From contig VHBH01000001.1 in assembly GCA_016872055.1 (NCBI GenBank), forward strand, positions 1 through 64,000: a stretch of DNA of 64,000 bases. Reading direction: 5' to 3'. This document shows, piece after piece, positions 1 through 64,000 of the stretch. Source of the stretch: Nitrososphaerota archaeon. Lineage in GTDB: Archaea; Thermoproteota; Nitrososphaeria; Nitrososphaerales; Nitrosopumilaceae. The notes under the pieces were generated by a model. That model worked only from the letters and a program-made list of their open reading frames with translations. It ran no database searches and was not told the origin of the DNA. Every line of letters begins with the position of its first letter. Positions within the stretch are counted from its first letter, which is position 1. The position numbers and the translations under genes are program-made.

Positions 1-433
1 ATCGGATAGATTCCGGGTCAGGCAAATCATTGTCTGCCTTTAGCCTCTGTCCTGTGTTTATCCATCTGACAAATAACTTGAGAATCTTTTTGAAGTCAAA
101 AGTTGTGTTAGTTTCCTGTCCAGTTCTAGAATAATACTGCATTATTTGAGAAACCAGCTTTACTGAATCCTCTTTGGAGAATTTATCCCAATCTTTACCA
201 TAAAACTTTGTTAGATAATAGAGGGTTTTGATCTGTTTTAGTATGGTAATTTTTGCCATGGCCGAAGTAATTAGAACATCTTGGTATTTTTTCAATAATT
301 CTATGTTTTTAGGGCTTAATTTAGCCTCGATTTTATTCCACACCCATGTTGACTGAGTGTCGGTATAGAAAACATCGTCACTTTTTTTGTTATTGTATGA
401 TCTGACATGAGTTTTACCGCCAACCCTTCTCAT
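1..433 (-). CDS. Tyrosine recombinase/integrase, N-terminal part (runs off the left edge)
   Basis: About 144 residues are readable from an ATG at 431-433 down to base 1, starting MRRVGGKTHVRSYNNKK, with no stop before the window edge. The segment is rich in Lys and aromatic residues and has the all-helical character of the core-binding (SAM-like) domain that precedes the catalytic domain in archaeal XerC/D-type integrases (KITILKQIKTLYYLTKFYGK, then LFVRWINTGQR). The catalytic R-H-R-Y residues would lie outside the window, so the family call rests on the N-domain and on position: the start lies 45 bases from the 3' end of a tRNA-Phe gene, a typical integration site. Confidence is moderate because the diagnostic half is missing. 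Confidence 0.6.
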   Translation of the reverse strand, partial: MRRVGGKTHVRSYNNKKSDDVFYTDTQSTWVWNKIEAKLSPKNIELLKKYQDVLITSAMAKITILKQIKTLYYLTKFYGKDWDKFSKEDSVKLVSQIMQYYSRTGQETNTTFDFKKILKLFVRWINTGQRLKADNDLPDPESIR

Positions 434-477
434 TTCTGATATGATATGCGGAGTAGGCACTTAAAGAATACGATGTA

Positions 478-551
478 TGCCAAGGGTGGGACTTGAATCC
501 ACGACGGCTCCGTCTTCAGCGGAGTGCTCTCCCAGGCTGAGCTACCTTGGC
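478..551 (-). tRNA. tRNA-Phe (anticodon GAA)
   Basis: On the minus strand the acceptor arms GCCAAGG (551-545) and CCTTGGC (485-479) pair perfectly, followed by discriminator A. The anticodon arm CTCCG-CTGAAGA-CGGAG gives a seven-base loop with anticodon GAA. The T loop TTCAAGT and the D arm GCTC-AGCCTGGGA-GAGC are canonical. No intron is present and CCA is not encoded. The 3' end faces the integrase gene, which makes this gene the probable attachment site of an element to the left. Confidence 0.96.
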
Positions 552-592
552 GTTAAACTTGCTCCAAATTTAGGAATTAAAGTGTCTTTTGA

Positions 593-1147
593 TTATGGCT
601 TCCAAATTACGTCTGGCGTGTCGGTACGCTTGTTTGCCAAGCGGGCCATCACAAAGAAAAGATCGGATAATCGGTTTAGGTATTTTTGGCAGGAAATGTT
701 CGTTGTTTCTTTTTTTGATAATTCCACAGAAATAGTCTCTGCCCGCCTTGTCGTGGTTCGAGCAAGATGCAAAAATGCCGCAACTGTGTTACCTCCGGGC
801 AGAATAAAGTTTGTAAGCGGTTTTAATTCTGATTCAAACCTGTCGATGTGTGATTCTAAGTTTAGTATCATGGATTCTGTGATTCGAGTTTTTTGGTCTG
901 ATAGATCTGGGTTCGATAGATCCGAGCCTGCGATAAAAAGCTCGTTTTGGATTTGTACTAGCAGTGATTTTATTTCAGAGTCTAGATTTTGTGTGAGAAT
1001 TATGCCTAAAACCGAGTTGATTTCATCTACTGTCCCATATGCTCGGATTCGAAGATTTGACTTTGATATTCTTGTGCCTCCCTGCAAGCCAGTTGTCCCG
1101 TCGTCGCCTGTCTTTGTATAGATTTTCAACTTGTGTGCTAAACACAC
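593..1147 (-). CDS. Cob(I)alamin adenosyltransferase, PduO type
   Basis: This 184-residue enzyme transfers the adenosyl group of ATP to cob(I)alamin to make adenosylcobalamin. The family motifs are all visible: YTKTGDDGTTGL near the N-terminus (ATP site), YGTVDEINS, RTTTRRAE and LNRLSDLFF. Length is normal for the family. The ATG at 1147 gives a nine-residue lead before the usual KIYTKTGD start; the in-frame TTG six codons later is an alternative. Adenosylcobalamin is the cofactor of the methylmalonyl-CoA mutase encoded at 58214-59803, so the product serves the carbon fixation cycle. It is monocistronic and adjacent to tRNA-Phe. Confidence 0.92.
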   Translation of the reverse strand: MCLAHKLKIYTKTGDDGTTGLQGGTRISKSNLRIRAYGTVDEINSVLGIILTQNLDSEIKSLLVQIQNELFIAGSDLSNPDLSDQKTRITESMILNLESHIDRFESELKPLTNFILPGGNTVAAFLHLARTTTRRAETISVELSKKETTNISCQKYLNRLSDLFFVMARLANKRTDTPDVIWKP

Positions 1148-1209
1148 ATGGAATTATTATCTCTTGATTATCACTAATAATTTAAAAGAAGCATCGATTG
1201 TGGGGGAAT

Positions 1210-1332
1210 ATGACCAAAGTCTCATGTCCTTACTGCCAATCTCAATTTGACAACAAGGAAGATCTCTCAAAGCATATAGACAGGGTTCATCATGGATCAG
1301 GCCTGCTTGAAGGCGACACTCGAAAATTCTAA
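1210..1332 (+). CDS. Small C2H2 zinc finger protein (40 aa)
   Basis: A 40-residue ORF runs from ATG 1210 to TAA 1330-1332. Residues 6-27 form a classical C2H2 finger, C-x2-C-x12-H-x4-H (CPYC, then HIDRVH), with a Phe and a Leu at the usual core positions. The last 41 bases overlap the start of the HD-domain gene in another frame, so the two are probably cotranscribed and translationally linked. Small single-finger proteins of this kind occur in archaea; the target is unknown. The finger is nearly the whole protein, which argues against chance. Confidence 0.7.
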   Translation: MTKVSCPYCQSQFDNKEDLSKHIDRVHHGSGLLEGDTRKF

Positions 1333-1846
1333 ATCCCTCTTTGAATTTATTTTAAAACTAAAGACGATTCCTAGGGCTGGTTGGCAAAAAAAGCTTGGAA
1401 TTGCTCGACCAGAATCGGTAGCAGACCATACATATTCGGTTGCTGCAATTGCAATGGTATTATCGGATGCCAAAAAACTAGATACTGGAAAAATCCTCAA
1501 AATGGCAATACTCCACGATCTAGCAGAGTCCATAACTGGGGATTTGACGCCGGAAGACTGTCCAAAAACTAAAAAAATCCGACTGGAAAATTCCGCAATG
1601 AAAAAAATTCTATCATATCTGGATGTAAAAACGCAAAAACAATACTGGACTATCTGGATGCAATACCAAAAAAATTCTACACGTGAGGCAAGACTGCTTC
1701 ATGATGTGGATAAGCTGGAAATGGCACTTCAAGCCAGAGTCTACTCTAAATCATACCAAAAGAAGAAACTGGAGCCGTTTTTTGATTCTGCAAAAATACA
1801 CATTTTGGATTCTGATGTCAAAAAACTATTAGAAAAAATATCATAG
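1292..1846 (+). CDS. HD-domain phosphohydrolase (YfbR/HDDC2-like)
   Basis: The 184-residue protein carries the HD metal-site residues in order: ADHTYSVA (first His), ILHDLAESITGD (His-Asp) and LLHDVDKLEMALQAR (last Asp). This pattern and length match the YfbR/HDDC2 group of 5'-deoxynucleotidases, which dephosphorylate dNMPs. The ATG at 1292 precedes a helix LENSKSLFEFILKLKTIPRAGW typical of the family start. It overlaps the zinc finger gene upstream by 41 bases. Substrate preference cannot be read from the sequence. Confidence 0.85.
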   Translation: MDQACLKATLENSKSLFEFILKLKTIPRAGWQKKLGIARPESVADHTYSVAAIAMVLSDAKKLDTGKILKMAILHDLAESITGDLTPEDCPKTKKIRLENSAMKKILSYLDVKTQKQYWTIWMQYQKNSTREARLLHDVDKLEMALQARVYSKSYQKKKLEPFFDSAKIHILDSDVKKLLEKIS

Positions 1847-2075
1847 GCAAATCCGGCAGGATCTGATTTTAACGGTATTCTAAAATAAAATATAGAGCCC
1901 ATATCTCGCTAGCTTTCAACACATATTGAATCTCCAAAGAGCTCAATTATCCAATTGGATATTACAAGGCCAACCTAGTCACAGAAGCGAATGCGATTCC
2001 TTTAAGTACAATCTCTTGGATTGTAAATTTTGCGAGTTAATCTCTAGTTGAAATAATTGAATAAACATTGGATGG

Positions 2076-2089
2076 TTTTATAGTGGAAT
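2076..2089 (+). promoter_or_regulatory. TATA promoter for the 2106 gene, motif shared with 15768
   Basis: The 14-mer TTTTATAGTGGAAT centres a TATA box 26 bases before the ATG at 2106, consistent with a leaderless transcript. The identical 14-mer occurs at 15768-15781. The rest of 1847-2105 holds no recognisable gene. Confidence 0.5.
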
Positions 2090-2105
2090 ACGCTGGATCC
2101 GTAAT

Positions 2106-2336
2106 ATGTCGACACAGAAAAAAGATGAACTCATCATTGCACAAAACGAGCTAATCGGCATATTATTTGAGATAATCAAAAGATTTCAGGCAAACCATAC
2201 CCTAGATGATGAATATTTCCAGATAATCTCAGGTAACCCGGGAGAATTTAGCAGAAAAAGATTGGATGAGATTTTATCGGAAAGAGAAGAAAACAGCAAG
2301 ACAATATCGAAATTGCTGGAGAAAATCGAGCCTTAG
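2106..2336 (+). CDS. Small conserved-looking protein of unknown function (76 aa)
   Basis: A 76-residue acidic, Lys/Glu-rich, mostly helical protein with no recognised domain; it starts MSTQKKDELIIAQNELIG and ends KTISKLLEKIEP. A TATA box lies 26 bases before the ATG, which supports the start. It converges with the minus-strand gene 2333-2635, and the two stop codons overlap by four bases. The regular amphipathic pattern suggests a helical, perhaps oligomeric, protein. No function is proposed. Confidence 0.6.
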   Translation: MSTQKKDELIIAQNELIGILFEIIKRFQANHTLDDEYFQIISGNPGEFSRKRLDEILSEREENSKTISKLLEKIEP

Positions 2337-2635
2337 TCGCATCCGCAACTGTCGTGGTCTGATATCATTTTGAGTTTTTTTGGAGCCTGTTCAAATCTTG
2401 ACTGGACGTAGTGCGACATGTTTGTTATTCGGATTATTGTGGGCTTGTGAGTCCAGGTTCCCTCGTTGTCAAACCATGATTCTATTTCGTCTACGTCGTA
2501 ACGCTGGCCTGAATTTAGGATCTTGCCAAATGTGTCCTTGATGAAGATTTCATCCTGCGTGCTAAGTGTCTTTTTGTTTTGCACGTTTGCGGTAATCTCG
2601 TTTAGTAAAATGATAACTTGGTTTGTCAGTGGCAT
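2333..2635 (-). CDS. Unknown protein with C-terminal DSCGCD motif (100 aa)
   Basis: A 100-residue protein starting MPLTNQVIILLNEITANVQ. The central part (VDEIESWFDNEGTWTHKPT, then IIRITNMSHYVQSRF) looks like a small helical fold with conserved aromatic residues. The tail HDSCGCD holds two Cys with His and Asp nearby and could bind a metal or form a disulfide. It is divergent from the 2686 gene, with about 50 bases between starts. The family is not recognised. Confidence 0.6.
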   Translation of the reverse strand: MPLTNQVIILLNEITANVQNKKTLSTQDEIFIKDTFGKILNSGQRYDVDEIESWFDNEGTWTHKPTIIRITNMSHYVQSRFEQAPKKLKMISDHDSCGCD

Positions 2636-2685
2636 TATACAGTGGTGGTTTCTTTACATTTTAATAATTATCGTATTGATTAGTA

Positions 2686-3036
2686 TTGTTGCAGTATTTT
2701 GTTGCTCTAAAATTGGGACAGAAACGAGTTGCGGCATCGCGAGAATATCTAAACAAGCTGACAAACAACAGGGCAATGCCAGCACTTGCATTACAAAACT
2801 CAAAGTCCGATGTCTGGGAGCCGGTAGGTGAGGAAAACCTCTATGCAATAGTAGATGAGTCCAGCGGATTTGTCCTAACTGACACATCTGGGTATATCGT
2901 TGCAATTTGCGACAGGGGTGGATTTTCCAAGGCCATATTGCAGGGAGTCCAAAAAGAACAATGTGAGCAGCTAGTGGCCCAATTCGAAAAGGACGGCATT
3001 CCCAAATTCGCAGGCAAGGTAATCCTGCCTGTGTAG
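2686..3036 (+). CDS. Unknown protein (116 aa) with TTG start
   Basis: The 116-residue frame starts at TTG 2686, exactly about 25 bases after a TATA-like TTTAATAAT (2659-2667), which supports a leaderless start there. An alternative start is the ATG at 2776, giving 87 residues. The C-terminal part reads like a small alpha/beta domain (YAIVDESSGFVLTDTSGYIV, then AICDRGG). No motif identifies a function. It lies just before the LOR/SDH gene on the same strand with a 78-base gap, so an operon is possible but not clear. Confidence 0.6.
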   Translation: MLQYFVALKLGQKRVAASREYLNKLTNNRAMPALALQNSKSDVWEPVGEENLYAIVDESSGFVLTDTSGYIVAICDRGGFSKAILQGVQKEQCEQLVAQFEKDGIPKFAGKVILPV

Positions 3037-3114
3037 TGTGGTCAAATTTTGTGCATGGGATATATTTTAAATTCGTACTGGGTTGGTAGTAAATACTAAG
3101 GAGATAGTAAGGAT

Positions 3115-4341
3115 ATGACAAAATTTTCATCTGAAGTAGAGGTACGCGGGCACCTAATTGATTCCATGATACTGACCAAGATTTTTGATGTGATAATGGA
3201 TCTTGGTGGTGAGTTTGAAGTCTTGCAGATGACCGTTGGGAAAAAGAAAAAAGAGCCAAGCTATGCCAAGCTGCTAATCCAGGGCAGAAACCAAGGAAAC
3301 TTGGACAAGATATTAGAGCAGGTCTATCGCGAAGGTGCAACTTCAACTATTGGCAAAAACGTGATGCTCAAGCCAGCACCAAAAGACATGTTGATGCCGG
3401 AGGATTTCTATTCTACTACCAATAATACCACAGAAATTTTGCTATCGGGCAAGTGGATTACAGTGGATAACATGATGATGGACAAGTGTATCGTAGTAAA
3501 GGGGAAAAGAGCAAACTGCACACCAATCCGCGATATCAGAAAAGGTGACCTAATTGTGGTTGGAGAAACTGGAGTCAAGATAACTCCACCAGAGCGACCC
3601 CGCGAGGGCTCTAACGTATTTGCGTTTATGGGAAGCAGTAGTTCATCAGAGCGTCCAACTCAGCACATTGCAAAAAAAGTGGCAGAAGACATTTTCAAGA
3701 CAAAAAAATCTGCCGGCAAAATCATCCTAGTTGGAGGTCCTGCTATTGTTCATACTGGTGCAGCCAATTCTATCGCAGAGCTGATTAGGCTAGGGTACAT
3801 TGATGGTGTTCTTGCCGGAAATGCTTTGGCAGTACATGACATTGAATATGCGACACTTGGAACATCGCTTGGCATGAATGTCCATGATGGCTCACTTGCA
3901 ATCAAGGGCCATAGGAACCATATGGACACAATAAATGCAGTATTTCGGGCAGGCTCTATTTCTGAGATGGTCAAAAAAGGAACATTGAAGCGTGGAATAA
4001 TGTATGAATGCGTCAAAAAGAAAATCCCGTTCATCTTGGCAGGCTCTATTAGGGATGATGGGCCATTGCCTGATGTCATTACTGATACGGCAGTCGCTCA
4101 ACATGAATACAAAAAGGTACTCAAGGACGCAAAAATGGTAATTATGATATCAACGATGCTTCATTCTATTGCTACTGGCAACATGCTTCCAGCAAACGTA
4201 AAGGTTATCGTGGTTGACATTAACCAGCCAACGGTTACAAAGCTGATGGATAGGGGTACATGGCAGGCACTGGGAATAGTCACTGATGTTGGGGCGTTTT
4301 TGCCGCTGATTTCCCAAGAGATCAAAAAGATACGAAAATAG
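3115..4341 (+). CDS. LOR/SDH bifunctional-domain enzyme, probable archaeal ornithine cyclodeaminase (TIGR00300 family)
   Basis: The 408-residue protein matches the archaeal family with an N-terminal LOR/SDH domain (EVEVRGHLIDSMILTKIFD, residues about 7-25, followed by GGEFEVLQMTVGK) and a C-terminal deoxyhypusine-synthase-like nucleotide-binding part (IILVGGPAIVHTGA, then LAGNALAVHDIE). Members of this family have been characterised as NAD-dependent ornithine cyclodeaminases making proline and ammonia, and the domain is shared with cyanobacterial ArgZ/AgrE. Length is typical. Together with the agmatinase at 34335-35201 it suggests arginine/ornithine use for proline or polyamines. The exact substrate is inferred from the family. 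Confidence 0.8.
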   Translation: MTKFSSEVEVRGHLIDSMILTKIFDVIMDLGGEFEVLQMTVGKKKKEPSYAKLLIQGRNQGNLDKILEQVYREGATSTIGKNVMLKPAPKDMLMPEDFYSTTNNTTEILLSGKWITVDNMMMDKCIVVKGKRANCTPIRDIRKGDLIVVGETGVKITPPERPREGSNVFAFMGSSSSSERPTQHIAKKVAEDIFKTKKSAGKIILVGGPAIVHTGAANSIAELIRLGYIDGVLAGNALAVHDIEYATLGTSLGMNVHDGSLAIKGHRNHMDTINAVFRAGSISEMVKKGTLKRGIMYECVKKKIPFILAGSIRDDGPLPDVITDTAVAQHEYKKVLKDAKMVIMISTMLHSIATGNMLPANVKVIVVDINQPTVTKLMDRGTWQALGIVTDVGAFLPLISQEIKKIRK

Positions 4342-4608
4342 ATTATTTATCCAGCCTTTCTTCTCTTTTGATTTCTTTGATATGCCTGATTTTTTGTTGA
4401 TTTTACCACATACTTTTGTGGGGGAACTATATGGTTACCCATTTTTCATTTTCTGAAATAATAATTGGTTTTTCTTACCATGCTGTATGCAGTGTTTCAA
4501 ACTTATACAACACTCGGTTTCGAGTAAAACTGGAATTTAACTACACAAAAATCTAACTGCAAAGAACTGAATAGGAAAAGTATTGGAAATATCTAGAGTA
4601 AAAATAGG

Positions 4609-6531
4609 TCAGCTATTCTGTTTTATTTCGTCCAAGATTGATGGATTTTCAAGGCCAGACAAGTCTCCTAGCGGCGCACCTAGCAGTTTTGCCCTCAATA
4701 GTCTTCTCATTATTTTGCCTGTGCGTGTCTTAGGCATATCTGACAGGACATGAATTGATTTTGGACATGCGAGCTTGCCTATTTTGTCTGATACATAGTT
4801 CTGGATCTGTGTCTGAATGTCTTGGACTGGTTTATCTCTGAGTACAACAAACACTACTATTGCTTCACCAGTAATGTCATCTGGGATTGATATTGCTGCA
4901 GATTCGGAAATTTTTTGATGTGAAGAAACAACCCGTTCTATTTCTACAGTGCTTAGCCTGTGGCCTGAAACGTTGATTACATCATCTACTCGGCCGTGCA
5001 TATACCACAATCCATCAGAATCTCTGACTACGAAGTCACCGTGAAACCAGACATCCTTGAATTGACTCCAGTATGTTTGGATGTACCTGGAATCATCTCC
5101 AAGCAAGCTACGCGTTATTGTAGGCCATGGTGCCTTTATTACAAGAAAGCCTTTTTGATTTACCAAAGAATTTTGGTTTTCATCTATTATGTCAAGATCA
5201 AACCCCGGACATGGCATGCCTACCGTGGTTGGCTTTAATTTCATTCCAGGAAATACCGATAGCATTGCTCCACCTATTTCGGTTCCACCAGCCAAATTCA
5301 TGATTGGGATTTTTTTGTTGCCAATTTTTTCATATAACCACCACCAGGATTCTTCATCTATTGGCTCTCCTGTAGTTGGGATTATCCTAATTTTATTCAG
5401 ATTGAATTTTTCCCTTGGATTGACTCCGGATTTTCTAAACATCCTGGTTGCCGTAGGAGAGATTCCAAAAACTGTCACTCCATATTTTGAGAGCAACTCC
5501 CATATTCTGTCTTGACATGGATAATCAATTGCACCATCATAGATTGTCGCAGTTGCACCAATTTCGAGCAATCCATATACATTCCACACTTGCCCTGTGA
5601 TCCAACCAATGTCTGCAGGCCAAAACAAGACATCTTTTGGTGTCAGATCAATTAGGTATGACGCCTGGTGGCCCGCATAAACCGCAAATCCCCCATGCGT
5701 ATGAATGACGCCTTTTGGATTACCAGTCGTGCCTGATGTGTATAGTATGAACAGAGGATCTTCCGAATCCATTATTCTTGTCTGGCATGTCTCTGATTGA
5801 TTGGCCACCAGTTCTGCATAGTCTAGAATTTTGTCAGAAAAAGTGTATTTGTCAATGCTACAATATGGGACTATGACTATTTTCTCAATACTGGTTTGTT
5901 CTAATGCATTTTGTGCTGCGTCTATTTGAGATATTGATTTTCCCTTGCGACTAAATCCATCAGATACGAACAAGATTTTTGCTTTTGAATCCTTTAACCT
6001 AATGTTTAGTGCATCTGAGCTATATCCTGAAAATATTGTTGTCTGGATTGCACCTATTTTTGCACATGCCAATATGGCAATGATTGATTCTAGGATCATC
6101 GGCATGTAAATTGCAACGACATCGCCTTTTTTGATATTCAACGACAATAATGCATTTGCAAGCTTATTCACTTGGATTTCTAGCTGTGAATATGTGATTT
6201 TTTTCACAGTATTATTTTCTGATACAAAATAATACACAATTTTGTCTGGCGTTTTTTTGGCAAATTTAGTTACTGTGGAATTTATGATGTTTATCTTGCC
6301 GTCAATAAACCATTTTGCCCATGGCTTTCCAGCAGAAAAATCAGAAACAATTGTATACTTTTTGTCCCAGATTATTCCAATGTCTTCATTTACTGCATCC
6401 CAGTACCAATCGACATCAGATATTGACTTTCTATGGAGATCCTTCAAAGATGAAATTCCATGTTTTTGCATAAATCGAAAAATGTTCGAGTTTTCAGTCT
6501 GCTCTTTTGATGGAATAAACACAAAAGACAT
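4609..6531 (-). CDS. AMP-forming acyl-CoA synthetase (acetyl-CoA synthetase-like)
   Basis: The 640-residue enzyme has the ACS family order: an N-terminal extension with DVDWYWDAVNEDIGI, the P-loop-like LYTSGTTGNPKGVIHTHGG (about residues 263-281), the A5-type motif GTEIGG, the hinge GRVDDVINVSGHRLSTVEIE and the acylation Lys in KTRTGKIMRRLLR. It activates a short carboxylic acid, most likely acetate or propionate, to its CoA ester with ATP. The 3HP/4HB cycle of these archaea uses ADP-forming synthetases for its own steps, so this enzyme may serve acetate assimilation. It starts two bases after the orf89 stop, last in the aspS-gatCAB operon. Confidence 0.88.
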   Translation of the reverse strand: MSFVFIPSKEQTENSNIFRFMQKHGISSLKDLHRKSISDVDWYWDAVNEDIGIIWDKKYTIVSDFSAGKPWAKWFIDGKINIINSTVTKFAKKTPDKIVYYFVSENNTVKKITYSQLEIQVNKLANALLSLNIKKGDVVAIYMPMILESIIAILACAKIGAIQTTIFSGYSSDALNIRLKDSKAKILFVSDGFSRKGKSISQIDAAQNALEQTSIEKIVIVPYCSIDKYTFSDKILDYAELVANQSETCQTRIMDSEDPLFILYTSGTTGNPKGVIHTHGGFAVYAGHQASYLIDLTPKDVLFWPADIGWITGQVWNVYGLLEIGATATIYDGAIDYPCQDRIWELLSKYGVTVFGISPTATRMFRKSGVNPREKFNLNKIRIIPTTGEPIDEESWWWLYEKIGNKKIPIMNLAGGTEIGGAMLSVFPGMKLKPTTVGMPCPGFDLDIIDENQNSLVNQKGFLVIKAPWPTITRSLLGDDSRYIQTYWSQFKDVWFHGDFVVRDSDGLWYMHGRVDDVINVSGHRLSTVEIERVVSSHQKISESAAISIPDDITGEAIVVFVVLRDKPVQDIQTQIQNYVSDKIGKLACPKSIHVLSDMPKTRTGKIMRRLLRAKLLGAPLGDLSGLENPSILDEIKQNS

Positions 6532-6533
6532 GG

Positions 6534-6803
6534 TCAGAAAATTACTAATCCAAGGCGCCTTGCACAGGAGATCATGGTCTTTCCATCATCCTCGTTTATT
6601 CCAACAGATGTAAATTTGGTAATCCAGGCTCCTTTTTCGTTTCTTGTGTTTTCTAGATAATATTCGTGTAGGACTTGTGCTATTTTGTTCCTAATTTCGT
6701 GCCTAATTTTACCTGGGTCTGCTGTATTAAGCCATGAAAACTCCGATAATTTTGATATTATTCGTATAATTTCTGCCTCGTCGGCACTAATCTCAGATTC
6801 CAA
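6534..6803 (-). CDS. Unknown operon member after gatB (89 aa)
   Basis: This 89-residue acidic, helical protein (starts MESEISADEAEIIRIISKL, ends CARRLGLVIF) overlaps the gatB stop by 11 bases and sits two bases before acs. The tight spacing implies translational coupling to gatB. No domain is recognised. Its position suggests, without proving, a role with the amidotransferase or the acyl-CoA synthetase. Confidence 0.65.
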   Translation of the reverse strand: MESEISADEAEIIRIISKLSEFSWLNTADPGKIRHEIRNKIAQVLHEYYLENTRNEKGAWITKFTSVGINEDDGKTMISCARRLGLVIF

Positions 6804-8193
6804 TTTTTTTCTTGAATAGATTTAGTGTTATTGTCGGGTCAGCTTTTCCTTTGGTTTGTTGCATTACTTTTCCAACAAGATAGTTTATGGTTTGAGGATT
6901 TTCCTTTGCCTGCTGGATTGCAGTGCTTTCCTTGGATATTATGTCGTCAATTATTCTGCCCAACTCTGACTCGTCAGAGATTTTTGCTAAACCTGTACTG
7001 GATATGATATCTGATGCTGATTTTCCGGTCTTGATAATTTCTTGCAATGCATTTTTTGCAGAGATTCTGGTTACTTTGCCAGAACTTATCATTGATACTA
7101 GATCAGAGAGATGTCTTGGAACTAGCTTGGATTGCTCTCGCTTTTCCCTGGTGTCAACTAGGCCCATCAGATCAGTTGTGATCATGTTTGCAATTTCCTT
7201 GGCATTTGATTCATCATGTGCCTGTTCAAATAAATCAGAATAATATTTGTCAGAGGACAGGACGTCTGCCACCTGTCCAGGGATACCGTATTTCACGACG
7301 TATCTTTCCTTTTTGGAACTGATGCTCTCTGGCATGTTTTTCTTCCATGATTCGAGTGATGCCTCGTCCATTATTACCCACGGTATGTCGCCTTCGAGGA
7401 TATACCTATAGTCCTCGTCCTCTTCTTTGGATCTGGATGATATTGTTATTTTTCGCTTGTCGTCCCAATGACGAGTCTCTTGTGCAATTTCTATGCCTCT
7501 TTCTTTGAGGCTTGTCTGGCGCGTAAGCTCAAAGTGGATTGCCTTTTCCAAATCGTGAAATGAGCCAATGTTTTTGACCTCTACTCGATTTCCGCCTTCG
7601 ATGGAGACGTTTGCATCTGCACGCATGGCGCCTTCCAGAGTTGGGTCTGATACGCCTAGGTTTTCAAGCAAATCCGATAACACATTAAGAAAGATTCGCA
7701 CCTGTCGCGGGTTATCGAAATCCGGCTCAGTTACTATCTCTACTAGGGGAGTGCCTGCACGATTGTAATCAACTAGGGTAATTGCGGTTCTCTCTGATGC
7801 TCCCTCATAGATTAGCCTGCCTGGGTCCTCCTCGATTTGGATTCGTCTGATCCTAATCTCTTTTCCCTCAATGGATATCTTGCCTTGTTCACCAATACTG
7901 GTTGGACCATACAGATTCAGCTGGGTTATTTGGAAATTTTTAGGCAGATCTGGGTAAAAGTAATTTTTTCTAAAAAAGCCAAGGCTTTTTGGCGTCTTGC
8001 AATTTAGTGCCATTGCAATCATCGTTGCCTTTTCTACTGCCTTTTTGTTCAGTCTTGGCAAAGTGCCTGGCATTCCCATACATACTGGACAGATGTTTGT
8101 GTTTGGCTCAAATCCGCGATAGTTTGCCTTGCAAGTACAGAAAAGCTTACTTTCTAGCTTGGTCAGCTGGCAGTGGATTTCTAGGCCTATCAT
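6793..8193 (-). CDS. gatB: Asp/Glu-tRNA amidotransferase subunit B
   Basis: This 466-residue subunit binds the misacylated tRNA, phosphorylates the Asp or Glu side chain with ATP and receives ammonia from GatA. Diagnostic segments are GLEIHCQLTKLESKLFC at the N-terminus, NYFYPDLPKNFQITQ, EEDPGRLIYEG, and NRAGTPLVEIVTEPD, with the C-terminal YqeY-like helical tail ending in QTKGKADPTITLNLF. Length is normal for archaeal or bacterial GatB. Its ATG overlaps the gatA stop as ATGA, so translation is coupled. The presence of aspS and gatC upstream points to the Asp-tRNA(Asn) route. Confidence 0.96.
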   Translation of the reverse strand: MIGLEIHCQLTKLESKLFCTCKANYRGFEPNTNICPVCMGMPGTLPRLNKKAVEKATMIAMALNCKTPKSLGFFRKNYFYPDLPKNFQITQLNLYGPTSIGEQGKISIEGKEIRIRRIQIEEDPGRLIYEGASERTAITLVDYNRAGTPLVEIVTEPDFDNPRQVRIFLNVLSDLLENLGVSDPTLEGAMRADANVSIEGGNRVEVKNIGSFHDLEKAIHFELTRQTSLKERGIEIAQETRHWDDKRKITISSRSKEEDEDYRYILEGDIPWVIMDEASLESWKKNMPESISSKKERYVVKYGIPGQVADVLSSDKYYSDLFEQAHDESNAKEIANMITTDLMGLVDTREKREQSKLVPRHLSDLVSMISSGKVTRISAKNALQEIIKTGKSASDIISSTGLAKISDESELGRIIDDIISKESTAIQQAKENPQTINYLVGKVMQQTKGKADPTITLNLFKKKIGI

Positions 8194-9638
8194 AGTGGAA
8201 CCTCCGGTAATTTGGTCGTGCTTTGTAGTGCATATGCTGCCTGAAGCAATTGTTTTTCCTGTAGGGTATTGGCATGAATTTGAATTCCTACTGGCAATCC
8301 GTTTTTGACTTCATACGGAACTGAAATTGCTGGAACTCCAGTCAAGTTGGCAGTAACTGTGTTGATGTCGGCAAGATACATTGCAAGTGGGTCGTCTATT
8401 TTTTCCCCAAACTTAAATGGCAATACAGGTACAGTGGGCGATATTAGAAAATCGCATTTTGAAAATGCGGATTGGATCTGTTTCTTGAGCTTACTTTTTA
8501 CTTTTAGGGCCTTAAGTAAGTATTTTCCTGCAAATCCAGCAGACGGTACAAATCCACCAAGAATCATTCTTCTTGTTACCTCTGGACCAAAGCTGCGCCT
8601 TGCCTTTGAAATATATGATTTAAACTCATATCCTTCCGAATCCAAGTCATACCCATATCGTAAATTATCATACCTAGACAGGTTGCTTCCGGCCTCAGCC
8701 GTAGTAAGAACATAGTATGTCGCAACAGTATATTCCACCATATCTAGTGATACTTCTTCTATTTTGGCACCCATCTTTTCAAATGCAGATACCGAGTTTT
8801 TGAACACGGATGCTACCGTACCATCCAATCCGGCGCCGGAACTCATCTCTTTTATGATTCCAATTTTCTTGCCAGATATTCCGGCATCAATTCCAGATAG
8901 ATAGTCTTGGTTTTTGTTGTTTATTGTGGTAGGATCATGTTGATCTTTTCCTGCAATATGGTTTAGTAGTAATGCGACATCTTCTACTCGCCTACCCATC
9001 GGACCAATCTGTTCAATACTATTTGCATATGACACTAGGCCATATCTGGATACCAACCCATATGTCGGCTTTAGTCCAACGATACTACAAAAGCTGGCTG
9101 GATTTCTAACAGAGCCTCCAGTATCAGAGCCCAGCGATAATATTGATTCGAGGCCTGCAACAGACACAGCACTTCCTCCAGACGATCCTCCCGGAACATA
9201 GTCAGTATTCCATGGGTTTTTGCTTGGGCCAAATGCGGAAAACTCGGTTGCAACACCCATTGCGAATTCATCGAGGTTTGTCTTGCCAATTATTATCGCA
9301 TCTTGGGATTTTAGCTTGGATACTACCGTTGCATCATACGGGGATATGTAATTCGCAAGCATCTTTGATGCACATGTAGTCTTGCCACCATTGATGCAAA
9401 TATTGTCTTTTACTGATATTGGCATTCCATAAAATGCACCGACGTTTTGTCCAGCCTTTAACTTTTTGTCTATTGCTCTTGCCTGTTCTAACGCATCATC
9501 ATTTAATGAAATAAAGGCATGCAATTTTGGCTCTACTTTTTTTATATGCTCCAGAGTTTTTGCTACAAATTCCTCTGCCGTTATTGTACAGTTTTTGATG
9601 CCATTGATGTATTCTATGGCAGAGATTCCAAGATTCAT
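8190..9638 (-). CDS. gatA: Asp/Glu-tRNA amidotransferase subunit A (amidase)
   Basis: The 482-residue amidase releases ammonia from glutamine or asparagine for GatB. The Ser-cisSer-Lys triad is visible: SVKDNICINGGKTTCAS (Lys), VPGGSSGGSAVSVAG (cis-Ser) and LGSDTGGSVRNPAS (nucleophile Ser). The C-terminal NLTGVPAISVPYEVKNGLPV segment is also typical. It begins one base after the gatC stop and overlaps gatB by four bases. Nothing is unusual in length or motifs. Confidence 0.97.
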   Translation of the reverse strand: MNLGISAIEYINGIKNCTITAEEFVAKTLEHIKKVEPKLHAFISLNDDALEQARAIDKKLKAGQNVGAFYGMPISVKDNICINGGKTTCASKMLANYISPYDATVVSKLKSQDAIIIGKTNLDEFAMGVATEFSAFGPSKNPWNTDYVPGGSSGGSAVSVAGLESILSLGSDTGGSVRNPASFCSIVGLKPTYGLVSRYGLVSYANSIEQIGPMGRRVEDVALLLNHIAGKDQHDPTTINNKNQDYLSGIDAGISGKKIGIIKEMSSGAGLDGTVASVFKNSVSAFEKMGAKIEEVSLDMVEYTVATYYVLTTAEAGSNLSRYDNLRYGYDLDSEGYEFKSYISKARRSFGPEVTRRMILGGFVPSAGFAGKYLLKALKVKSKLKKQIQSAFSKCDFLISPTVPVLPFKFGEKIDDPLAMYLADINTVTANLTGVPAISVPYEVKNGLPVGIQIHANTLQEKQLLQAAYALQSTTKLPEVPL

Positions 9639-9905
9639 CTAATTCATCTTAGGTGCGCGGACGTAGCTGCCCTTGTAGTTTTTGAGTTGTTGTATTAGAG
9701 AATCATCAAATCCTACATGTTTATCTTCTCTAAGCTCATCAATTGCAACCTGTTGCACCGGTACTTCCTCTCCCTCAATGTCTGCTTTGTCTAAAATATC
9801 AAAATAACCAAGAATTTTTTTTACCCGATCAAAATACTCGTCGGAATTTTCAATGTCTATTCTCATTAGCTTTGCAATGTGCTCAATGTCTTCTTTTGTT
9901 ACCAA
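9639..9905 (-). CDS. gatC: Asp/Glu-tRNA amidotransferase subunit C
   Basis: The 88-residue protein has the GatC pattern: EDIEHIAKLMRIDIE at the N-terminus, a helix ending in KILGYFDILDKADIE, and the Val/Ala-Pro-rich end YVRAPKMN. GatC wraps around GatA-GatB and stabilises the complex. It lies nine bases... downstream of aspS (aspS stop at 9914) and directly abuts gatA. Confidence 0.92.
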   Translation of the reverse strand: MVTKEDIEHIAKLMRIDIENSDEYFDRVKKILGYFDILDKADIEGEEVPVQQVAIDELREDKHVGFDDSLIQQLKNYKGSYVRAPKMN

Positions 9906-9913
9906 GGTTTCAC

Positions 9914-11224
9914 CTAAGGCGTTAGCCTGTCTACGTCTCTTGGGTACAGGGTGGTGTCTCTTATGTTTTCAGTTCCAGTCAGAGCCATGATTAGTCTCTC
10001 TAGTCCTATTCCACAGCCTGCATGCGGTGGAATTCCATAGTCAAACGCCCGAAGGTGGTACTCGAATGTGTCCACTTTGAGTCCTTTATTTTTCATCCTC
10101 TCTTCTAGCTCTGCTTTTTTCTCAACCCTCGTGCTTCCGGAGGATAACTCCAAATCTCCAAACATTAGGTCAAAGGATTCAGATATTTTTGGATCTGATT
10201 TGTTTATTTTGACATAGAATGGCTTGGGTCCGGTAGGCCAGTCCTTGATAAAGTAAAATCCTTCCAATCCAATTTTTTTAAGATTTGATGGGTATAGATC
10301 ATCGCCCCACTCTGTCTTTGCGCCTACCTTCTGCATTTTATCGACTAGTTCTGCGTATGTATATTGTGGGATTTTGTCTGGCAATTCCGGCACGACAAAT
10401 TCGGATTCTGGGTTGTTTTTAGCGTATTCGGATACTATTCTAATTGATGCTTTAATCAAATCCTCGATTCTCTGCATGATGTCATTATAGTCCACATATG
10501 CTTCTTCTAGGTCTATCGAGATTGCCTCAGATAGGTGTCGGTTTGTTCTGGACGGCTCCGCTCTAAATATTGGTGCAATCTCGAATACTTTCTCAAAGCT
10601 CATCGTTAGTTGTTCTTTGTACAGCTGGGGGGATTGAGCCAAAAATGCCTCCTTGTTATAGTAAAATATTGGAAATAGTGCAGCGCCGCCTTCTGTTGCA
10701 GTTGCAATCATCTTTGGCGTGTTGATTTCTAAAAATCCGTTTTCATAAAAATAATCCCTAATTGATTTGAGAACCAGGCTTCGCGCCTTGAAGACATGTT
10801 GCAATGGCTTTCTTTTCAGATCAATTGGTCGAATCTCTAGTCTAGTATCGATGTTTTTGACTGTCTTTGCATATGGCTCAAATGGCGGAATTTTTTCAAC
10901 TTCGGAGAAGACCCTGAGCTCTTTTGGTATGATTTCTATTCCGTTTGGTGCCTTTTCCGATGGTTTTATCGTACCTAGTACCCCAACTGACGAGTGGGCT
11001 TTTAGATGTGATATTTTTTCTCGCACATCATCTGGACAACTTCCCGCTTTTGCAACTATCTGAATTTCACCTTCTTTATCCTTTAATGCCATAAACGAAA
11101 TGTTACCGTGGCCTCGAACCGATAGGACCCAGCCCATTACTATGACATCAGTGTTTTCCATTTTTACCGATAACTGATTAGAATAATGGGTCCTACGCCA
11201 TTTTTCTAGGTCTGTGCCTATCAT
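9914..11224 (-). CDS. aspS: Aspartyl-tRNA synthetase, archaeal type, probably non-discriminating
   Basis: The 436-residue enzyme has an OB-fold anticodon domain (residues about 25-110) and a class II core with motif 2 IFRAEPSRTNRHLSEA and motif 3 HAGCGIGLERLIMALTG. In the archaeal family, residues that separate discriminating from non-discriminating enzymes sit after GWV in the OB fold and in the loop before the EI(I/L)P strand. Here these read GWVLSVRGHG and EKAPNGIEIIP, with Leu34 in place of the discriminating Trp and Pro93 in place of Lys. The Pro, and the operon with gatCAB, support an enzyme that charges both tRNA-Asp and tRNA-Asn with Asp. The alignment is from memory. Confidence 0.95.
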   Translation of the reverse strand: MIGTDLEKWRRTHYSNQLSVKMENTDVIVMGWVLSVRGHGNISFMALKDKEGEIQIVAKAGSCPDDVREKISHLKAHSSVGVLGTIKPSEKAPNGIEIIPKELRVFSEVEKIPPFEPYAKTVKNIDTRLEIRPIDLKRKPLQHVFKARSLVLKSIRDYFYENGFLEINTPKMIATATEGGAALFPIFYYNKEAFLAQSPQLYKEQLTMSFEKVFEIAPIFRAEPSRTNRHLSEAISIDLEEAYVDYNDIMQRIEDLIKASIRIVSEYAKNNPESEFVVPELPDKIPQYTYAELVDKMQKVGAKTEWGDDLYPSNLKKIGLEGFYFIKDWPTGPKPFYVKINKSDPKISESFDLMFGDLELSSGSTRVEKKAELEERMKNKGLKVDTFEYHLRAFDYGIPPHAGCGIGLERLIMALTGTENIRDTTLYPRDVDRLTP

Positions 11225-11336
11225 GGTATCTGTGCTTGGCAGTCTGTATTTATTTTTATGAAAGAGGCACTTTGAGCCTAGATTTTCATATTGAACACTT
11301 GAAAAATTAATTAGACAATTCTAGATCCATGTTACC

Positions 11337-11576
11337 ATGAGCGGAAACGAGGATATTGTGGACTATATCAAGGAAGTAAGAATGGTTCTGGCAGATAGTA
11401 TAGATACACTACTAACCCTTCAGCATGATTTGCAAAACGAAATTACTGTAGAAAAAGACGATGAGATAACATCGATCTCCAGCAAGGCCCAGCTTCTAGA
11501 CATCACATATGATATTGCATATGATCAAAAGATCAAAAACGCTCAGGACGAACTTTCAAAACGCGACATTTTATGA
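11337..11576 (+). CDS. Small acidic helical protein of unknown function (79 aa)
   Basis: A 79-residue acidic protein, mostly predicted helix (NEDIVDYIKEVRMVLADSID, then TLLTLQHDLQNEI). The ATG at 11337 follows an AT-rich stretch and is divergent from aspS. No domain or function is recognised. Composition and codon use resemble the neighbours, so it looks real rather than chance. Confidence 0.6.
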   Translation: MSGNEDIVDYIKEVRMVLADSIDTLLTLQHDLQNEITVEKDDEITSISSKAQLLDITYDIAYDQKIKNAQDELSKRDIL

Positions 11577-11628
11577 GCAAAGAGTCTCGAGAGCTAAAAA
11601 GTGCTCCCAAGACCCTTTGACTGGCACA

Positions 11629-11645
11629 GTGAATTTGTAATTCAC
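11629..11645. repeat. Perfect inverted repeat GTGAATT-TGT-AATTCAC
   Basis: A 7-base inverted repeat with a three-base loop lies about 50 bases after the 11337-11576 gene and is followed by CTTTTGGGG. It could be a transcript 3' hairpin or a dyad operator; neither can be decided here. Confidence 0.4.
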
Positions 11646-11782
11646 CTTTTGGGGATTCTTGATATGATGTGAACCGAAATTATTAAAATGGTTGCGTAGA
11701 AAAGATCCAGATTTTGTTCTTACATACTGACAATTTGTCCATCTTTTTGTCATGAATATTCACTCCAACACAAGATTAGATA

Positions 11783-12175
11783 TTGGACCACTCCACAATC
11801 GTGGAGATTTCATACGATGAGATTTCCGATCTTCGGGATTTCATTGTGTCATTGAACTTATCATCAAGTGTCGTAATAGTAGAAGGGAAAAGAGATACTG
11901 CAGCACTCAAATCCCTTGGTTGTAGCCAACAAATTCTGGAGTATCACAAGTTTGGTGGTATGACTAAATTTGCAGATTCTGTATCTGATAAGAATTTAAT
12001 TTTATTATTTGATTCCGACCGAAAGGGAAAGTATCTCGCAAGAAAGGTAATCGAGCAACTTGAGCGAAGAACTCGGATTGATCTTTCATACAAAAAACGT
12101 CTAGTGCAGATTACCCGTGGAAGAATTTCTGCTATAGAGGAATTATCACAATACGAAGATTTCATCAATCAATAA
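11783..12175 (+). CDS. TOPRIM-domain protein (small archaeal primase/RNase M5-like, UPF0292 type)
   Basis: The 130-residue protein is a stand-alone TOPRIM domain. The acidic motif VIVEGKRDTAALKSLG (about residues 30-45) supplies the catalytic Glu, and LLFDSDRKGKYLARK supplies the DxD pair that binds Mg. Small archaeal proteins of this type are annotated as TOPRIM or UPF0292 proteins of unknown nuclease or primase-associated role. The TTG start at 11783 lies about 27 bases after a TATA-like GAATATTC (11752-11759). Confidence 0.8.
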   Translation: MDHSTIVEISYDEISDLRDFIVSLNLSSSVVIVEGKRDTAALKSLGCSQQILEYHKFGGMTKFADSVSDKNLILLFDSDRKGKYLARKVIEQLERRTRIDLSYKKRLVQITRGRISAIEELSQYEDFINQ

Positions 12176-12183
12176 AAAAGAAA

Positions 12184-12300
12184 TTAGTTGCCTCCAATTA
12201 GGAAGACAACGCTTGCGGATGCTGTTACTAGTTGGTCAGGCGAGAACACTGTGGTTGCAGATTTTGCTTCGGCAAAGTCCTTTACCCCATAGTATGGCAT
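12184..12300 (-). CDS. Possible 38-aa small protein
   Basis: A minus-strand ORF runs from ATG 12300 to TAA 12184 and encodes 38 residues, starting MPYYGVKDFAEAKSATTVF and ending SVVFLIGGN. It fills most of the gap between the TOPRIM gene and the 12370 gene. No clear TATA box is at the expected distance. It may be a real small protein or a remnant; no function is suggested. Confidence 0.3.
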   Translation of the reverse strand: MPYYGVKDFAEAKSATTVFSPDQLVTASASVVFLIGGN

Positions 12301-12369
12301 CGATGGTGTATAATATCAGCCATCTAGGCAAAAAAAAGACTAGAAATTACCAGGCCCAATAGTATTATC

Positions 12370-12588
12370 ATGGTCTTATCTGACAGAGAAAAGCTTCTAG
12401 TTGTAATATCTAATGCAATTTCGGTCTATTCCATGTATACAAAAAACCCAGACACAATGCCAAAAAATACCACATTGATTGACTTTATTCTCAAGGCAAC
12501 CCCTGAGGATCTCAAAAAAGACCTCACCATGGATCTAATAGACGAAGTATTTGCATTTGTCTCCAAGACACAAGCTGAACTTTCATAA
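12370..12588 (+). CDS. Small helical protein of unknown function (72 aa)
   Basis: A 72-residue protein, starting MVLSDREKLLVVISNAIS and ending VFAFVSKTQAELS, apparently all helical. It lies 23 bases before purP on the same strand, so it is probably cotranscribed with purine synthesis. The family is not recognised. Confidence 0.6.
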   Translation: MVLSDREKLLVVISNAISVYSMYTKNPDTMPKNTTLIDFILKATPEDLKKDLTMDLIDEVFAFVSKTQAELS

Positions 12589-12611
12589 AGGCTGAATTTA
12601 TCCAAAATATC

Positions 12612-13637
12612 ATGGTCTCCGTCGCAACCCTAGGTTCGCACTGCGCTCTGCAGGTGCTCAAGGGAGCAAAGGATGAGGGCCTCAAGACCATTCTAGTGTC
12701 TGAAAAAAAGCGAGAGCGACTATACAAGAGATTTGATTTTATTGATGAGATGATTCTGGTTGATTCATTTGAAGAGGTACTGGATAAAAAATGCACTACC
12801 GTGCTGGACAAGAACAATGCCGTATTGATTCCACATGGCACTCTGATTGCGCAAATGTCAACAAAACAGATTGAATCCATCACGACTCCTGTGTTTGGCA
12901 ACAAATGGATTCTGAGATGGGAGTCCGACAGAAAACTAAAGGAACAACTCATGATAGAATCCAAGCTTAACGTCCCACAGGCAGTATCTAGCCCAAAGAA
13001 GATCAAGCGTCTAGTAATCGCAAAAAGACATGGTGCAGCTGGCGGCAAGGGCTACTTTTTAGCAAGCTCAGAGAAAGATTACATCAAAAAGCGCGATATT
13101 CTTGTTAAGCAGGGCCTAATCAAGGGCGACTCTGACCTATACATACAGGAATATGTCATGGGAGTATTGGCATATCTGCAGTTTTTCTATTCTCCGCTCA
13201 ATAACGATCTGGAATTCTTTGGTGTTGACAAAAGACACGAGTCAGACATTGAGGGTCTAGCAAGAATCCCATCACAACAACAGCTAGGAATGGATTACAT
13301 TTCCTCGTTTAATGTTATAGGGAATAGCCCAATGGTGTTACGAGAATCGCTATTAGATGAGGTATACCAGATGGGTGAGCGATTTGTGTCTGCATCAAGA
13401 AGGTTGGTGAAGCCAGGCATGAACGGTCCGTTTTGCATAGAGGGAGTCTATGATCAGGACGGAAAATTCTGGAGCTTTGAATTTTCTGCAAGAATAGTTG
13501 CTGGAACCAATATCTACATGGAAGGCTCTCCATACTCTACCTTACTATATGATATCCCAATGAGTATGGGTAGGCGAATTGCTCGAGAGATAAAACAGGC
13601 TTCAAAAATAAAGAAATTAGATAAAGTCACTACTTGA
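12612..13637 (+). CDS. purP: 5-formaminoimidazole-4-carboxamide ribonucleotide synthetase (formate-dependent)
   Basis: The 341-residue ATP-grasp enzyme makes FAICAR from AICAR, formate and ATP, the archaeal replacement for the transformylase step of PurH. Family segments are VATLGSHCALQVLKGAKDEG near the start, LIPHGTLIAQM, AKRHGAAGGKGYFLA (ATP-binding loop) and FCIEGVYDQDGKFWSFEFSA... ending in EFSARIVAGTNIYMEGSPYS. Length matches archaeal PurP. The preceding small gene may share its transcript. Confidence 0.93.
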   Translation: MVSVATLGSHCALQVLKGAKDEGLKTILVSEKKRERLYKRFDFIDEMILVDSFEEVLDKKCTTVLDKNNAVLIPHGTLIAQMSTKQIESITTPVFGNKWILRWESDRKLKEQLMIESKLNVPQAVSSPKKIKRLVIAKRHGAAGGKGYFLASSEKDYIKKRDILVKQGLIKGDSDLYIQEYVMGVLAYLQFFYSPLNNDLEFFGVDKRHESDIEGLARIPSQQQLGMDYISSFNVIGNSPMVLRESLLDEVYQMGERFVSASRRLVKPGMNGPFCIEGVYDQDGKFWSFEFSARIVAGTNIYMEGSPYSTLLYDIPMSMGRRIAREIKQASKIKKLDKVTT

Positions 13638-13839
13638 AGACAGTCAGTCTTTACTTTGAAATGATCAATGCCTCTGCAGACAGCACTCCCATTATTACCA
13701 TTACATTCCTCCGTCTATCACCATTGTGTGGATTTTTTTGTGCAAATCAGATATCAACAGTATTGGGTTTGTTATGATGTGTTTATTTTCCTCTTGAATC
13801 ACAGACGATGCAGCGACATTCTGCGATTCTAGAATACGT
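13638..13839. other. Spacer with a possible gene remnant on the minus strand
   Basis: Between purP and the winged-helix pair the minus strand can be read for about 45 codons without a start (ERILESQNVAASSVIQEEN, then HIITNPILLISDLHKKIH) before a stop near 13713. The residue use looks protein-like, but no family is recognised. No promoter or terminator stands out. Confidence 0.25.
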
Positions 13840-14178
13840 TCAGTTTGATTGGAGATTCAAAACAGGCGTGTTGCCGCCGACAATAATTTCTGCTTTTTTG
13901 ATTCTCGATTTGTAGTATTTTATTTTCTTACCGGCATCGGATATCTCGTACCTATCTACTTCAATTAGTGTGAGATCTTCTAGCTGGGATAGTATCTTGT
14001 ATACAGTTGAAATTGACATTTTCTGATCATCGGCTATTGTCTGTGCATCCTTTGCCTTGTTTATTATACAAAACAGGACTGCACGGGAATACACATTTGC
14101 GAGTGTCTCTATAATTTGTTGAGTTACGTCGTACTGACTGAGGTTGTAGGTTGACTTTTTGTCTAGCATAATACTCAC
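13840..14178 (-). CDS. Winged-helix transcriptional regulator, second of a tandem pair (112 aa)
   Basis: The 112-residue protein has a winged helix-turn-helix: QTIADDQKMSISTVYKILSQ is the HTH with the recognition helix STVYKILSQLED, followed by the wing LTLIEVDRYEISDAGKKIKYY. It overlaps the stop of the upstream paralogue (14175-14507) by four bases, and the two proteins align along their full length, indicating a tandem duplication. The targets are unknown. Confidence 0.8.
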   Translation of the reverse strand: MSIMLDKKSTYNLSQYDVTQQIIETLANVYSRAVLFCIINKAKDAQTIADDQKMSISTVYKILSQLEDLTLIEVDRYEISDAGKKIKYYKSRIKKAEIIVGGNTPVLNLQSN

Positions 14179-14507
14179 AGGTTTGGTGCAAGACTCAGAA
14201 CGGGCTCTGGTTTTTTGATTGAAATGTCTGCTTTGCTGATTCTGGAGCGGTAGACCTTGAATTTTCTGCCCTTGTCAGATATCATCCAGCGTTCCACGTG
14301 GACCAGAGTAAGATCCTCGAGGTCTGATAACTTTTTGTAAACAGAAGATAGGGGAATTTTGTACTTGTCTGATATTTCTGCTGCTGTCTTTCCTTGTTTT
14401 ATTACCGAGAAAAGTATGGTTCTCGATTCTGCATCGGCCAAGGCCTCGATTACCTTTTGCGTGACGTCGTATTTTTTCAGCTGAGGTAAAGTAAATCGTC
14501 TAGTCAA
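14175..14507 (-). CDS. Winged-helix transcriptional regulator, first of a tandem pair (110 aa)
   Basis: The 110-residue protein carries the HTH KTAAEISDKYKIPLSSVYKK and the wing LTLVHVERWMISDKGRKFK. It shares with its downstream neighbour the opening LxQYDVTQxxIEALA-like segment, the Ser-Val-Tyr-Lys recognition helix and the PVL-S/N-L end. The pair forms a two-gene operon. Divergent regulators of this kind are common in Nitrososphaerota; no ligand domain is visible. Confidence 0.82.
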   Translation of the reverse strand: MTRRFTLPQLKKYDVTQKVIEALADAESRTILFSVIKQGKTAAEISDKYKIPLSSVYKKLSDLEDLTLVHVERWMISDKGRKFKVYRSRISKADISIKKPEPVLSLAPNL

Positions 14508-14823
14508 GTTACTGTGTTACGTTTTCTCCTCATTAAATAAAATGTTATTGTTCTAGTTATATGGAATGAGAACAGATAATGTCGTTTTGGTGTCTTTTCT
14601 AGTAGGTATGATTCAGGGGTTGCTTCTTTCACATCACCCCCAAACCAGTGCACTAATGCCGAAAACACAACATGCTTACTACGGATTTCGCCTCAAAGCC
14701 CAGCAATCCAAATCCATTTCTATTGGGTCTGGGTTTTGCAGCATTGCAAAAAACACGGCATTGTATGCCCTGACAAAATGTGGATAGCAAAACTATTTGT
14801 CTTGTCATATAACCGCATAAGGT
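14508..14823. other. Intergenic region between regulator pair and DsbA-like gene
   Basis: The region holds the promoter of the minus-strand regulators (ATTAAATAAAA near 14533). A plus-strand frame of 73 codons from ATG 14566 has a hydrophobic start but an otherwise unstructured composition and overlaps other open frames, so it is not called a gene. A TATA-like TATAACCGCATAAGG lies just before the DsbA-like start. Confidence 0.35.
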
Positions 14824-15471
14824 ATGTCCAAAGTGACGCTTGCAATTCCTGTTGGAATTGGAATAGCTGCCGCAATCTTTGTGGTAGTTTTTTTTGGATC
14901 AAATACATCTCAGGATGATTTTGATTTTACATTGTCTGACCTAATAGAGCGCGGCTCTCCACACGTAGGAGATTCGTCTGCACAAATCACAATAGTGGAG
15001 TTTGGTGATTATCAGTGCACATTCTGCTTCAAATTCCACCAATCCAGCCTCGATGTGATCAAAAAAGAATACATTGACTCTGGCAAGGCAAGCCTTGTTT
15101 TTGTTGATTTTCCTCTAAACGGTCCTGACTCTGTACTTGCAGCAGAGGCGACTCATTGCGCAAATGAACAGGAAAAATTCTGGGCAATGCATGACGAAAT
15201 ATACCACAATTGGAACGGCGAGAGGACCGGCTGGATTAATCGGGATTCAATCTCCAAGTTCGCACAGACTGCCGGAGTGGATGTCGATTCCATGAATCAG
15301 TGTCTTGATTCCAAGAAATATCAAGATAGAGTTCTAGAAACGTATGATTTTGCTAAAGAAATCAATATTGATGCAACACCTTCATTTTTGGTAATATCTG
15401 GAGACAAAGTAATCAAGATTACCGGCAACCAGTCGCTAGAAGTGTTCCGAAAGGTCTTAGATGAAATTTAA
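14824..15471 (+). CDS. Membrane-anchored DsbA-like thiol:disulfide oxidoreductase
   Basis: The 215-residue protein has one N-terminal membrane segment (residues about 5-24, VTLAIPVGIGIAAAIFVVVF) and an extracytoplasmic thioredoxin fold. The active site is YQCTFCFKF (CxxC) near residue 63, and the cis-Pro loop is NIDATPSFLV near residue 185. An inserted helical domain with two Cys (ATHCANEQEKFW and MNQCLDSKKY) is as in DsbA. It probably forms or exchanges disulfides outside the membrane. The ATG follows a TATA-like element. Confidence 0.88.
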   Translation: MSKVTLAIPVGIGIAAAIFVVVFFGSNTSQDDFDFTLSDLIERGSPHVGDSSAQITIVEFGDYQCTFCFKFHQSSLDVIKKEYIDSGKASLVFVDFPLNGPDSVLAAEATHCANEQEKFWAMHDEIYHNWNGERTGWINRDSISKFAQTAGVDVDSMNQCLDSKKYQDRVLETYDFAKEINIDATPSFLVISGDKVIKITGNQSLEVFRKVLDEI

Positions 15472-15490
15472 TCTAGACAATTACAATCGT

Positions 15491-15532
15491 ATTGTTGGAT
15501 TGTGAATATATTTTGGATTTGATTCCAACAAT
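15491..15532. repeat. Inverted repeat ATTGTTGGA / TCCAACAAT after the DsbA-like gene
   Basis: Nine-base arms at 15491-15499 and 15524-15532 are perfectly complementary with a 24-base AT-rich loop, starting about 20 bases after the stop codon. A 3' UTR stem-loop or a binding site is possible. Confidence 0.4.
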
Positions 15533-15767
15533 CCCCGGTGCAATCGTTACTTGATGCATTCATGGTATATTGAGGTTCTACACCACCAAATTTTCTTGTC
15601 CTAGTAGACATATCCAGAAATAAGATTTTGTTTTACAAGTTTTGCGTCTGGCATATGTTTACACGCATTAAAATTCCAAGCTTGACTAGTGTGTACAGGG
15701 TCGGGGGTTGATGTTATAGGTTGAACTCACACCAAATCGTAAATGTGATAATGCCCATGTCATGTTA

Positions 15768-15781
15768 TTTTATAGTGGAAT
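15768..15781 (+). promoter_or_regulatory. Orphan TATA promoter motif
   Basis: TTTTATAGTGGAAT is identical over 14 bases to the promoter at 2076-2089. The predicted start of transcription, about 15798, has no ORF start next to it, and aRF1 begins 125 bases later. It could drive a small RNA or a long aRF1 leader. Confidence 0.4.
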
Positions 15782-15922
15782 GACTTTGGATAGTCCTATA
15801 TTTGGAATTGGCAGGTCTGTTTTTGCATGGATTAAGCACTGTCTGATTTTTATTGACTAATGTGGCATTTTGTAGTGTTTTGATGTGCTATTTTGGAATC
15901 TTAATATGGCATTCGAAAAAGC

Positions 15923-17206
15923 TTGTCTTCATTGGGAAAAATCAACATAGAAAAACAAGACTCGGTCAAGATTTACAAAATTAAAAGAACGTTAGACGAA
16001 TTATCAAGAATTTCAGGTAGGGGAACTGAGCTTATCACGGTGTATATTCCAAAGGGTAAGCAGCTACACTTGGTCATAAACCAATTACGAGAAGAGCAAG
16101 GAACTGCCGATAACATCAAGTCTGCCATGACTAGGACTCATGTAGTGGATGCTTTGGGCAGAGTCCAGCAGAGGCTAAAGCTGTACAAAGAAGCTCCCGA
16201 TCGAGGGTTGGTCATATTTTGTGGTGCAGTACCACCAGAAGGAGGCGGACCAATAGGAAGCGAGGTAATAAAGGTCTGGGAGTTAGAGCCGCCAAAAGAG
16301 CTTACCACGTCATTGTATAGATGCGATGATCATTTCCATGTAGATATTCTCAAGGACATGCTAAAAGACGACAACCTCATTGGATTTTTGGCAATCGACA
16401 CTAAAGATGCAGGATGGGGTTTACTACACGGTGATAAAATTGAGGTATTGCGCGAGACAAGCTCCGGTGTTGCTGGCAAACACAGACAGGGAGGTCAATC
16501 TGCCAGAAGATTTGAGAGACTGCGGGAAATGGAATTATCATATTACTATAACAGGGTTGCCGAAGTTACCAAGGAATTTTTCATAGACATTTATCCAATC
16601 AAGGGCCTAATTGTCTCTGGGCCTGGACCGACAAAGGAGGATTTTCTAAAGGAAAACTATCTCGAATATAGACTTCAGGACAAAGTACTTGCAACACTAG
16701 ACACTTCGTATTCCGGCTCTGAAGGAATTCGTGAAGCATTCATGAAGGCTCAGGATGTTTTGTCAGATTTCAGACTAGCTGAAGAAAAAAAACTGGTTGA
16801 GAGATTGTTCCGAGAGATAAACAATAGAACTGGTCTTGGGGTGTACGGCCTACAAGATATTCTAAAATTGCTCAAAAACAATGTAGTCGATATTTTGCTA
16901 ATAACGGATGACACAAATCTAAACAGATTAGAGATTACCTGTAATAGATGTAAGAACACTCAAGAAGAAATTCTAGAGCATTCAAAGCTAATACCAAGAA
17001 GGACAGAACTGCTAAACAAACCATGTCCTTCCTGCAAGTCAATGGACCAATCAGAGGCATCACAGGATTTGGTGGATTATTTATCCACGATAGCTATTCC
17101 TGTTGGCACAAAAATCGAGGTCATTTCTGGTTTGTCAGAATACGGAGTGATGCTATCTAGCCTTGGAAAAGCAGCAGCCATTTTGAGGTATAATCCTAAT
17201 CTCTAG
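15923..17206 (+). CDS. prf1: Peptide chain release factor aRF1
   Basis: The 427-residue factor reads all three stop codons and triggers peptidyl-tRNA hydrolysis. The stop-recognition motifs NIKS (residues 64-67) and YRCDDHF (132-138, YxCxxxF) and the catalytic GGQ (190-192) are present. The C-terminal domain has a zinc-ribbon-like CNRCKN and CPSCKS pair. The start is TTG at 15923, about 20 bases after a TATA-like CTTAATATGG; the nearby ATG at 15906 is out of frame. Length is normal for archaeal aRF1. Confidence 0.96.
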   Translation: MSSLGKINIEKQDSVKIYKIKRTLDELSRISGRGTELITVYIPKGKQLHLVINQLREEQGTADNIKSAMTRTHVVDALGRVQQRLKLYKEAPDRGLVIFCGAVPPEGGGPIGSEVIKVWELEPPKELTTSLYRCDDHFHVDILKDMLKDDNLIGFLAIDTKDAGWGLLHGDKIEVLRETSSGVAGKHRQGGQSARRFERLREMELSYYYNRVAEVTKEFFIDIYPIKGLIVSGPGPTKEDFLKENYLEYRLQDKVLATLDTSYSGSEGIREAFMKAQDVLSDFRLAEEKKLVERLFREINNRTGLGVYGLQDILKLLKNNVVDILLITDDTNLNRLEITCNRCKNTQEEILEHSKLIPRRTELLNKPCPSCKSMDQSEASQDLVDYLSTIAIPVGTKIEVISGLSEYGVMLSSLGKAAAILRYNPNL

Positions 17207-17497
17207 CTTGTGTTTTTTGATCAAAGACTAGTTCCTGTTTTTTTCGTATTATCATATGGTGAAATGTTCTCTCAAGGCGAAAATTTGAATCATATTTGGA
17301 ATTGGAATCGTGTGTTTACTGTATCGTTAGTGGTCTTCCGGTTCTCAGATTCTAAAATTGGATACACATGTCAACCCAGTCAAGCATATAAAAAGTGGAA
17401 AATTCCGAGGCGAAAATGTTTGATATGATTTCTGGGTAATTCCAGAAATAAACAGAATCTATGAATTTTTGAACAGACTAAAAGACCAAATGTTCGA
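17207..17497. other. Intergenic region with a promoter-like element and hairpin
   Basis: A TATA-like GCATATAAAAAG (17387-17398) on the plus strand precedes an ATG at 17416 that opens only seven codons, followed at once by a perfect hairpin TTTCTGG-GTAATT-CCAGAAA (17429-17448). This combination could mark a small RNA. A 72-codon frame from 17210 has poor composition and is not called. Confidence 0.3.
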
Positions 17498-17902
17498 CTA
17501 GAGATTTTGCTTTATTGTGCTGGCCAGATTATCTAATTCTTCTGAGCTTGGTATGGTTCTCTTTGTCCAGACTGCGCCCATCTCGGCATATCTTGGTATG
17601 ATATGCACGTGAACATGCGGGATTATCTGCTTTGCAGCCCGTCCATTGTTCTGCGCCAAAGAAAACGCAACTGCTCCAGTTGATGCCATTATCGCTTTTG
17701 CAATTTTTGGAATTTTTGAGAATAAATCACCTACTTGGTTTTCTGACATGTCTGTTATCTTTTCATAGTGGTGTTTTGGCACGACTAAAACGTGACCCTT
17801 GTCAATCGGATACTTATCCAAAAATGCCACATGGTTGTCATCTTCGTATATGAAATGCCCCTCCCTGTTCTTTGATATGATATCACAAAAAATGCAGCTC
17901 AA
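17498..17902 (-). CDS. HIT family protein (nucleotide hydrolase/transferase)
   Basis: The 134-residue protein has the N-terminal CIFCDIISK start (a Cys pair typical of zinc-containing HIT proteins), LDKYPIDKGHVLVVPKHH and the HIT triad QIIPHVHVHIIPRY. Such proteins hydrolyse nucleotide conjugates such as adenylylated or dinucleoside polyphosphates. It is transcribed away from the 17982 gene. The precise substrate is unknown. Confidence 0.93.
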   Translation of the reverse strand: MSCIFCDIISKNREGHFIYEDDNHVAFLDKYPIDKGHVLVVPKHHYEKITDMSENQVGDLFSKIPKIAKAIMASTGAVAFSLAQNNGRAAKQIIPHVHVHIIPRYAEMGAVWTKRTIPSSEELDNLASTIKQNL

Positions 17903-17981
17903 CTAGAGAATCATTAAAACTGGATTTTATTATGGTTATGCGATTGATTAAATTAGTACTGGTATTGGAGTACGAATAACC

Positions 17982-18599
17982 ATGGGTGAAAACCGAGATT
18001 CCCGACGTGAAAAAGAGAGGGAAAACTATGCTTCCAAGCAAAAGTCACAAAAACAGAAAAACAAGCTGATTGCAGCAGGAATTTTTGCTGTAATAATCGG
18101 AATTATAGCATTTGCATCGTATACTTATTATGAAAAAATAGCAGTCACAGGAACCCAAATGTCAGGACCTCCTGGTGCCGGCAGACTAGGGGATGAACAC
18201 GAGCATGCAGCCATTCTTGTCAGGATCTTTGGTGACAAATTCGACTTTTCTCTACCGGATTATCAAGTAAAAAGTCCGTATATCCACTTTGAGAGCCAAA
18301 ATGGTGACACCATCCACAGACACGCATCCAATGTTCCACTTGGATTCCTCTTTGACTCAATCAAGATAGGATTTGATGATGAATGCTTTGTGTTCCGAGA
18401 CAAAAAACCAGAACATACATTCTGCAATAACGAGGATTATTCATTAAATTTCTATGTAAATCACGAAAAGGTACCAACACTGAGCAACCATATTCTCAAA
18501 GAAGATGACAGAATCCTAGTGCTATACGGCAATGAAAACCAGACCCAGATAGATAACTACCTAATGGAACTAGATGGGCTCTTCATAGAGAAGCAATAA
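17982..18599 (+). CDS. Membrane-anchored protein with His-rich extracytoplasmic domain (205 aa)
   Basis: A highly charged N-terminus (residues 1-27) precedes one membrane helix (about 29-49, LIAAGIFAVIIGIIAFASYT) and an exterior domain. That domain has repeated His near acidic residues (LGDEHEHAAILVRIFGDKF and DTIHRHASNVPLG) and a Cys pair (DDECF and HTFCNN), which could bind metal or form a disulfide. The family is not recognised with certainty; similar anchored proteins are common in ammonia-oxidising archaea. It lies 50 bases before ilvD on the same strand, but ilvD has its own TATA box. Confidence 0.72.
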   Translation: MGENRDSRREKERENYASKQKSQKQKNKLIAAGIFAVIIGIIAFASYTYYEKIAVTGTQMSGPPGAGRLGDEHEHAAILVRIFGDKFDFSLPDYQVKSPYIHFESQNGDTIHRHASNVPLGFLFDSIKIGFDDECFVFRDKKPEHTFCNNEDYSLNFYVNHEKVPTLSNHILKEDDRILVLYGNENQTQIDNYLMELDGLFIEKQ

Positions 18600-18617
18600 G
18601 CTGAGAATCAGCCAAAT

Positions 18618-18626
18618 TCTAATATG
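18618..18626 (+). promoter_or_regulatory. TATA box of ilvD
   Basis: TTCTAATATGC is centred about 27 bases before the ATG at 18650, giving a leaderless ilvD transcript. Confidence 0.45.
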
Positions 18627-18649
18627 CTATTGCGTAAAATGGTGATATA

Positions 18650-20323
18650 ATGGAGATTTCAAGTAGAAATGTAGTGTCTGGTACCGCGCGAGCGCCACAC
18701 CGCGCAATGTACAAGGCAATGGGATTAACAGACAATGATCTGGATAAGCCGTTTATCGGGGTGTGCCATACAGGAAATGAGGCAACGCCATGTAATATCC
18801 ACCTGCCAAGACTAGCTATTAGGGCAAAACAAGGAGTATCTGATGCAGGATTTACCCCAAGGGAATTTTCCACAATAGCAGTATCCGATGGCATAGCGAT
18901 GGGCCACGAAGGTATGAAGTCATCTCTGGTATCTCGCGAGATAATTGCGGACTCGATAGAGATAATGGTGCGCGCTCACCAGTATGATGGATTTGTAGGA
19001 ATTGCAGGGTGTGACAAAAGCCTTCCTGGTACAATGATGGCGATGGCGCGACTAAACCTGCCGTCGATTTTTGTATATGGCGGTACAATAATGCCTGGAA
19101 TGCTTAACGGTCAACAGCTTACAGTACAAGACGTTTACGAGGCAGTTGGAGCATATGATGCCGGAAAGATTACACTGGAATCTCTAAAAAGTATAGAAAA
19201 CTATGCTTGCCCCACTGCAGGATCCTGCGGTGGAATGTTTACTGCGAATACAATGGCGTCAATTTCTGAAGCATTAGGGATTGCATTACCTGGCAGTGCT
19301 TCTCCCCCAGCTGAGGATGAGAGACGTGAGAAGATGGTGTACGATACAGGTGTTGCATGTGTGCAGGCTTTGAAAAACAATATCCGACCGCGGGATATTT
19401 TGACATTTGAGGCATTTGAGAACGCTATTACCATACTGAATGCAATCGGTGGCTCTACCAATGCCATTTTGCATTTGCTGGCAATATCACATGAGGCCAA
19501 GGTAAATCTGACCTATGATGATTTTGAGAGAATTCGAAGAAAAGTACCTCATGTTGCTGATTTGAAGCCAGGTGGAATGTATGTCATGAATGATCTGGAT
19601 AAAGTAGGTGGTGTACCATTGATGTTAAAGAGATTGTTAGACAGAAAATTACTCCATGAAAATGTGTTGACTATAACCGGCAAAACAATGAAGCAAAATC
19701 TGGATAGTATTGTGTTGCCGCCATCAAATGACGATATTATAAAACCCATGACAAACCCACTACACAATACCGGTACTGCTGTAATTCTGAAAGGATCACT
19801 GGCTCCAGATGGTGCCGTAGTAAAAATGTCTGGCGTAAAGATTACCAAATTCACCGGAAAAGCCAAGTGTTTCGACAGGGAGGAGCTTGCTTTTGATGCA
19901 GTATCACAGAACAAAATCAAGGAAGGCGACGTGGTTGTGATTCGATATGAGGGTCCAAAGGGTGGTCCTGGAATGAGAGAGATGCTGGCAGTCACTGCTG
20001 CATTGGTAGGCCAAGGATTAGGAGAAAAAGTGGCAATGGTAACCGATGGCAGATTTTCAGGAGCGACTCGCGGATTTATGATTGGACATGTGGCGCCAGA
20101 GGCCTTTATTGGCGGAAACATTGCTTTGTTGCAAGATGGTGATGAAATCACTATAGATACAGAAACCAACAAGATTGACTTGCATATTTCTTCTGATGAA
20201 ATGGAAAACAGAAGAAAAGCTTGGAAGCCAAGAAAACCAAACTATGAATCCGGGGCATTGGCAAAATATGCATCACTGGTAGGCTCTGCAGCACAAGGTG
20301 CTGTGACTAGTCCTATTTGGTAA
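18650..20323 (+). CDS. ilvD: Dihydroxy-acid dehydratase
   Basis: The 557-residue iron-sulfur enzyme dehydrates dihydroxy-isovalerate and dihydroxy-methylvalerate in valine, isoleucine and leucine synthesis. The cluster Cys are in [26 protein letters not shown] and [16 protein letters not shown]. The C-terminal segment [20 protein letters not shown] is the typical IlvD/Edd signature. Length is standard. It is monocistronic with its own TATA box. Confidence 0.97.
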
Positions 20324-20610
20324 ATTAAACACGATTATTGCTAAATCGATAGTCTCCAAGAGAAATCTTTTCGGAAATTGATGTGGAGTAAGTCCATGAT
20401 TATGCAAGAGAGTCACAACTTAAACGAAATTAATTATTATCATTCCAAATCTCAGTTATTATCAAATTAGACGTCATATCTACCAGAATTGATAAGGAAT
20501 CACGAAAACTATCCTCATTTGAAGACATTAGTTCATAGAGTCAAAATCTCCATGTCAGAGTATAGGCTGACTTTCTTCTGGTAAGATTTGCAGAATTGTT
20601 TACAAGATAT

Positions 20611-20913
20611 CTATTGAGAAATTATATCGTAAAACTTTCTAGAAGGTCCTTGCTTTAGAAATCCCATTAACTGCATTGCTATCTGATGATGTTCTTGTGT
20701 CTGGTGTATTTTATGATGTGACTCTTCACTCTCAAACTCTGCAATAATGACATACTTTCCGTCACTTGATTTGCCCAGCCTTCTTCCTACAAATCCTGGA
20801 TTTTTAGCAAGAATTTTGTTTGTTTCTGCAATCCAAGTCGCAAATTCCTCTTCTTTGTCCTCCTTGAGAGGCATGTCTATTATTGCAACATACATTATTC
20901 TACCAACATACAA
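20611..20913 (-). CDS. Antibiotic biosynthesis monooxygenase (ABM) domain protein
   Basis: The 100-residue protein has the ferredoxin-like ABM fold: a first strand YVAIIDMPLKEDKEEEFATW, the central NPGFVGRRLGKSSDGKYVII, then EFESEESHHKIHQTQEHHQ and the last strand. ABM proteins include heme-degrading and quinol-oxidising enzymes, but most are uncharacterised. An internal ATG at 20895 gives a start closer to the usual family N-terminus. It belongs to a run of four small minus-strand genes to 21724. Confidence 0.75.
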   Translation of the reverse strand: MYVGRIMYVAIIDMPLKEDKEEEFATWIAETNKILAKNPGFVGRRLGKSSDGKYVIIAEFESEESHHKIHQTQEHHQIAMQLMGFLKQGPSRKFYDIISQ

Positions 20914-20931
20914 TCCAGTTAAGAGTATTTC

Positions 20932-21138
20932 TCAGATTTCCGGAATAAAATTATCACAGCCAGAGTTGCATGGCTTGTTCATTACGCCCTGGCATTTACC
21001 CATACCATCATGCATTATTCTGTGGTGACCGCAATTGCGACACTTTACCCTAAAGTATGCGATAAGATCATCCATTGGAATCTCAGATTTTGTAATTTTA
21101 CCATCAGTGGCAATATAGTTTGATTTCTCATCTATCAT
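20932..21138 (-). CDS. Small Cys-rich zinc-binding protein (68 aa)
   Basis: The 68-residue protein has CRNCGHHRIMHDGMGKCQ, then CNSGC, i.e. several Cys and His spaced for one zinc site. It starts within four bases of the end of the 21135-21485 gene, so the two are coupled. Function unknown. Confidence 0.68.
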   Translation of the reverse strand: MIDEKSNYIATDGKITKSEIPMDDLIAYFRVKCRNCGHHRIMHDGMGKCQGVMNKPCNSGCDNFIPEI

Positions 21139-21485
21139 TCATTCCACACCGATTGTTTTTTGAGCCAAGACACCAAATCATGGTACAGATGACTGGTCTG
21201 AACATTAATCACGTTAATTTCTACATTGGTGCTTGATTTTGCTGTTTTAGTATATGTATCATACTTGCAAAATACCACCCTGTCCAAATATGTCTCACCT
21301 TCAATCTCTTTTTTCCCAAGCTCATCTGATTCCGAAATTGAAAAGCTCACAAACAACACCCCGTCTGCCCAATATGCATTTGCAGACTCTAATGTAGAAA
21401 TCATACTAACTAGATCATCAAGACTCATCTTTATCAAATCATGGACGTGGATTTTTTTGTAGGGCTCGTAGATAAAATCAGTCAT
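21135..21485 (-). CDS. Unknown protein (116 aa)
   Basis: A start at ATG 21485 (MTDFIYEPYKKIHVHDLIKM) is preferred to the longer frame from 21545, which would overlap the upstream gene and has an irregular N-terminus. The product has alternating strand-like segments (GVLFVSFSISESDEL, TYLDRVVFCKYDTYTK) and no recognised domain. It overlaps the zinc-binding gene downstream by four bases. Confidence 0.6.
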   Translation of the reverse strand: MTDFIYEPYKKIHVHDLIKMSLDDLVSMISTLESANAYWADGVLFVSFSISESDELGKKEIEGETYLDRVVFCKYDTYTKTAKSSTNVEINVINVQTSHLYHDLVSWLKKQSVWNE

Positions 21486-21523
21486 GGATTGGTATCTTTG
21501 TAGCTGCTTTATCAGTTTTACAA

Positions 21524-21724
21524 CTAGAATCCATGGACGCTGCAAACAAAAACGGTTCTATCCCCAATCTTTTTTGCAGTAATGCCAATTCCCTCCCTTA
21601 ACTCCGACTTGCACAAGGCGCACATTACTTCGGTTGCAGAGCTTTTCAGTGGAATTTGCGGCTTGCCAAAATACATCTCCGAATACAGCACATGAGATTT
21701 TGGCTTTGCAAGCATCTGACTCAT
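21524..21724 (-). CDS. Small zinc-binding-like protein (66 aa)
   Basis: The 66-residue protein has CALCKSELREGIGITAKKIG, then VFVCSVHGF: C-x2-C and C-x2-H, a plausible single zinc ribbon. It is first in the minus-strand group 21724-20611. Function unknown. Confidence 0.62.
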   Translation of the reverse strand: MSQMLAKPKSHVLYSEMYFGKPQIPLKSSATEVMCALCKSELREGIGITAKKIGDRTVFVCSVHGF

Positions 21725-21856
21725 AATACAAATAGATCAAGATCGCATATAAAGGTACCGTACCATACCGTAATTCTTACAACATTGGAGCCTGATCATG
21801 CGTAAATTATCCCAAATTCTTGAAAAAATTACCAAAAACTCGCGACAAACAACTCA

Positions 21857-21864
21857 TTAAATAT
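21857..21864 (+). promoter_or_regulatory. TATA box of the trp operon
   Basis: TTAAATAT is centred 25-26 bases before an ATG at 21886 and about 30 before the trpE GTG at 21890. Upstream, 21753-21771 carries GGTACCGTACC, a short dyad that might be an operator. Confidence 0.5.
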
Positions 21865-21885
21865 CCCAAATCAGCAAGCAACACT

Positions 21886-21906
21886 ATGGGTGGCCACCTT
21901 TGGTAA
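21886..21906 (+). promoter_or_regulatory. Possible six-codon leader ORF with a terminal Trp codon, overlapping the trpE start
   Basis: ATG GGT GGC CAC CTT TGG TAA (MGGHLW) begins where a leaderless trp mRNA is predicted to start and overlaps the trpE GTG in another frame. The Trp codon is directly before the stop. It may be chance; see findings. Confidence 0.25.
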
Positions 21907-23239
21907 CCATACTTGTACTATAATACCCCTAGGCCTACCTGGAACGCAATTCGATATCTATTCCAAACTAGAACAACATTACACCCACACATTTCTCTTT
22001 GAATCACTGACTGGTCCTGAAGAGATGGCAGAATCATCTATCATTGGCTTTGATCCAAAGATAATCATCCAAGGATATTCAGATAGAATTGTAATATCAT
22101 ACAAGGACGGCACTACCAAAATAATTCCAACCAAAGATCCAGTAGCAGAATTAAAACAATTCATTACACCAACCCAAGACCAGTCACATCGATACCTGGG
22201 CGGTGCAGTCGGAATCATAAACTATGACGCTATAAAACTGTACGAAAACATTCCAATCAATGACAATTCAAAACCAATAATGGAATTTGGAATCTACCAG
22301 GACGGAATATTATACGACAACAAAACAAAGCAATCATTATACTTCTATTATGATGAAAACAGAATAAATCAGATAAAACAATCAGAGAGAAAATTTGGTA
22401 ACATCACTCTATCTGATATCACAACAAACATGGACGAATCACAATTTACTAATATAGTGAACAAGGCAAAGCAATACCTACACTCTGGCGATATCTTTCA
22501 AGTGGTATTATCTAGAAAATTTAACTTTTCAGCGTCTGGTGATATTCTGCGCGTATACAAGGAGCTGCGTGCACTCAATCCATCACCATATCTATACCAC
22601 ATGAAGTTTGTACAAAAAACCTACATTGGGTGTAGTCCTGAAATGCTAGTCCGAGTCACAGGCGAGGAAGTAGAGACATTTCCCATTGCAGGCACACGCA
22701 AAATCACAGACGATGAGGCAAAAAATAAGCAATTAGAGCAGGAATTGCTATCCGACCAAAAAGAAATCGCTGAGCATACAATGTTAGTTGACCTTGGACG
22801 AAATGATGTGGGTCGAGTCTGCAGATATGGCTCTGTTCGTGTACCAGAACTAATGCGGATAAAGCGATTTTCACATGTACAACATATTGTGACTCATGTT
22901 GTTGGAAAGCTAGATGAAAAAAATGATATGTTTTCTGCATTTGAGGCAGTATTTCCTGCAGGAACTGTATCTGGTGCACCGAAGATTAGGGCGATGGAGA
23001 TAATCAACGAATTAGAGCCCGATATCAGAGAACAATATGCAGGGGCTGTTGGATATTTTTCCAACAATGGTTGTTGTGATTTTGCAATAACAATTAGAAG
23101 TATCTTTTTTGATGGTACTCAAGGCTTCATTCAATCAGGTGCAGGAATTGTCATAGACTCCACACCCAAAGGCGAGTTCAAGGAAACGGAACATAAGGCT
23201 GGGGCCATGATCGCAGCGCTAAAGGAGTCCACAAAATGA
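21890..23239 (+). CDS. trpE: Anthranilate synthase component I
   Basis: The 449-residue subunit makes anthranilate from chorismate with ammonia from TrpG. The chorismate-binding core shows GDIFQVVLSRKF, YIGCSPEMLVRV, FPIAGTRKITDDEA, ELLSDQKEIAEHTMLVDLGR and VFPAGTVSGAPKIRAME, and the C-terminal QSGAGIVIDSTPKGEF. The start is GTG at 21890, since no in-frame ATG lies upstream of the conserved N-terminus IIPLGLPGTQFDIY. First gene of trpEGDCBA; the next ATG overlaps its stop. Confidence 0.96.
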   Translation: MATFGNHTCTIIPLGLPGTQFDIYSKLEQHYTHTFLFESLTGPEEMAESSIIGFDPKIIIQGYSDRIVISYKDGTTKIIPTKDPVAELKQFITPTQDQSHRYLGGAVGIINYDAIKLYENIPINDNSKPIMEFGIYQDGILYDNKTKQSLYFYYDENRINQIKQSERKFGNITLSDITTNMDESQFTNIVNKAKQYLHSGDIFQVVLSRKFNFSASGDILRVYKELRALNPSPYLYHMKFVQKTYIGCSPEMLVRVTGEEVETFPIAGTRKITDDEAKNKQLEQELLSDQKEIAEHTMLVDLGRNDVGRVCRYGSVRVPELMRIKRFSHVQHIVTHVVGKLDEKNDMFSAFEAVFPAGTVSGAPKIRAMEIINELEPDIREQYAGAVGYFSNNGCCDFAITIRSIFFDGTQGFIQSGAGIVIDSTPKGEFKETEHKAGAMIAALKESTK

Positions 23240-23826
23240 AATTTCTAGTCATTGACAATTATGATTCATTCACGTACAATATTGCACATCTGTTGGGCGA
23301 TCTTGGTGTGGAATCCGACGTCATACGCAATGACAAGATAACTCTGGATGAAATAAAAAAAAGAAACTATGACGCAATAATAATATCACCAGGTCCAGGT
23401 ACTCCTGAAGACAAAAGATATTTTGGAATCTGTTCCAATGTGATTCACGAGCTAGGGCCAAAAACACCAATTCTTGGAATTTGCCTTGGACACCAGGGAA
23501 TAATACATGAATTTGGTGGCAAAGTAGTCAATGCAGGTTGCGCAAGACACGGCAAAACAAGCCAGATCAAGCATTATTCTGATTCATTATTTTCTGGTGT
23601 GCAAAACCCGTTTCGTGCAACGAGATATCATTCTCTGGTGGGTGATAAGACCATCATACCAGATGTTCTAAAAGTAACCGCAATATCTGAAGACGACGGT
23701 GAAGTAATGGGGGTATCGCACAAGGACTATCTAATCGAAGGAGTACAGTTCCACCCAGAATCGATACTAACCACAGAAGGAAAAAAGATCCTCCAGAATT
23801 TTATCAACAAGGTGAAAAAATGTTAG
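23236..23826 (+). CDS. trpG: Anthranilate synthase component II (glutamine amidotransferase)
   Basis: The 196-residue class I glutaminase has IDNYDSFTYNIAHLLG, the oxyanion loop ISPGPGTPED, the nucleophile Cys in LGICLGHQGI and the His-Glu in VQFHPESILT. It overlaps trpE by four bases (ATGA) and trpD by seven, so all are coupled. Normal length. Confidence 0.96.
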   Translation: MKFLVIDNYDSFTYNIAHLLGDLGVESDVIRNDKITLDEIKKRNYDAIIISPGPGTPEDKRYFGICSNVIHELGPKTPILGICLGHQGIIHEFGGKVVNAGCARHGKTSQIKHYSDSLFSGVQNPFRATRYHSLVGDKTIIPDVLKVTAISEDDGEVMGVSHKDYLIEGVQFHPESILTTEGKKILQNFINKVKKC

Positions 23827-24863
23827 AAGACTACATTGCAAGACTCGAAGTCGGCGCAAATCTCAAGCATGATGAGATGGGCAAGGCAATGGAACTACTT
23901 CTAACCGAGGGGACATCTGACCAAGTAAAGGCCGTTTTTCTGCAGCATTTGGCAAACAAGGGCGAAACAGACGATGAATTGCTAACAATGCTTGGTAAAA
24001 TGGAAGAGCGTGGTATCCACATATCGCCAAAATGCAAGTATGCCATAATAGACGTTTGCGGAACGGGTGGTGACAAACTACAGACATTCAATATTTCTAC
24101 CACTGCGGCATTTGTCATTGCGTCCTGCAAGGGGATAGTGGCAAAGCACGGTAATCGCTCATCATCAGGAATTTCTGGTAGTGCCGATATTTTCGAGTAT
24201 TTTGGCTATGATCTAAATATGGACCCTATCAAGATAACATCAATAATTGAAAAACACAGAATCGGATTTTTGTTTGCACAGAGATTCCATCCTGCAATGA
24301 AAAATGTCGCAGCTGCTAGAAAAATGCTCCAATCCAGGACCGCATTCAATGTTTTAGGACCATTGTGCAATCCTGCACGCGTAAAACACCAGCTAATAGG
24401 CGTCTTTTCCGAGGATTATCTAGAGAGATTAGTCAGTATTTTGAAAAGATGTGGTGCACAAAATATCATGACTGTTCACTCCCAGGATGGATTAGATGAA
24501 TTATCCACCACATCAAAGAACAAGATCTGCTTTCTGCGGGATGGAAATATGGCAAAAATGATAATCGACCCGCTAAAGTTAGGATTGCACCAGGTAACAA
24601 TTAAGGACTTGCAGATATCAACAAAACAAGAGGCCATAGAATCATTTGTTACAGTTCTAAATGGTACTGCAAGCCAGGCCAAAATAGAGATCACTGCACT
24701 AAATTCAGCTGCGGGCCTAGTTGTAGGAAATGTTGCCAAAGACCTAGAGGAAGGACTGGAAATGTCACTGGAATCAATAAATTCTGGTCAGGCATTTTCT
24801 CACTTTGAAAATTTTGTCAAAGATTGTGGTGATTATTCCAAGTTAAAGGAGATTACACAATGA
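23820..24863 (+). CDS. trpD: Anthranilate phosphoribosyltransferase
   Basis: The 347-residue enzyme joins anthranilate to PRPP. Motifs visible are the PRPP site DVCGTGGDKLQTFNISTT, VAKHGNRSSSGISGSAD, RFHPAMKNVAAARK and FNVLGPLCNPA, with the Mg-site region VHSQDGLDELS. It overlaps trpG and trpC. Confidence 0.96.
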   Translation: MLEDYIARLEVGANLKHDEMGKAMELLLTEGTSDQVKAVFLQHLANKGETDDELLTMLGKMEERGIHISPKCKYAIIDVCGTGGDKLQTFNISTTAAFVIASCKGIVAKHGNRSSSGISGSADIFEYFGYDLNMDPIKITSIIEKHRIGFLFAQRFHPAMKNVAAARKMLQSRTAFNVLGPLCNPARVKHQLIGVFSEDYLERLVSILKRCGAQNIMTVHSQDGLDELSTTSKNKICFLRDGNMAKMIIDPLKLGLHQVTIKDLQISTKQEAIESFVTVLNGTASQAKIEITALNSAAGLVVGNVAKDLEEGLEMSLESINSGQAFSHFENFVKDCGDYSKLKEITQ

Positions 24864-25630
24864 AAACGCTACAGAAATTATTTGACAATTCCCACAAGGC
24901 AATATCTGACGGCATTTATGACATAACAGAAAAAATCCCAAAATCAAAAATTGATCTAATACAATCAATAAAAGAAAATAAGCATGCATCACTAATCACC
25001 GAAGTAAAGTTCTCATCTCCATCACTAGGTAAAATACGCAAAAAATCTGACCCGGTTCAGATTGCTCAAGCCATGGTGGGGGGAGGAGCCAAGGCACTAT
25101 CAGTTCTCACACAACCATATCTTTTTGAGGGCTCACCGCAATATTTCATGGAAATTAGAAAGCAGGTAAAAATCCCAATGTTGATGAAAGATATAGTAGT
25201 TGACAAGGTGCAAATCGATGCGGCAAGAAAAATAGGCGCAGATTACATGTTATTAATCCAGTCGTTGTTTGATGTTGGTCTGCTCAAGGATATTGACGAG
25301 TATATCGATTATGGGCACAAAAACGGCCTAATGGTATTATTAGAAGCCCACACAAAATCAGAATTTACCAATTCTCTAAAGACAAAGGCGGATCTAGTTG
25401 GAATAAACAATCGAAACCTAGACACCTTGCAAATTGACATTAATACAACAAAAAAGCTGCTGGAAGGATTTGATAATCATAGAATCATAGTATCTGAAAG
25501 CGGAATTGAAACCCCCCAAGACATACAATTTCTAAAAAAATGCGGTGCAGGCGCATTCCTAGTTGGATCTAGCATAATGAAGTCAGAAGATATTAAAGAG
25601 AACGTAAGGAGTCTTGTAAACGGCATATGA
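24860..25630 (+). CDS. trpC: Indole-3-glycerol phosphate synthase
   Basis: The 256-residue TIM-barrel enzyme shows [14 protein letters not shown] (catalytic Lys strand), [64 protein letters not shown] and [11 protein letters not shown]. It is a single-domain protein, not a TrpC-TrpF fusion, which matters because trpF is missing from the operon. Coupled by ATGA overlaps on both sides. Confidence 0.96.
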
Positions 25631-26817
25631 AAATTAAATTCCCTAAAGACGGACGATTCGGAGAATTTGGTGGAAAATACATACCAGAAACCTTGTTTCC
25701 AGCAATCGAAGAGCTGGAGCAAAGCTATCTCAAATACAAAAACGATCCTGACTTCAAAAAAGAGTTAAACTATTACCTGACAGAATATGCAGGACGCCCA
25801 ACTCCATTATACTATGCAAAAAATCTGACAGAGAAAATTGGCGGCGCTAAAATCTACCTAAAAAGAGAAGACCTGTTACACGGGGGCGCGCATAAGATCA
25901 ACAATACTCTTGGTCAAGCTCTTCTTGCAAAGAGAATGAAAAAGACAAGAATAATCGCAGAAACTGGTGCTGGTCAACATGGGGTGGCTACCGCAATGGC
26001 ATGTGCCGTCCTTGGACTCAAAGCTGAAGTATACATGGGCTACAAGGACACCATAAGACAAAAACAAAACGTATTTCGAATGAACATGCTTGGATGTGAA
26101 GTACATGCGGTTAAGGCAGGATCGCAGACACTAAAAGACGCAATAAACGAGGCGATTCGCGATTGGATTAAAAACGTAAAGGATACCTATTATTTGCTAG
26201 GCTCGGCAGTCGGGCCACACCCATATCCAGTAATGGTCCGCGATTTCCAATCTGTAATTGGCGAAGAGATTAAACAGCAAATCAAGGCCTTTGGGAAAAA
26301 AACTCCAGATACCGTAATTGCATGTGTAGGTGGAGGTTCAAATGCGATTGGAACGTTTTATCCACTAGTAGACACTGATACTGAAATAATCGGCGTTGAA
26401 GCTGCAGGACAAGGCCTAAAATCAAGGCGTCATTCCGCAACATTGTCTGCTGGAACAAAAGGTGTCCTACATGGCATGATGACATATTTGTTGCAGGATT
26501 CAGAAGGTCAAATCCAAGAAACTCACAGTATTTCTGCAGGGCTAGACTATCCTGGTGTAGGTCCAGAGCATTCCTATTTCAAGGACCAAAAAAGAATACA
26601 ATATGTTTCTGCGACCGACAAGGAAGTAATTGATGCATTTTTGATGCTAACTAGGACTGAGGGGATTATTCCAGCACTTGAATCCGCACATGCAATAGCA
26701 GAGTCAATCAAGCTTGCTAAGAGACGATCAAAGTCAGATAGCATTGTAGTTACATTATCTGGAAGAGGAGACAAGGACGTAGAGGTGGTACAAGATTACA
26801 TCGAGAATTCAAAATAA
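25627..26817 (+). CDS. trpB: Tryptophan synthase beta chain
   Basis: The 396-residue PLP enzyme joins indole and serine. It has the canonical TrpB1 motifs [13 protein letters not shown], the PLP Lys in [26 protein letters not shown], the phosphate loop [14 protein letters not shown] and [11 protein letters not shown]. Its 3' end overlaps the trpA start in another frame. Confidence 0.97.
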
Positions 26818-27598
26818 ATTTGCCGAGCTAGAATCTGCTGGACAAAAGGCACTAGTCACCTATGTTATGGTTGGATATCCATCACACAAAGACACATTGT
26901 CAGCAGTTCGCGGATTAATTGAAGGCGGCGCAGACATTATAGAGTTAGGATTTCCTTTTTCAGATCCTCTAGCTGATGGTCCAGTAATCCAGCATGCAAG
27001 CAGTATATCGTTAGAAAAGGGAACTAAGATGACACAATTTTTGAGCCTAGTTCAACAAATCCGCAAGGAAAGTCAAATTCCACTAGTACTGATGACCTAC
27101 ACCAACATTCTGTACAATAAAGGATATGAAAAATTTTTCAAGCTGGCAAAAGAGGCAGGCCTAGATGGAATTATTACGCCAGACATGACAGTAGAAGAGT
27201 CCAAAGAATATCTTAGAGCTGCAAAAAAACACAATTTAGATACAATATTTCTGGTATCGCCAAATACCAGCAAGTCAAGGTTGCAGGAAATAGTAATGCA
27301 GACCACAGGATTTTTGTATTTGGTGGCAGTCTTTGGTACAACCGGTGTTCAAAACAAAATCCAATCTTATACGATTTCCGCACTACAAAATACCAAAAAG
27401 ATCACAAAAGGTAAAGTCCCTGTAGGGATTGGATTTGGAATCTCAACACCGAGTGATATCAAATCTTATGTTAAGTATGGAGCAGACGCTGCAATTATCG
27501 GCTCGGCACTAATCAAACTTATAGAAAAGACACCTTCTGCTAAAATCCAGAGTACAATTACCAGATTTACAAGGCAGCTAAAATCAGCAACAAAATAG
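26795..27598 (+). CDS. trpA: Tryptophan synthase alpha chain, non-ATG start
   Basis: The product cleaves indole glycerol phosphate. Motifs: [17 protein letters not shown] (catalytic Glu and Asp), [51 protein letters not shown] and [14 protein letters not shown]. The first in-frame ATG (26867) falls inside strand 1 ([11 protein letters not shown]), so the catalytic Glu strand is kept but helix 0 would be lost. The frame continues upstream through [17 protein letters not shown], the conserved helix 0, to ATT codons at 26807 and 26795, inside trpB. The start given here is the ATT at 26795; ATT or another rare start is inferred. Confidence 0.9.
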
Positions 27599-27865
27599 TT
27601 ATTTCGAGTATTTTATCTTCAAGGTAAGCAATGTTACGTTTAGTGCTATTGTGCTAATGTTTGCTCCAATTATGACCCAGTCTTGTTTTATTATTCCATA
27701 TCCAATCCACAAAGACAATCCAGCACATATTGTAATCATTAGCCAATATGACACATCGTTGAGGCTCTTTGTCCTATAGCCACGAATCACTTGTGGTACA
27801 AAGCTACCTGTGACTAGGATAGCCGCCACACTCCCAAGTACTGTAACCCAGACGTCCTCGATCAT
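27599..27865 (-). CDS. SemiSWEET/PQ-loop small transporter
   Basis: The 88-residue protein has three membrane helices and the PQ motif in GSFVPQVIRGYRTKSLNDVS, the layout of SemiSWEET half-transporters, which work as dimers and carry sugars. It converges with trpA, its stop touching trpA's. The substrate is not predictable; sucrose- or glucose-type transport is known for bacterial members. Confidence 0.88.
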   Translation of the reverse strand: MIEDVWVTVLGSVAAILVTGSFVPQVIRGYRTKSLNDVSYWLMITICAGLSLWIGYGIIKQDWVIIGANISTIALNVTLLTLKIKYSK

Positions 27866-27942
27866 TCTTTGTGAGATAAATAGTGCTGATTAAAGCATAT
27901 CCGCAAAAAAAGAAATAAAAATATCATTTTCCTTATCTAAAT

Positions 27943-29541
27943 GTGCAGACAAAGTTCATTTTTGTTACTGGTGGCGTCATGTCTGGCCTAGGCAAGGGCG
28001 TAGTCACATCTTCTATTGCAAAACTGTTACAATTATCAAACCAAAGGATTTCTTGCGTCAAAATAGATCCATACCTCAACTATGACGCAGGAACAATGAA
28101 TCCAGTAGCCCACGGCGAAGTATACGTCACAGATGACGGCGGCGAGTGTGATATGGATATTGGAAATTACGAGCGATTCCTAAATCAAAATCTTAAGAAA
28201 ACACACAATATCACAACTGCGCAGATTTATTCAGCTGTAATAGAGGCAGAGCGCCGAGGTGAATACCTGGGTGCGTGTGTACAGATTATCCCACATATCA
28301 CAGATGAAATCAAAAAGAGAATACACAAAATAGCAGACGATGAAAAGCTTGACTTTCTTGTCGTAGAGTGTGGCGGAACGGTGGGCGACATTGAATCACT
28401 CCCATTCCTAGAGGCACTGCGACAGATGAGACTAGAAGAAGGACCACAAAGCGTATTATTTGTCCATGTTACCCTGGCACCATCATTAGATGTGGTAGGC
28501 GAGCAAAAGACAAAGCCAACACAACATTCCGTTCAAGAGTTACGGCGAATCGGTATTCAGCCAGACTTTATGGCAGTTCGATGCACAGAACCACTCTTGG
28601 AATCAACAAAAAAGAAAATCTCAATGTTTACCAATGTAACGGCAAGCGATGTGTTCTCATGTCATGACGTACCATCAATATTTTCAGTTCCGCAAATTCT
28701 CTATGAACAAGGCATAGTCGATAAAATATTTACCAAGTTTGCCAAGGTGGGTATGATAAACTCGGCTGCAAATTGGGACAAGTGGAATGTCGTGGTCCAG
28801 TCAATGCAGCAAAAAGACAGCGAAATCAAAATAGCAATGGTTGGAAAATATGTCACACTGGCAGACAGCTATGTTAGTGTAAACCACGCATTAAAGCACG
28901 CAGGAGCTAAAATTGGAAAATCAGTATCCATCGACTGGATAGACTCTGAGGGGATCAACGGAAACGTCGATACGCTATCAAAATACAACGGCATCCTAGT
29001 GCCAGGAGGATTCGGAACACGCGGAGTTGAGGGAATAATAAAAACAGCAAACTTTGCGCGAGAAAAAAATATACCATATCTAGGAATCTGCTTTGGATTT
29101 CAGCTTGCCGCAGTCGCGTTTGGCAGACATGTCCTAAATTATTCCGATGCAAATTCAACAGAATTAGACCCAAACACTACCCATCCAGTTGTGGACTTGT
29201 TGCCAGAGCAAAAGACAATGTCAAATCTTGGCGGAACCCTGCGACTAGGTGCACATGATATCACAATAAAACCAAATACAATTGCATCAAAAACATACAA
29301 TGCGGCTCATGTTTCAAGACGACACAGACACAGATACGAAATCAATACAAAATACCTGCAGGAATTCGAGAAAAAAGGCCTAGTCTTTTCAGCAGAATCT
29401 GATAATTCAAAGAGAATGGAAATGCTAGAGATTCCATCGCACAAATTCTATTTTGGAGTACAGTTCCACCCAGAGTTTAGCAGTAGGCCGGGCTTTCCAG
29501 AAGAGTCCTTTGAGGCCTTTGTTCGGGCTTCGGCAATCTAG
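27943..29541 (+). CDS. pyrG: CTP synthase
   Basis: The 532-residue enzyme aminates UTP to CTP. The synthetase domain opens with [20 protein letters not shown] and has [15 protein letters not shown] and [18 protein letters not shown]; the glutaminase domain has the Cys in [11 protein letters not shown] and [10 protein letters not shown]. The start is GTG at 27943, about 26 bases after an AT-rich TATA-like element (27911-27921). Its stop overlaps the convergent NAD kinase-like gene by four bases. Confidence 0.97.
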
Positions 29542-30533
29542 GTCTTTGAAATTTCGTAGATTTTCTGCCTAGAATCCCGCATTGATATTTTCTTTTTGAC
29601 ATAGCCTTTATCCAACAAATGTCGCAATGCTAGGCGTACCGTTCTGTCTGGAAGTAGGGTCTTTGTCACCAGATCACGCTGTGTCATGGTGCCCTCAAAC
29701 TCTAGTGTCTTAAGCAATAGCTTCGAGCTTGGAGGCATGTTAAGCAGTTCCTCTGCCAGCTTGACCTTTTTTGTTAGTGCAGAAACGGCTGTGGAGTCTT
29801 TTTTGATCTTGATTACTCGTGCTGACGACATGGATTTTGTACATTCTAGTGTGTTGTTTATTCTAAATCTGTCTACTCCATCCATTACAACCTCACAGAA
29901 CAATCGGGATGAAATGTCATCTACTTCAATAATGCTGGTGTCATGGACGATGAGCGGCCTGCGGGTAGTGTCTAATGAGTTCACGGACACTATGCCAAAT
30001 ACTGGCGAGTCCTGAAATATCATTGGACCACCAGCAGACATTGAATATGCAGAAGAGCCAATTGGTGTGGATATAATGACACCATCGCTGGAATCATGCC
30101 AGACCTCCTCATGGTTTACGCGCAAAACATGTTCCATTAGCATGGCGCTCTTTGATGAGAACACTGCGACATCATTCAAAACAGGGTAGACAGCCTTTCC
30201 GTCAATTTTGACTCCAATTCTTGAGAATTCCGACGTTTCGTAGTCTGATTTTTTTATCCTGTTTACTATAGAGGAGAATTCCTTTAGATCAATTTGGGCA
30301 AAAAATCCGCTTGATTCAGATTCTCCAACGCCAAGGACTGGAACCGGCACATCTTGGGTCTTGTGGAAATAATTGCGAACTCCCCTGTCACCACCAGTAA
30401 CAATTACACAGTCGAGGTCTTTTTGCGGTTTGTATCCTACATACCTAGATGGTAGCCCATAATCATCCAAAACGGTCTTGATTGTCTTTACGGCAATGTC
30501 TGTTGCAGTACCACCGGATATTCCTATTTGCAC
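29538..30533 (-). CDS. NAD kinase homologue fused to a C-terminal winged helix
   Basis: Residues 1-265 resemble NAD kinase: the strong signature is DGVIISTPIGSSAYSMSAGG, with NDVAVFS and RPLIVHDTS. The usual GGDGT motif reads GGDRGVRNYF (residues 47-56), so the Gly after the catalytic Asp is Arg, and the usual GxNxGxLGFL reads LGVGESESSGFF. Residues 269-331 form a winged helix (EGTMTQRDLVTKTLLPDRTV, then LALRHLLDKGYVKKK). The protein may still be the NAD kinase of this organism, a NAD(P)-sensing regulator, or both. It converges with pyrG. Confidence 0.82.
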   Translation of the reverse strand: MQIGISGGTATDIAVKTIKTVLDDYGLPSRYVGYKPQKDLDCVIVTGGDRGVRNYFHKTQDVPVPVLGVGESESSGFFAQIDLKEFSSIVNRIKKSDYETSEFSRIGVKIDGKAVYPVLNDVAVFSSKSAMLMEHVLRVNHEEVWHDSSDGVIISTPIGSSAYSMSAGGPMIFQDSPVFGIVSVNSLDTTRRPLIVHDTSIIEVDDISSRLFCEVVMDGVDRFRINNTLECTKSMSSARVIKIKKDSTAVSALTKKVKLAEELLNMPPSSKLLLKTLEFEGTMTQRDLVTKTLLPDRTVRLALRHLLDKGYVKKKISMRDSRQKIYEISKT

Positions 30534-30566
30534 AGAAAATCTAAATTTTCTTGTAATAATAAAAGC

Positions 30567-31436
30567 TTAGACGTCCTTGAACTTCATTATATTATAGTAG
30601 TATGAGGCATTAACCTGAGTTTGGCTTCTGGTCGGAATCTTATCTAGCCCCACCTCTTTTGATTCAAGGGCAGCCTGTGCAGCGCCACCAGCAAAGCTTA
30701 GTGCCCATAATGCATCTTTTTCTTTGAGCATTGCACAGCAATATGTGGCAGTAAAAATGTCGCCAACTCCGACAGTGTCGTAAATGTCCATGTTTGGCAA
30801 AGTAATTGAATACTGTCTGTTTTTATGAAACAGTGAGACTTCGCGCTTGTTTGTATATAGCAAGTGTTCTATTTTTTTGTGCAGTATTTTTGCACCCTCA
30901 ATTCCCTCGACTCCGGTTAGCTGATACACCTCATTTGGGTCTGACTTGAGAACGGTTATGCCGTCAAGATCAAGGCTTGTTCTCTCAAAGGATATCAACC
31001 CATCTGGGCCTTTTCTTCGTAAAAACCCCTGTGGATCCAATGCCACAAAATCAGAATCGGATTTTATCTTCTGCAATACTTCCACAGATATTTCATCAAA
31101 TACAGGGCTGATCAGAATTCCATCTGCTTTTGTTTTGGTGTAATCAATTTTGTCACAGAGATTCTTTATCCATAATGTTCTTTCTGCGCCAGAGATGTCC
31201 AGTCTGAATCGTGTGGTATTTTTTTGGGATTGTGAGTTTTCAAACTTTATCTTGTTTTTTTGGAGATAATCTACACTGGTATAGTCAGGGCCAAACTTTG
31301 TATACAATTCCACATCAAAGCCCATGTTTTTTGCAGCCATGCCGCAATAACATGCAGGTCCGCCGGGCATGACATACAGATTTCCCCCAATGTAGATTTC
31401 ATCTATTGTACAATGAGAAAAAATTCCAAGTTTCAA
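30567..31436 (-). CDS. PfkB family carbohydrate/nucleoside kinase
   Basis: The 289-residue ribokinase-fold protein has the N-terminal PGGPACYCGMAAKNMG glycine motif and the C-terminal ATP/catalytic motif YDTVGVGDIFTATYCC, where the usual GAGD is GVGD but the catalytic Asp is kept. The lid region is short. The substrate is unknown; inositol, ribose or nucleoside kinases are possible. It begins 10 bases after a small zinc-ribbon gene, with which it is probably cotranscribed. Confidence 0.85.
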   Translation of the reverse strand: MKLGIFSHCTIDEIYIGGNLYVMPGGPACYCGMAAKNMGFDVELYTKFGPDYTSVDYLQKNKIKFENSQSQKNTTRFRLDISGAERTLWIKNLCDKIDYTKTKADGILISPVFDEISVEVLQKIKSDSDFVALDPQGFLRRKGPDGLISFERTSLDLDGITVLKSDPNEVYQLTGVEGIEGAKILHKKIEHLLYTNKREVSLFHKNRQYSITLPNMDIYDTVGVGDIFTATYCCAMLKEKDALWALSFAGGAAQAALESKEVGLDKIPTRSQTQVNASYYYNIMKFKDV

Positions 31437-31445
31437 TGTTCCCGC

Positions 31446-31562
31446 TCAATTCAGTTCGGATTTAGTTTTTTGCTTTTGAAAACAGTCTGGGCAGATAATC
31501 TGTCCACGCTCTATTACAATTTCCACGTTTGACTTCAGGCAGAAATGGCAGAGTCCTCGCAT
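31446..31562 (-). CDS. Zinc-ribbon mini-protein (38 aa)
   Basis: A 38-residue ORF from ATG 31562 to TGA 31446 encodes a zinc ribbon: CHFC near residue 5 and CPDC near residue 24, separated by a strand-rich VEIVIERGQII. The four Cys account for nearly the whole protein. It lies 10 bases before the PfkB gene. Function unknown; it may be a regulator or an adaptor. Confidence 0.65.
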   Translation of the reverse strand: MRGLCHFCLKSNVEIVIERGQIICPDCFQKQKTKSELN

Positions 31563-31645
31563 CTACTATAACATATCAAAACTAGCATAAATTTAAGCTA
31601 ATAATCTTAGAAAAAGAGATATTCCAAAGATATCGGCCAAAGACT

Positions 31646-33394
31646 GTGAGAAAACTAATCCCGGTGACACTGGACAAAAAGCTGGTCTTCTTGGTCATGG
31701 CAGTTTCCTTAATTGGAATAGGCGTGACTTTTTTCATTTCATTTCATTATACCACCTTGATTTTGGGCGAGCGGGCTACAAATCAGCTAATAGGCGAAGC
31801 TGCAATCCGAGGCTCTACCGTAGAGAGTACCATGAACTCCAAAATCCAGGAAATACAGGTAATTACCACAAACCCCATGATGAGGATACTAGTCTCGGAG
31901 CTAAACCAAATTGAAGATACACGGATACTTGCAGAGGCAATTGCGCAAAAACGAATGGACTTTTTAATCGAGGTTCAAGCATATGAGGTAAGCATTGGAG
32001 GCCTAGACGACCTAGAAAATGTGGAAATCATAGGAATTGACGGAGAACGATTATTTGTACTCATCAACACGAAAAACAAAAATGACTATATGTCTGATCC
32101 AATCTTTGTTCGCGGATTAAAAGAGCCATTTACTCAAATAATTCTTGATGCAGACGGTAAGCGGAAAATTGTAACTGCGGCACCTATATTCGAAAAACCG
32201 GAAGACCAATCACCCATAGGTGTTGCAATAATCACTGCAAGCACAAAACAAATCGACAGCATATTGTTAAACAGAAAAGGCCTAGGTCAGACAGGTGAGT
32301 CATATCTTGTAAGCATGTACGGATACATGATGTCAGAATCACGATTTATTCCAAATGCGCCGTTTGTGCAAAAAGTAGACACTGAGCCACTCAAGTACTG
32401 CCTGGCAGATGGCCAGATCTATTACGGTATACACGATGACTATCGTGGCATTTCAGTCCTTGGTGCATCAAACTGCATGAAGAGTCTCGGGATGAGTATG
32501 ATAGTGGAAATTGACGAAGCCGAAGTCTTTGAGCCAGTAAAAGAACTTCGAGACAAGATAATTGTCCTTGGCGTAATTATTACTGTTATAGTTGGAGTTG
32601 CCGCATATTTTCTATCAAAGCGCCTATCAAAGCCACTAATCAGGCTCAAAAATGCTGCAACCCAGGTTGCAAACGGCGACTTTAATGTCAGGACTAACAT
32701 CAAAACTGACGACGAGATAGGCCAGCTTTCGCGCTCATTTGATCAGATGGCAGAGCAGATTCAGGACTCTCTTCTCAAAATTAAAGAGCGCGAGGAGGTA
32801 ATCAAGCAGCAAAAAGACATACTATTACAGTTTTCCCAGTACAGCTCCAATTACTGTGTCTGCTTTGTAGACATTGTTGGTTCTACAAAACTAACATCAA
32901 AATTATCAGACATTGAGACAAGCAAGTTTTATTCTATATTTTTGAACTCAGCTGCCGGTACAATTACGCAAAACTATGGAATCGTAGTCAAAAACATCGG
33001 CGATGCATTACTGTATTATTTCCCAAAGACTGAATCTGAAGATCAGGCCCCATTTGAAGAAATGCTACATTGTTGCATGAAGCTAATCGAGGCTAGAACC
33101 ACAATCAACTTGTTACTAGGCGCAGAAAACCTACCTGAGGTAAGCTATAGGATATCTGCAATGTATGGTCCAGTCAGAGTGGCAATAGTCGCAACTTCTA
33201 CAATTGATGACATCTTTGGCTCCACAGTGAACAGCTGCTCGAAGATAAACTCGCTTGCAAAACCAAATACACTTGTAATCGGTGAATCACTGTATCAGAA
33301 AGTCAAAGACATCAAAGAATACAAGTTTGAGAAAATCTCAGAATATACAATAGATGCAGAAAACAAGTTTGCCGTGTATCTAGTATCGCAATAA
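31646..33394 (+). CDS. Transmembrane receptor: Cache sensor, HAMP and class III nucleotide cyclase-like domain
   Basis: The 582-residue protein has TM1 (about 13-35), a large double-Cache-like exterior domain (about 37-300), TM2 (about 305-324), a HAMP (325-378), a coiled linker and a class III cyclase domain (about 400-575). Metal-binding Asp409 (FVDIVGSTK) and Asp453 (VVKNIGDALLYYF), purine-site Lys449 and Asp521/522 (STIDDIFG), and Asn529 are present. The transition-state Arg of VNxAxR is Lys533 (VNSCSKI), so activity may be weak or changed. It starts with GTG at 31646. The ligand is unknown; small organic acids or amino acids are typical for Cache domains. Confidence 0.87.
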   Translation: MRKLIPVTLDKKLVFLVMAVSLIGIGVTFFISFHYTTLILGERATNQLIGEAAIRGSTVESTMNSKIQEIQVITTNPMMRILVSELNQIEDTRILAEAIAQKRMDFLIEVQAYEVSIGGLDDLENVEIIGIDGERLFVLINTKNKNDYMSDPIFVRGLKEPFTQIILDADGKRKIVTAAPIFEKPEDQSPIGVAIITASTKQIDSILLNRKGLGQTGESYLVSMYGYMMSESRFIPNAPFVQKVDTEPLKYCLADGQIYYGIHDDYRGISVLGASNCMKSLGMSMIVEIDEAEVFEPVKELRDKIIVLGVIITVIVGVAAYFLSKRLSKPLIRLKNAATQVANGDFNVRTNIKTDDEIGQLSRSFDQMAEQIQDSLLKIKEREEVIKQQKDILLQFSQYSSNYCVCFVDIVGSTKLTSKLSDIETSKFYSIFLNSAAGTITQNYGIVVKNIGDALLYYFPKTESEDQAPFEEMLHCCMKLIEARTTINLLLGAENLPEVSYRISAMYGPVRVAIVATSTIDDIFGSTVNSCSKINSLAKPNTLVIGESLYQKVKDIKEYKFEKISEYTIDAENKFAVYLVSQ

Positions 33395-33405
33395 TCACAT
33401 CAAGA

Positions 33406-33413
33406 TTATAAAG
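33406..33413 (+). promoter_or_regulatory. TATA box of rps26e
   Basis: TTATAAAG is centred 25-26 bases before the ATG at 33435 and directs a near-leaderless transcript. Confidence 0.5.
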
Positions 33414-33434
33414 AGGCACTCGGAAGGGAAAGCC

Positions 33435-33722
33435 ATGCCATTAAAGCGTGCAAGCAGGGGACGACGAAAGGGCGGAAAAGGCTCCTCAGACCGTATCCAG
33501 TGCACAAACTGCGGCGCTACAGTTCCCAAAGACAAGGCAAAAAAAGTAACATCCAGACTAAACCTGGTTGAGGCATCGCTTGCAAAAGAACTGCGGGCAC
33601 AGGGAGCATACATTGCATCGCCAAAGGTTCTCAAATGGTACTGTGTGTCATGTGCAATTCACTTTGGTATACTGAAGATTAGATCTGCCGATTCTAGAAG
33701 ACAGACAGGCAAGCTATACTAG
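33435..33722 (+). CDS. rps26e: 30S ribosomal protein S26e
   Basis: The 95-residue basic protein has the S26e start PLKRASRGRRKGGKG, the zinc ribbon IQCTNCGATVPKDKAKK and YCVSCAIHFGILKIRS. S26e sits at the mRNA exit region of the small subunit; it is found in eukaryotes and in some archaea including Thaumarchaeota and Crenarchaeota. It converges with the CDP-alcohol transferase gene, stops overlapping by four bases. Confidence 0.95.
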   Translation: MPLKRASRGRRKGGKGSSDRIQCTNCGATVPKDKAKKVTSRLNLVEASLAKELRAQGAYIASPKVLKWYCVSCAIHFGILKIRSADSRRQTGKLY

Positions 33723-34312
33723 TCTTCTTTGATGTTTTTGGACGTTACGATAATTCTCTGAATGAATGTAATTCCTGCAATTACAATTACAATACCTATT
33801 GCATACGGCATCAATCCTGGAATCATGCCAATTATGGCAATCACAAGTAGTCTTTCAGCGCGCTCGCCAATCCCAATTCCCTGCAGTTTGACTCCAAGGG
33901 ATTCTGCACGAGACCTTGCATAGCTTACCAATAACGATAATGTGATGGCGAGTAAGACCCAGATTGGCTCTGCAAATCCACCTACCAGCAATCCCGTAAA
34001 GATTGCAACCTCGGCAATTTTGTCAAATATTGAATCTAGGAATCCGCCCCTTTTTGTTACCTTTTTTGTATATCGGGCAACTTGTCCGTCAACCATGTCA
34101 AAAAACCCAGAAACTAAAAGCAACATCCCGCCAATTATTGTCGCAGAAAAATACGGTGAAATGTACTGGTTAAGGCCATATGCTATGGCAGACAAAAATG
34201 CAAATGCGAGGCCAACGCCTGTCCAAAAGTCAGGAGAAAGACCTGTCGCGCCAAACTTTGCGCCAATCTTTTCCAATGCAGGCCTTAGTGATTCTCTAAA
34301 ATTATTAAGCAA
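33719..34312 (-). CDS. CDP-alcohol phosphatidyltransferase (archaeal phospholipid synthesis)
   Basis: The 197-residue membrane enzyme has the family motif D-G-x2-A-R-x8-G-x3-D-x3-D in DMVDGQVARYTKKVTKRGG followed by FLDSIFDK. Archaeal members make archaetidylserine or archaetidylinositol phosphate from CDP-archaeol. The motif and about six hydrophobic helices fit archaetidylinositol phosphate synthase best, but the head group is inferred. It begins 22 bases after the agmatinase stop, likely in one transcript. Confidence 0.88.
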   Translation of the reverse strand: MLNNFRESLRPALEKIGAKFGATGLSPDFWTGVGLAFAFLSAIAYGLNQYISPYFSATIIGGMLLLVSGFFDMVDGQVARYTKKVTKRGGFLDSIFDKIAEVAIFTGLLVGGFAEPIWVLLAITLSLLVSYARSRAESLGVKLQGIGIGERAERLLVIAIIGMIPGLMPYAIGIVIVIAGITFIQRIIVTSKNIKED

Positions 34313-34334
34313 TATCGTGAAATGATTTCCGATT

Positions 34335-35201
34335 CTATTTAAAATTCATGGCGACCATGGTAGATAACAGCTTGGCTGCAAGCGATGCAGTAGCGCCATT
34401 GTCATATGTCGGGTTTAGCTCCACCACATCCAGAACAGAGATTTTGTTATTTTGCATTGAATATATCATCTCAAATAGTTCACGTGATGTAATTCCCACT
34501 GCCTCTGGATTTCCCACGCCGGGCGCAAATGCTGGGTCCAGCACATCCAAATCCACACTTACATAGGTTCTGTCAAATGTTGATAGTGCGTCTTTGACCA
34601 TCTTTGGGCCTTTTCCATCACGGATGTCTCTGTCAGTAATGGTGCGAATTTTATTTTCTTTGAGAAAGGCAAGCTCTTCTTTTACAAAAGAACGAGCCCC
34701 AACATGTATTATCTTGTCTGCACCTTTTTTCTCCACCACTCTTCTCAGATATGACGCATGAGAGAATTCCTCCCCTGCATATCCATCTCTCAAGTCATAG
34801 TGAGCATCAAATACGATATAGCCAGTCTCCTTTGGAACATTCATGTACGTACCATAGGTTAGCGAGTGCTCTCCTCCCAGAATAATCAACAATCTGTCTT
34901 TTTTTGTAAGCTCCGCAGTGAGTTTTCCAACCATGTCGAGCATTTCTTCCACATTTGCAGTGTGCATCGAGTTTCCCAAGTCCTCTATTGCTACGCCTTC
35001 CAGGTCAACTCCCAAGTCAGGGTGGAAAATTTCTATATTGTTAAAGGCCTTACGGATTGCGTCAGGACCAAACCTGCATCCGGGCTTGTAAGAATGCGTT
35101 GAATCAAAAGGAATTCCATATACAGTAGCAACCGGAGTTTTGGCATCACCGGGACTGATAATCAGTGGGTCCTTGTTCAGATACAAGTCCAGATAGCTCA
35201 T
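34335..35201 (-). CDS. speB: Agmatinase/arginase family ureohydrolase
   Basis: The 288-residue enzyme has the Mn-binding motifs ILGGEHSLTYG (His), VFDAHYDLRDGYAGEEFSH (Asp-His-x-Asp) and VSVDLDVLDPAFAPGVGNPE (Asp-x-Asp). It most likely hydrolyses agmatine to putrescine for polyamine synthesis; a guanidino-acid substrate is the alternative. Downstream is the phospholipid synthase. Confidence 0.9.
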   Translation of the reverse strand: MSYLDLYLNKDPLIISPGDAKTPVATVYGIPFDSTHSYKPGCRFGPDAIRKAFNNIEIFHPDLGVDLEGVAIEDLGNSMHTANVEEMLDMVGKLTAELTKKDRLLIILGGEHSLTYGTYMNVPKETGYIVFDAHYDLRDGYAGEEFSHASYLRRVVEKKGADKIIHVGARSFVKEELAFLKENKIRTITDRDIRDGKGPKMVKDALSTFDRTYVSVDLDVLDPAFAPGVGNPEAVGITSRELFEMIYSMQNNKISVLDVVELNPTYDNGATASLAAKLLSTMVAMNFK

Positions 35202-35282
35202 TATATTTTCAGAAAAAACACTAGAAAATATACTATGCTATGACTTTGCGGCCGACTCTTTGTATGCCTTACCACTTTTTTA

Positions 35283-35470
35283 CTAGACTGACGAGCTTAA
35301 CAGTTTTTTGACAAACTGGAACCGGTTGCTCAATCCAAGATCGCAAGCTTTGATTCCAGATCATTTGCAAAAATTACTAATAAAACAAATGTTTTGATTT
35401 TTGTTTAGATTTCTTTGGTAGCCTCTAATCCATTCATTTTTGGTATCATAATCCAAGATAATCATATTAT
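35283..35470 (-). pseudogene. Decayed response regulator receiver domain (first copy)
   Basis: Read on the minus strand, ILDY (phosphoacceptor Asp region, 35452-35463) shifts frame into MIPKMNGLEATKEI (35402-35449), a textbook receiver signature, then hits a stop. Further frames give NKNQNICFISNF and LSNRFQFVKKLLSSSV, matching later parts of a receiver. There are at least two frameshifts and two stops, and no start or promoter. The rest of 35202-35524 shows nothing else. Confidence 0.65.
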
Positions 35471-35524
35471 GAGATTCACACTAGTGTTAGTTTAGTAGCC
35501 TATGTTCTTTCAAACATAAACGAA

Positions 35525-37405
35525 TCAGACCATTATCTGCGGTCTTTTCGATAAATGTCTCGATAGGTTTAACTTTGTAAAGGGTTTGCCTTGTGTCTGC
35601 TTTTTTATCTCAGAGACAAATTCGTCGAATGATAATTCCATGACATTTCCTGTCTTTCTGTCGCGTATTGACAAGTTTGCCTTGCCCATTTCTTTTTCTC
35701 CTATTACCAATGTGTATTGAATCCATTCCGTTTCAGATTCGCGAATTCTCTTGCCCAGAGTTTCATTTCTGTCATCAATATCCACTCGAATATCGGATGA
35801 GCTTAGCCTGTCTGCTAGCTCGTCGCAATATTTGAGAAATTCGTCCTTGAGTGGAATTATTCTAACCTGTGTTGGAGTAAGCCATAATGGAAATTTCGCC
35901 TTTCTCCCCTCTTTTTGGTCCAGCGCAGCTTTTTCCAATAACGCATAGATTACTCGCTCTATAGCACCGCTCGGCGAATTATGCAGTATTATGGGGTGGT
36001 GCGGTGTGTTGGATTCATCGAAGTATCTGATTCCATAGCGAGCGCCGTTTTCCACATCTATCTGATCAGTTGATAGTGCAGATGCCTTGCCCATATTATC
36101 CACATAGTTAAATTCCCATTTTAGCACAAAATAGAAAAATCTCTCCTTCCACATTTCTACCAGGACTGGTTTTCCCAGTTTTCTAACCAGTTCCTCAATG
36201 TGGGCCTTGTTCTCATTGTAATATTCCTCTGTGAATCTAATTGCCATTTCATAATCAGAGTCGTCGATTCCAACTTCTTTGAGAACATTTCGAGACAGGT
36301 CAAATCGCTTTCGGAACTCTTCTATTGCCTGCGGAATACCAGTACAGAATGCATGACAGTCAGGCATGGTAAATGCTCGCAGTCTTCGCAGGCCAACCAG
36401 TTCTCCTGATTGTTCTCGTCTGAAGCTATATCTGGTAAGCTCGTACAGCTTCATCGGCATGTTCTTGTATGATATTTGAAAGTCACTTGCCATTAAGAAC
36501 TGACCAAAGCATGCTGCAAATCTCAAAAAGAGTTGCTTACCTTCAGAGTTGATGTTGTATTGTCTTGCAGGAAATCGATTAAAGTAGCTCTCCATGCTAG
36601 GGTGGTGTGAATCATACATGATTGGCGTCTCTACTTCGAGGCCACCATATTCCTTTACCTGGTCTGTAACGAATTGCTCCAGTAAGGACTTGATTAGTCT
36701 GCCGTTTGGATAAAACCTCATATTGCCCGAGTCAGATGCCGGCTCATAGTCCGCTATTGCCATTTTCTTCATAAGTTTGACGTGTGGTGGCGGCTCGTCT
36801 ACTGCCCTTTTTTTGGCAGCCTCGTATTTTGCCAGGATTTCGAGTTTTTCATGTTTTGCAAAGTTAAACTTGTCAACCTCTGCCATTGTGCCGTCTGGCG
36901 ATAAAATATACCAAAATGATTTAATTTTAGATTCTGATTTTAGTGCCTCCGATGCCTGACCTTCATCATCATGTGAATTTCCATTATCACGTGGTGTGGC
37001 ATCCTTGGAAAAAACCTTGGAGCTCTCTGCCAATGGGTGTCCCTTTACTTTTACATTGTATGATTTTGTCCAGCCAAACGGGGCGTGCGACACTTCTAAA
37101 TCAGATGCAAGGGACTCCATTTCTTTTAGTAATGATAGTGCGATATTTGGTGCTGCCAAATTTGACGATAGATGTGCATATGGGTATAGTAGTAATTTTT
37201 TACAGCCAACTTTGCCCATGCTGGTCTTTATTTCAGATATTGCCTTTTGCGCAATTTCGGAATCATCTCCGTGTTCTATTGCCAGAAATACCACAACAAT
37301 CTCTTCTAGTCTTTTTGGCTCCGGTATGATTTCTTCTGCCGTTTTTATCTCTTTTTTAATAGGATTGTATTCTATACTGTCGCAGTGCAGTTGTAGTATT
37401 CGCAC
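35525..37405 (-). CDS. thrS: Threonyl-tRNA synthetase, archaeal type
   Basis: The 626-residue enzyme starts with the archaeal editing domain related to D-aminoacyl-tRNA deacylase (MRILQLHCDSIEYNPIKKEI, to about residue 140). The class II core has RFAACFGQFL, SFRREQSGELVGLRRLRAFT and a motif 3 IILHNSPSGAIERVIYALLE. Zinc ligands fit a Cys in AACFG, a His in PDCHAF and a His in ILHNSP. The C-terminal anticodon domain follows (VRIIPLKDEFLKYCDELADR). Length is normal. Confidence 0.95.
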   Translation of the reverse strand: MRILQLHCDSIEYNPIKKEIKTAEEIIPEPKRLEEIVVVFLAIEHGDDSEIAQKAISEIKTSMGKVGCKKLLLYPYAHLSSNLAAPNIALSLLKEMESLASDLEVSHAPFGWTKSYNVKVKGHPLAESSKVFSKDATPRDNGNSHDDEGQASEALKSESKIKSFWYILSPDGTMAEVDKFNFAKHEKLEILAKYEAAKKRAVDEPPPHVKLMKKMAIADYEPASDSGNMRFYPNGRLIKSLLEQFVTDQVKEYGGLEVETPIMYDSHHPSMESYFNRFPARQYNINSEGKQLFLRFAACFGQFLMASDFQISYKNMPMKLYELTRYSFRREQSGELVGLRRLRAFTMPDCHAFCTGIPQAIEEFRKRFDLSRNVLKEVGIDDSDYEMAIRFTEEYYNENKAHIEELVRKLGKPVLVEMWKERFFYFVLKWEFNYVDNMGKASALSTDQIDVENGARYGIRYFDESNTPHHPIILHNSPSGAIERVIYALLEKAALDQKEGRKAKFPLWLTPTQVRIIPLKDEFLKYCDELADRLSSSDIRVDIDDRNETLGKRIRESETEWIQYTLVIGEKEMGKANLSIRDRKTGNVMELSFDEFVSEIKKQTQGKPFTKLNLSRHLSKRPQIMV

Positions 37406-37479
37406 AATTTGAAGAACATTACGTTATTGACTTAAGTGTTACGACAAGAAACAAAGTATTGCGATCAATTTTACTGCCA

Positions 37480-37857
37480 TTATTGTGCATCTGCTTTGTG
37501 CAATACCGGATTGGAAACTATTCCAAGAAACATCTCTTTTTCTGCCCCTCTACCGCGCGAGCCGATCACTACAATTGCATAGTCGCCGGGGTTTGACAGC
37601 TCGGTAATCTTTTCCGCAGTATTGCCTGAATCTGTCTTTGGCTTGAAATAACACTAGACCTTGCCTCCAAGTTTGACACCTCTGAGAACACTTGATCTGC
37701 AAAAAGATTTCTTTTCTTCTCTGTTGTGGATTGAGTCGTTACCTCTTTTGGATGTATTTCACAACTTACAGCCCAGTTATTGTATCACCTGTTGGCCGTG
37801 ATTTTATTCTGAGGGCACGAAGCGAGTTAGCAGAGCCATCTAGGGGGGCGGAATTTT
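37480..37857 (-). pseudogene. Decayed universal stress protein (UspA family) gene
   Basis: On the minus strand the USP N-terminus reads PLDGSANSLRALR (37807-37845), then RPTGDTITGL, a stop, VVKYIQK, a frameshift, VLRGVKLGGKV, another stop, and KPKTDSGNTAEKITEL followed by GDYAIVVIGSRGRGAEKEMF and LGIVSNPVLHKA to a TAA at 37480. This is the whole USP fold in order, including the GSRGRG nucleotide motif, but with at least two stops and two frameshifts and no usable start. The rest of 37406-37933 has no gene. Confidence 0.85.
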
Positions 37858-37933
37858 TTGTATTTTGTCTATTACTTATTGTACTATAGTTTTTTGATTA
37901 ATTATAAATTCGACAATTATCAAAGCTGAACAT

Positions 37934-38278
37934 TTAACTTTTAGACTGTAGTGCAATCACAGAGCGAAGTATTATGCTGGATAGTCCAAGATTATTCATC
38001 AAAAAGTTGGCAGCACGGTTCAATGTGTTTTCTCCCCTATATCCCTCATCGTAGATCATCTCCACGTCCCCTTGATCCGTTTCCACAAGTGAGGTTATCA
38101 GAGAATAGTCGCCTAGATTTGTGTCATTTTTTTCCACAAATAGGCGCAATGAAATTTTTTTTATCATAAATCCTTGCTCTTTAAAATTTCCGGAATCTAC
38201 CAATACAACTACATCATCCGGATCCCGGTTTACTCTGTTTGGATTTGTCATGTCTATGATTTTCATAGTATCATACAC
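37934..38278 (-). CDS. Unknown protein (114 aa)
   Basis: A 114-residue protein with strand-helix character (DPDDVVVLVDSGNFKEQGFM, then IKKISLRLFVEKND) and a C-terminal hydrophobic helix region. An ATG four codons inside gives MKIIDMTNPNR as an alternative start. No family recognised. Confidence 0.6.
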   Translation of the reverse strand: MYDTMKIIDMTNPNRVNRDPDDVVVLVDSGNFKEQGFMIKKISLRLFVEKNDTNLGDYSLITSLVETDQGDVEMIYDEGYRGENTLNRAANFLMNNLGLSSIILRSVIALQSKS

Positions 38279-38367
38279 ATCACAGTAATCATTATAATAT
38301 TATTGAAATCGAAATCCACCGTATGTCATGAAGTCAGAATAAACAAAACAGATTAAAATTTAAAAAA

Positions 38368-38580
38368 CTAGAATCTATCGAATCTAGCTCGCTCCAGATC
38401 TCGGTCATCTTTGGTTTCCTTCTTCCATTCTTTATAGTGCTCCTTGCACAAAATTGCCTTTTTTGTAGATGTGTTGAGTCGCAGTCCAGCATTTTCCACC
38501 TTGGATGAGTTCAAAGAGCGAGTCCCATCGTTGGAGCATCCAGTGACGTTACATTTTGCGCCTTTAGATACAATTCCCAT
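38368..38580 (-). CDS. Small zinc-binding basic protein (70 aa)
   Basis: The 70-residue basic protein has KCNVTGCSNDGTRSLN and ILCKEHYKEWKKET: a Cys pair followed by Cys-x2-His, typical of a compact zinc site, and a charged C-terminal helix. It is probably nucleic-acid or protein binding; function unknown. Confidence 0.68.
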   Translation of the reverse strand: MGIVSKGAKCNVTGCSNDGTRSLNSSKVENAGLRLNTSTKKAILCKEHYKEWKKETKDDRDLERARFDRF

Positions 38581-38946
38581 AGGTCTTCTTGGGATTGATA
38601 TTATTTATAGTTGGACTTGATAATTGCCTGAAACAAAATAACTGGTAGTTAAAATTTCCTCAATACCCATTCATAGTAAGAGTGACATGATGTGGAAGAA
38701 TCTACTTCCTTTTTACTAAATTTTGCATTTAGTGTGTGGACACTCAACAGAAGCTTAGTTTGGAAGTATTGTCAAGTTAGACCATCAATTTCTAGAGCGA
38801 GAAAACACATTGAGAGTAATTTGTACAACTTTTGTAATTTTACAACTGATTGACTATTAATTATCTAAAAATTTTGTTCGTCGAGCTTACCTAGCTAGTA
38901 CAAAATCAATTAGATCCGTTTTATCGCTAGATTCCAGCCTCAATTA
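38581..38946. other. 366-base intergenic region
   Basis: The minus strand has a 40-codon stretch without a start (ending KKEVDSSTSCHSYYEWVLRK near 38655) that looks protein-like and may be a remnant. AT-rich DNA before 38947 contains several TATA-like sequences. No intact gene or structured RNA is evident. Confidence 0.3.
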
Positions 38947-39132
38947 ATGCGCAAGATTACAATCATGCTCAACGACCAAGACTATTTTGATTTTCTTGCC
39001 GAATGTGTAGAGCACGGAAAAGGCTCCGTGGATGAGCTAATCTATGAGATTATCAACTATTATCTGATTGTTCACAGAAGACGATTTAGGCCGAACTTTA
39101 GAAAATCCCAGATAAAGAGGCTCTCAGAATGA
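38947..39132 (+). CDS. Ribbon-helix-helix-like small protein (61 aa)
   Basis: The 61-residue protein opens with a strand MRKITIMLNDQDYFDFLAEC followed by two helices, the plan of a ribbon-helix-helix DNA-binding protein, and ends in a very basic tail (HRRRFRPNFRKSQIKR). Its last four bases overlap the start of the next small gene, so the two are coupled. Fold assignment is by pattern only. Confidence 0.6.
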   Translation: MRKITIMLNDQDYFDFLAECVEHGKGSVDELIYEIINYYLIVHRRRFRPNFRKSQIKRLSE

Positions 39133-39305
39133 AGCCCAAGGATGCAAGGCACATTCTGGAACAATTCAGAAATACCGACCCAATGCTAGCTAGAAAAATC
39201 TATGACCAGTTATTGAGGTATCAAAGCTTGGATGATTTACTAGAGGATGCATATGAGGGAATGCATGAAGAATCTAGGAAGCAAAAAACCTTGACTTTTG
39301 GTTGA
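39129..39305 (+). CDS. Small helical protein coupled to the RHH-like gene (58 aa)
   Basis: An ORF of 58 residues from ATG 39129 to TGA 39303-39305 starts MKPKDARHILEQFRNTDPML and appears all helical with an acidic centre (LDDLLEDAYEGMHEES). The ATGA overlap with the preceding gene implies a two-gene unit. No domain recognised. Confidence 0.55.
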   Translation: MKPKDARHILEQFRNTDPMLARKIYDQLLRYQSLDDLLEDAYEGMHEESRKQKTLTFG

Positions 39306-39406
39306 TGCACCATCTAGCAATTACAACTTTGCTAGTTATGTAATGATGTAGTAAGACTGTTTGTTTTTTTGTAAGGATAACGTTTTTGCAATCATGCGCT
39401 CTATCG

Positions 39407-39415
39407 TTTATAAAT
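39407..39415 (+). promoter_or_regulatory. TATA box of rps25e
   Basis: TTTATAAAT is centred 26 bases before the ATG at 39437, which fixes the start of S25e. Confidence 0.55.
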
Positions 39416-39436
39416 GGAGGATTTTTCACAAGTCAC

Positions 39437-39760
39437 ATGGGCGGAGCAAAGAAAAAGGGTGCAGCAGCCATGGTAAAATCACAAGATGACTCCAAGGCAA
39501 AAGAATCTGGAGGCAGAAAGGACAAGAAAGACAGAAAGGGAGAAAAGACAGAAAGAAAAGCCGAAATTTCAGTTATTCTAGCCGAAGACCAAGCACTCAA
39601 GCTCATAAAATCAAACAATTATCTTACTATCCAAGAATTAGCAAAACAAACTGGAGTCAAGATATCAGCTGCAAATGCATGTCTTGTCGGCTTGCTCAAA
39701 AAAGGCGCAGTAAAGCGAGCAGGCGGATTTTCAGGGCACTGGATTTACCAATCAGCCTAG
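39437..39760 (+). CDS. rps25e: 30S ribosomal protein S25e
   Basis: The 107-residue protein has a Lys/Gly-rich tail (MGGAKKKGAAAMVKSQDD, then RKDKKDRKGEK) followed by the S25e winged helix (LIKSNNYLTIQELAKQTGVK, then AANACLVGLLKKGAVKRAGG). The TATA box at 39407 supports this ATG rather than an upstream in-frame one. Converges with the cyclophilin-like gene by nine bases. Confidence 0.9.
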   Translation: MGGAKKKGAAAMVKSQDDSKAKESGGRKDKKDRKGEKTERKAEISVILAEDQALKLIKSNNYLTIQELAKQTGVKISAANACLVGLLKKGAVKRAGGFSGHWIYQSA

Positions 39761-40132
39761 ATACAGCGAAATCACATCGCCAGACTTTACATCCTTAAGC
39801 GCATCGACATTTGCAAGAATTTTTCCAATTGGTGTTAGTGACTTTGACGTGATAACATCAGACACAAACAAACAGATGCTAGAGCCAGATGGTGTAAACG
39901 CAATGTCGCCTTTTTTGAATTCCTTTTTCTGTCGCTCTATTCCAGAATTTACCTTTGTTTCAAAATAGACAATGTTTTGGCCCATAAAGTGCGCATTACC
40001 ATCAAGCGGCAGGGATCTCATGATAATTCCAACTGTTTTTGGGGAGAGGTGTCTTTTCAGCTCGCAGTCTAGCTTTGATTTGCCCTTGATCTCTAGAATT
40101 AACCTAGTTGTCGACACGGTACCTGCGCTCAT
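39752..40132 (-). CDS. Cyclophilin-like fold protein (COG2164-type)
   Basis: The 126-residue protein resembles the TM1367-like cyclophilin-like family: LILEIKGKSKLDCELKRHLS, LPLDGNAHFMGQNIVYFE, KKGDIAFTPSGSSICLFV and PIGKILANVDALKDVKSGD. These proteins have a cyclophilin barrel but usually lack the isomerase residues. Function unknown. It is divergent from rpoK with a 53-base gap. Confidence 0.8.
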   Translation of the reverse strand: MSAGTVSTTRLILEIKGKSKLDCELKRHLSPKTVGIIMRSLPLDGNAHFMGQNIVYFETKVNSGIERQKKEFKKGDIAFTPSGSSICLFVSDVITSKSLTPIGKILANVDALKDVKSGDVISLYLG

Positions 40133-40156
40133 TACATCAGATTGCGCGAATTGGAA

Positions 40157-40163
40157 TATATAA
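40157..40163 (+). promoter_or_regulatory. TATA box of rpoK
   Basis: TATATAA is centred 26 bases before TTG 40186, placing the transcript start on that TTG. It is the main argument for choosing this start. Confidence 0.6.
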
Positions 40164-40185
40164 CCGCATTAGGGAGTTTTTTCAC

Positions 40186-40686
40186 TTGTCTGATCCTGAA
40201 GAAGTTGAGATTGAAGCTCCAGAGGAAATAGAGGGAGAGCCTGAATTTGCCAGACCAGTTGGTGAAGAGGCGGCAGAAGACACCACGATGGAGGATGCCG
40301 TCAATGCATACAAGAAGATTTTCGAAACTAAAGAGCTTACAGATGACGAGCGAGTAGAACTGGACAAAAAAATCAAGGCAATGGAAACTCGGGAAATTAT
40401 CGACATGGACCCAGTCCACGAGGTAATAGAAATCCCGCTTTCAGGTAAAGGCAAATTAGCAATCGGACCACCAAATCTCACTAGATTTGAAAAGGCGAGA
40501 ATTTTGGGCGCACGCGCATTACAGTTATCACAAGGAGCACCGCCATTTATCGGGATTCCAACAGACGCCAGAACCTCACTGGACATAGCACTAAAAGAGC
40601 TTGACGATTACGCAATACCAATTGTCATTAAAAGAAGATTGCCAAACGGGGATTACCAAAACATCCCAATTGATTATTTTAACTAG
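40186..40686 (+). CDS. rpoK: RNA polymerase subunit Rpb6/RpoK with acidic N-terminal extension
   Basis: The C-terminal part is the Rpb6 core (LTRFEKARILGARALQLSQG, then DIALKELDDYAIPIVIKRRL), which clamps the largest polymerase subunit like bacterial omega. The TTG start at 40186 gives 166 residues; a longer frame reaches 40108 but would include the promoter. The first 100 residues are strongly acidic (SDPEEVEIEAPEEIEGEPEF), so the protein is about twice the usual archaeal RpoK length and resembles the layout of eukaryotic Rpb6. Confidence 0.92.
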   Translation: MSDPEEVEIEAPEEIEGEPEFARPVGEEAAEDTTMEDAVNAYKKIFETKELTDDERVELDKKIKAMETREIIDMDPVHEVIEIPLSGKGKLAIGPPNLTRFEKARILGARALQLSQGAPPFIGIPTDARTSLDIALKELDDYAIPIVIKRRLPNGDYQNIPIDYFN

Positions 40687-40737
40687 TGGATGAATCGTCG
40701 ACAAAACTTAATAGAATTAATTTTTGGAAAAGACTGA

Positions 40738-41034
40738 ATGATTAGTATGGAAGAAACAAAACAGATCGCACAACAACCCCCATACACATATTTTGTAAGA
40801 AACGATCCAATAATGCCATCCGCATTAGATGTCTTTACCATCATAAATAAACATGGCAAAGCCGTCTTACTTGCAAAAGGTCTCAACATACCGGCAGCAG
40901 TAGCAATTGCAAATATCATAGTGGAAAAAATGCTTCACAATTCGTGCAAGCTAGACCACATCAAGTTAGACTCTGAGAATGAGTTTGGCAAAAGAATGCT
41001 ATCTACAATAGAGATTTCTATTTCAAAGAACTAG
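40738..41034 (+). CDS. Alba-domain nucleic-acid-binding protein
   Basis: The 98-residue protein fits the Alba fold: ALDVFTIINKHGKAVLLAKG is strand-helix-strand, then IPAAVAIANIIVEKML and a final hairpin ending in RMLSTIEISISK. Alba proteins bind DNA or RNA in archaea. A second ATG three codons in (40747) is an alternative start. It lies 51 bases after rpoK and may share its transcript. Confidence 0.85.
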   Translation: MISMEETKQIAQQPPYTYFVRNDPIMPSALDVFTIINKHGKAVLLAKGLNIPAAVAIANIIVEKMLHNSCKLDHIKLDSENEFGKRMLSTIEISISKN

Positions 41035-41447
41035 TATACAGAGCCTGGGCCCTTTAGCAACATGTTTTCGCATTCCTTGCAGATTGCCTCATCAATGTTG
41101 GATTCAAGTTTGTGGTGAATCTCACAAATCAAAAGACTGGATTTGATGTAATTACAAAGACTGATGAATTTTGCCAAGCTAGATGGGGTGTATGCCATGT
41201 CTGATGATAGTCGGTCTGAGAGTTCGTTTATCATCTCAGATACTTGTTTGTCTGAGACGAGTTTCTCGATAAGTTTTGGATCACCGCGCGTTCCTCGAAT
41301 GTAGTTGCTTATTGCAGCCTGTGTTACTCCGAGCATTTTTGATATCTCGTCTTCTCGAACTTTGTGGTCTTCAGCAAGCTTTTTTGCCAATATCGCACGA
41401 AGCGCTGGAATCAACGTCTTTGATTCTATTTCGGCAGGAAGTAACAT
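41031..41447 (-). CDS. HTH transcriptional regulator with C-terminal Cys/His motif (COG2522-type)
   Basis: The 138-residue protein has an XRE-like HTH (REDEISKMLGVTQAAISNYI) followed by a helical region and a C-terminal CEIHHKLE and CKEC, four possible metal ligands. The arrangement matches the predicted archaeal regulators of COG2522. It converges with the Alba gene by four bases. Targets unknown. Confidence 0.82.
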   Translation of the reverse strand: MLLPAEIESKTLIPALRAILAKKLAEDHKVREDEISKMLGVTQAAISNYIRGTRGDPKLIEKLVSDKQVSEMINELSDRLSSDMAYTPSSLAKFISLCNYIKSSLLICEIHHKLESNIDEAICKECENMLLKGPGSVY

Positions 41448-41581
41448 TATGCAAAAGTCCTAGGTTAATCTATTTAAAGTTAACAATGAATTTTACAAAA
41501 TTTCTAATCAACAAATGTTGAATCAAAACTAGCTTCAGCTAATCGCAAAAACCTTAATTGATTTTTTTACGCACCAACACA

Positions 41582-42511
41582 ATGCAAAAGATTTTTGAGC
41601 TCTTATGGAATGCAGCAAATTCCTGTACAGCAAAACACTTGGCACTATCTGGCGGATTGGACAGCACAATACTTGCATATCTTCTCAAGGAAAAAAAACA
41701 AGACTGTCTTGTAATAATATCAAAGGATCACATTGCACATGATCTGACATATTCCCAGATGGCGGCAAAACAGTTTGGACTAACATTATCCATACACACC
41801 TATGATATCTCGCAGATCCTAGACGCAGTAGAGCAGACAATCAAGATTCTTGGTAATTTCAACGATATTGAAATAAGAAATAACATAGTTCCATATCTGG
41901 CAATATCTGAGGTGAAAAAACTTGGATTTGACAAAATAATAACAGGCGATGGTGCCGATGAGCTCTTTGCAGGGTATAATTTTCTAATATCAAAGTCAGA
42001 CGATGAACTAAAAAAAGATCTGGCAAGAATTGTAAAAATTATGCATTTCCCATCACAAAAAATAGGCAAAGAACTTGGTGTTACAGTCGAGTCGCCGTTT
42101 TGCCATGCCGACATAGTGGAATTTGCAAGGGAACTTTTGCCAGACGAGCTCGTAGGGAGTCATAATGGCAAAAAATATGGCAAATTTATCCTAAGAAAGA
42201 CCTTTGAAGGTTTAATTCCAAATAACATAGCATGGCGCCAAAAATCCCCCATGCAGGAAGGTTCTGGGACTCAAGGGCTAACAGAATTCTTTGATGGTGT
42301 AATTCCAGATGATACGTTCTTTGAAAAGGCAAAAAAAATCAAGCTAAGTGATAATGTAATCATTAGAAGCAAGGAATCCATGCATTACTACGAAATTTTC
42401 AAAAAATATCACACCTTAAAGCAATCTTTTGATAATTTTTGCCCAGACTGCCATTATAAGATTGAGGAAAACTCTAGATTCTGCAGAATGTGCGGTAGAT
42501 TTCCAGTATAG
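41582..42511 (+). CDS. Asparagine synthetase-like PP-loop enzyme with C-terminal zinc ribbon, no glutaminase domain
   Basis: The 309-residue protein has only the synthetase half of AsnB: the PP-loop LALSGGLDSTILAYLL, then IITGDGADELFAGYNF and the C-terminal helices. The N-terminal Cys-glutaminase domain is absent, and a zinc ribbon closes the protein (CPDCHYKIEENSRFCRMCG). ATG 41582 is preferred over an in-frame ATG at 41558 because the latter lies in the promoter. It may use free ammonia, plentiful in an ammonia oxidiser, or modify another substrate by adenylation. Confidence 0.85.
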   Translation: MQKIFELLWNAANSCTAKHLALSGGLDSTILAYLLKEKKQDCLVIISKDHIAHDLTYSQMAAKQFGLTLSIHTYDISQILDAVEQTIKILGNFNDIEIRNNIVPYLAISEVKKLGFDKIITGDGADELFAGYNFLISKSDDELKKDLARIVKIMHFPSQKIGKELGVTVESPFCHADIVEFARELLPDELVGSHNGKKYGKFILRKTFEGLIPNNIAWRQKSPMQEGSGTQGLTEFFDGVIPDDTFFEKAKKIKLSDNVIIRSKESMHYYEIFKKYHTLKQSFDNFCPDCHYKIEENSRFCRMCGRFPV

Positions 42512-42878
42512 TTATTCCTAGATTTTGTAATCTTCTGACTTTTTTGGCTTGTGCAATAACTCAAAGACACGTCCGGAGAGTCCATCAAATGACAAACCGT
42601 TTTGGTTTTGATGACATATACTACTCTTACATCATACCCAATAATCTTGACTGCCTAATTGTCAGTCTTTCGATCGACTGTGATGAGCAAAAGAAGTTTT
42701 GTGAGTACGCAAAAACGACTGCTCCGTCAATGGAGCTACGCCACTAGCAATAGTGTAGTGATGACTAGAGTTACTCTGCGTAAACGTAGTCGATTGTTAT
42801 CGTATGTATTCATTACATATTATTCAGCAGAGTGCTGTTAAGTTGAGTGTTGTGCGAAATCACAACAGTTGGATATAT
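42512..42878. other. 367-base intergenic region with a doubtful small ORF
   Basis: A 52-codon frame from ATG 42589 to TAG 42747 (MTNRFGFDDIYYSYIIPNNL, then CLIVSLSIDCDEQ) has protein-like composition but no clear promoter or family. The rest, up to the polB stop, is featureless. Confidence 0.3.
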
Positions 42879-45425
42879 CTAATTCCAGAAAAACTGATCC
42901 AGGCCGGTTTGTTTTGGTTTTCCAACCATGCTATCAAAATCCAAATCCATCGATGATGTGATTTGATCTAGTGTAGATTCCATAAATTCCATATATTTTT
43001 CAGAATCAATCTCGTCTGGGCGGGCCATTTCTACGGGTTTTACTCCTGGTTTGTTGAGTATTTTCACATAGGATATGATGTCGCCACGCTTTATCTCACG
43101 TTGTTGTTCTAGCAGTTTGGCTGCACGGATATGTTGAGGAATTGTTTTGTCATATTCTGATGGTGCCTTGCTTATCATGACGTTAAATGCCAATTCTGGA
43201 ATTGGGATCTTTCTTTCCTTGACTCTAATGGCGCATGAAGAGATTTTCTCCTTGATCTCTTTTTTTGCCGCCTCGAAATCTTGGGCGGTTTGGACTTTGG
43301 ATAGAGTGTCTATCACCTCAAAGAACAGATTTCTAATAAACGGGGGCGTGTGTGATTTTTTGCCGGTTAGTCCCTTGACATCTACTTTTCCTTCCCCCGT
43401 AACCCCAAGATAGTTTTTCTTTCTGCCGCTTAGTACAACATAGCGATATTCCTTGTCAATTTCCAAGTCGACACCTTGTTCTATTTTGGTGTCAGCTATT
43501 ACCTGATGGATTTGTTCGGTAGTTGGATTTTTTACAAATAAGGAATCAGTATCACCGTACAAAACCTCAATTCCATTTGCCTGACATTTTTTGATTGTCT
43601 CCATGATAATATAGCGCCCAACTGCTGTAGTCGCTTCAGCTGCAGGAAGAAAATACAGAGGAAAAATATCTGCACCCATTACCCCATAGCTGGCATTAAG
43701 AATTACCTTGAGTGCTTGACTGACTACGGTGTATTGCTCTTTTTGCTCTAATGTCTTTGCTTTTTTTGCCAAAGACTTGTAATAGTTTACGCGTAGATCC
43801 CGAAGAGAGCCAATTAGCATTGATGTCAAGCCGTTGTATTTTGTGCAGACCCAATGATTTGTATCTGGGATTTTATTTGTTTTACATTCTTCATGCATAC
43901 ATCGAACCGTCTCATATGATAGATTTCTGACCTTGATAATACTAGGATACAGGCTGGCAAAGTCCATTACTGTTACATTAAAGTGAATTCCTTCTGTTGG
44001 CTCCACTACTAGGCCACCGCGATATTTTTTGTCCTTGATTATTGCATCATTCATTACTCCTTGAGATTTTGCATCCAGTTCTTCTCGCCTTGGAATGAGC
44101 GCATTTCTTTGCCTGTGTTCATAATACAGCAAGCTTCGAATCCACTGCGACACGCCCATTCTCGCGATATCATCAATTGGCATTCTTGCTATTCTGGATA
44201 TTACGACTAGCAAATTCATCAACAAATCATTGTTAAAGCTGGTAAGCTTGTACGTGATTCTAGCATCATTGTAGCAATAACTAGCAAGCTGATAGTTTGT
44301 GAGTTGGTCCAGTTCCAACCCATAATCGAGCTTGGATTCATTGAGCAGTGCCAATGAGACGCTGTTTAGTGAAAAATCAGTATACTTGTGCGAAAACGCA
44401 TAGATCTGAAAGGATCTGTTAGACATAGTCCTATACAAGTCAATGTGTACTCCGTGCTTTAGTGTGGCCGAGTCGCGCATCATGTATAGTGGGTTTTCAG
44501 AGTTTTTGATTCCAAGTCTTTCTGCGCGATTATACAAATACGGCATGTCAAATTCATCACCGTTGTATGTAATAACAAACGGATAATCCAAAATTATCTT
44601 GAATGCATCTTCAATCATATTTTTTTCTTCATTTTGTGCGTAAAATGTCGCCTTGACCCCTTCAGGGAGATCGTTTTTGCCATCATTGGAGCCGTCCTTG
44701 CGCAAAACAAAGATCTGTTTTAGTCCGTCTGTTCCCTCAAATCCAATTGCTGTGACTCGCTTTTCTGCTATTTTCGGGTCTGGAATTCTTCCAATCTCAG
44801 ATTCTACCTCAATGTCAAAGCTGAGTCGCTTTATTTTCGGTATTGGCTGGTTGAGAAGCTCCGCCCACTGTGAAATGTATTCTTGGAATTCCTTTGTGTT
44901 TACAATTCCTTTTGCAGTGTTTACATCCAGTAAAAGGCTCTTCATAGCTAGCGCGACATCTTCTGTCACCTCAAAGTCATGCGGAACTATCTTGCCTTCC
45001 TTTATTTCATAAAATTTGCCAACTATGAGGCTTCTATCGTACAGATAGTTCTCATAATATTTGATGTCAGATTCCCATGTTTCTATGATGTTTCGAATGC
45101 TCTTGTCTGTCTGGGTTCCACCTATTGTCAGGGGATCAGTTACTATGATTTTTGATACTTCGGATTCCTTGTCCTTGAGAAAGTCTCTTCTTTTAACAGA
45201 TTCTATCTTTATGATGTCTTTTCTGTTTTTAAGAAATGATAACTCGTCAGGATGTAATTTGGAGTAACAATATGGTTTATGGCCAATTTCATCTGCCCAT
45301 AAAATCACTTTTTCTGATTGTGGATTATAAAATTTCAGAATTGCTGCTTGTTTTTGGCTGTCATATGTTGCTGAGACCAAAAGTGATGGACCAAGTGTTT
45401 TTAGCGTTTGTTCTTGTGCTTGCAT
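42879..45425 (-). CDS. polB: Replicative DNA polymerase, family B
   Basis: The 848-residue enzyme has the proofreading exonuclease motifs FDIEVE (Asp204, Glu206), YNGDEFDMPY (about 287-296) and YCYNDARITY, and the polymerase motifs DFASLYPSII (A), LNASYGVMGAD (B) and YGDTDSLFV (C). The C-terminus QTGLDQFFWN is a PIP box for binding PCNA. Length and motifs are normal for archaeal PolB, with no intein. dCMP deaminase follows upstream with a six-base gap. Confidence 0.97.
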   Translation of the reverse strand: MQAQEQTLKTLGPSLLVSATYDSQKQAAILKFYNPQSEKVILWADEIGHKPYCYSKLHPDELSFLKNRKDIIKIESVKRRDFLKDKESEVSKIIVTDPLTIGGTQTDKSIRNIIETWESDIKYYENYLYDRSLIVGKFYEIKEGKIVPHDFEVTEDVALAMKSLLLDVNTAKGIVNTKEFQEYISQWAELLNQPIPKIKRLSFDIEVESEIGRIPDPKIAEKRVTAIGFEGTDGLKQIFVLRKDGSNDGKNDLPEGVKATFYAQNEEKNMIEDAFKIILDYPFVITYNGDEFDMPYLYNRAERLGIKNSENPLYMMRDSATLKHGVHIDLYRTMSNRSFQIYAFSHKYTDFSLNSVSLALLNESKLDYGLELDQLTNYQLASYCYNDARITYKLTSFNNDLLMNLLVVISRIARMPIDDIARMGVSQWIRSLLYYEHRQRNALIPRREELDAKSQGVMNDAIIKDKKYRGGLVVEPTEGIHFNVTVMDFASLYPSIIKVRNLSYETVRCMHEECKTNKIPDTNHWVCTKYNGLTSMLIGSLRDLRVNYYKSLAKKAKTLEQKEQYTVVSQALKVILNASYGVMGADIFPLYFLPAAEATTAVGRYIIMETIKKCQANGIEVLYGDTDSLFVKNPTTEQIHQVIADTKIEQGVDLEIDKEYRYVVLSGRKKNYLGVTGEGKVDVKGLTGKKSHTPPFIRNLFFEVIDTLSKVQTAQDFEAAKKEIKEKISSCAIRVKERKIPIPELAFNVMISKAPSEYDKTIPQHIRAAKLLEQQREIKRGDIISYVKILNKPGVKPVEMARPDEIDSEKYMEFMESTLDQITSSMDLDFDSMVGKPKQTGLDQFFWN

Positions 45426-45431
45426 TATACA

Positions 45432-45953
45432 TTACCGCTTTGGCTCATCTAGTAGCATGTATGCCCAGCGCTGAACCTTCTTTTTGTCTAGCCTTATGAT
45501 TTCAATTCCCGCCTCCCTCATTAGGTCATAGTCGGCTTCAGGGTACGTATCCAAGCAAATTATTTTTTTGATGCCTATTGTGATTGCCATTTTAGAGCAC
45601 TCTAGGCATGGAACAAATGTCGTGTAGAGTATGGCGTCCTTCGTTCCTGCCTCTATTCCCATTATGGCACAATGCATTATCGCATTTGCCTCTGCGTGGT
45701 TACACAGACACCTATCAAGTGATGCACCGGATTCAATTTTGCCCTCCATTCTAAGCTGACATCGATTGCATCCACCCTCAAAACAATTCTTTACACCGGG
45801 AGGTGTTCCGTTGTATCCTGTTGCTATCTGACGATTATTTCTAACAATTACTGCGCCAACTTGACGTGTCATGCAATTGGATCGAAGCTTGGCAAGCTCT
45901 GCTTGAAGCATAAAGTATTCATCCCAACTAGGGCGCTCAAAGCTTGCACACAT
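45432..45953 (-). CDS. Deoxycytidylate deaminase family protein
   Basis: The 173-residue zinc enzyme has the catalytic HAEANAIMHC and the Cys pair in FVPCLECSKMAI. The extra Cys-rich insertion VKNCFEGGCNRCQLRMEG, CLCNHAE is typical of ComEB/dCMP deaminases, which make dUMP for thymidylate synthesis. Six bases separate it from polB, so nucleotide supply and replication share a transcript. Confidence 0.9.
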   Translation of the reverse strand: MCASFERPSWDEYFMLQAELAKLRSNCMTRQVGAVIVRNNRQIATGYNGTPPGVKNCFEGGCNRCQLRMEGKIESGASLDRCLCNHAEANAIMHCAIMGIEAGTKDAILYTTFVPCLECSKMAITIGIKKIICLDTYPEADYDLMREAGIEIIRLDKKKVQRWAYMLLDEPKR

Positions 45954-46072
45954 GAATCGTAGTACGATAATTCAATATTTAGGGTGATCCATTGTTTAAT
46001 TCAGAATTAACCTATGGATTGCATTTAGTGACTCGAAACTATAAAATTCAAAGATCGTAAAATTACTGCTGA

Positions 46073-47575
46073 TTGACAGAATACATTACTCATAAATTCA
46101 TCAAGCCAAACCAAGTCGAGTCCCGCGAATACCAGGTCTCGTTGGCAAATCAGGCAAAATTGGAGAACTGTTTGGTCGTATTGCCCACGGGCCTTGGCAA
46201 AACTACAGTAGCATTGCTAGTAATAGCAGATTATCTATCTCGCGGTACTGGCGGAGTTTTGTTTTTGGCACCAACCAGAGTTTTAACAAACCAGCACTAT
46301 GAATTTCTAAAAAATAATTTGAATCTGGAAGACATCGGGTTGTTGACAGGCGAAGATACAATAACAAAACGAAAGAAATCTTGGGCAAACTCTGTCATTT
46401 GTGCCACGCCGGAGATTACAAAAAATGATCTGGACCGAGAAATAGTATCACTAGACCAATTTTCTTTGGTAATATTTGATGAGGCGCATCGCACCGTAGG
46501 AGATTATGCTTATTCGGGCATAGCGCATAGATTTGCGGGCAAAAATGTGCGTATTATGGGCATGACTGCCACTCTCCCTGCTGAAAAAGACAAGGCAACG
46601 GAAATTATCACAACATTGCGAATTGCAAGTGTTGCACAAAAAACAGAAGACAGTCCAGATGTTGCTCCATACATACAGAAAACAAACACAAACTGGGTCA
46701 AAGTTGACCTACCTCACGAAATGAAAGAAATCCAGTTCTATCTGAGAAAAGCTTTGGAAGTACGGCACCATGAACTAACAAAATGTGGATTGCGGCTGTC
46801 TGATAATGTTTCATTGTCGCAATTATTGAGAGCCAGAGATTTTGTATTACGACAGAACAGGCGAGCAGCAAAACCACTATTCACTGCAATACGACTGCAC
46901 TATGCTCTGAATATTTTGGAATCTCATGGAGTGACGTCATTTTTGAGATTCTGTGACAGAACACGAGAAAAAAAAGGAGTAGGAATAAAAGATCTTTTTG
47001 AGAGTGATTCTAACTTTATTCGTGCATTGGCACATGCGAAGGACGCACAGGAAAAAGGAATAGAGCACAGCAAAATTGTCAAGCTTGCTGAAATTATCAA
47101 AGGTTTGTCAGGCCGCGCAATTGTGTTCACAAGCTACCGAGATTCTGTGGAAATCATACATGACAAATTGGTGGATCTTGGAGTGTCTGCCGGATTTTTA
47201 ATTGGTAAAGCTGGCGAGACAGGCCTCAAACAAAAACAACAGGTAGAAACGGTGCAAAAATTCCGAGACGGAAAATATCAGGTACTAATTGCAACTCGTG
47301 TGGGCGAAGAAGGCCTTGATATTTCAGAGGTAAATGATGTTATCTTCTTTGATAATGTTCCAAGCTCGATTAGATTTGTGCAAAGAAAGGGTCGAACTGG
47401 AAGAAAATCCGCAGGAAATCTGACAGTCTTAATTGCCAACGGGACAATAGACGAGACATATTACTGGGTTGGGCAGCGAAAGATGAAATCAGCTCAAACC
47501 ATGGGCGAGCGACTCACAAAAGACTTACAGAAACAGTCAGAAAACGCACCTGCAGGTCTTGACGCATACTTTTAG
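46073..47575 (+). CDS. Hef/FANCM-type superfamily 2 DNA helicase without nuclease domain
   Basis: The 500-residue helicase has motif [12 protein letters not shown], motif [15 protein letters not shown], motif [11 protein letters not shown] and motif [14 protein letters not shown], with the Hef-type helical insertion between the RecA domains. Euryarchaeal Hef has a C-terminal XPF nuclease; here the protein stops after the helicase, as in other Thaumarchaeota. It remodels forks or branched DNA. The start is TTG 46073. Confidence 0.92.
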
Positions 47576-47850
47576 GCAAATCGTTTGATTATATGGTAGC
47601 CAAACTCTGTCTTTATGGGTTCTGATATCTGACCCACCGCCAGTGCAAATGCAGCTGCCTCAAATGGCTTTACCATCCTTCCGCGTCCAAAGTAACCAAG
47701 ATCTCCCCCTCGCTTTCCACATCCTGTATCTAGCGAGAGTTCTTTTGCCAAGTCTGCGAATTTTTCTCCCTTTTTTAGTCGTTCTAGTATGGCAAGTGCT
47801 TGACTTTGCTTTTCAACCAAAATGTGTGAGCACTTTATCTTGTCTGCCAT
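47572..47850 (-). CDS. Parvulin-type peptidyl-prolyl isomerase
   Basis: The 92-residue single-domain parvulin has [20 protein letters not shown], a central [20 protein letters not shown] and the final FGYHIIKRF, all standard for PpiC. It is cytoplasmic, since no signal or TM is present. Its stop overlaps the helicase stop by four bases. Confidence 0.95.
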
Positions 47851-47881
47851 AATACAATCTCATAATCGGGATTGAAAAATC

Positions 47882-48277
47882 TTATGATAGGCCCCAAGAG
47901 GTCTCAGTAGTTGGTATTAGCTTCAAAAACGGAGCCTCGTCCTCTTTCCACGGTTCACGTCGAACCCACTCAAATTTATTAAAAAATTTTTCATATATTT
48001 TTTTAAATTCTGGGCCATGTTCTATGATTTTGACTTTTCCTTGTGCCAGAACCGCCTTGTGTCCTCCTGGCTTGTAGATGTCAATCGATATTGCTGCCTT
48101 TGGGTTTTTTGCAACATTCTTGTATGTTCGTGTTTTATAGTCTGTTGCAAGATAAAATGAATCATCATGAAAAATAAATGACACTGGCTTGACGTGAGGA
48201 GTTGTTCCGTTTACGGTTGCAAATCTTGCCTCTTCGATTGTTTGTAGGAATTTTTTTTCTTTGGGTGAAAAATTCAA
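47882..48277 (-). CDS. Pyridoxamine 5'-phosphate oxidase-like flavin/F420-binding protein
   Basis: The 131-residue protein has the split-barrel pattern FLQTIEEARFATVNGTTPHV, KPVSFIFHDDSFYLATD and KNVAKNPKAAISIDIY of the PPOX family. Substrate and cofactor (FMN or F420) cannot be decided. It overlaps the 48274-48558 gene by four bases. Confidence 0.82.
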   Translation of the reverse strand: MNFSPKEKKFLQTIEEARFATVNGTTPHVKPVSFIFHDDSFYLATDYKTRTYKNVAKNPKAAISIDIYKPGGHKAVLAQGKVKIIEHGPEFKKIYEKFFNKFEWVRREPWKEDEAPFLKLIPTTETSWGLS

Positions 48278-48558
48278 CTATAGATCCTCTCGCGGATTTG
48301 TGGGATTTTAGAATAAACTATGTTGCGCACCTTGATTTGGTCCTCATCTGAGGGCATGCCGTTTCTCATGGCAGCGATAGCCGCGCTTGCCATGCCTAGA
48401 GACATGCCAATTATTACTCCAAATACAAATTCACGTACGTTTTCTACGTGCAGTTCTGCCTTGTTTTGCTCTATATCCTGTAAATAGATCGGTATTGCCG
48501 AAAGTGTCCCATCCAAGATTTGATTGATCAGCTCTTCGAGTTGCTGCTCTTCGCTCAT
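48274..48558 (-). CDS. Unknown protein with one hydrophobic helix (94 aa)
   Basis: An acidic N-terminal part (EEQQLEELINQILDGTLSAI) precedes a Gly/Ala/Met-rich hydrophobic helix (FVFGVIIGMSLGMASAAIAA), long enough for one membrane pass, and a charged end. Coupled to the PPOX-like gene. Family not recognised. Confidence 0.6.
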   Translation of the reverse strand: MSEEQQLEELINQILDGTLSAIPIYLQDIEQNKAELHVENVREFVFGVIIGMSLGMASAAIAAMRNGMPSDEDQIKVRNIVYSKIPQIRERIYS

Positions 48559-48643
48559 GCCTTTTGTTGGAATATGATTGGTAATAAATTTGCAGAGAAA
48601 TCCACAACAATCCTTTTAATGACGATATTTTGCATTGGAAATA

Positions 48644-49045
48644 TTGCCCACCTATTTTACGATTCAAGAAGCAAATGCGGCATTGCCTAATGTAATTCAA
48701 AAATTTAAAACACTACAAAGACAGCGAGTCGAAGTGAAAAAAATAGAGGAGCAACTAAACTCACAGATTGGCATGTCATTTAATTTAGGAGATTATACCA
48801 CACTGAAAAAACAGCTAAACTCGGCAGTCACAAAATTCTATGCCGCAGTGGAAGATCTTGAAAATTCTGGCGTGGTGCTCAAAAGCATAGAGGAGGGACT
48901 TCTGGACTTTCCATCAAAAAGATTTGATGAGGATGTTTGGCTGTGCTGGAAGGAAGGTGAAACTGAGATAAAATTCTGGCATGAGAAAGATGTTGGCTTT
49001 ATGGGACGAAAACCATTAAGCGTAAGTGACGAATCTCTTGTATGA
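48644..49045 (+). CDS. DUF2203-type protein (133 aa)
   Basis: The protein starts PTYFTIQEANAALPNVIQKF, the typical DUF2203 opening, and has the C-terminal LLDFPSKRFDEDVWLCWKEG and IKFWHEKDVGFMGRKPL. The TTG at 48644 follows a TATA-like TTTTAATG (48615-48622) by about 26 bases and matches the family start; a TTG three codons earlier is possible. Its stop overlaps the UbiA gene by four bases. Function unknown. Confidence 0.85.
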   Translation: MPTYFTIQEANAALPNVIQKFKTLQRQRVEVKKIEEQLNSQIGMSFNLGDYTTLKKQLNSAVTKFYAAVEDLENSGVVLKSIEEGLLDFPSKRFDEDVWLCWKEGETEIKFWHEKDVGFMGRKPLSVSDESLV

Positions 49046-49941
49046 GCATTTCAGTTTGGTTCCGCGTAATTAGAATAAAGTTTCTCCTAGCATCAGTAAT
49101 TGCAGTATCGCTTGGTCTTGCGTTATCATTTTGGCAGACAAAATCGATAGATATCTCATCGGCTGCAATCACAATGGGTGGTGTAGTGTTGTTGCATGCA
49201 AGCGTTGATCTTCTTAACGAATATTCAGATTATAGGCGAGGAATCGACGCCATAACAAAGCGAACCAAGTTTTCTGGAGGAACTGGAGTGCTTCCAGAAG
49301 GCTTGTTAAAGCCTTCCACCGTATATTATGCAGGCATAATTTGCCTTGTTTTGGGTTCACTTGCAGGCGCGTATTTTGTCATTGCTCATGGCTGGATTAT
49401 TGCTGTAATCCTGGGATTTGCTATCTTGTCCATCTATTTTTATTCGACAAAAATAGTTGATTCTGGACTAGGTGAAATCTTTGTTGGCATCAAAGGAACC
49501 ATGATTGTCCTTGGTACGATGTTTATCCAGACTGAGCAAATCCTATCTGCAAACATTTTGGCAGGAATTGTTGCAGGGGCACTATCTTCATTTGTCTTGT
49601 TTATCACATCATTTCCAGATCATGATGCAGACAAACAAAAAGGAAGAAAGACTTTGGTTATCGTACTTGGTAAATCGCGTGCGGCGAATCTGTATTTGGT
49701 TTTCCCGTGTGTAGCATATGGACTAATCTTATTTGGAATCACCTATGATCTGTTGCCAATATACAGCGCAATAGTGTTTACCACCATCCCATTGATAATA
49801 CAATCTAGTAAAAAAATAAAAAAATCAATTGATGGTTTGGAGGAATTTATTCTTACGATGAAGGCAACCGTTTTGTTCTCTAGACTTACCGGAACATTGT
49901 TTGTAATTAGCATAATAATTGCCATTGTAACCAACAGTTAA
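49042..49941 (+). CDS. UbiA-family prenyltransferase (MenA-like)
   Basis: The 299-residue integral membrane protein has about eight helices and the two Asp-rich motifs NEYSDYRRGID and DHDADKQKGRKT of UbiA enzymes. The sequence KFSGGTGVLPEG fits the MenA/1,4-dihydroxy-2-naphthoate prenyltransferase group. It may make the membrane quinone of this archaeon. Coupled to the DUF2203 gene upstream; AKR follows after 24 bases. Confidence 0.88.
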   Translation: MSISVWFRVIRIKFLLASVIAVSLGLALSFWQTKSIDISSAAITMGGVVLLHASVDLLNEYSDYRRGIDAITKRTKFSGGTGVLPEGLLKPSTVYYAGIICLVLGSLAGAYFVIAHGWIIAVILGFAILSIYFYSTKIVDSGLGEIFVGIKGTMIVLGTMFIQTEQILSANILAGIVAGALSSFVLFITSFPDHDADKQKGRKTLVIVLGKSRAANLYLVFPCVAYGLILFGITYDLLPIYSAIVFTTIPLIIQSSKKIKKSIDGLEEFILTMKATVLFSRLTGTLFVISIIIAIVTNS

Positions 49942-49965
49942 ATTCAACAAATTAAAAACTCTGAC

Positions 49966-51066
49966 ATGATTCCAGGCTTTGCAACTCCAGAGGGAACAAA
50001 AAAATTCTCGACTAGGCCTGGCACGATTCCGCAAAACTACAAAACAATTCAAAACCTCACCCTATCAAATGTCGGAATCGGGACATACCTTGGTAATCCA
50101 GATTCACAAACAGACGCAATGGTAGAAGAGGCAGTCAAAAAATCAATCTTGGCTGGAATCAATATAATTGACACTGCCATTAATTATAGGGCGCAAAAGG
50201 CAGAACGTTCTGTAGGAAAGTCAATCGCATCCCTGATTTCACAAGGCAAGGTTGAACGAGATGAGATTTTTGTGAGCACGAAAAATGGCTATGTCACAAA
50301 TGATGCAGACATCAAAGAAGAATTCTGGGCATACATACAGCGCGAGTACGCAAAGCCAGGTACAATCAAGGCAAACGACATTTCGTCTGGATATCACTGC
50401 ATGACAATACCGTACTTGCAGGATCAGCTAAATCGGAGTCTAAAGAACTTGGGCTTGGAATGCATTGACTTGATGTATCTACACAATGCAGTTGAAGGTC
50501 AGCCAGACATACCTCGCCATCAGTTCCTGCAAAATCTACAGGATGTCTTTGCATTTTATGAAAAAATGAGAGTGGATGGAAAAATTCGATATTATGGTAT
50601 GGCAACATGGGAATGCTACAGGGTCTCAAAAGAAAGTCCACAATACTTGTCATTGTATGATACTGTTGAATTGGCAAAAAAGGTTGGAGGGGAAAATCAC
50701 GGTTTTAGGTTCGTCCAACTGCCATACAATTTGTATTATGACCAGGCCTTTATGTTAAAGTCACAGCAGATCTCTGGCACCGACGTATCTCTCCTAAATG
50801 CCGCAACATCACTTGGTGTTGGAGTATTCACCAGCGTTCCTCTGATGCAGGGGAGATTGCTTGCTCCAGGAACAGTACCAGATTTTGCAAATATTACACA
50901 GTCGTCGCTTAGATGTCTCCAGTTCGTTCGCTCAACTCCAGGAGTTCTAGCGCCACTAGTAGGACAAAAAACCCAGAGTCATGTTGACCAAAACCTTCAG
51001 ATAATGAAAATTCCTCCTTTGTCAGAATCAGAATTTACTGATGTATTAAAGAAATTCACCAGTTAA
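49966..51066 (+). CDS. Aldo/keto reductase
   Basis: The 366-residue TIM-barrel enzyme has the catalytic tetrad: Asp and Tyr in NIIDTAINYRAQKAERSVGK, Lys in IFVSTKNGY and His in IDLMYLHNAVEG. The C-terminal NADPH-binding loop appears in GVFTSVPLMQGRL. It is somewhat longer than typical AKRs because of an insertion after the Lys strand. Possibly cotranscribed with UbiA; substrate unknown. Confidence 0.9.
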   Translation: MIPGFATPEGTKKFSTRPGTIPQNYKTIQNLTLSNVGIGTYLGNPDSQTDAMVEEAVKKSILAGINIIDTAINYRAQKAERSVGKSIASLISQGKVERDEIFVSTKNGYVTNDADIKEEFWAYIQREYAKPGTIKANDISSGYHCMTIPYLQDQLNRSLKNLGLECIDLMYLHNAVEGQPDIPRHQFLQNLQDVFAFYEKMRVDGKIRYYGMATWECYRVSKESPQYLSLYDTVELAKKVGGENHGFRFVQLPYNLYYDQAFMLKSQQISGTDVSLLNAATSLGVGVFTSVPLMQGRLLAPGTVPDFANITQSSLRCLQFVRSTPGVLAPLVGQKTQSHVDQNLQIMKIPPLSESEFTDVLKKFTS

Positions 51067-51070
51067 TTCT

Positions 51071-51196
51071 TTATTTTGTCGCCGAGGCCCACGACACTTC
51101 CAGAGATTTTAGGAATTGTTTGCTGTATTTCAAATAGCAGTCCTCGACTTGCTCTAATTGAATTGATGAATTCGCAAGATATTGATCTATTTTCAT
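51071..51196 (-). CDS. Possible 41-aa small protein
   Basis: A minus-strand ORF from ATG 51196 to TAA 51071 encodes MKIDQYLANSSIQLEQVEDC, then YLKYSKQFLKSLE and ends VSWASATK. The composition is helical and charged, with AT-rich DNA before the start. It occupies part of the 51067-51397 gap, which otherwise holds only the dus promoter region. No family recognised. Confidence 0.35.
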   Translation of the reverse strand: MKIDQYLANSSIQLEQVEDCYLKYSKQFLKSLEVSWASATK

Positions 51197-51397
51197 TAGG
51201 ATGCTTAACTATCAGATTATCAATTTAGTTGATTTCCAAAAAAATATCTTCATTTTGTTGAATAACATAATACCAAAATGTTACACTATTACGATTAATC
51301 AACAATTTTTGCAAAATCTGTATGTATTTTTGTTGGTGTGTTGGTGTCAAACGGATTAGTTCGCTGATTTAATATAATAATCAAAACGGCAAAAATC

Positions 51398-52345
51398 ATG
51401 CTGCCCCAATTTTCTAGTCGTGCCTTTTTGGCACCCATGGCCGGAGTGAGCGATCCCGCATTACGACTGATTTGTAAAGAAATGGGCGCAGGTCTAGTGG
51501 TGACTGAACTCACAAGCATCCATGCAATAATTGCCAAAGAAAAACAGCTGCAGGCGCAAAACCAAGACATTTCCGAGTTTATCGAGTATTCATACAAAGA
51601 GAGGCCTCTCGCAGTACAACTTTTTGGCTCTGACTTGGCTTCACTGGAAAAAGCAGCCAAAATAGTAGAGCCATATTTTGACGTCATTGATTATAACATG
51701 GGATGTCCAGCACCGCATATCACTCAACAAATGGCTGGCGGGGCATTGTTACAAAACCTCAGCCTGACACGGAAAATTCTAGAAACACTAGTCAAATCAA
51801 CCGACAAGCCAGTCACATTGAAAATGCGCGCTGGGGTTGATGACAATTTAGTATTCAAGGACATCGCATGTGTCGCAGAGAGCGCAGGTGTACAGATGAT
51901 AACGTTACATGCTAGAACAGTAAAACAGGGATATTCGGGTGAATCAGATTGGTCTTTAATCAAAGAACTAAAACAAGTAGTAGACATCCCAGTTGTCGGA
52001 AACGGCGATATTACAACTCCAGAACTTGCCAAAAAAATGATTGATGAGACAGGCTGTGATTATATCATGATAGGCCGAGGTGCGATGGGAAATCCATTTT
52101 TGTTCGAGCAGATCAATGATTATCTCAAGACTGGAACATACACCGAATATTCTCAAAAAAACAGGACAGAGATGTTTTGCAAGTATTTGGATTATGCAAC
52201 ACAATATAAAATCAAATTTACAAATATCAGACAACAGGCAATGCGATTTACCAAAGGCCTACGACATGGTGCCAAGTTTCGCTCTGGAATAATGCTTGCA
52301 AAAACAACAGATGATCTAAAATCAATAATGTTACAGATCACTTAA
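51398..52345 (+). CDS. dus: tRNA-dihydrouridine synthase
   Basis: The 315-residue flavoenzyme reduces uridine in tRNA. It has the FMN-site opening FLAPMAGVSDPALR, the catalytic Cys in DYNMGCPAPHI, VTLKMRAGVDDN, LHARTVKQGYSGESDW and the FMN phosphate loop MIGRGAMGNPFLF. Length is standard. The YHS gene promoter starts at its stop codon. Confidence 0.94.
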   Translation: MLPQFSSRAFLAPMAGVSDPALRLICKEMGAGLVVTELTSIHAIIAKEKQLQAQNQDISEFIEYSYKERPLAVQLFGSDLASLEKAAKIVEPYFDVIDYNMGCPAPHITQQMAGGALLQNLSLTRKILETLVKSTDKPVTLKMRAGVDDNLVFKDIACVAESAGVQMITLHARTVKQGYSGESDWSLIKELKQVVDIPVVGNGDITTPELAKKMIDETGCDYIMIGRGAMGNPFLFEQINDYLKTGTYTEYSQKNRTEMFCKYLDYATQYKIKFTNIRQQAMRFTKGLRHGAKFRSGIMLAKTTDDLKSIMLQIT

Positions 52346-52347
52346 TG

Positions 52348-52355
52348 TATAAATA
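52348..52355 (+). promoter_or_regulatory. TATA box of the YHS-domain gene
   Basis: TATAAATA is centred about 26 bases before the GTG at 52377 and begins three bases after the dus stop. Confidence 0.55.
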
Positions 52356-52376
52356 GAAAATAATTGGCGATACTTT

Positions 52377-52523
52377 GTGCCAGTAGATCCTGTCTGCGGA
52401 ATTGAAATGGATGAATCCCTAGCGGTTTCATACGAACATAATGGAAAAAAATACTTTTTTTGCTGCAATGGATGCAGGCGAATTTTCAAGAAAAAACCAA
52501 AGAAATGGGCAAAAAAGGTCTGA
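52377..52523 (+). CDS. YHS-domain mini-protein (48 aa)
   Basis: The 48-residue ORF starts with GTG 52377 and ends at TGA 52521-52523. It is a complete YHS domain: DPVCGIEMDESLAVSYEHNG, then KYFFCCNGCRRIFKKKPKKW, with the Cys ligands at residues 7, 29/30 and 33. YHS domains bind copper or zinc and often sit on metal transporters or metal-trafficking proteins. The basic end could bind nucleic acid. The TATA box supports the start. Confidence 0.85.
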   Translation: MPVDPVCGIEMDESLAVSYEHNGKKYFFCCNGCRRIFKKKPKKWAKKV

Positions 52524-52950
52524 TTCTGACCTACACTAGCAACCAAATCTTAGAACCCAAGACTATCATGCAAATTTACTTTTCCTGTAGAGTAGCTTGG
52601 TAACTGTGGATCTTAGTTTTTCAGCAAGGCTTCATTGAAATTTATTGCGATCGGGTCATATCACTGCAAGCGCACTTGTCAAAGAAATCATAATGGATAG
52701 CGTCAAAACAAATCAAAAGCAGATAGACTATCAAGTAATTGTATGGTGTCATTATCATTTTAATCTGCAAAGCTTTGCATTGCATCAGAGCCAGACGAAT
52801 TATTATCAATAACAGTTTACTGTTTACAAACTCGGATGAGATGGTAGGCAGCAGCTTTACTTTGCGCACATTAATTTGGAAGTGGTCATTCCAGTAGAAT
52901 TATAGTCCTAAAAACAATAAATAGCTCAGCAAGCCAACAACACAAAGATC
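52524..52950. other. 427-base intergenic region
   Basis: No gene is called. A plus-strand frame from a TTG at about 52651 to 52807 (HITASALVKEIIMDSVKTNQ, then KQIDYQVIVWCHYH) has protein-like character in its first half and might be a remnant. The tpiA promoter (AATAAATAG, 52917-52925) lies at the right end. Confidence 0.3.
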
Positions 52951-53619
52951 TTGTTTATCATCAATTACAAAAACTATGATGAAATTGCAGGCGTGAAATC
53001 GGCCAAACTTGCATCAGTTGCAGATAAAATTTCAAAAAAGTTCAAGGTCAAAATAGCAATCGCCCCTCCGCATCATCTTTTAGGAGTAAAATATTCAGGC
53101 CCAATCCTTGCCCAGCATACCGATAATGTCAAAGTGGGTAACACCACGGGCTTTGTCATACCTGAGCTTTTAAAAAAATCCAAGATAGCAGGTTCTCTGA
53201 TAAACCACTCTGAGCACAGAATTCCGCCAAAAAACATTGAAGAGTTAGTTAATCGATTTCGTGAGTTAGGACTAGTCTCGGTAGTTTGTGTTCAGGATGC
53301 AAAAGAGGCTGCAAGGTATGCCAAGCTAAATCCAGACTATATTGCAATAGAGCCACCAGAGCTGATTGGATCAGGCAAAGCAGTATCAACAGAGCAGCCT
53401 GAGCTAATAACCAAGTCAGTTCAAGCAGTAAACAATGCAAAGAACTCTACCAAGCTGCTTTGTGGCGCAGGGATTGTTTCAGGTCAAGATGTAAGAAAGG
53501 CAATCGAGCTTGGCTCTTCAGGCATACTTGTGGCAAGCGGTATTGTCAAGGCAAAAAACTGGAGTGCGATCGTAGAGGAGTTTGCCAAGGCAATGCTTAA
53601 AACCCCTTCAAATCGATAG
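52951..53619 (+). CDS. tpiA: Triosephosphate isomerase, archaeal type
   Basis: The 222-residue enzyme has the archaeal short form: MFIINYKNYDE (substrate Asn-Tyr-Lys), the catalytic His in SLINHSEHRIPP, the catalytic Glu in YIAIEPPELIGSG and the phosphate loops CGAGIVSG and GILVASGIVKA. Start is TTG 52951, just after a TATA box. It lies 20 bases before ppdK, so the two form a gluconeogenic unit. Confidence 0.95.
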   Translation: MFIINYKNYDEIAGVKSAKLASVADKISKKFKVKIAIAPPHHLLGVKYSGPILAQHTDNVKVGNTTGFVIPELLKKSKIAGSLINHSEHRIPPKNIEELVNRFRELGLVSVVCVQDAKEAARYAKLNPDYIAIEPPELIGSGKAVSTEQPELITKSVQAVNNAKNSTKLLCGAGIVSGQDVRKAIELGSSGILVASGIVKAKNWSAIVEEFAKAMLKTPSNR

Positions 53620-53638
53620 AAAAAACCGTGATAAAATA

Positions 53639-56356
53639 ATGAAAATGGTTTACTTTTTTGATGAGGGAGACGGCAAGAACAAAAAACTCCTAGGTGGCAA
53701 GGGTGCCGGTCTATGCGAGATGACACAGCTCAAGCTACCAGTACCACAGGGATTTACCATTACAACCGATGTTTGCAAATTATACTATCAAAACAACAAG
53801 ACCGTTCCAAAGGAATTATGGGACCAGGTAAAAAAGAACATTACCAAGCTAGAAAAGATTACAAAAAAGAAATGGAATTCATCAGAAAATCCATTATTGG
53901 TATCGGTACGTTCAGGTGCAGCACTTTCAATGCCAGGAATGATGGATACTATTCTAAACCTAGGGCTAAATGATGTCACGGTAGAGGCACTATCCAAAAA
54001 GACAAACAATCCAAGATTTGCATTGGACTCTTATCGCCGATTCATCCAGTTGTTTGGCAAAGTAGTCTTTGGGGTTAACGACAAAAAATTTGACCATGTC
54101 CTAGAGGAGGCCAAGAAAAAACAAGAGGTGACAATAGACAGCGACCTTAACGAACAATCACTAAGAATCGTCGTATCACAGTACAAGCAGATTTGTCAAG
54201 ATCATACCGGAAAGCCATTCCCGTCAAACCCAGACGAGCAATTACGATTAGCAGTAATGGCAGTCTTTAACAGCTGGATGGGTGAGCGCGCAGTAGTATA
54301 CAGAGAGAAAAACCACATAACAAAAGACATCGCAGATGGCACCGCGGTCAATGTAGTTGCCATGGCATTTGGAAACATGGGTAATGATTGCGCAACAGGG
54401 GTAGTCTTTACCAGAAACCCAGGTGATGGAACAAACCACATCTTTGGCGATTATCTAGTCAATGCACAAGGTGAAGACGTAGTTGCCGGCGTGAGGACTC
54501 CAAAACCTGTTGATGAAATGAAATTAGAAATGCCAAAAAGCTATGAATTATTATTGAAGACCTGCAAAAATCTAGAAAAACACTACAAAGAGCCACAAGA
54601 CATCGAGTTTACAATAGAACAGGGAAAATTCTACTTACTTCAGACCCGTTCTGCAAAGATGAACGCTCAGAGCATGATCAAAACTTCAGTAGACATGGTA
54701 AAAGAAAAACTCATCAATAAAGAACGAGCATTAACTAGACTAAATGCAGACCAGCTTGAACAATTACTACACAAGACAATCGACTTGGAAAAGGCAAAGC
54801 AATTCCAAAAAGCAGTTCGAGGAATTGCGGCATCTCCAGGTGCGGCAAGCGGAATTGCTGTATTTGATGTAAAGCGAGCAGTTGCAATGGGTGAGAACGG
54901 TACAAAGGTAATTCTAGTACGAGAGGAGACAAAGCCAGAAGACGTTCCGGCATTTTTTGCATCAGTTGGAATTTTGACTAGTCGTGGGGGCAAGACATCC
55001 CATGCAGCAGTAGTTGCAAGGGGAATGGGTAAACCATGCATTGTAGGATGCGCTGACATGAAAATCTCCCAAGATGCAAAACTAGCGAGCGTCGGAAATG
55101 TTACAATACGTGAAGGAGATGCAATAACAATTGATGGTTCACAAGGCGACGTCTATTTGGGCGATGTACCAACAATAGAGCCAAAAATAACTGATGATTT
55201 CAGAACTATTCTAGAGTGGGCACAAAAAACAAAATCAATTGGCATCAGAGCAAATGCAGATACACCTGACGGCGCCCAACTGGCAAGAAAATATGGTGCC
55301 CAAGGAATAGGTCTGTGCAGAACAGAGCGCATGTTCAATGCAGCCGACAGACTAGGATTATTTGTCAAGCTAATCATGGCAAAGTCAGTCGAAGAACGAA
55401 AGCAGCACTTGGAAAAATTACAAGAGCTGCAGAAAAGCGACTTTATCCAGATTCTAAAAGCAATGGAAGGCTACAAAGTCACAATACGACTGCTCGACCC
55501 ACCATTACATGAATTCCTACCAAACCCAGAAGAATTAATCAACAAAATCCACAAGATGGAAAAACAAGTCGGATCTCCAGACCTAGAAGAAACCATGATA
55601 GTTTTGGCTAGAGCAAAAGAGCTTGCAGAGATAAACCCAATGATGGGTCATCGTGGTGTCCGTGTTGGTATCACATATCCAGAAATCTACGAGATGCAAA
55701 TTAGGGCAGTGTTTGAGGCAGCTACCGAACTTGCAAAGCAAAAGGCAAACACATTCCCACAAATAATGATCCCGCAGGTAGGAAGTGTAGCGGAGCTAAA
55801 TCACATCAAATCCATTTATGATAAAGTAAAATCCGAAGTAGAGTCAAAACATGGCCTAAAACTAAAGATAAACTTTGGAACAATGCTAGAGGTAGTCCGA
55901 GGGTGTCTTACATCACATGAATTAGCGAATACTGCCGAGTTTTTCAGTTTTGGTACAAACGACCTAACCCAAGCAGTGTTTAGCTTCTCAAGAGAAGACG
56001 CCGAAGGAAAATTCCTCCCAGAATACATAGAAAAAGAAGTCCTAGAGCGCAACCCATTCCAAACAGTTGATGTAAACGGTGTCGGCAGCCTAGTCAAAAT
56101 AGCAATCGCAAACGGAAAATCTGTCAAGCCCGGTATCGAAATAGGAGTTTGCGGAGAGCATGGTGGTGATCCAAACTCTATCAAATTCTTCCATAATTCC
56201 GGAGTATCCTATGTTAGTGCGTCACCACACAGAATCCCAATTGCAATAGTAGCAGCTGCTCAGTCAAGAATACAACAAAATTCGGCACCTTCCAAAAAAA
56301 AGGCACGAAGAAAGGTAGCCAAAGTCAAAAAAGCAAAGAAAAAATCCAGACGTTAA
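53639..56356 (+). CDS. ppdK: Pyruvate, phosphate dikinase with basic C-terminal tail
   Basis: The 905-residue enzyme interconverts pyruvate, ATP and phosphate with PEP, AMP and pyrophosphate. It has the ATP-grasp opening KKLLGGKGAGLCEMTQ, the phospho-His in GGKTSHAAVVARGMGKPCIV, GLCRTERMF, the PEP site SFGTNDLTQAVFSFSRED and the catalytic Cys in VCGEHGGDP. The start MKMVYFFDEGDG at 53639 is the family start; an in-frame ATG at 53582 lies in tpiA. The last 22 residues are almost all Lys and Arg (KKKARRKVAKVKKAKKKSRR), unusual for the family. Confidence 0.96.
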   Translation: MKMVYFFDEGDGKNKKLLGGKGAGLCEMTQLKLPVPQGFTITTDVCKLYYQNNKTVPKELWDQVKKNITKLEKITKKKWNSSENPLLVSVRSGAALSMPGMMDTILNLGLNDVTVEALSKKTNNPRFALDSYRRFIQLFGKVVFGVNDKKFDHVLEEAKKKQEVTIDSDLNEQSLRIVVSQYKQICQDHTGKPFPSNPDEQLRLAVMAVFNSWMGERAVVYREKNHITKDIADGTAVNVVAMAFGNMGNDCATGVVFTRNPGDGTNHIFGDYLVNAQGEDVVAGVRTPKPVDEMKLEMPKSYELLLKTCKNLEKHYKEPQDIEFTIEQGKFYLLQTRSAKMNAQSMIKTSVDMVKEKLINKERALTRLNADQLEQLLHKTIDLEKAKQFQKAVRGIAASPGAASGIAVFDVKRAVAMGENGTKVILVREETKPEDVPAFFASVGILTSRGGKTSHAAVVARGMGKPCIVGCADMKISQDAKLASVGNVTIREGDAITIDGSQGDVYLGDVPTIEPKITDDFRTILEWAQKTKSIGIRANADTPDGAQLARKYGAQGIGLCRTERMFNAADRLGLFVKLIMAKSVEERKQHLEKLQELQKSDFIQILKAMEGYKVTIRLLDPPLHEFLPNPEELINKIHKMEKQVGSPDLEETMIVLARAKELAEINPMMGHRGVRVGITYPEIYEMQIRAVFEAATELAKQKANTFPQIMIPQVGSVAELNHIKSIYDKVKSEVESKHGLKLKINFGTMLEVVRGCLTSHELANTAEFFSFGTNDLTQAVFSFSREDAEGKFLPEYIEKEVLERNPFQTVDVNGVGSLVKIAIANGKSVKPGIEIGVCGEHGGDPNSIKFFHNSGVSYVSASPHRIPIAIVAAAQSRIQQNSAPSKKKARRKVAKVKKAKKKSRR

Positions 56357-56580
56357 CCTAGTGATACTATCTTACGTGACAGCCGCCCAAGAGTGAGCGG
56401 TTTTTCCAGCAATACTATTTTGCTAAACAACACATCAGTATCGTCTTCTACTGCCCATCTCTGATATACAGTAACAAAAAGAATTTTCTGGTCAGAGTTT
56501 TTGGTAGTGTTTCTTTTGCTGACTATGCTCCTTTTTTCGGCATATTATGATCCGACATCAGCAAATCAATTGGAATTCGT
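56353..56580 (-). pseudogene. Decayed response regulator receiver domain (second copy)
   Basis: The minus strand reads PIDLLMSDHNMPKKG (56529-56573, phosphoacceptor Asp in SDHNMP), then a TAG, SAKE, a frameshift, and SDQKILFVTVYQ, ending VLLEKPLTLGRLSRKIVSLG with TAA at 56353. These are the second half of a receiver domain in order, including the Thr of beta-4 and the Lys-Pro of beta-5. The N-terminal half is gone. The remaining 56357-56612 holds nothing else. Confidence 0.75.
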
Positions 56581-56612
56581 CTAGTGAATTAAATTCGGAT
56601 TTTGAGATATCC

Positions 56613-57182
56613 TCACTTTTTCAATTGTCTCTGCTTTAGGGCAGTTGCGCGCTCAAAACACTTGTCAGATTCCTCTGTTCTTCCTAGGATCTTTAGTGCA
56701 AAGCCTTTGTTGTACCAGGCATCAAAATAGTTTGGGTTTATCTTGATTGCCTCGTCAAAGCATTCAATGGATTCATCTAGGTTTTTTGTCTTGCCTAATG
56801 CAAAGCCCTTTCCATTCCATGCCAAGGAATTATTCCTGTTTAGTTTAATTGCCTCATCAAAGCATTTGATGGATTCTTCAAATTTACCAGATTTCCCAAC
56901 TGCAGTGCCCTTGTTGTACCATGCATCGGCGTTTTTTGGGTTTATTTTGAGTGCCACATCATAACATGGAATTGCCTTCTTTGTTTTGCCAGATTCATCT
57001 AGTGCAAATCCCTTGTTGTTCCAAGCCTGAGAGTTCTTCATGTCCACTTTGATTGCCTCATCAAAGCATTGAATTGCCTCTTCATAGTTACCACAGGATG
57101 CAAAGGAATTACCCTTGTAAAACCAATCTTCTGTAGTTTTACAATTAGGATATTTTTTGCTAATTCCGCCGAAAAGGCCCAT
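56613..57182 (-). CDS. TPR-repeat protein (189 aa)
   Basis: The protein has about five tetratricopeptide repeats of 34 residues, each with the pattern W/A-x2-KG-x2-(F/L)-x-K-x-G-x-x-x-(E/K)-x-x-x-x-(C)-(Y/F)-(D/E)-x-A-(I/L)-K-(I/L), e.g. AWNNKGFALDESGKTKKAIP and AWYNKGTAVGKSGKFEESIK. It is a protein-interaction scaffold; partners unknown. It opens MGLFGGISKKYPNC without a signal peptide. Confidence 0.93.
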   Translation of the reverse strand: MGLFGGISKKYPNCKTTEDWFYKGNSFASCGNYEEAIQCFDEAIKVDMKNSQAWNNKGFALDESGKTKKAIPCYDVALKINPKNADAWYNKGTAVGKSGKFEESIKCFDEAIKLNRNNSLAWNGKGFALGKTKNLDESIECFDEAIKINPNYFDAWYNKGFALKILGRTEESDKCFERATALKQRQLKK

Positions 57183-57240
57183 CAGATCCTATTTTGTTAT
57201 TGTGAATATGAATTGATGCAGCAAACTTCATAGGATTACT

Positions 57241-57813
57241 ATGTATCACAGGATCATGCTTCCAAGAATCGACAGCATAAAGCAGGCAAGAACAAAGATC
57301 GGCATAACCCAAAAAGAACTTGCTAAAATGACCGGAGTAAGCACATCAATGATAAACCAGATAGAATCTGGTCGAAGCCAGCCTAGCTATGAAACTGCAA
57401 AGAGAATCTTTGACAGTCTGGCTACACTTGAGGGTAGAGCAGATCCAAACAAAGCTGGAGATATTTGCAGTAAAGAAATTGTCAAGTTAAAACCAACTGA
57501 CTCGCTTCATGATGCCATACATAAAATGAGAAGCATGTCAATTAGTCAAATTCCAATTTTCAGTAATGGTGAACCAGTAGGTGCAATTAGCGAAGACGGG
57601 GTGGTTAAACATCTGGCAGACAGTGACGAGTCATCCTGGAAAAAAATCAGGTTAGCAGATGTTATGGAGGCACGACCACCCATTGTAGACCATCAGACTC
57701 CGGCTAGAGCGCTAGTCCCACTGATTCGATATTCCAAGTGTATTTTGGTTACCAAGACAGGTAAAATTATTGGGATTATAACAGCGTCAGATACTCTAAA
57801 GATGCTAGAATGA
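57241..57813 (+). CDS. XRE-type HTH regulator with CBS domain pair
   Basis: The 190-residue protein has an N-terminal XRE HTH (ITQKELAKMTGVSTSMINQI, followed by ESGRSQPSYETAKRI) and two CBS motifs (about residues 78-135 and 140-190, e.g. SISQIPIFSNGEPVGAISED and CILVTKTGKIIGIITASD). CBS pairs bind adenosine nucleotides, so it may adjust transcription to energy state. An internal ATG at 57256 gives MLPRIDSIKQAR, closer to the family start. It faces the epimerase gene, its end two bases away. Confidence 0.9.
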   Translation: MYHRIMLPRIDSIKQARTKIGITQKELAKMTGVSTSMINQIESGRSQPSYETAKRIFDSLATLEGRADPNKAGDICSKEIVKLKPTDSLHDAIHKMRSMSISQIPIFSNGEPVGAISEDGVVKHLADSDESSWKKIRLADVMEARPPIVDHQTPARALVPLIRYSKCILVTKTGKIIGIITASDTLKMLE

Positions 57814-57814
57814 T

Positions 57815-58213
57815 CTAGTGCTTTGGATGGGAGCAGAGTTCAGTGAGTACTCCGCTTAGGGATTTTGGATGAATGAATGTGATCTTTGTTCCCTCAGAGC
57901 CAGGCCTTATTTTGCCCAAGAATTGGATTCCACATCCTTCCATTCTTTGGTATTCAGACTCAATGTCTTCTGTTGCGAGCGCCATGTGATGCAGACCTTC
58001 ACCTTTTTTCTCTAGGAATTTCTTAATTGGACTGTCATCGCGCGTTGGCTGCATCAGCTCAATTCTACCATTTTCCAGTTTTATGATAGCCAGTTTGACT
58101 CCTTCGGATTCTACTGTTTCGTATACAATTTTTTCAACGCCAAGCGCATCTTGGTATTGTTTTGCCGCAACCATTACGTCATTAACAGCAATTGCAATGT
58201 GGTCTATTTTCAT
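57815..58213 (-). CDS. mce: Methylmalonyl-CoA epimerase
   Basis: The 132-residue VOC-fold enzyme has the metal ligands in KIDHIAIAVNDV (His), GEGLHHMALATEDIES (His) and IELMQP and VLTELCS (Glu). It inverts (S)- to (R)-methylmalonyl-CoA for the mutase encoded directly upstream; the mutase stop and epimerase start are adjacent. It acts in the 3HP/4HB carbon fixation cycle. Confidence 0.94.
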   Translation of the reverse strand: MKIDHIAIAVNDVMVAAKQYQDALGVEKIVYETVESEGVKLAIIKLENGRIELMQPTRDDSPIKKFLEKKGEGLHHMALATEDIESEYQRMEGCGIQFLGKIRPGSEGTKITFIHPKSLSGVLTELCSHPKH

Positions 58214-59803
58214 CTAGAACACTTCCTTTGGTCGGTATTCGCCAAATACTTGACGGAATGTGTTGCTAATCTCGCCAGTAGTAGCATAAACTTTGACAGC
58301 ATCGAGAATAAACGGCATGAGGTTTTCTTCCTTTTCCGCAGCAGACTGCATCTTTGATAGTGCATATTGGACTTTTTTGCCGTCTCGCTCAGATCGTAGT
58401 TTTTTGAGTGCCGTTCTTTGTTTTTTCTCTACAGTATCGTCTATTCGAAGTAGTTCATGCTTTGACTCTTTTTCATCAGAGAACTTGTTTACTCCAACTA
58501 GGACTCGCTCGGTAGAGTCAACTTCTTTTTTGAGCCTGTACGCATTTTGTCTTATTTCGGATTGGAAGAATCCTTTTTCTATTGCTTTTAGCGCGCCACC
58601 CATTTTCTCAATTTGCTTGAGGTATTTGCGCACGCCATCCTCTATCTCATCGCATAGATATTCCAGATAATATGAGCCAGCCAATGGGTCTACTGTCTTG
58701 GTAATGCCCGATTCATGAGCAACAATCTGTTGTGTTCGTAGTGCTATTTTTGCAGACTCGGCAGTTGGCAATGCCAATGCCTCATCACGTGAGTTAGTGT
58801 GAAGCGACTGTGTTCCTCCAAGAACTGCAGCCATTGTTTGTATTGCCACCCTAACAATGTTGTTGTCTGGTTGCTGCGCAGTAAGCGATTCTCCGCTTGT
58901 TTGTGTGTGGAATTTTAGTTGTAGTGATTTTGGATCCTTTGCGTGGAATTTTTCTTTGAGAATCTCCGCATAGATTTTTCTTGCGACTCGGAACTTGGCA
59001 ATCTCTTCAAAAAATTCTATTGTACAGCAGAAAAAGAACGATAGTCTTGGAGCAAAGTCATCTATTTTGAGTCCCCTGTCAAGGCAGGTCTGAATGTATG
59101 CAATTGCATTTGCCAACGTAAATGCTACTTCTTGTGTGGCAGTAGAACCAGCTTCTCTCATGTGATAGCCGGAAATTGAGACAGGATACCATTGTGGTAC
59201 ATGCTTTGCGCAATATCCAATCATATCACCAATTAGTCTCATGGATGGTTGTGGTGGATAGATGTACGTGTTTCTTGCAATGTATTCTTTTAGAATGTCA
59301 TTTTGTGTTGTGCCACGCAATTCCGTGCTGGCAAATCCCTGTGATTCACCAACCGCAATGTAATATGCCAATAACGTAGATGCAGTAGAATTAATCGTCA
59401 TAGAGGAGCTCACCTTTCCAAGTGGAATGCCATCAAAAGCTGTAAACATGTCTTTGAGTGATGATATTGAGACACCTACCTTTCCTACTTCGCCTTCTGC
59501 CTGCGGAGCATCGGCGTCGTGGCCTATCTGTGTTGGAAGATCAAATGCCATGGACAGGCCGGTCTGGCCCTTTTCTAGCATGAATTTAAAGCGTTCATTG
59601 GTCTGCTTGGCATCACCAAATCCAGAATACTGACGCATTGTCCAGAATCTCTCTCGGTACATTTCTGCATGGATTCCACGGGTGAAAGGATACTTGCCGG
59701 GCTCTTCTTTTGCTTTCTTTTTTGTTTCACGATATACACGGGATACTGGGAAATTAGAATCGGTTAGAATTTTTTTTGGTTTTTGTTCTTCTTTCTGTGC
59801 CAT
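58214..59803 (-). CDS. mcmA1: Methylmalonyl-CoA mutase large (catalytic) subunit
   Basis: The 529-residue protein has the catalytic TIM barrel only: YPFTRGIHAEMYRERFWTMR, QYSGFGDAKQTNERFK, GLSMAFDLPTQIGHDADAP, SGYHMREAGSTATQEVAFTL and HTQTSGESLTAQQPDNNIVR. The B12-binding domain is on a separate small subunit in archaea, and none is in this window. It isomerises methylmalonyl-CoA to succinyl-CoA. MeaB is encoded just before it and epimerase just after. Confidence 0.96.
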   Translation of the reverse strand: MAQKEEQKPKKILTDSNFPVSRVYRETKKKAKEEPGKYPFTRGIHAEMYRERFWTMRQYSGFGDAKQTNERFKFMLEKGQTGLSMAFDLPTQIGHDADAPQAEGEVGKVGVSISSLKDMFTAFDGIPLGKVSSSMTINSTASTLLAYYIAVGESQGFASTELRGTTQNDILKEYIARNTYIYPPQPSMRLIGDMIGYCAKHVPQWYPVSISGYHMREAGSTATQEVAFTLANAIAYIQTCLDRGLKIDDFAPRLSFFFCCTIEFFEEIAKFRVARKIYAEILKEKFHAKDPKSLQLKFHTQTSGESLTAQQPDNNIVRVAIQTMAAVLGGTQSLHTNSRDEALALPTAESAKIALRTQQIVAHESGITKTVDPLAGSYYLEYLCDEIEDGVRKYLKQIEKMGGALKAIEKGFFQSEIRQNAYRLKKEVDSTERVLVGVNKFSDEKESKHELLRIDDTVEKKQRTALKKLRSERDGKKVQYALSKMQSAAEKEENLMPFILDAVKVYATTGEISNTFRQVFGEYRPKEVF

Positions 59804-59807
59804 AATA

Positions 59808-60722
59808 TCACTTGATTATCCTCTCAGATATTTTGTCCGCTGCCTCAAATGGATCCATCTCCTTTGATTGGAGTTTTTTTAGGTATTTGGAATAGTTTTT
59901 GTCAGATTCCAACAATGTATCGATTTTGAGTCTAACATTATTTAAAACAATATCTTTTAGCTCAATTGCTAGTCGTCCCGCGTCGTGTTCCTTTTTGGTT
60001 TTTTGCTTTTGTGCCATCAGTTCCTTGAGTTTTTTTGCAAATTCGTCAATTCCCTTGTTTTTCGTAATCGAAGTCTGAAGTATCACTGGGTTTCGTTCAG
60101 TCATACCAATGAATTCCTTGACGGATTCGAATAGTTGGGTTGCGCCATCTAGATCAGATTTGTTTACGAGATAGATATCACCAATTTCTGTAAGGCCTGC
60201 TTTGATAGTCTGTATGCTATCGCCAGTATGCGGATTAAACACTACAACGGTAATGTCTGCAATGTTTGATATCTCTACTTCTGTCTGACCGGCACCGACG
60301 CTTTCTATTATAATTGGATTAAAGCCAGCATATTCCAGTACACGAATGCTGTTTCTAATGGAGCGTGATACAGCACCGGTCGCGCCACGCGACGCAATAC
60401 TTCTGATGTATGTACCAGAGTCGGTAGATTCCGTCATCCTCACACGGTCGCCCAAAATTGCACCCCCTGTGACATGACTTGTCGGGTCAATTGCAAGAAC
60501 TGCTGGTTTGAGCCCAAGTTTTTTGAGTGCAACTGAGGTCTTGTTAATTAGTGAGCTTTTGCCTGCGCCTGCAGGGCCGGTAATTCCAATTATGACGGAT
60601 TTGCCAGATGTCTTGAATATCAATTTGATTAGCTTGCGTGCTTCTTGCTCATCATTTTCAACAATAGAGATTGCCTTTGCAATTGCTCCACGCTTTGCCT
60701 TCTTTAAATCAGCAAGTAACAA
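59808..60722 (-). CDS. meaB: MeaB/ArgK-type GTPase chaperone of methylmalonyl-CoA mutase
   Basis: The 304-residue G3E-type GTPase has the P-loop IGITGPAGAGKSSLINK, LAIDPTSHVTGGAILGDRVR, the Walker B-like IIIESVGAGQTEVE and the base motif VNKSDL. MeaB guards mutase reactivation and adenosylcobalamin loading. It is four bases before the mutase gene. The ATP:Cob(I)alamin transferase at 593-1147 is its likely cofactor supplier. Confidence 0.95.
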   Translation of the reverse strand: MLLADLKKAKRGAIAKAISIVENDEQEARKLIKLIFKTSGKSVIIGITGPAGAGKSSLINKTSVALKKLGLKPAVLAIDPTSHVTGGAILGDRVRMTESTDSGTYIRSIASRGATGAVSRSIRNSIRVLEYAGFNPIIIESVGAGQTEVEISNIADITVVVFNPHTGDSIQTIKAGLTEIGDIYLVNKSDLDGATQLFESVKEFIGMTERNPVILQTSITKNKGIDEFAKKLKELMAQKQKTKKEHDAGRLAIELKDIVLNNVRLKIDTLLESDKNYSKYLKKLQSKEMDPFEAADKISERIIK

Positions 60723-60762
60723 ACAAACTAGTTTTTGGCATCTACAATAAATTCTTGTTGTA

Positions 60763-61167
60763 CTAGAGTTGGGTAAAGATTGTACCGCTTGACTTGCCTA
60801 CGTCATGTATGTCGGTTTTGACGCCAACCTTGCCAAATTCAGGATGATTCACAACCAGTGTGATCGGAACCACTTTCCAACCATATTGCGGTTCTTCCTC
60901 AAATGGTACTGTGATGGTAAAAGAGTACCCATCAAACGTTCTCTGGAATGATTTTTCCATTCCCAATATTTCCATCACAACACTAGTAGTTTTTTGGGTC
61001 TTGTCGGCAAATGTGATTTCCACTAGTTTTTTTTCTGGATAGAATGTTCCATCTAGATATAGTAGGTCTTGGTATTTTTCGTGTACAGAGTTGCTTTGAG
61101 ATATTGAAATACCAATCCCAAATGCAATTATTGTCGCAATTGATGCCAAAATGATTTTTTTATTCAT
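60763..61167 (-). CDS. Small exported or membrane-anchored protein (134 aa)
   Basis: An N-terminal signal-anchor (residues about 4-22, KIILASIATIIAFGIGISIS) is followed by a strand-rich domain (KKLVEITFADKTQKTTSVVM, then YSFTITVPFEEEPQYGWKVV), probably an immunoglobulin-like sandwich outside the membrane. No Cys is present. It overlaps the aminopeptidase stop by one base and may be cotranscribed with it. Function unknown. Confidence 0.72.
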   Translation of the reverse strand: MNKKIILASIATIIAFGIGISISQSNSVHEKYQDLLYLDGTFYPEKKLVEITFADKTQKTTSVVMEILGMEKSFQRTFDGYSFTITVPFEEEPQYGWKVVPITLVVNHPEFGKVGVKTDIHDVGKSSGTIFTQL

Positions 61168-63686
61168 CAGGCAAACTCTGCGCGTAATTGTCTGAGGAAT
61201 TGAGAGTGAATTCGAATTCGCTCCAATGTTTGCGACAGTGTCATCTCCGTTCCAGGAGTGTGGTTTTTCTTGAAGAATTGTTTTATTTCACCTTGCATGG
61301 ATTCGTCTGCCACTGCTGAAATGCTAGTGACCACTCTGTTTAGTAGCGGGCTGCCGACTCCTACTTTGACTCGGAGTTTTTTCCAGTTCTTTTTTAGCCA
61401 TGGCCAAAGTATTTTTTTGCCATGATGATTTGCAGAAATGCGCATTATTGGAATGTGCATGTTTTGAGAGCGGACATCCTTTGACTGCGAAAGATCCAGT
61501 GTTTTAAGCAGTAATTTCGGATCTTTGAAGCTAGATAATGCTCCAAGAAATCTTATTTTTTGCTCCTGGGATGGCGCCTTTTTGTACAATTGTAGCAACT
61601 TATCATAAGAGATAGCGCCACTCCATGCGGCAAGTGAGAATACCGCATCCTGAATATCGGGATTTAACGACTCTGGTTTTTGCAGATATTCCTTGAATCG
61701 ATTGTTTGCCTCGCATAATATTTCATCATCATCCATTTTTCCCAAGGCAGCAATTACAAAGCCACGCAAAAGTGCGTTGGTGTGTGGCTCGTCAGGGAGT
61801 GCATCCCATCCAAGTGAGTCAAACATCTTTCTGAGATATCGGTGTGCTACTTTTTGGATTTCAGAATTGTATGCTTCACCTGTTGTCCTGTGATATAACG
61901 CATACAGATTTCCAGACACATTGGATTGTGTTAGATAGTCATCTTCGTTTTCATATGACGAGGCAAAATCAAGATAGTCGCGAGTCCTGCCATCGCCAGA
62001 CACGCACAATGCAAACAGATCGTTTTGAATTGCCCATCTATCAATGTGAGATATTGATTTTTGTAAAATCATTTCCTTTAGCTCAGACATTATGTCCGGC
62101 GAGTATTTTACTCGATAGAAACCATTTCTACCGGGATTTACCAGGGTTTGCTCGGATTTTACCGGAACGGTTTGTTGCTTTTTCTTCAGTATTTTGCTTG
62201 TAACTTTACCATTATCGTTGACCACGACTGGGATTTCCCATAGTCCTTTTGCGGTGCCATTTTTCTCTAAAATGAATCGCTTTTGCGACAATATCAGATG
62301 CGAGCCTTGTTTTTGAACATCCACTAGTGGAAATCCTGTCTGCTTTAGCCAAGAATTGATCATAGAGCGGACCGGCATTTTTGCCGCCCTTCCAATCTCA
62401 TCCCACAGATCATTTCCTTCTGCATTTTTGTAGGAGAATTTTTTGAGATATTTCTGTAGTCCTGCCCTAAAGTTTTTCTCGGAGACAAAACTTTCTAGCA
62501 TTTTTAGAACACAGCCGCCCTTGTCATAGGATATTGCGTCAAAGATCTCCCTGATTTCGGATGGCGAATTTACCTTGACGTCAATTGGATGTGATGAATG
62601 CAATGCATCAAGGCTCATCGCAGTATTCATAGTATCTTCTAGAAATTGGTCCCAGAGTTTCCACTCTGGATAGAACTTGTCAACAAATTTTGTTGCCATA
62701 AACGTGGCAAATGATTCGTTAAGCCACAGATCATTCCACCACTCCATTGTTACCAGATTGCCAAACCACATGTGTGCCAGCTCATGTGATACTACCTCCG
62801 CGATGTATTGTTTTGTTTGCGTAGATGAGGTTTTTTCATCAAATAGCAGTATTGTCTCTCTGAATGTGATTGCACCCCAGTTTTCCATTGCGCCGGATGC
62901 AAAGTCAGGAACCGCAATAAGGTCTAGTTTTGGTAGTGGGTACTTTATTCCAAAATAGTCCTCGTATGATTTTACAAGCTTTTTGCACAAGTCCAGTGCA
63001 AATTTTCCCTTTTTGCTGTTTCCCTTGGTTGCGACAATTCTCATTGAAACTTTACCAGATGTTGTACTCAGAAATTCAAACTCTCCAACACCAAGATATA
63101 CCAGATACGTTGACATTATCGGCGTTTTTGCAAATTTGTATAGTGTTTTTTTACCCAGTTTTTTTCGCAGGATTTGATTTGTATTTGATATTGCAGTATG
63201 ACTTGATTCAGTGATTATCGAAATACCAAATGTGGCCTTTGCTGCAGGCTCATCCCAGCAGGGAAATGCACGCCTTGCATCAGCTGCCTCAAATTGAGTG
63301 GTTGCCATGTATTTTGTCTTGCCAGATTTGTCCTTGTATTGGCTGCGGTAAAATCCAACCAGCCTATCATTTAGAATTCCACTATACTCGATGTGAATTA
63401 ATGCGGTTTTGTTGATTTTGCCAGGTATTTTTATTATCAGTGTTTCATTTTTCTCATCAAGGGTTGTTTGTCCAACATATGATTTTCCTGCTGATTCAAC
63501 GGTGCATTTTTTTATTGTTAGCTCGGATGAATTCAGAATAATTGTGCTAGTTGGCTTTGTTATTTTGACATTTATTGTCTCTTTTCCTTCAAAGGTGAAA
63601 TTTGAAAAAATTGGTTCAAATGTAAGCTCATAGTGTACAGGAATTACTTGCACAGTGATGTGTGTCCCAAATGGCTTTATGTACAT
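61167..63686 (-). CDS. M1 family zinc aminopeptidase
   Basis: The 839-residue enzyme has the exopeptidase motif SGAMENWGAITFRE and the zinc site VSHELAHMWFGNLVTMEWW followed by LNESFATF (HExxH-x18-E). Domains follow the M1 plan: N-terminal saddle, thermolysin-like, small beta and C-terminal helical. No signal peptide is seen, so it is cytoplasmic. The start ATG 63686 (MYIKPFGTHITVQV) precedes IPVHYELTFEPIFSNFTFEG. It trims N-terminal residues from peptides. Confidence 0.96.
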   Translation of the reverse strand: MYIKPFGTHITVQVIPVHYELTFEPIFSNFTFEGKETINVKITKPTSTIILNSSELTIKKCTVESAGKSYVGQTTLDEKNETLIIKIPGKINKTALIHIEYSGILNDRLVGFYRSQYKDKSGKTKYMATTQFEAADARRAFPCWDEPAAKATFGISIITESSHTAISNTNQILRKKLGKKTLYKFAKTPIMSTYLVYLGVGEFEFLSTTSGKVSMRIVATKGNSKKGKFALDLCKKLVKSYEDYFGIKYPLPKLDLIAVPDFASGAMENWGAITFRETILLFDEKTSSTQTKQYIAEVVSHELAHMWFGNLVTMEWWNDLWLNESFATFMATKFVDKFYPEWKLWDQFLEDTMNTAMSLDALHSSHPIDVKVNSPSEIREIFDAISYDKGGCVLKMLESFVSEKNFRAGLQKYLKKFSYKNAEGNDLWDEIGRAAKMPVRSMINSWLKQTGFPLVDVQKQGSHLILSQKRFILEKNGTAKGLWEIPVVVNDNGKVTSKILKKKQQTVPVKSEQTLVNPGRNGFYRVKYSPDIMSELKEMILQKSISHIDRWAIQNDLFALCVSGDGRTRDYLDFASSYENEDDYLTQSNVSGNLYALYHRTTGEAYNSEIQKVAHRYLRKMFDSLGWDALPDEPHTNALLRGFVIAALGKMDDDEILCEANNRFKEYLQKPESLNPDIQDAVFSLAAWSGAISYDKLLQLYKKAPSQEQKIRFLGALSSFKDPKLLLKTLDLSQSKDVRSQNMHIPIMRISANHHGKKILWPWLKKNWKKLRVKVGVGSPLLNRVVTSISAVADESMQGEIKQFFKKNHTPGTEMTLSQTLERIRIHSQFLRQLRAEFA

Positions 63687-63746
63687 TAGCGTTCATAGCG
63701 ATCAAAATTAACTTGTGCATATCTCAAGATTTAGCACGTTCATTTT

Positions 63747-63765
63747 ATCTATTATTACAATAGAT
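63747..63765. repeat. Inverted repeat ATCTATT-ATTAC-AATAGAT
   Basis: A perfect 7-base dyad with a five-base spacer lies about 60 bases upstream of the aminopeptidase start. It may be an operator or chance in AT-rich DNA. The rest of 63687-63983 shows no gene. Confidence 0.35.
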
Positions 63766-63983
63766 CATGCATTTTGTATAACTTGATGGAAAAGACACAA
63801 AAAATAAGAATATACAAAATTCATCATGTCTGTAGAAATTATTACTAGATTTTCACTAGGGAAATAATATCGGATCTTGAAATAATTAGGGTTCAAGTCT
63901 TGTCAAGCTTGCCAGATTGCAGGATATCACGCAGGGCAAAAAACTGTAAAGTTTTAAAATACAGTCCGATCAAATACTCTCAG

Positions 63984-64000
63984 ATGAAGCAAAAGCTTGC
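63984..64000 (+). CDS. Possible start of a leaderless gene (cut by the window)
   Basis: ATG AAG CAA AAG CTT is preceded by TTTTAAAAT (63952-63960), about 28 bases upstream. Only five codons are visible, so this is a promoter-based guess. Confidence 0.3.

Follow-up and report, generated by a model that had tools for sequence, protein, structure and literature searches.

The 64,000-nucleotide stretch of DNA analyzed here (the window) contains, on its minus strand, a gene in which a paralog of NAD kinase (NADK) is joined to a winged helix (29538..30533). The open reading frame runs from 30533 to 29538, begins with GTG and encodes 331 amino acids, and its assignment draws on the translation, Pfam, AlphaFold, Foldseek and orthologs. 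NADKw is our own label for the paralog family of fused NADK-wHTH (winged-helix) proteins to which the product belongs. The closest named relative found is Candidatus Nitrosotenuis (80%), and the window probably derives from this genus of ammonia-oxidizing archaea. An Rfam search detected no RNA element near the gene.

A gene for a PfkB-family kinase (30567..31436, minus strand; PF00294, 38.6 bits) is positioned 33 bp upstream of NADKw in the same orientation. It has no NCBIfam match. The PfkB-NADKw order is retained in most ammonia-oxidizing archaea, and the PfkB-family gene is probably the operon partner of NADKw in these organisms. On the other side lies pyrG (27943..29541, plus strand), which is convergent with NADKw and overlaps it by the stops. 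As judged from its conserved synteny, pyrG appears to be a neighbor kept in place within the ammonia oxidizers and is not a predicted target. Adjoining the pfkB-NADKw pair, at 31646-33394 on the plus strand, is a gene for a dCache-HAMP-class III adenylate/guanylate cyclase receptor, which is found in the same place in the genus.

The protein consists of three parts, all encoded on the minus strand. Residues 1 - 245 form an NAD-kinase-like domain (29799..30533), the predicted NAD(P)-binding sensor, recognized by PF20143, phmmer and Foldseek. A linker helix, residues 248 - 264 (29742..29792), connects the kinase fold with a C-terminal winged helix, residues 266 - 328 (29550..29738), of which residues 296 - 309 are the recognition helix. 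The initial annotation had suggested HMM searches with the whole protein and its C-terminal part. In Pfam, NAD_kinase_C (PF20143) matches with 66.7 bits, over the cut-off, and the N-terminal NAD_kinase family with 24.1 bits, under its cut-off of 25.5. MarR_2 matches residues 265 - 323 with only 20.9 bits, under the curated cut-off of 27, and MarR/HTH_24 profiles match 15 of 16 diverse NADKw orthologs. The kinase domain matches solved NADKs at 1e-16 (phmmer).

The AlphaFold model (pLDDT 85) has the NADK-like part first, then the linker helix, with low confidence at residues 249 - 254, and then the winged helix, which gives a pLDDT of 84 when modeled alone. The C-terminal domain comprises helices 268 - 280, 285 - 292 and 296 - 309 and strands 312 - 316 and 324 - 328, the wHTH topology of three helices, a strand, a wing and a strand, and its recognition helix is basic. 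In Foldseek searches of the Protein Data Bank, the whole protein finds NADKs throughout among the matches listed (E 4.6e-25 for the NADK-NADP complex 7qvs) and the C-terminal domain finds MarR-family wHTHs. Both the topology and these matches agree with the earlier proposal that residues 269 - 331 are a winged helix. Furthermore, the winged helix has profile matches to the archaeal wHTH proteins 1sfx, 2d1h and PH1519, and residues of the recognition helix are highly conserved among 68 fused proteins: Arg297 in 68, Thr298 in 66 and Arg300 in 65.

Active-site motifs of the fused proteins

The GGDG motif of NADKs is altered in this protein. Residues 47 - 51 read GGDRG (30381..30395, minus strand), with Asp49 kept and the fourth glycine replaced by arginine. 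The two deviant stretches pointed out in the initial annotation, GGDRGV (residues 47 - 52) and GVGESESSGFF (residues 68 - 78), are both present in the translation. The NE/D motif is intact and reads LND at residues 119 - 121 (30171..30179, minus strand). Conserved region II, DGVIISTPIGSSAYSMSAGGP, residues 150 - 170 (30024..30086, minus strand), is intact too, and the C-terminal NAD kinase signature, which had been described as intact, is indeed present as DGVIISTPIGSSAYSMSAGG at residues 150 - 169.

Motifs were counted in 68 de-replicated fused relatives and in 32 canonical NADKs. GGDG is intact in all 32 canonical enzymes, compared to 2 of the 68 fused proteins. The fourth position of the motif is Arg in 43 of the fused proteins, Lys in 13, Gly in 7, Ser in 3 and Ala in 2, the second glycine varies freely, and the loop mostly reads GxD[R/K]. 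Such a family-wide change rules out that GGDR is a local oddity or a sequencing error, the latter having been named beforehand as a possible explanation. The catalytic Asp is kept in this protein, as it is in 65 of the 68 fused proteins, contrary to an early hint that the catalytic base is altered. Asn120, Glu or Asp at position 121, Asp150, Gly151 and Tyr163 are each found in 68 of 68. Two residues are specific to the fused proteins, namely Asp147 (68/68 versus 2/32 canonical) and Arg222 (64/68 versus 4/32).

Residues required for activity of the M. tuberculosis NADK are the GGDG Asp, both Asn and Glu of the NE/D motif and, in region II, Thr and Tyr; Listeria NADK1 uses its GGDG Asp to remove the 2'-OH proton (PMC8553519). 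Since the Asp, NE/D and region II have been kept and the GGDG glycines lost, the NAD pocket and the catalytic base appear to be under selection and the glycines flanking the Asp do not. This pattern suggests a kinase fold in which NAD(P) is bound without normal phosphorylation, and NADKw is probably non-phosphorylating. Residual kinase activity is possible, because the catalytic Asp, the Asn and the Glu/Asp are retained. By its fold NADKw is a member of the NADK superfamily, yet it reads GGDR in place of GGDG, and for this reason it is not filed as a NAD kinase. One fused NADK-wHTH protein, at locus L213 of the Asgard-related genome G336, has an intact GGDGT and is possibly the ancestral bifunctional form.

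Distribution of the family and the canonical kinase

The initial annotation raised the question of a second, canonical NAD kinase. The genome does encode one (G000:C1:328530), which reads GGDGT, and NADKw is thus ruled out as the sole NAD kinase-like protein of its genome. NADK matches were obtained in 40 of 41 genomes, this one and its relatives, and most ammonia oxidizers carry two NADKs, one fused and one unfused of ~280 amino acids. Among 299 Thermoproteota genomes searched by profile, many families have full-length fused proteins. They are also present in 37 of 119 genomes from the phylum of a Thorarchaeota MAG, one of the 37 being cut by a contig end, and in 4 of 116 genomes from the phylum of a Thermoplasmatota MAG. 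The fused form was found in none of 120 genomes of Halobacteriota, the phylum of a Methanosarcinaceae MAG, where the single match is unfused. Thorarchaeota, a Thermoplasmatota MAG and Vulcanisaeta carry both fused and canonical NADKs, and a canonical GGDGT kinase co-occurs with NADKw in nearly all genomes. A tree of the kinase domains parts the 68 fused proteins from the 32 canonical ones by one branch with support of 100/99. NADKw is an ancient paralog family that extends across Thermoproteota and Asgard archaea.

The protein at L001 and the canonical NADKs of Nitrososphaeria read STGHS where other NADKs read STAYS. A His takes the place of the region II Tyr in 11 of the 32 canonical rows, those of the Nitrososphaeria canonical NADK. 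The region II Tyr of NADKs stacks on the nicotinamide. The replacement casts some doubt on the canonical NADK of Nitrososphaeria as the working kinase.

The motif counts and the second kinase bear on whether NADKw is bifunctional, that is, whether it still phosphorylates NAD(H), perhaps using polyphosphate or another donor, and regulates nadA (see below) in the manner of the archaeal regulator RbkR. Asp49, Asn120, Glu/Asp121, Asp150 and Tyr163 are all kept, the equivalents of Asp49, Asn120, Glu121 and Tyr163 are essential in the M. tuberculosis enzyme (PMC8553519), and the L213 protein retains GGDGT. A bifunctional protein is nevertheless rather unlikely in our estimate, as the GGDG loop is changed in 66 of the 68 fused proteins, mostly to Arg or Lys and with a variable second glycine, and a canonical GGDGT kinase accompanies NADKw almost everywhere.

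NAD synthesis genes and a palindrome upstream of nadA

Outside the ammonia oxidizers, the clustered neighborhoods place nadA next to NADKw with 19 genes and nadC with 9. These neighbors are mostly divergent from NADKw and are seen in both Thermoproteota and Asgard archaea; their identities derive from the sequences, matched by homologs from the genome of the window that were typed with NCBIfam, which confirmed its nadA, nadC and AspDH. The product of nadA is quinolinate synthase, which together with AspDH carries out the first step committed to NAD synthesis.

The palindrome GGCAA-N3-TTGCC recurs in the intergenic regions between divergent nadA and NADKw; four loci of the Asgard group (L204, L216, L220 and L221) have it in exact form. 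The nadA promoters of ammonia oxidizers, in which NADKw as a rule is located elsewhere, were kept out of motif discovery. For each genome the best match within ~340 bp upstream of nadA was taken, and the expectation was derived from dinucleotide shuffles. A site with at most one mismatch precedes nadA in 41 of 47 Nitrososphaeria with NADKw (0.68 expected); 30 of the 41 sites are perfect and most are at -80 to -120. Against an expectation of 0.18, the same holds for 7 of 15 other NADKw-bearing Thermoproteota; a family used for discovery contributes three of these. Upstream of nadA in the 54 genomes with nadA but without detected NADKw, no such site was found, against 0.38 expected; 'without NADKw' stands here for the lack of a fused-like profile score, a definition that a very diverged fused copy could escape. 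The co-occurrence of the site and NADKw gives a Fisher p of 2.8e-20 by genome. The test by family (p ~5e-4, 8/15 versus 0/18) is fairer because the genomes are related; two of the eight positive families, f66 and f19, come from discovery loci, as does f22. About half of the NADKw-bearing families tested are without a site of at most one mismatch before nadA.

In the genome of the window, the site GGCAAAAATTACC has one mismatch. It precedes the nadA match by 84 bp, on contig C3 and outside the window. In Nitrosopumilus-like genomes the start of the site is 7 bp past the AspDH stop codon and 90 bp ahead of the ATG of nadA, and in ammonia oxidizers a TATA-like TTTAAAT follows ~43 bp downstream of the palindrome. 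Perfect sites are rare, 1 - 6 per genome in ten whole ammonia-oxidizer genomes. In one of these (G176) the sole perfect palindrome is the one before nadA, and most of the other perfect sites checked in ammonia oxidizers lie within genes. A second target shared by the ammonia-oxidizer genomes was not found. In the basal Nitrososphaeria loci L230, L247 and L255, the nadA promoters carry GGCAA/TTGCC half-sites ~30 bp or more apart and no compact palindrome.

Co-occurrence is the only link between the palindrome and NADKw, and GGCAA-N3-TTGCC is a candidate operator that NADKw would bind. It could instead be bound by some other winged-helix regulator inherited along with NADKw, in which case the kinase part would be a remnant with a moonlighting role or simply an enzyme. 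Similar recognition helices do occur in stand-alone wHTH proteins, but the absence of sites from all 54 nadA promoters of genomes without detected NADKw and, where nadA and NADKw adjoin, the position of the site in the intergenic region that they share make another binder quite improbable. The stand-alone proteins, at L211:1450-1797 (minus strand) and L212:1474-1716 (plus strand), have the same recognition-helix residues as NADKw and may share its candidate DNA site; one of their genes adjoins a thioredoxin-reductase-like gene.

NADKw itself and the neighborhood of pyrG had been put forward as targets in the initial annotation. Between 29400 and 33500 of the window, a region that includes the pfkB-NADKw promoter, there is no palindrome with 0 - 1 mismatches, and pyrG, pfkB and NADKw itself were rejected as targets within the window for want of a candidate site. 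The PfkB-NADKw-pyrG synteny retained across the ammonia oxidizers would accord with control of the gene's own surroundings. Outside this group, however, the neighbors are different, with nadA and nadC recurring, and regulation of pyrG or pfkB is very unlikely. NADKw appears to target NAD synthesis rather than pyrG.

Half-sites accompany the palindrome at a preferred distance. Within ~60 bp of the palindrome in 51 non-redundant promoters, 22 of 33 extra half-sites (GGCAA or TTGCC) are at a center distance of +28 to +33 bp and 3 further ones at -30 to -32 bp. The spacing of +28 to +33 bp corresponds to about three helical turns and would fit a tetramer with two pairs of winged helices. NADKs have been described as dimers or tetramers (PMC8553519).

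At six loci (L146, L165, L166, L171, L172 and L175) MFS or amino-acid-type permeases are divergent from NADKw. L146 has a perfect site just before NADKw, between it and the MFS transporter, which is closest to the aromatic-acid/H+ symporter type, below the family cut-off. L165 and L166 have a one-mismatch site between NADKw and the divergent permease, which has no NCBIfam match. The L146, L165 and L166 genomes are absent from the nadA-positive set, and our guess is therefore that these transporters import niacin or a relative, which would make them candidate archaeal niacin transporters.

Proposed mechanism and known regulators

Most likely, NADKw is an NAD(P)-sensing transcription factor that arose from a NAD-kinase paralog and controls NAD supply. 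The kinase fold, probably tetrameric as in many NADKs, would use its ancestral pocket to bind NAD(P)(H). Arg or Lys in place of the fourth GGDG glycine would do away with the usual loop for the phosphate donor and may bind a 2'-phosphate, creating a sensor instead of a kinase. NADP(H) would be the simplest ligand, and NADP is the first guess because an Arg or Lys beside this Asp would come close to the 2' position on the ribose of the adenosine. The C-terminal winged helices would read GGCAA-N3-TTGCC before nadA, often doubled ~30 bp away, and in other lineages a site before NADKw itself and the divergent transporter. NAD synthesis, or the uptake of precursors, would then be set by the level of NAD(P). 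The default assumption for the sign of control is repression by NAD(P), but activation would also be allowed, given that the ammonia-oxidizer site is upstream of the TATA-like box. Two alternatives had been offered for this gene initially, a kinase that also regulates transcription and a NAD(P)-sensing repressor that has lost its kinase activity. The canonical NADK, the family-wide loop change and the candidate site before nadA favor the latter.

NAD kinases (NadK/PpnK, PF01513 + PF20143) have the fold, NE/D, region II and catalytic Asp in common with NADKw, whereas GxD[R/K], the fused winged helix, Asp147, Arg222 and a separate side of the tree set NADKw apart. Three types of regulator of NAD synthesis are known in bacteria, NadR, NiaR and NrtR (PMC6800001). 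NrtR is the closest known system in logic, by analogy: like NADKw, it is an enzyme fold turned into a wHTH regulator, with its gene by nadA/B/C and an intergenic site (PMC6800001). It is, however, bacterial and Nudix-derived, whereas NADKw is archaeal and contains a NAD kinase domain. NadR is likewise a multi-domain regulator with enzyme domains and is NAD-responsive (PMC6800001), but this bacterial protein combines a repressor domain with NMN adenylyltransferase and ribosylnicotinamide kinase, domains unrelated to those of NADKw. NiaR regulates NAD synthesis and uptake, the role predicted for NADKw, but is a niacin-responsive bacterial repressor without an NADK domain. Within archaea the closest analog is RbkR, which, as cited in PMC8305020, couples a cofactor kinase to a DNA-binding domain and controls its own pathway. 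RbkR has an N-terminal HTH and a riboflavin kinase that keeps its enzyme activity, in contrast to the C-terminal wHTH and different kinase family of NADKw. Pfam and NCBIfam scans of NADKw gave no match to a Nudix domain, to NMN adenylyltransferase or ribosylnicotinamide kinase domains, to the NiaR family or to the archaeal riboflavin kinase domain. Judging by domain content, NADKw shares an enzyme domain with neither NrtR nor RbkR, and is none of NrtR, NadR and RbkR.

A search by title and abstract, mostly of papers outside subscription journals, found no published account of an NADK-wHTH regulator in archaea. Control of archaeal nadA by an NADK-derived regulator has, as far as found, not been described before. 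On balance we lean towards a further class of NAD-homeostasis regulator beside NadR, NiaR and NrtR, and the first that was found in archaea: an ancient, tetrameric, NADP(H)-sensing transcription factor of TACK and Asgard archaea that would have arisen from NAD kinase through Arg or Lys in the GGDG loop and fusion to a wHTH, and would act on tandem GGCAA-N3-TTGCC operators, spaced by three helical turns, before nadA or precursor transporters.

The control of archaeal NAD synthesis is essentially undescribed in the searchable literature. The present analysis names a candidate regulator, with a predicted DNA site and target, in the abundant ammonia oxidizers and in Asgard archaea. If the proposal is true, NADKw would be a clear-cut example in which a loop change converted a metabolic kinase to a sensor while the catalytic Asp was conserved, and many archaeal proteins annotated as 'NAD kinase' are probably regulators.
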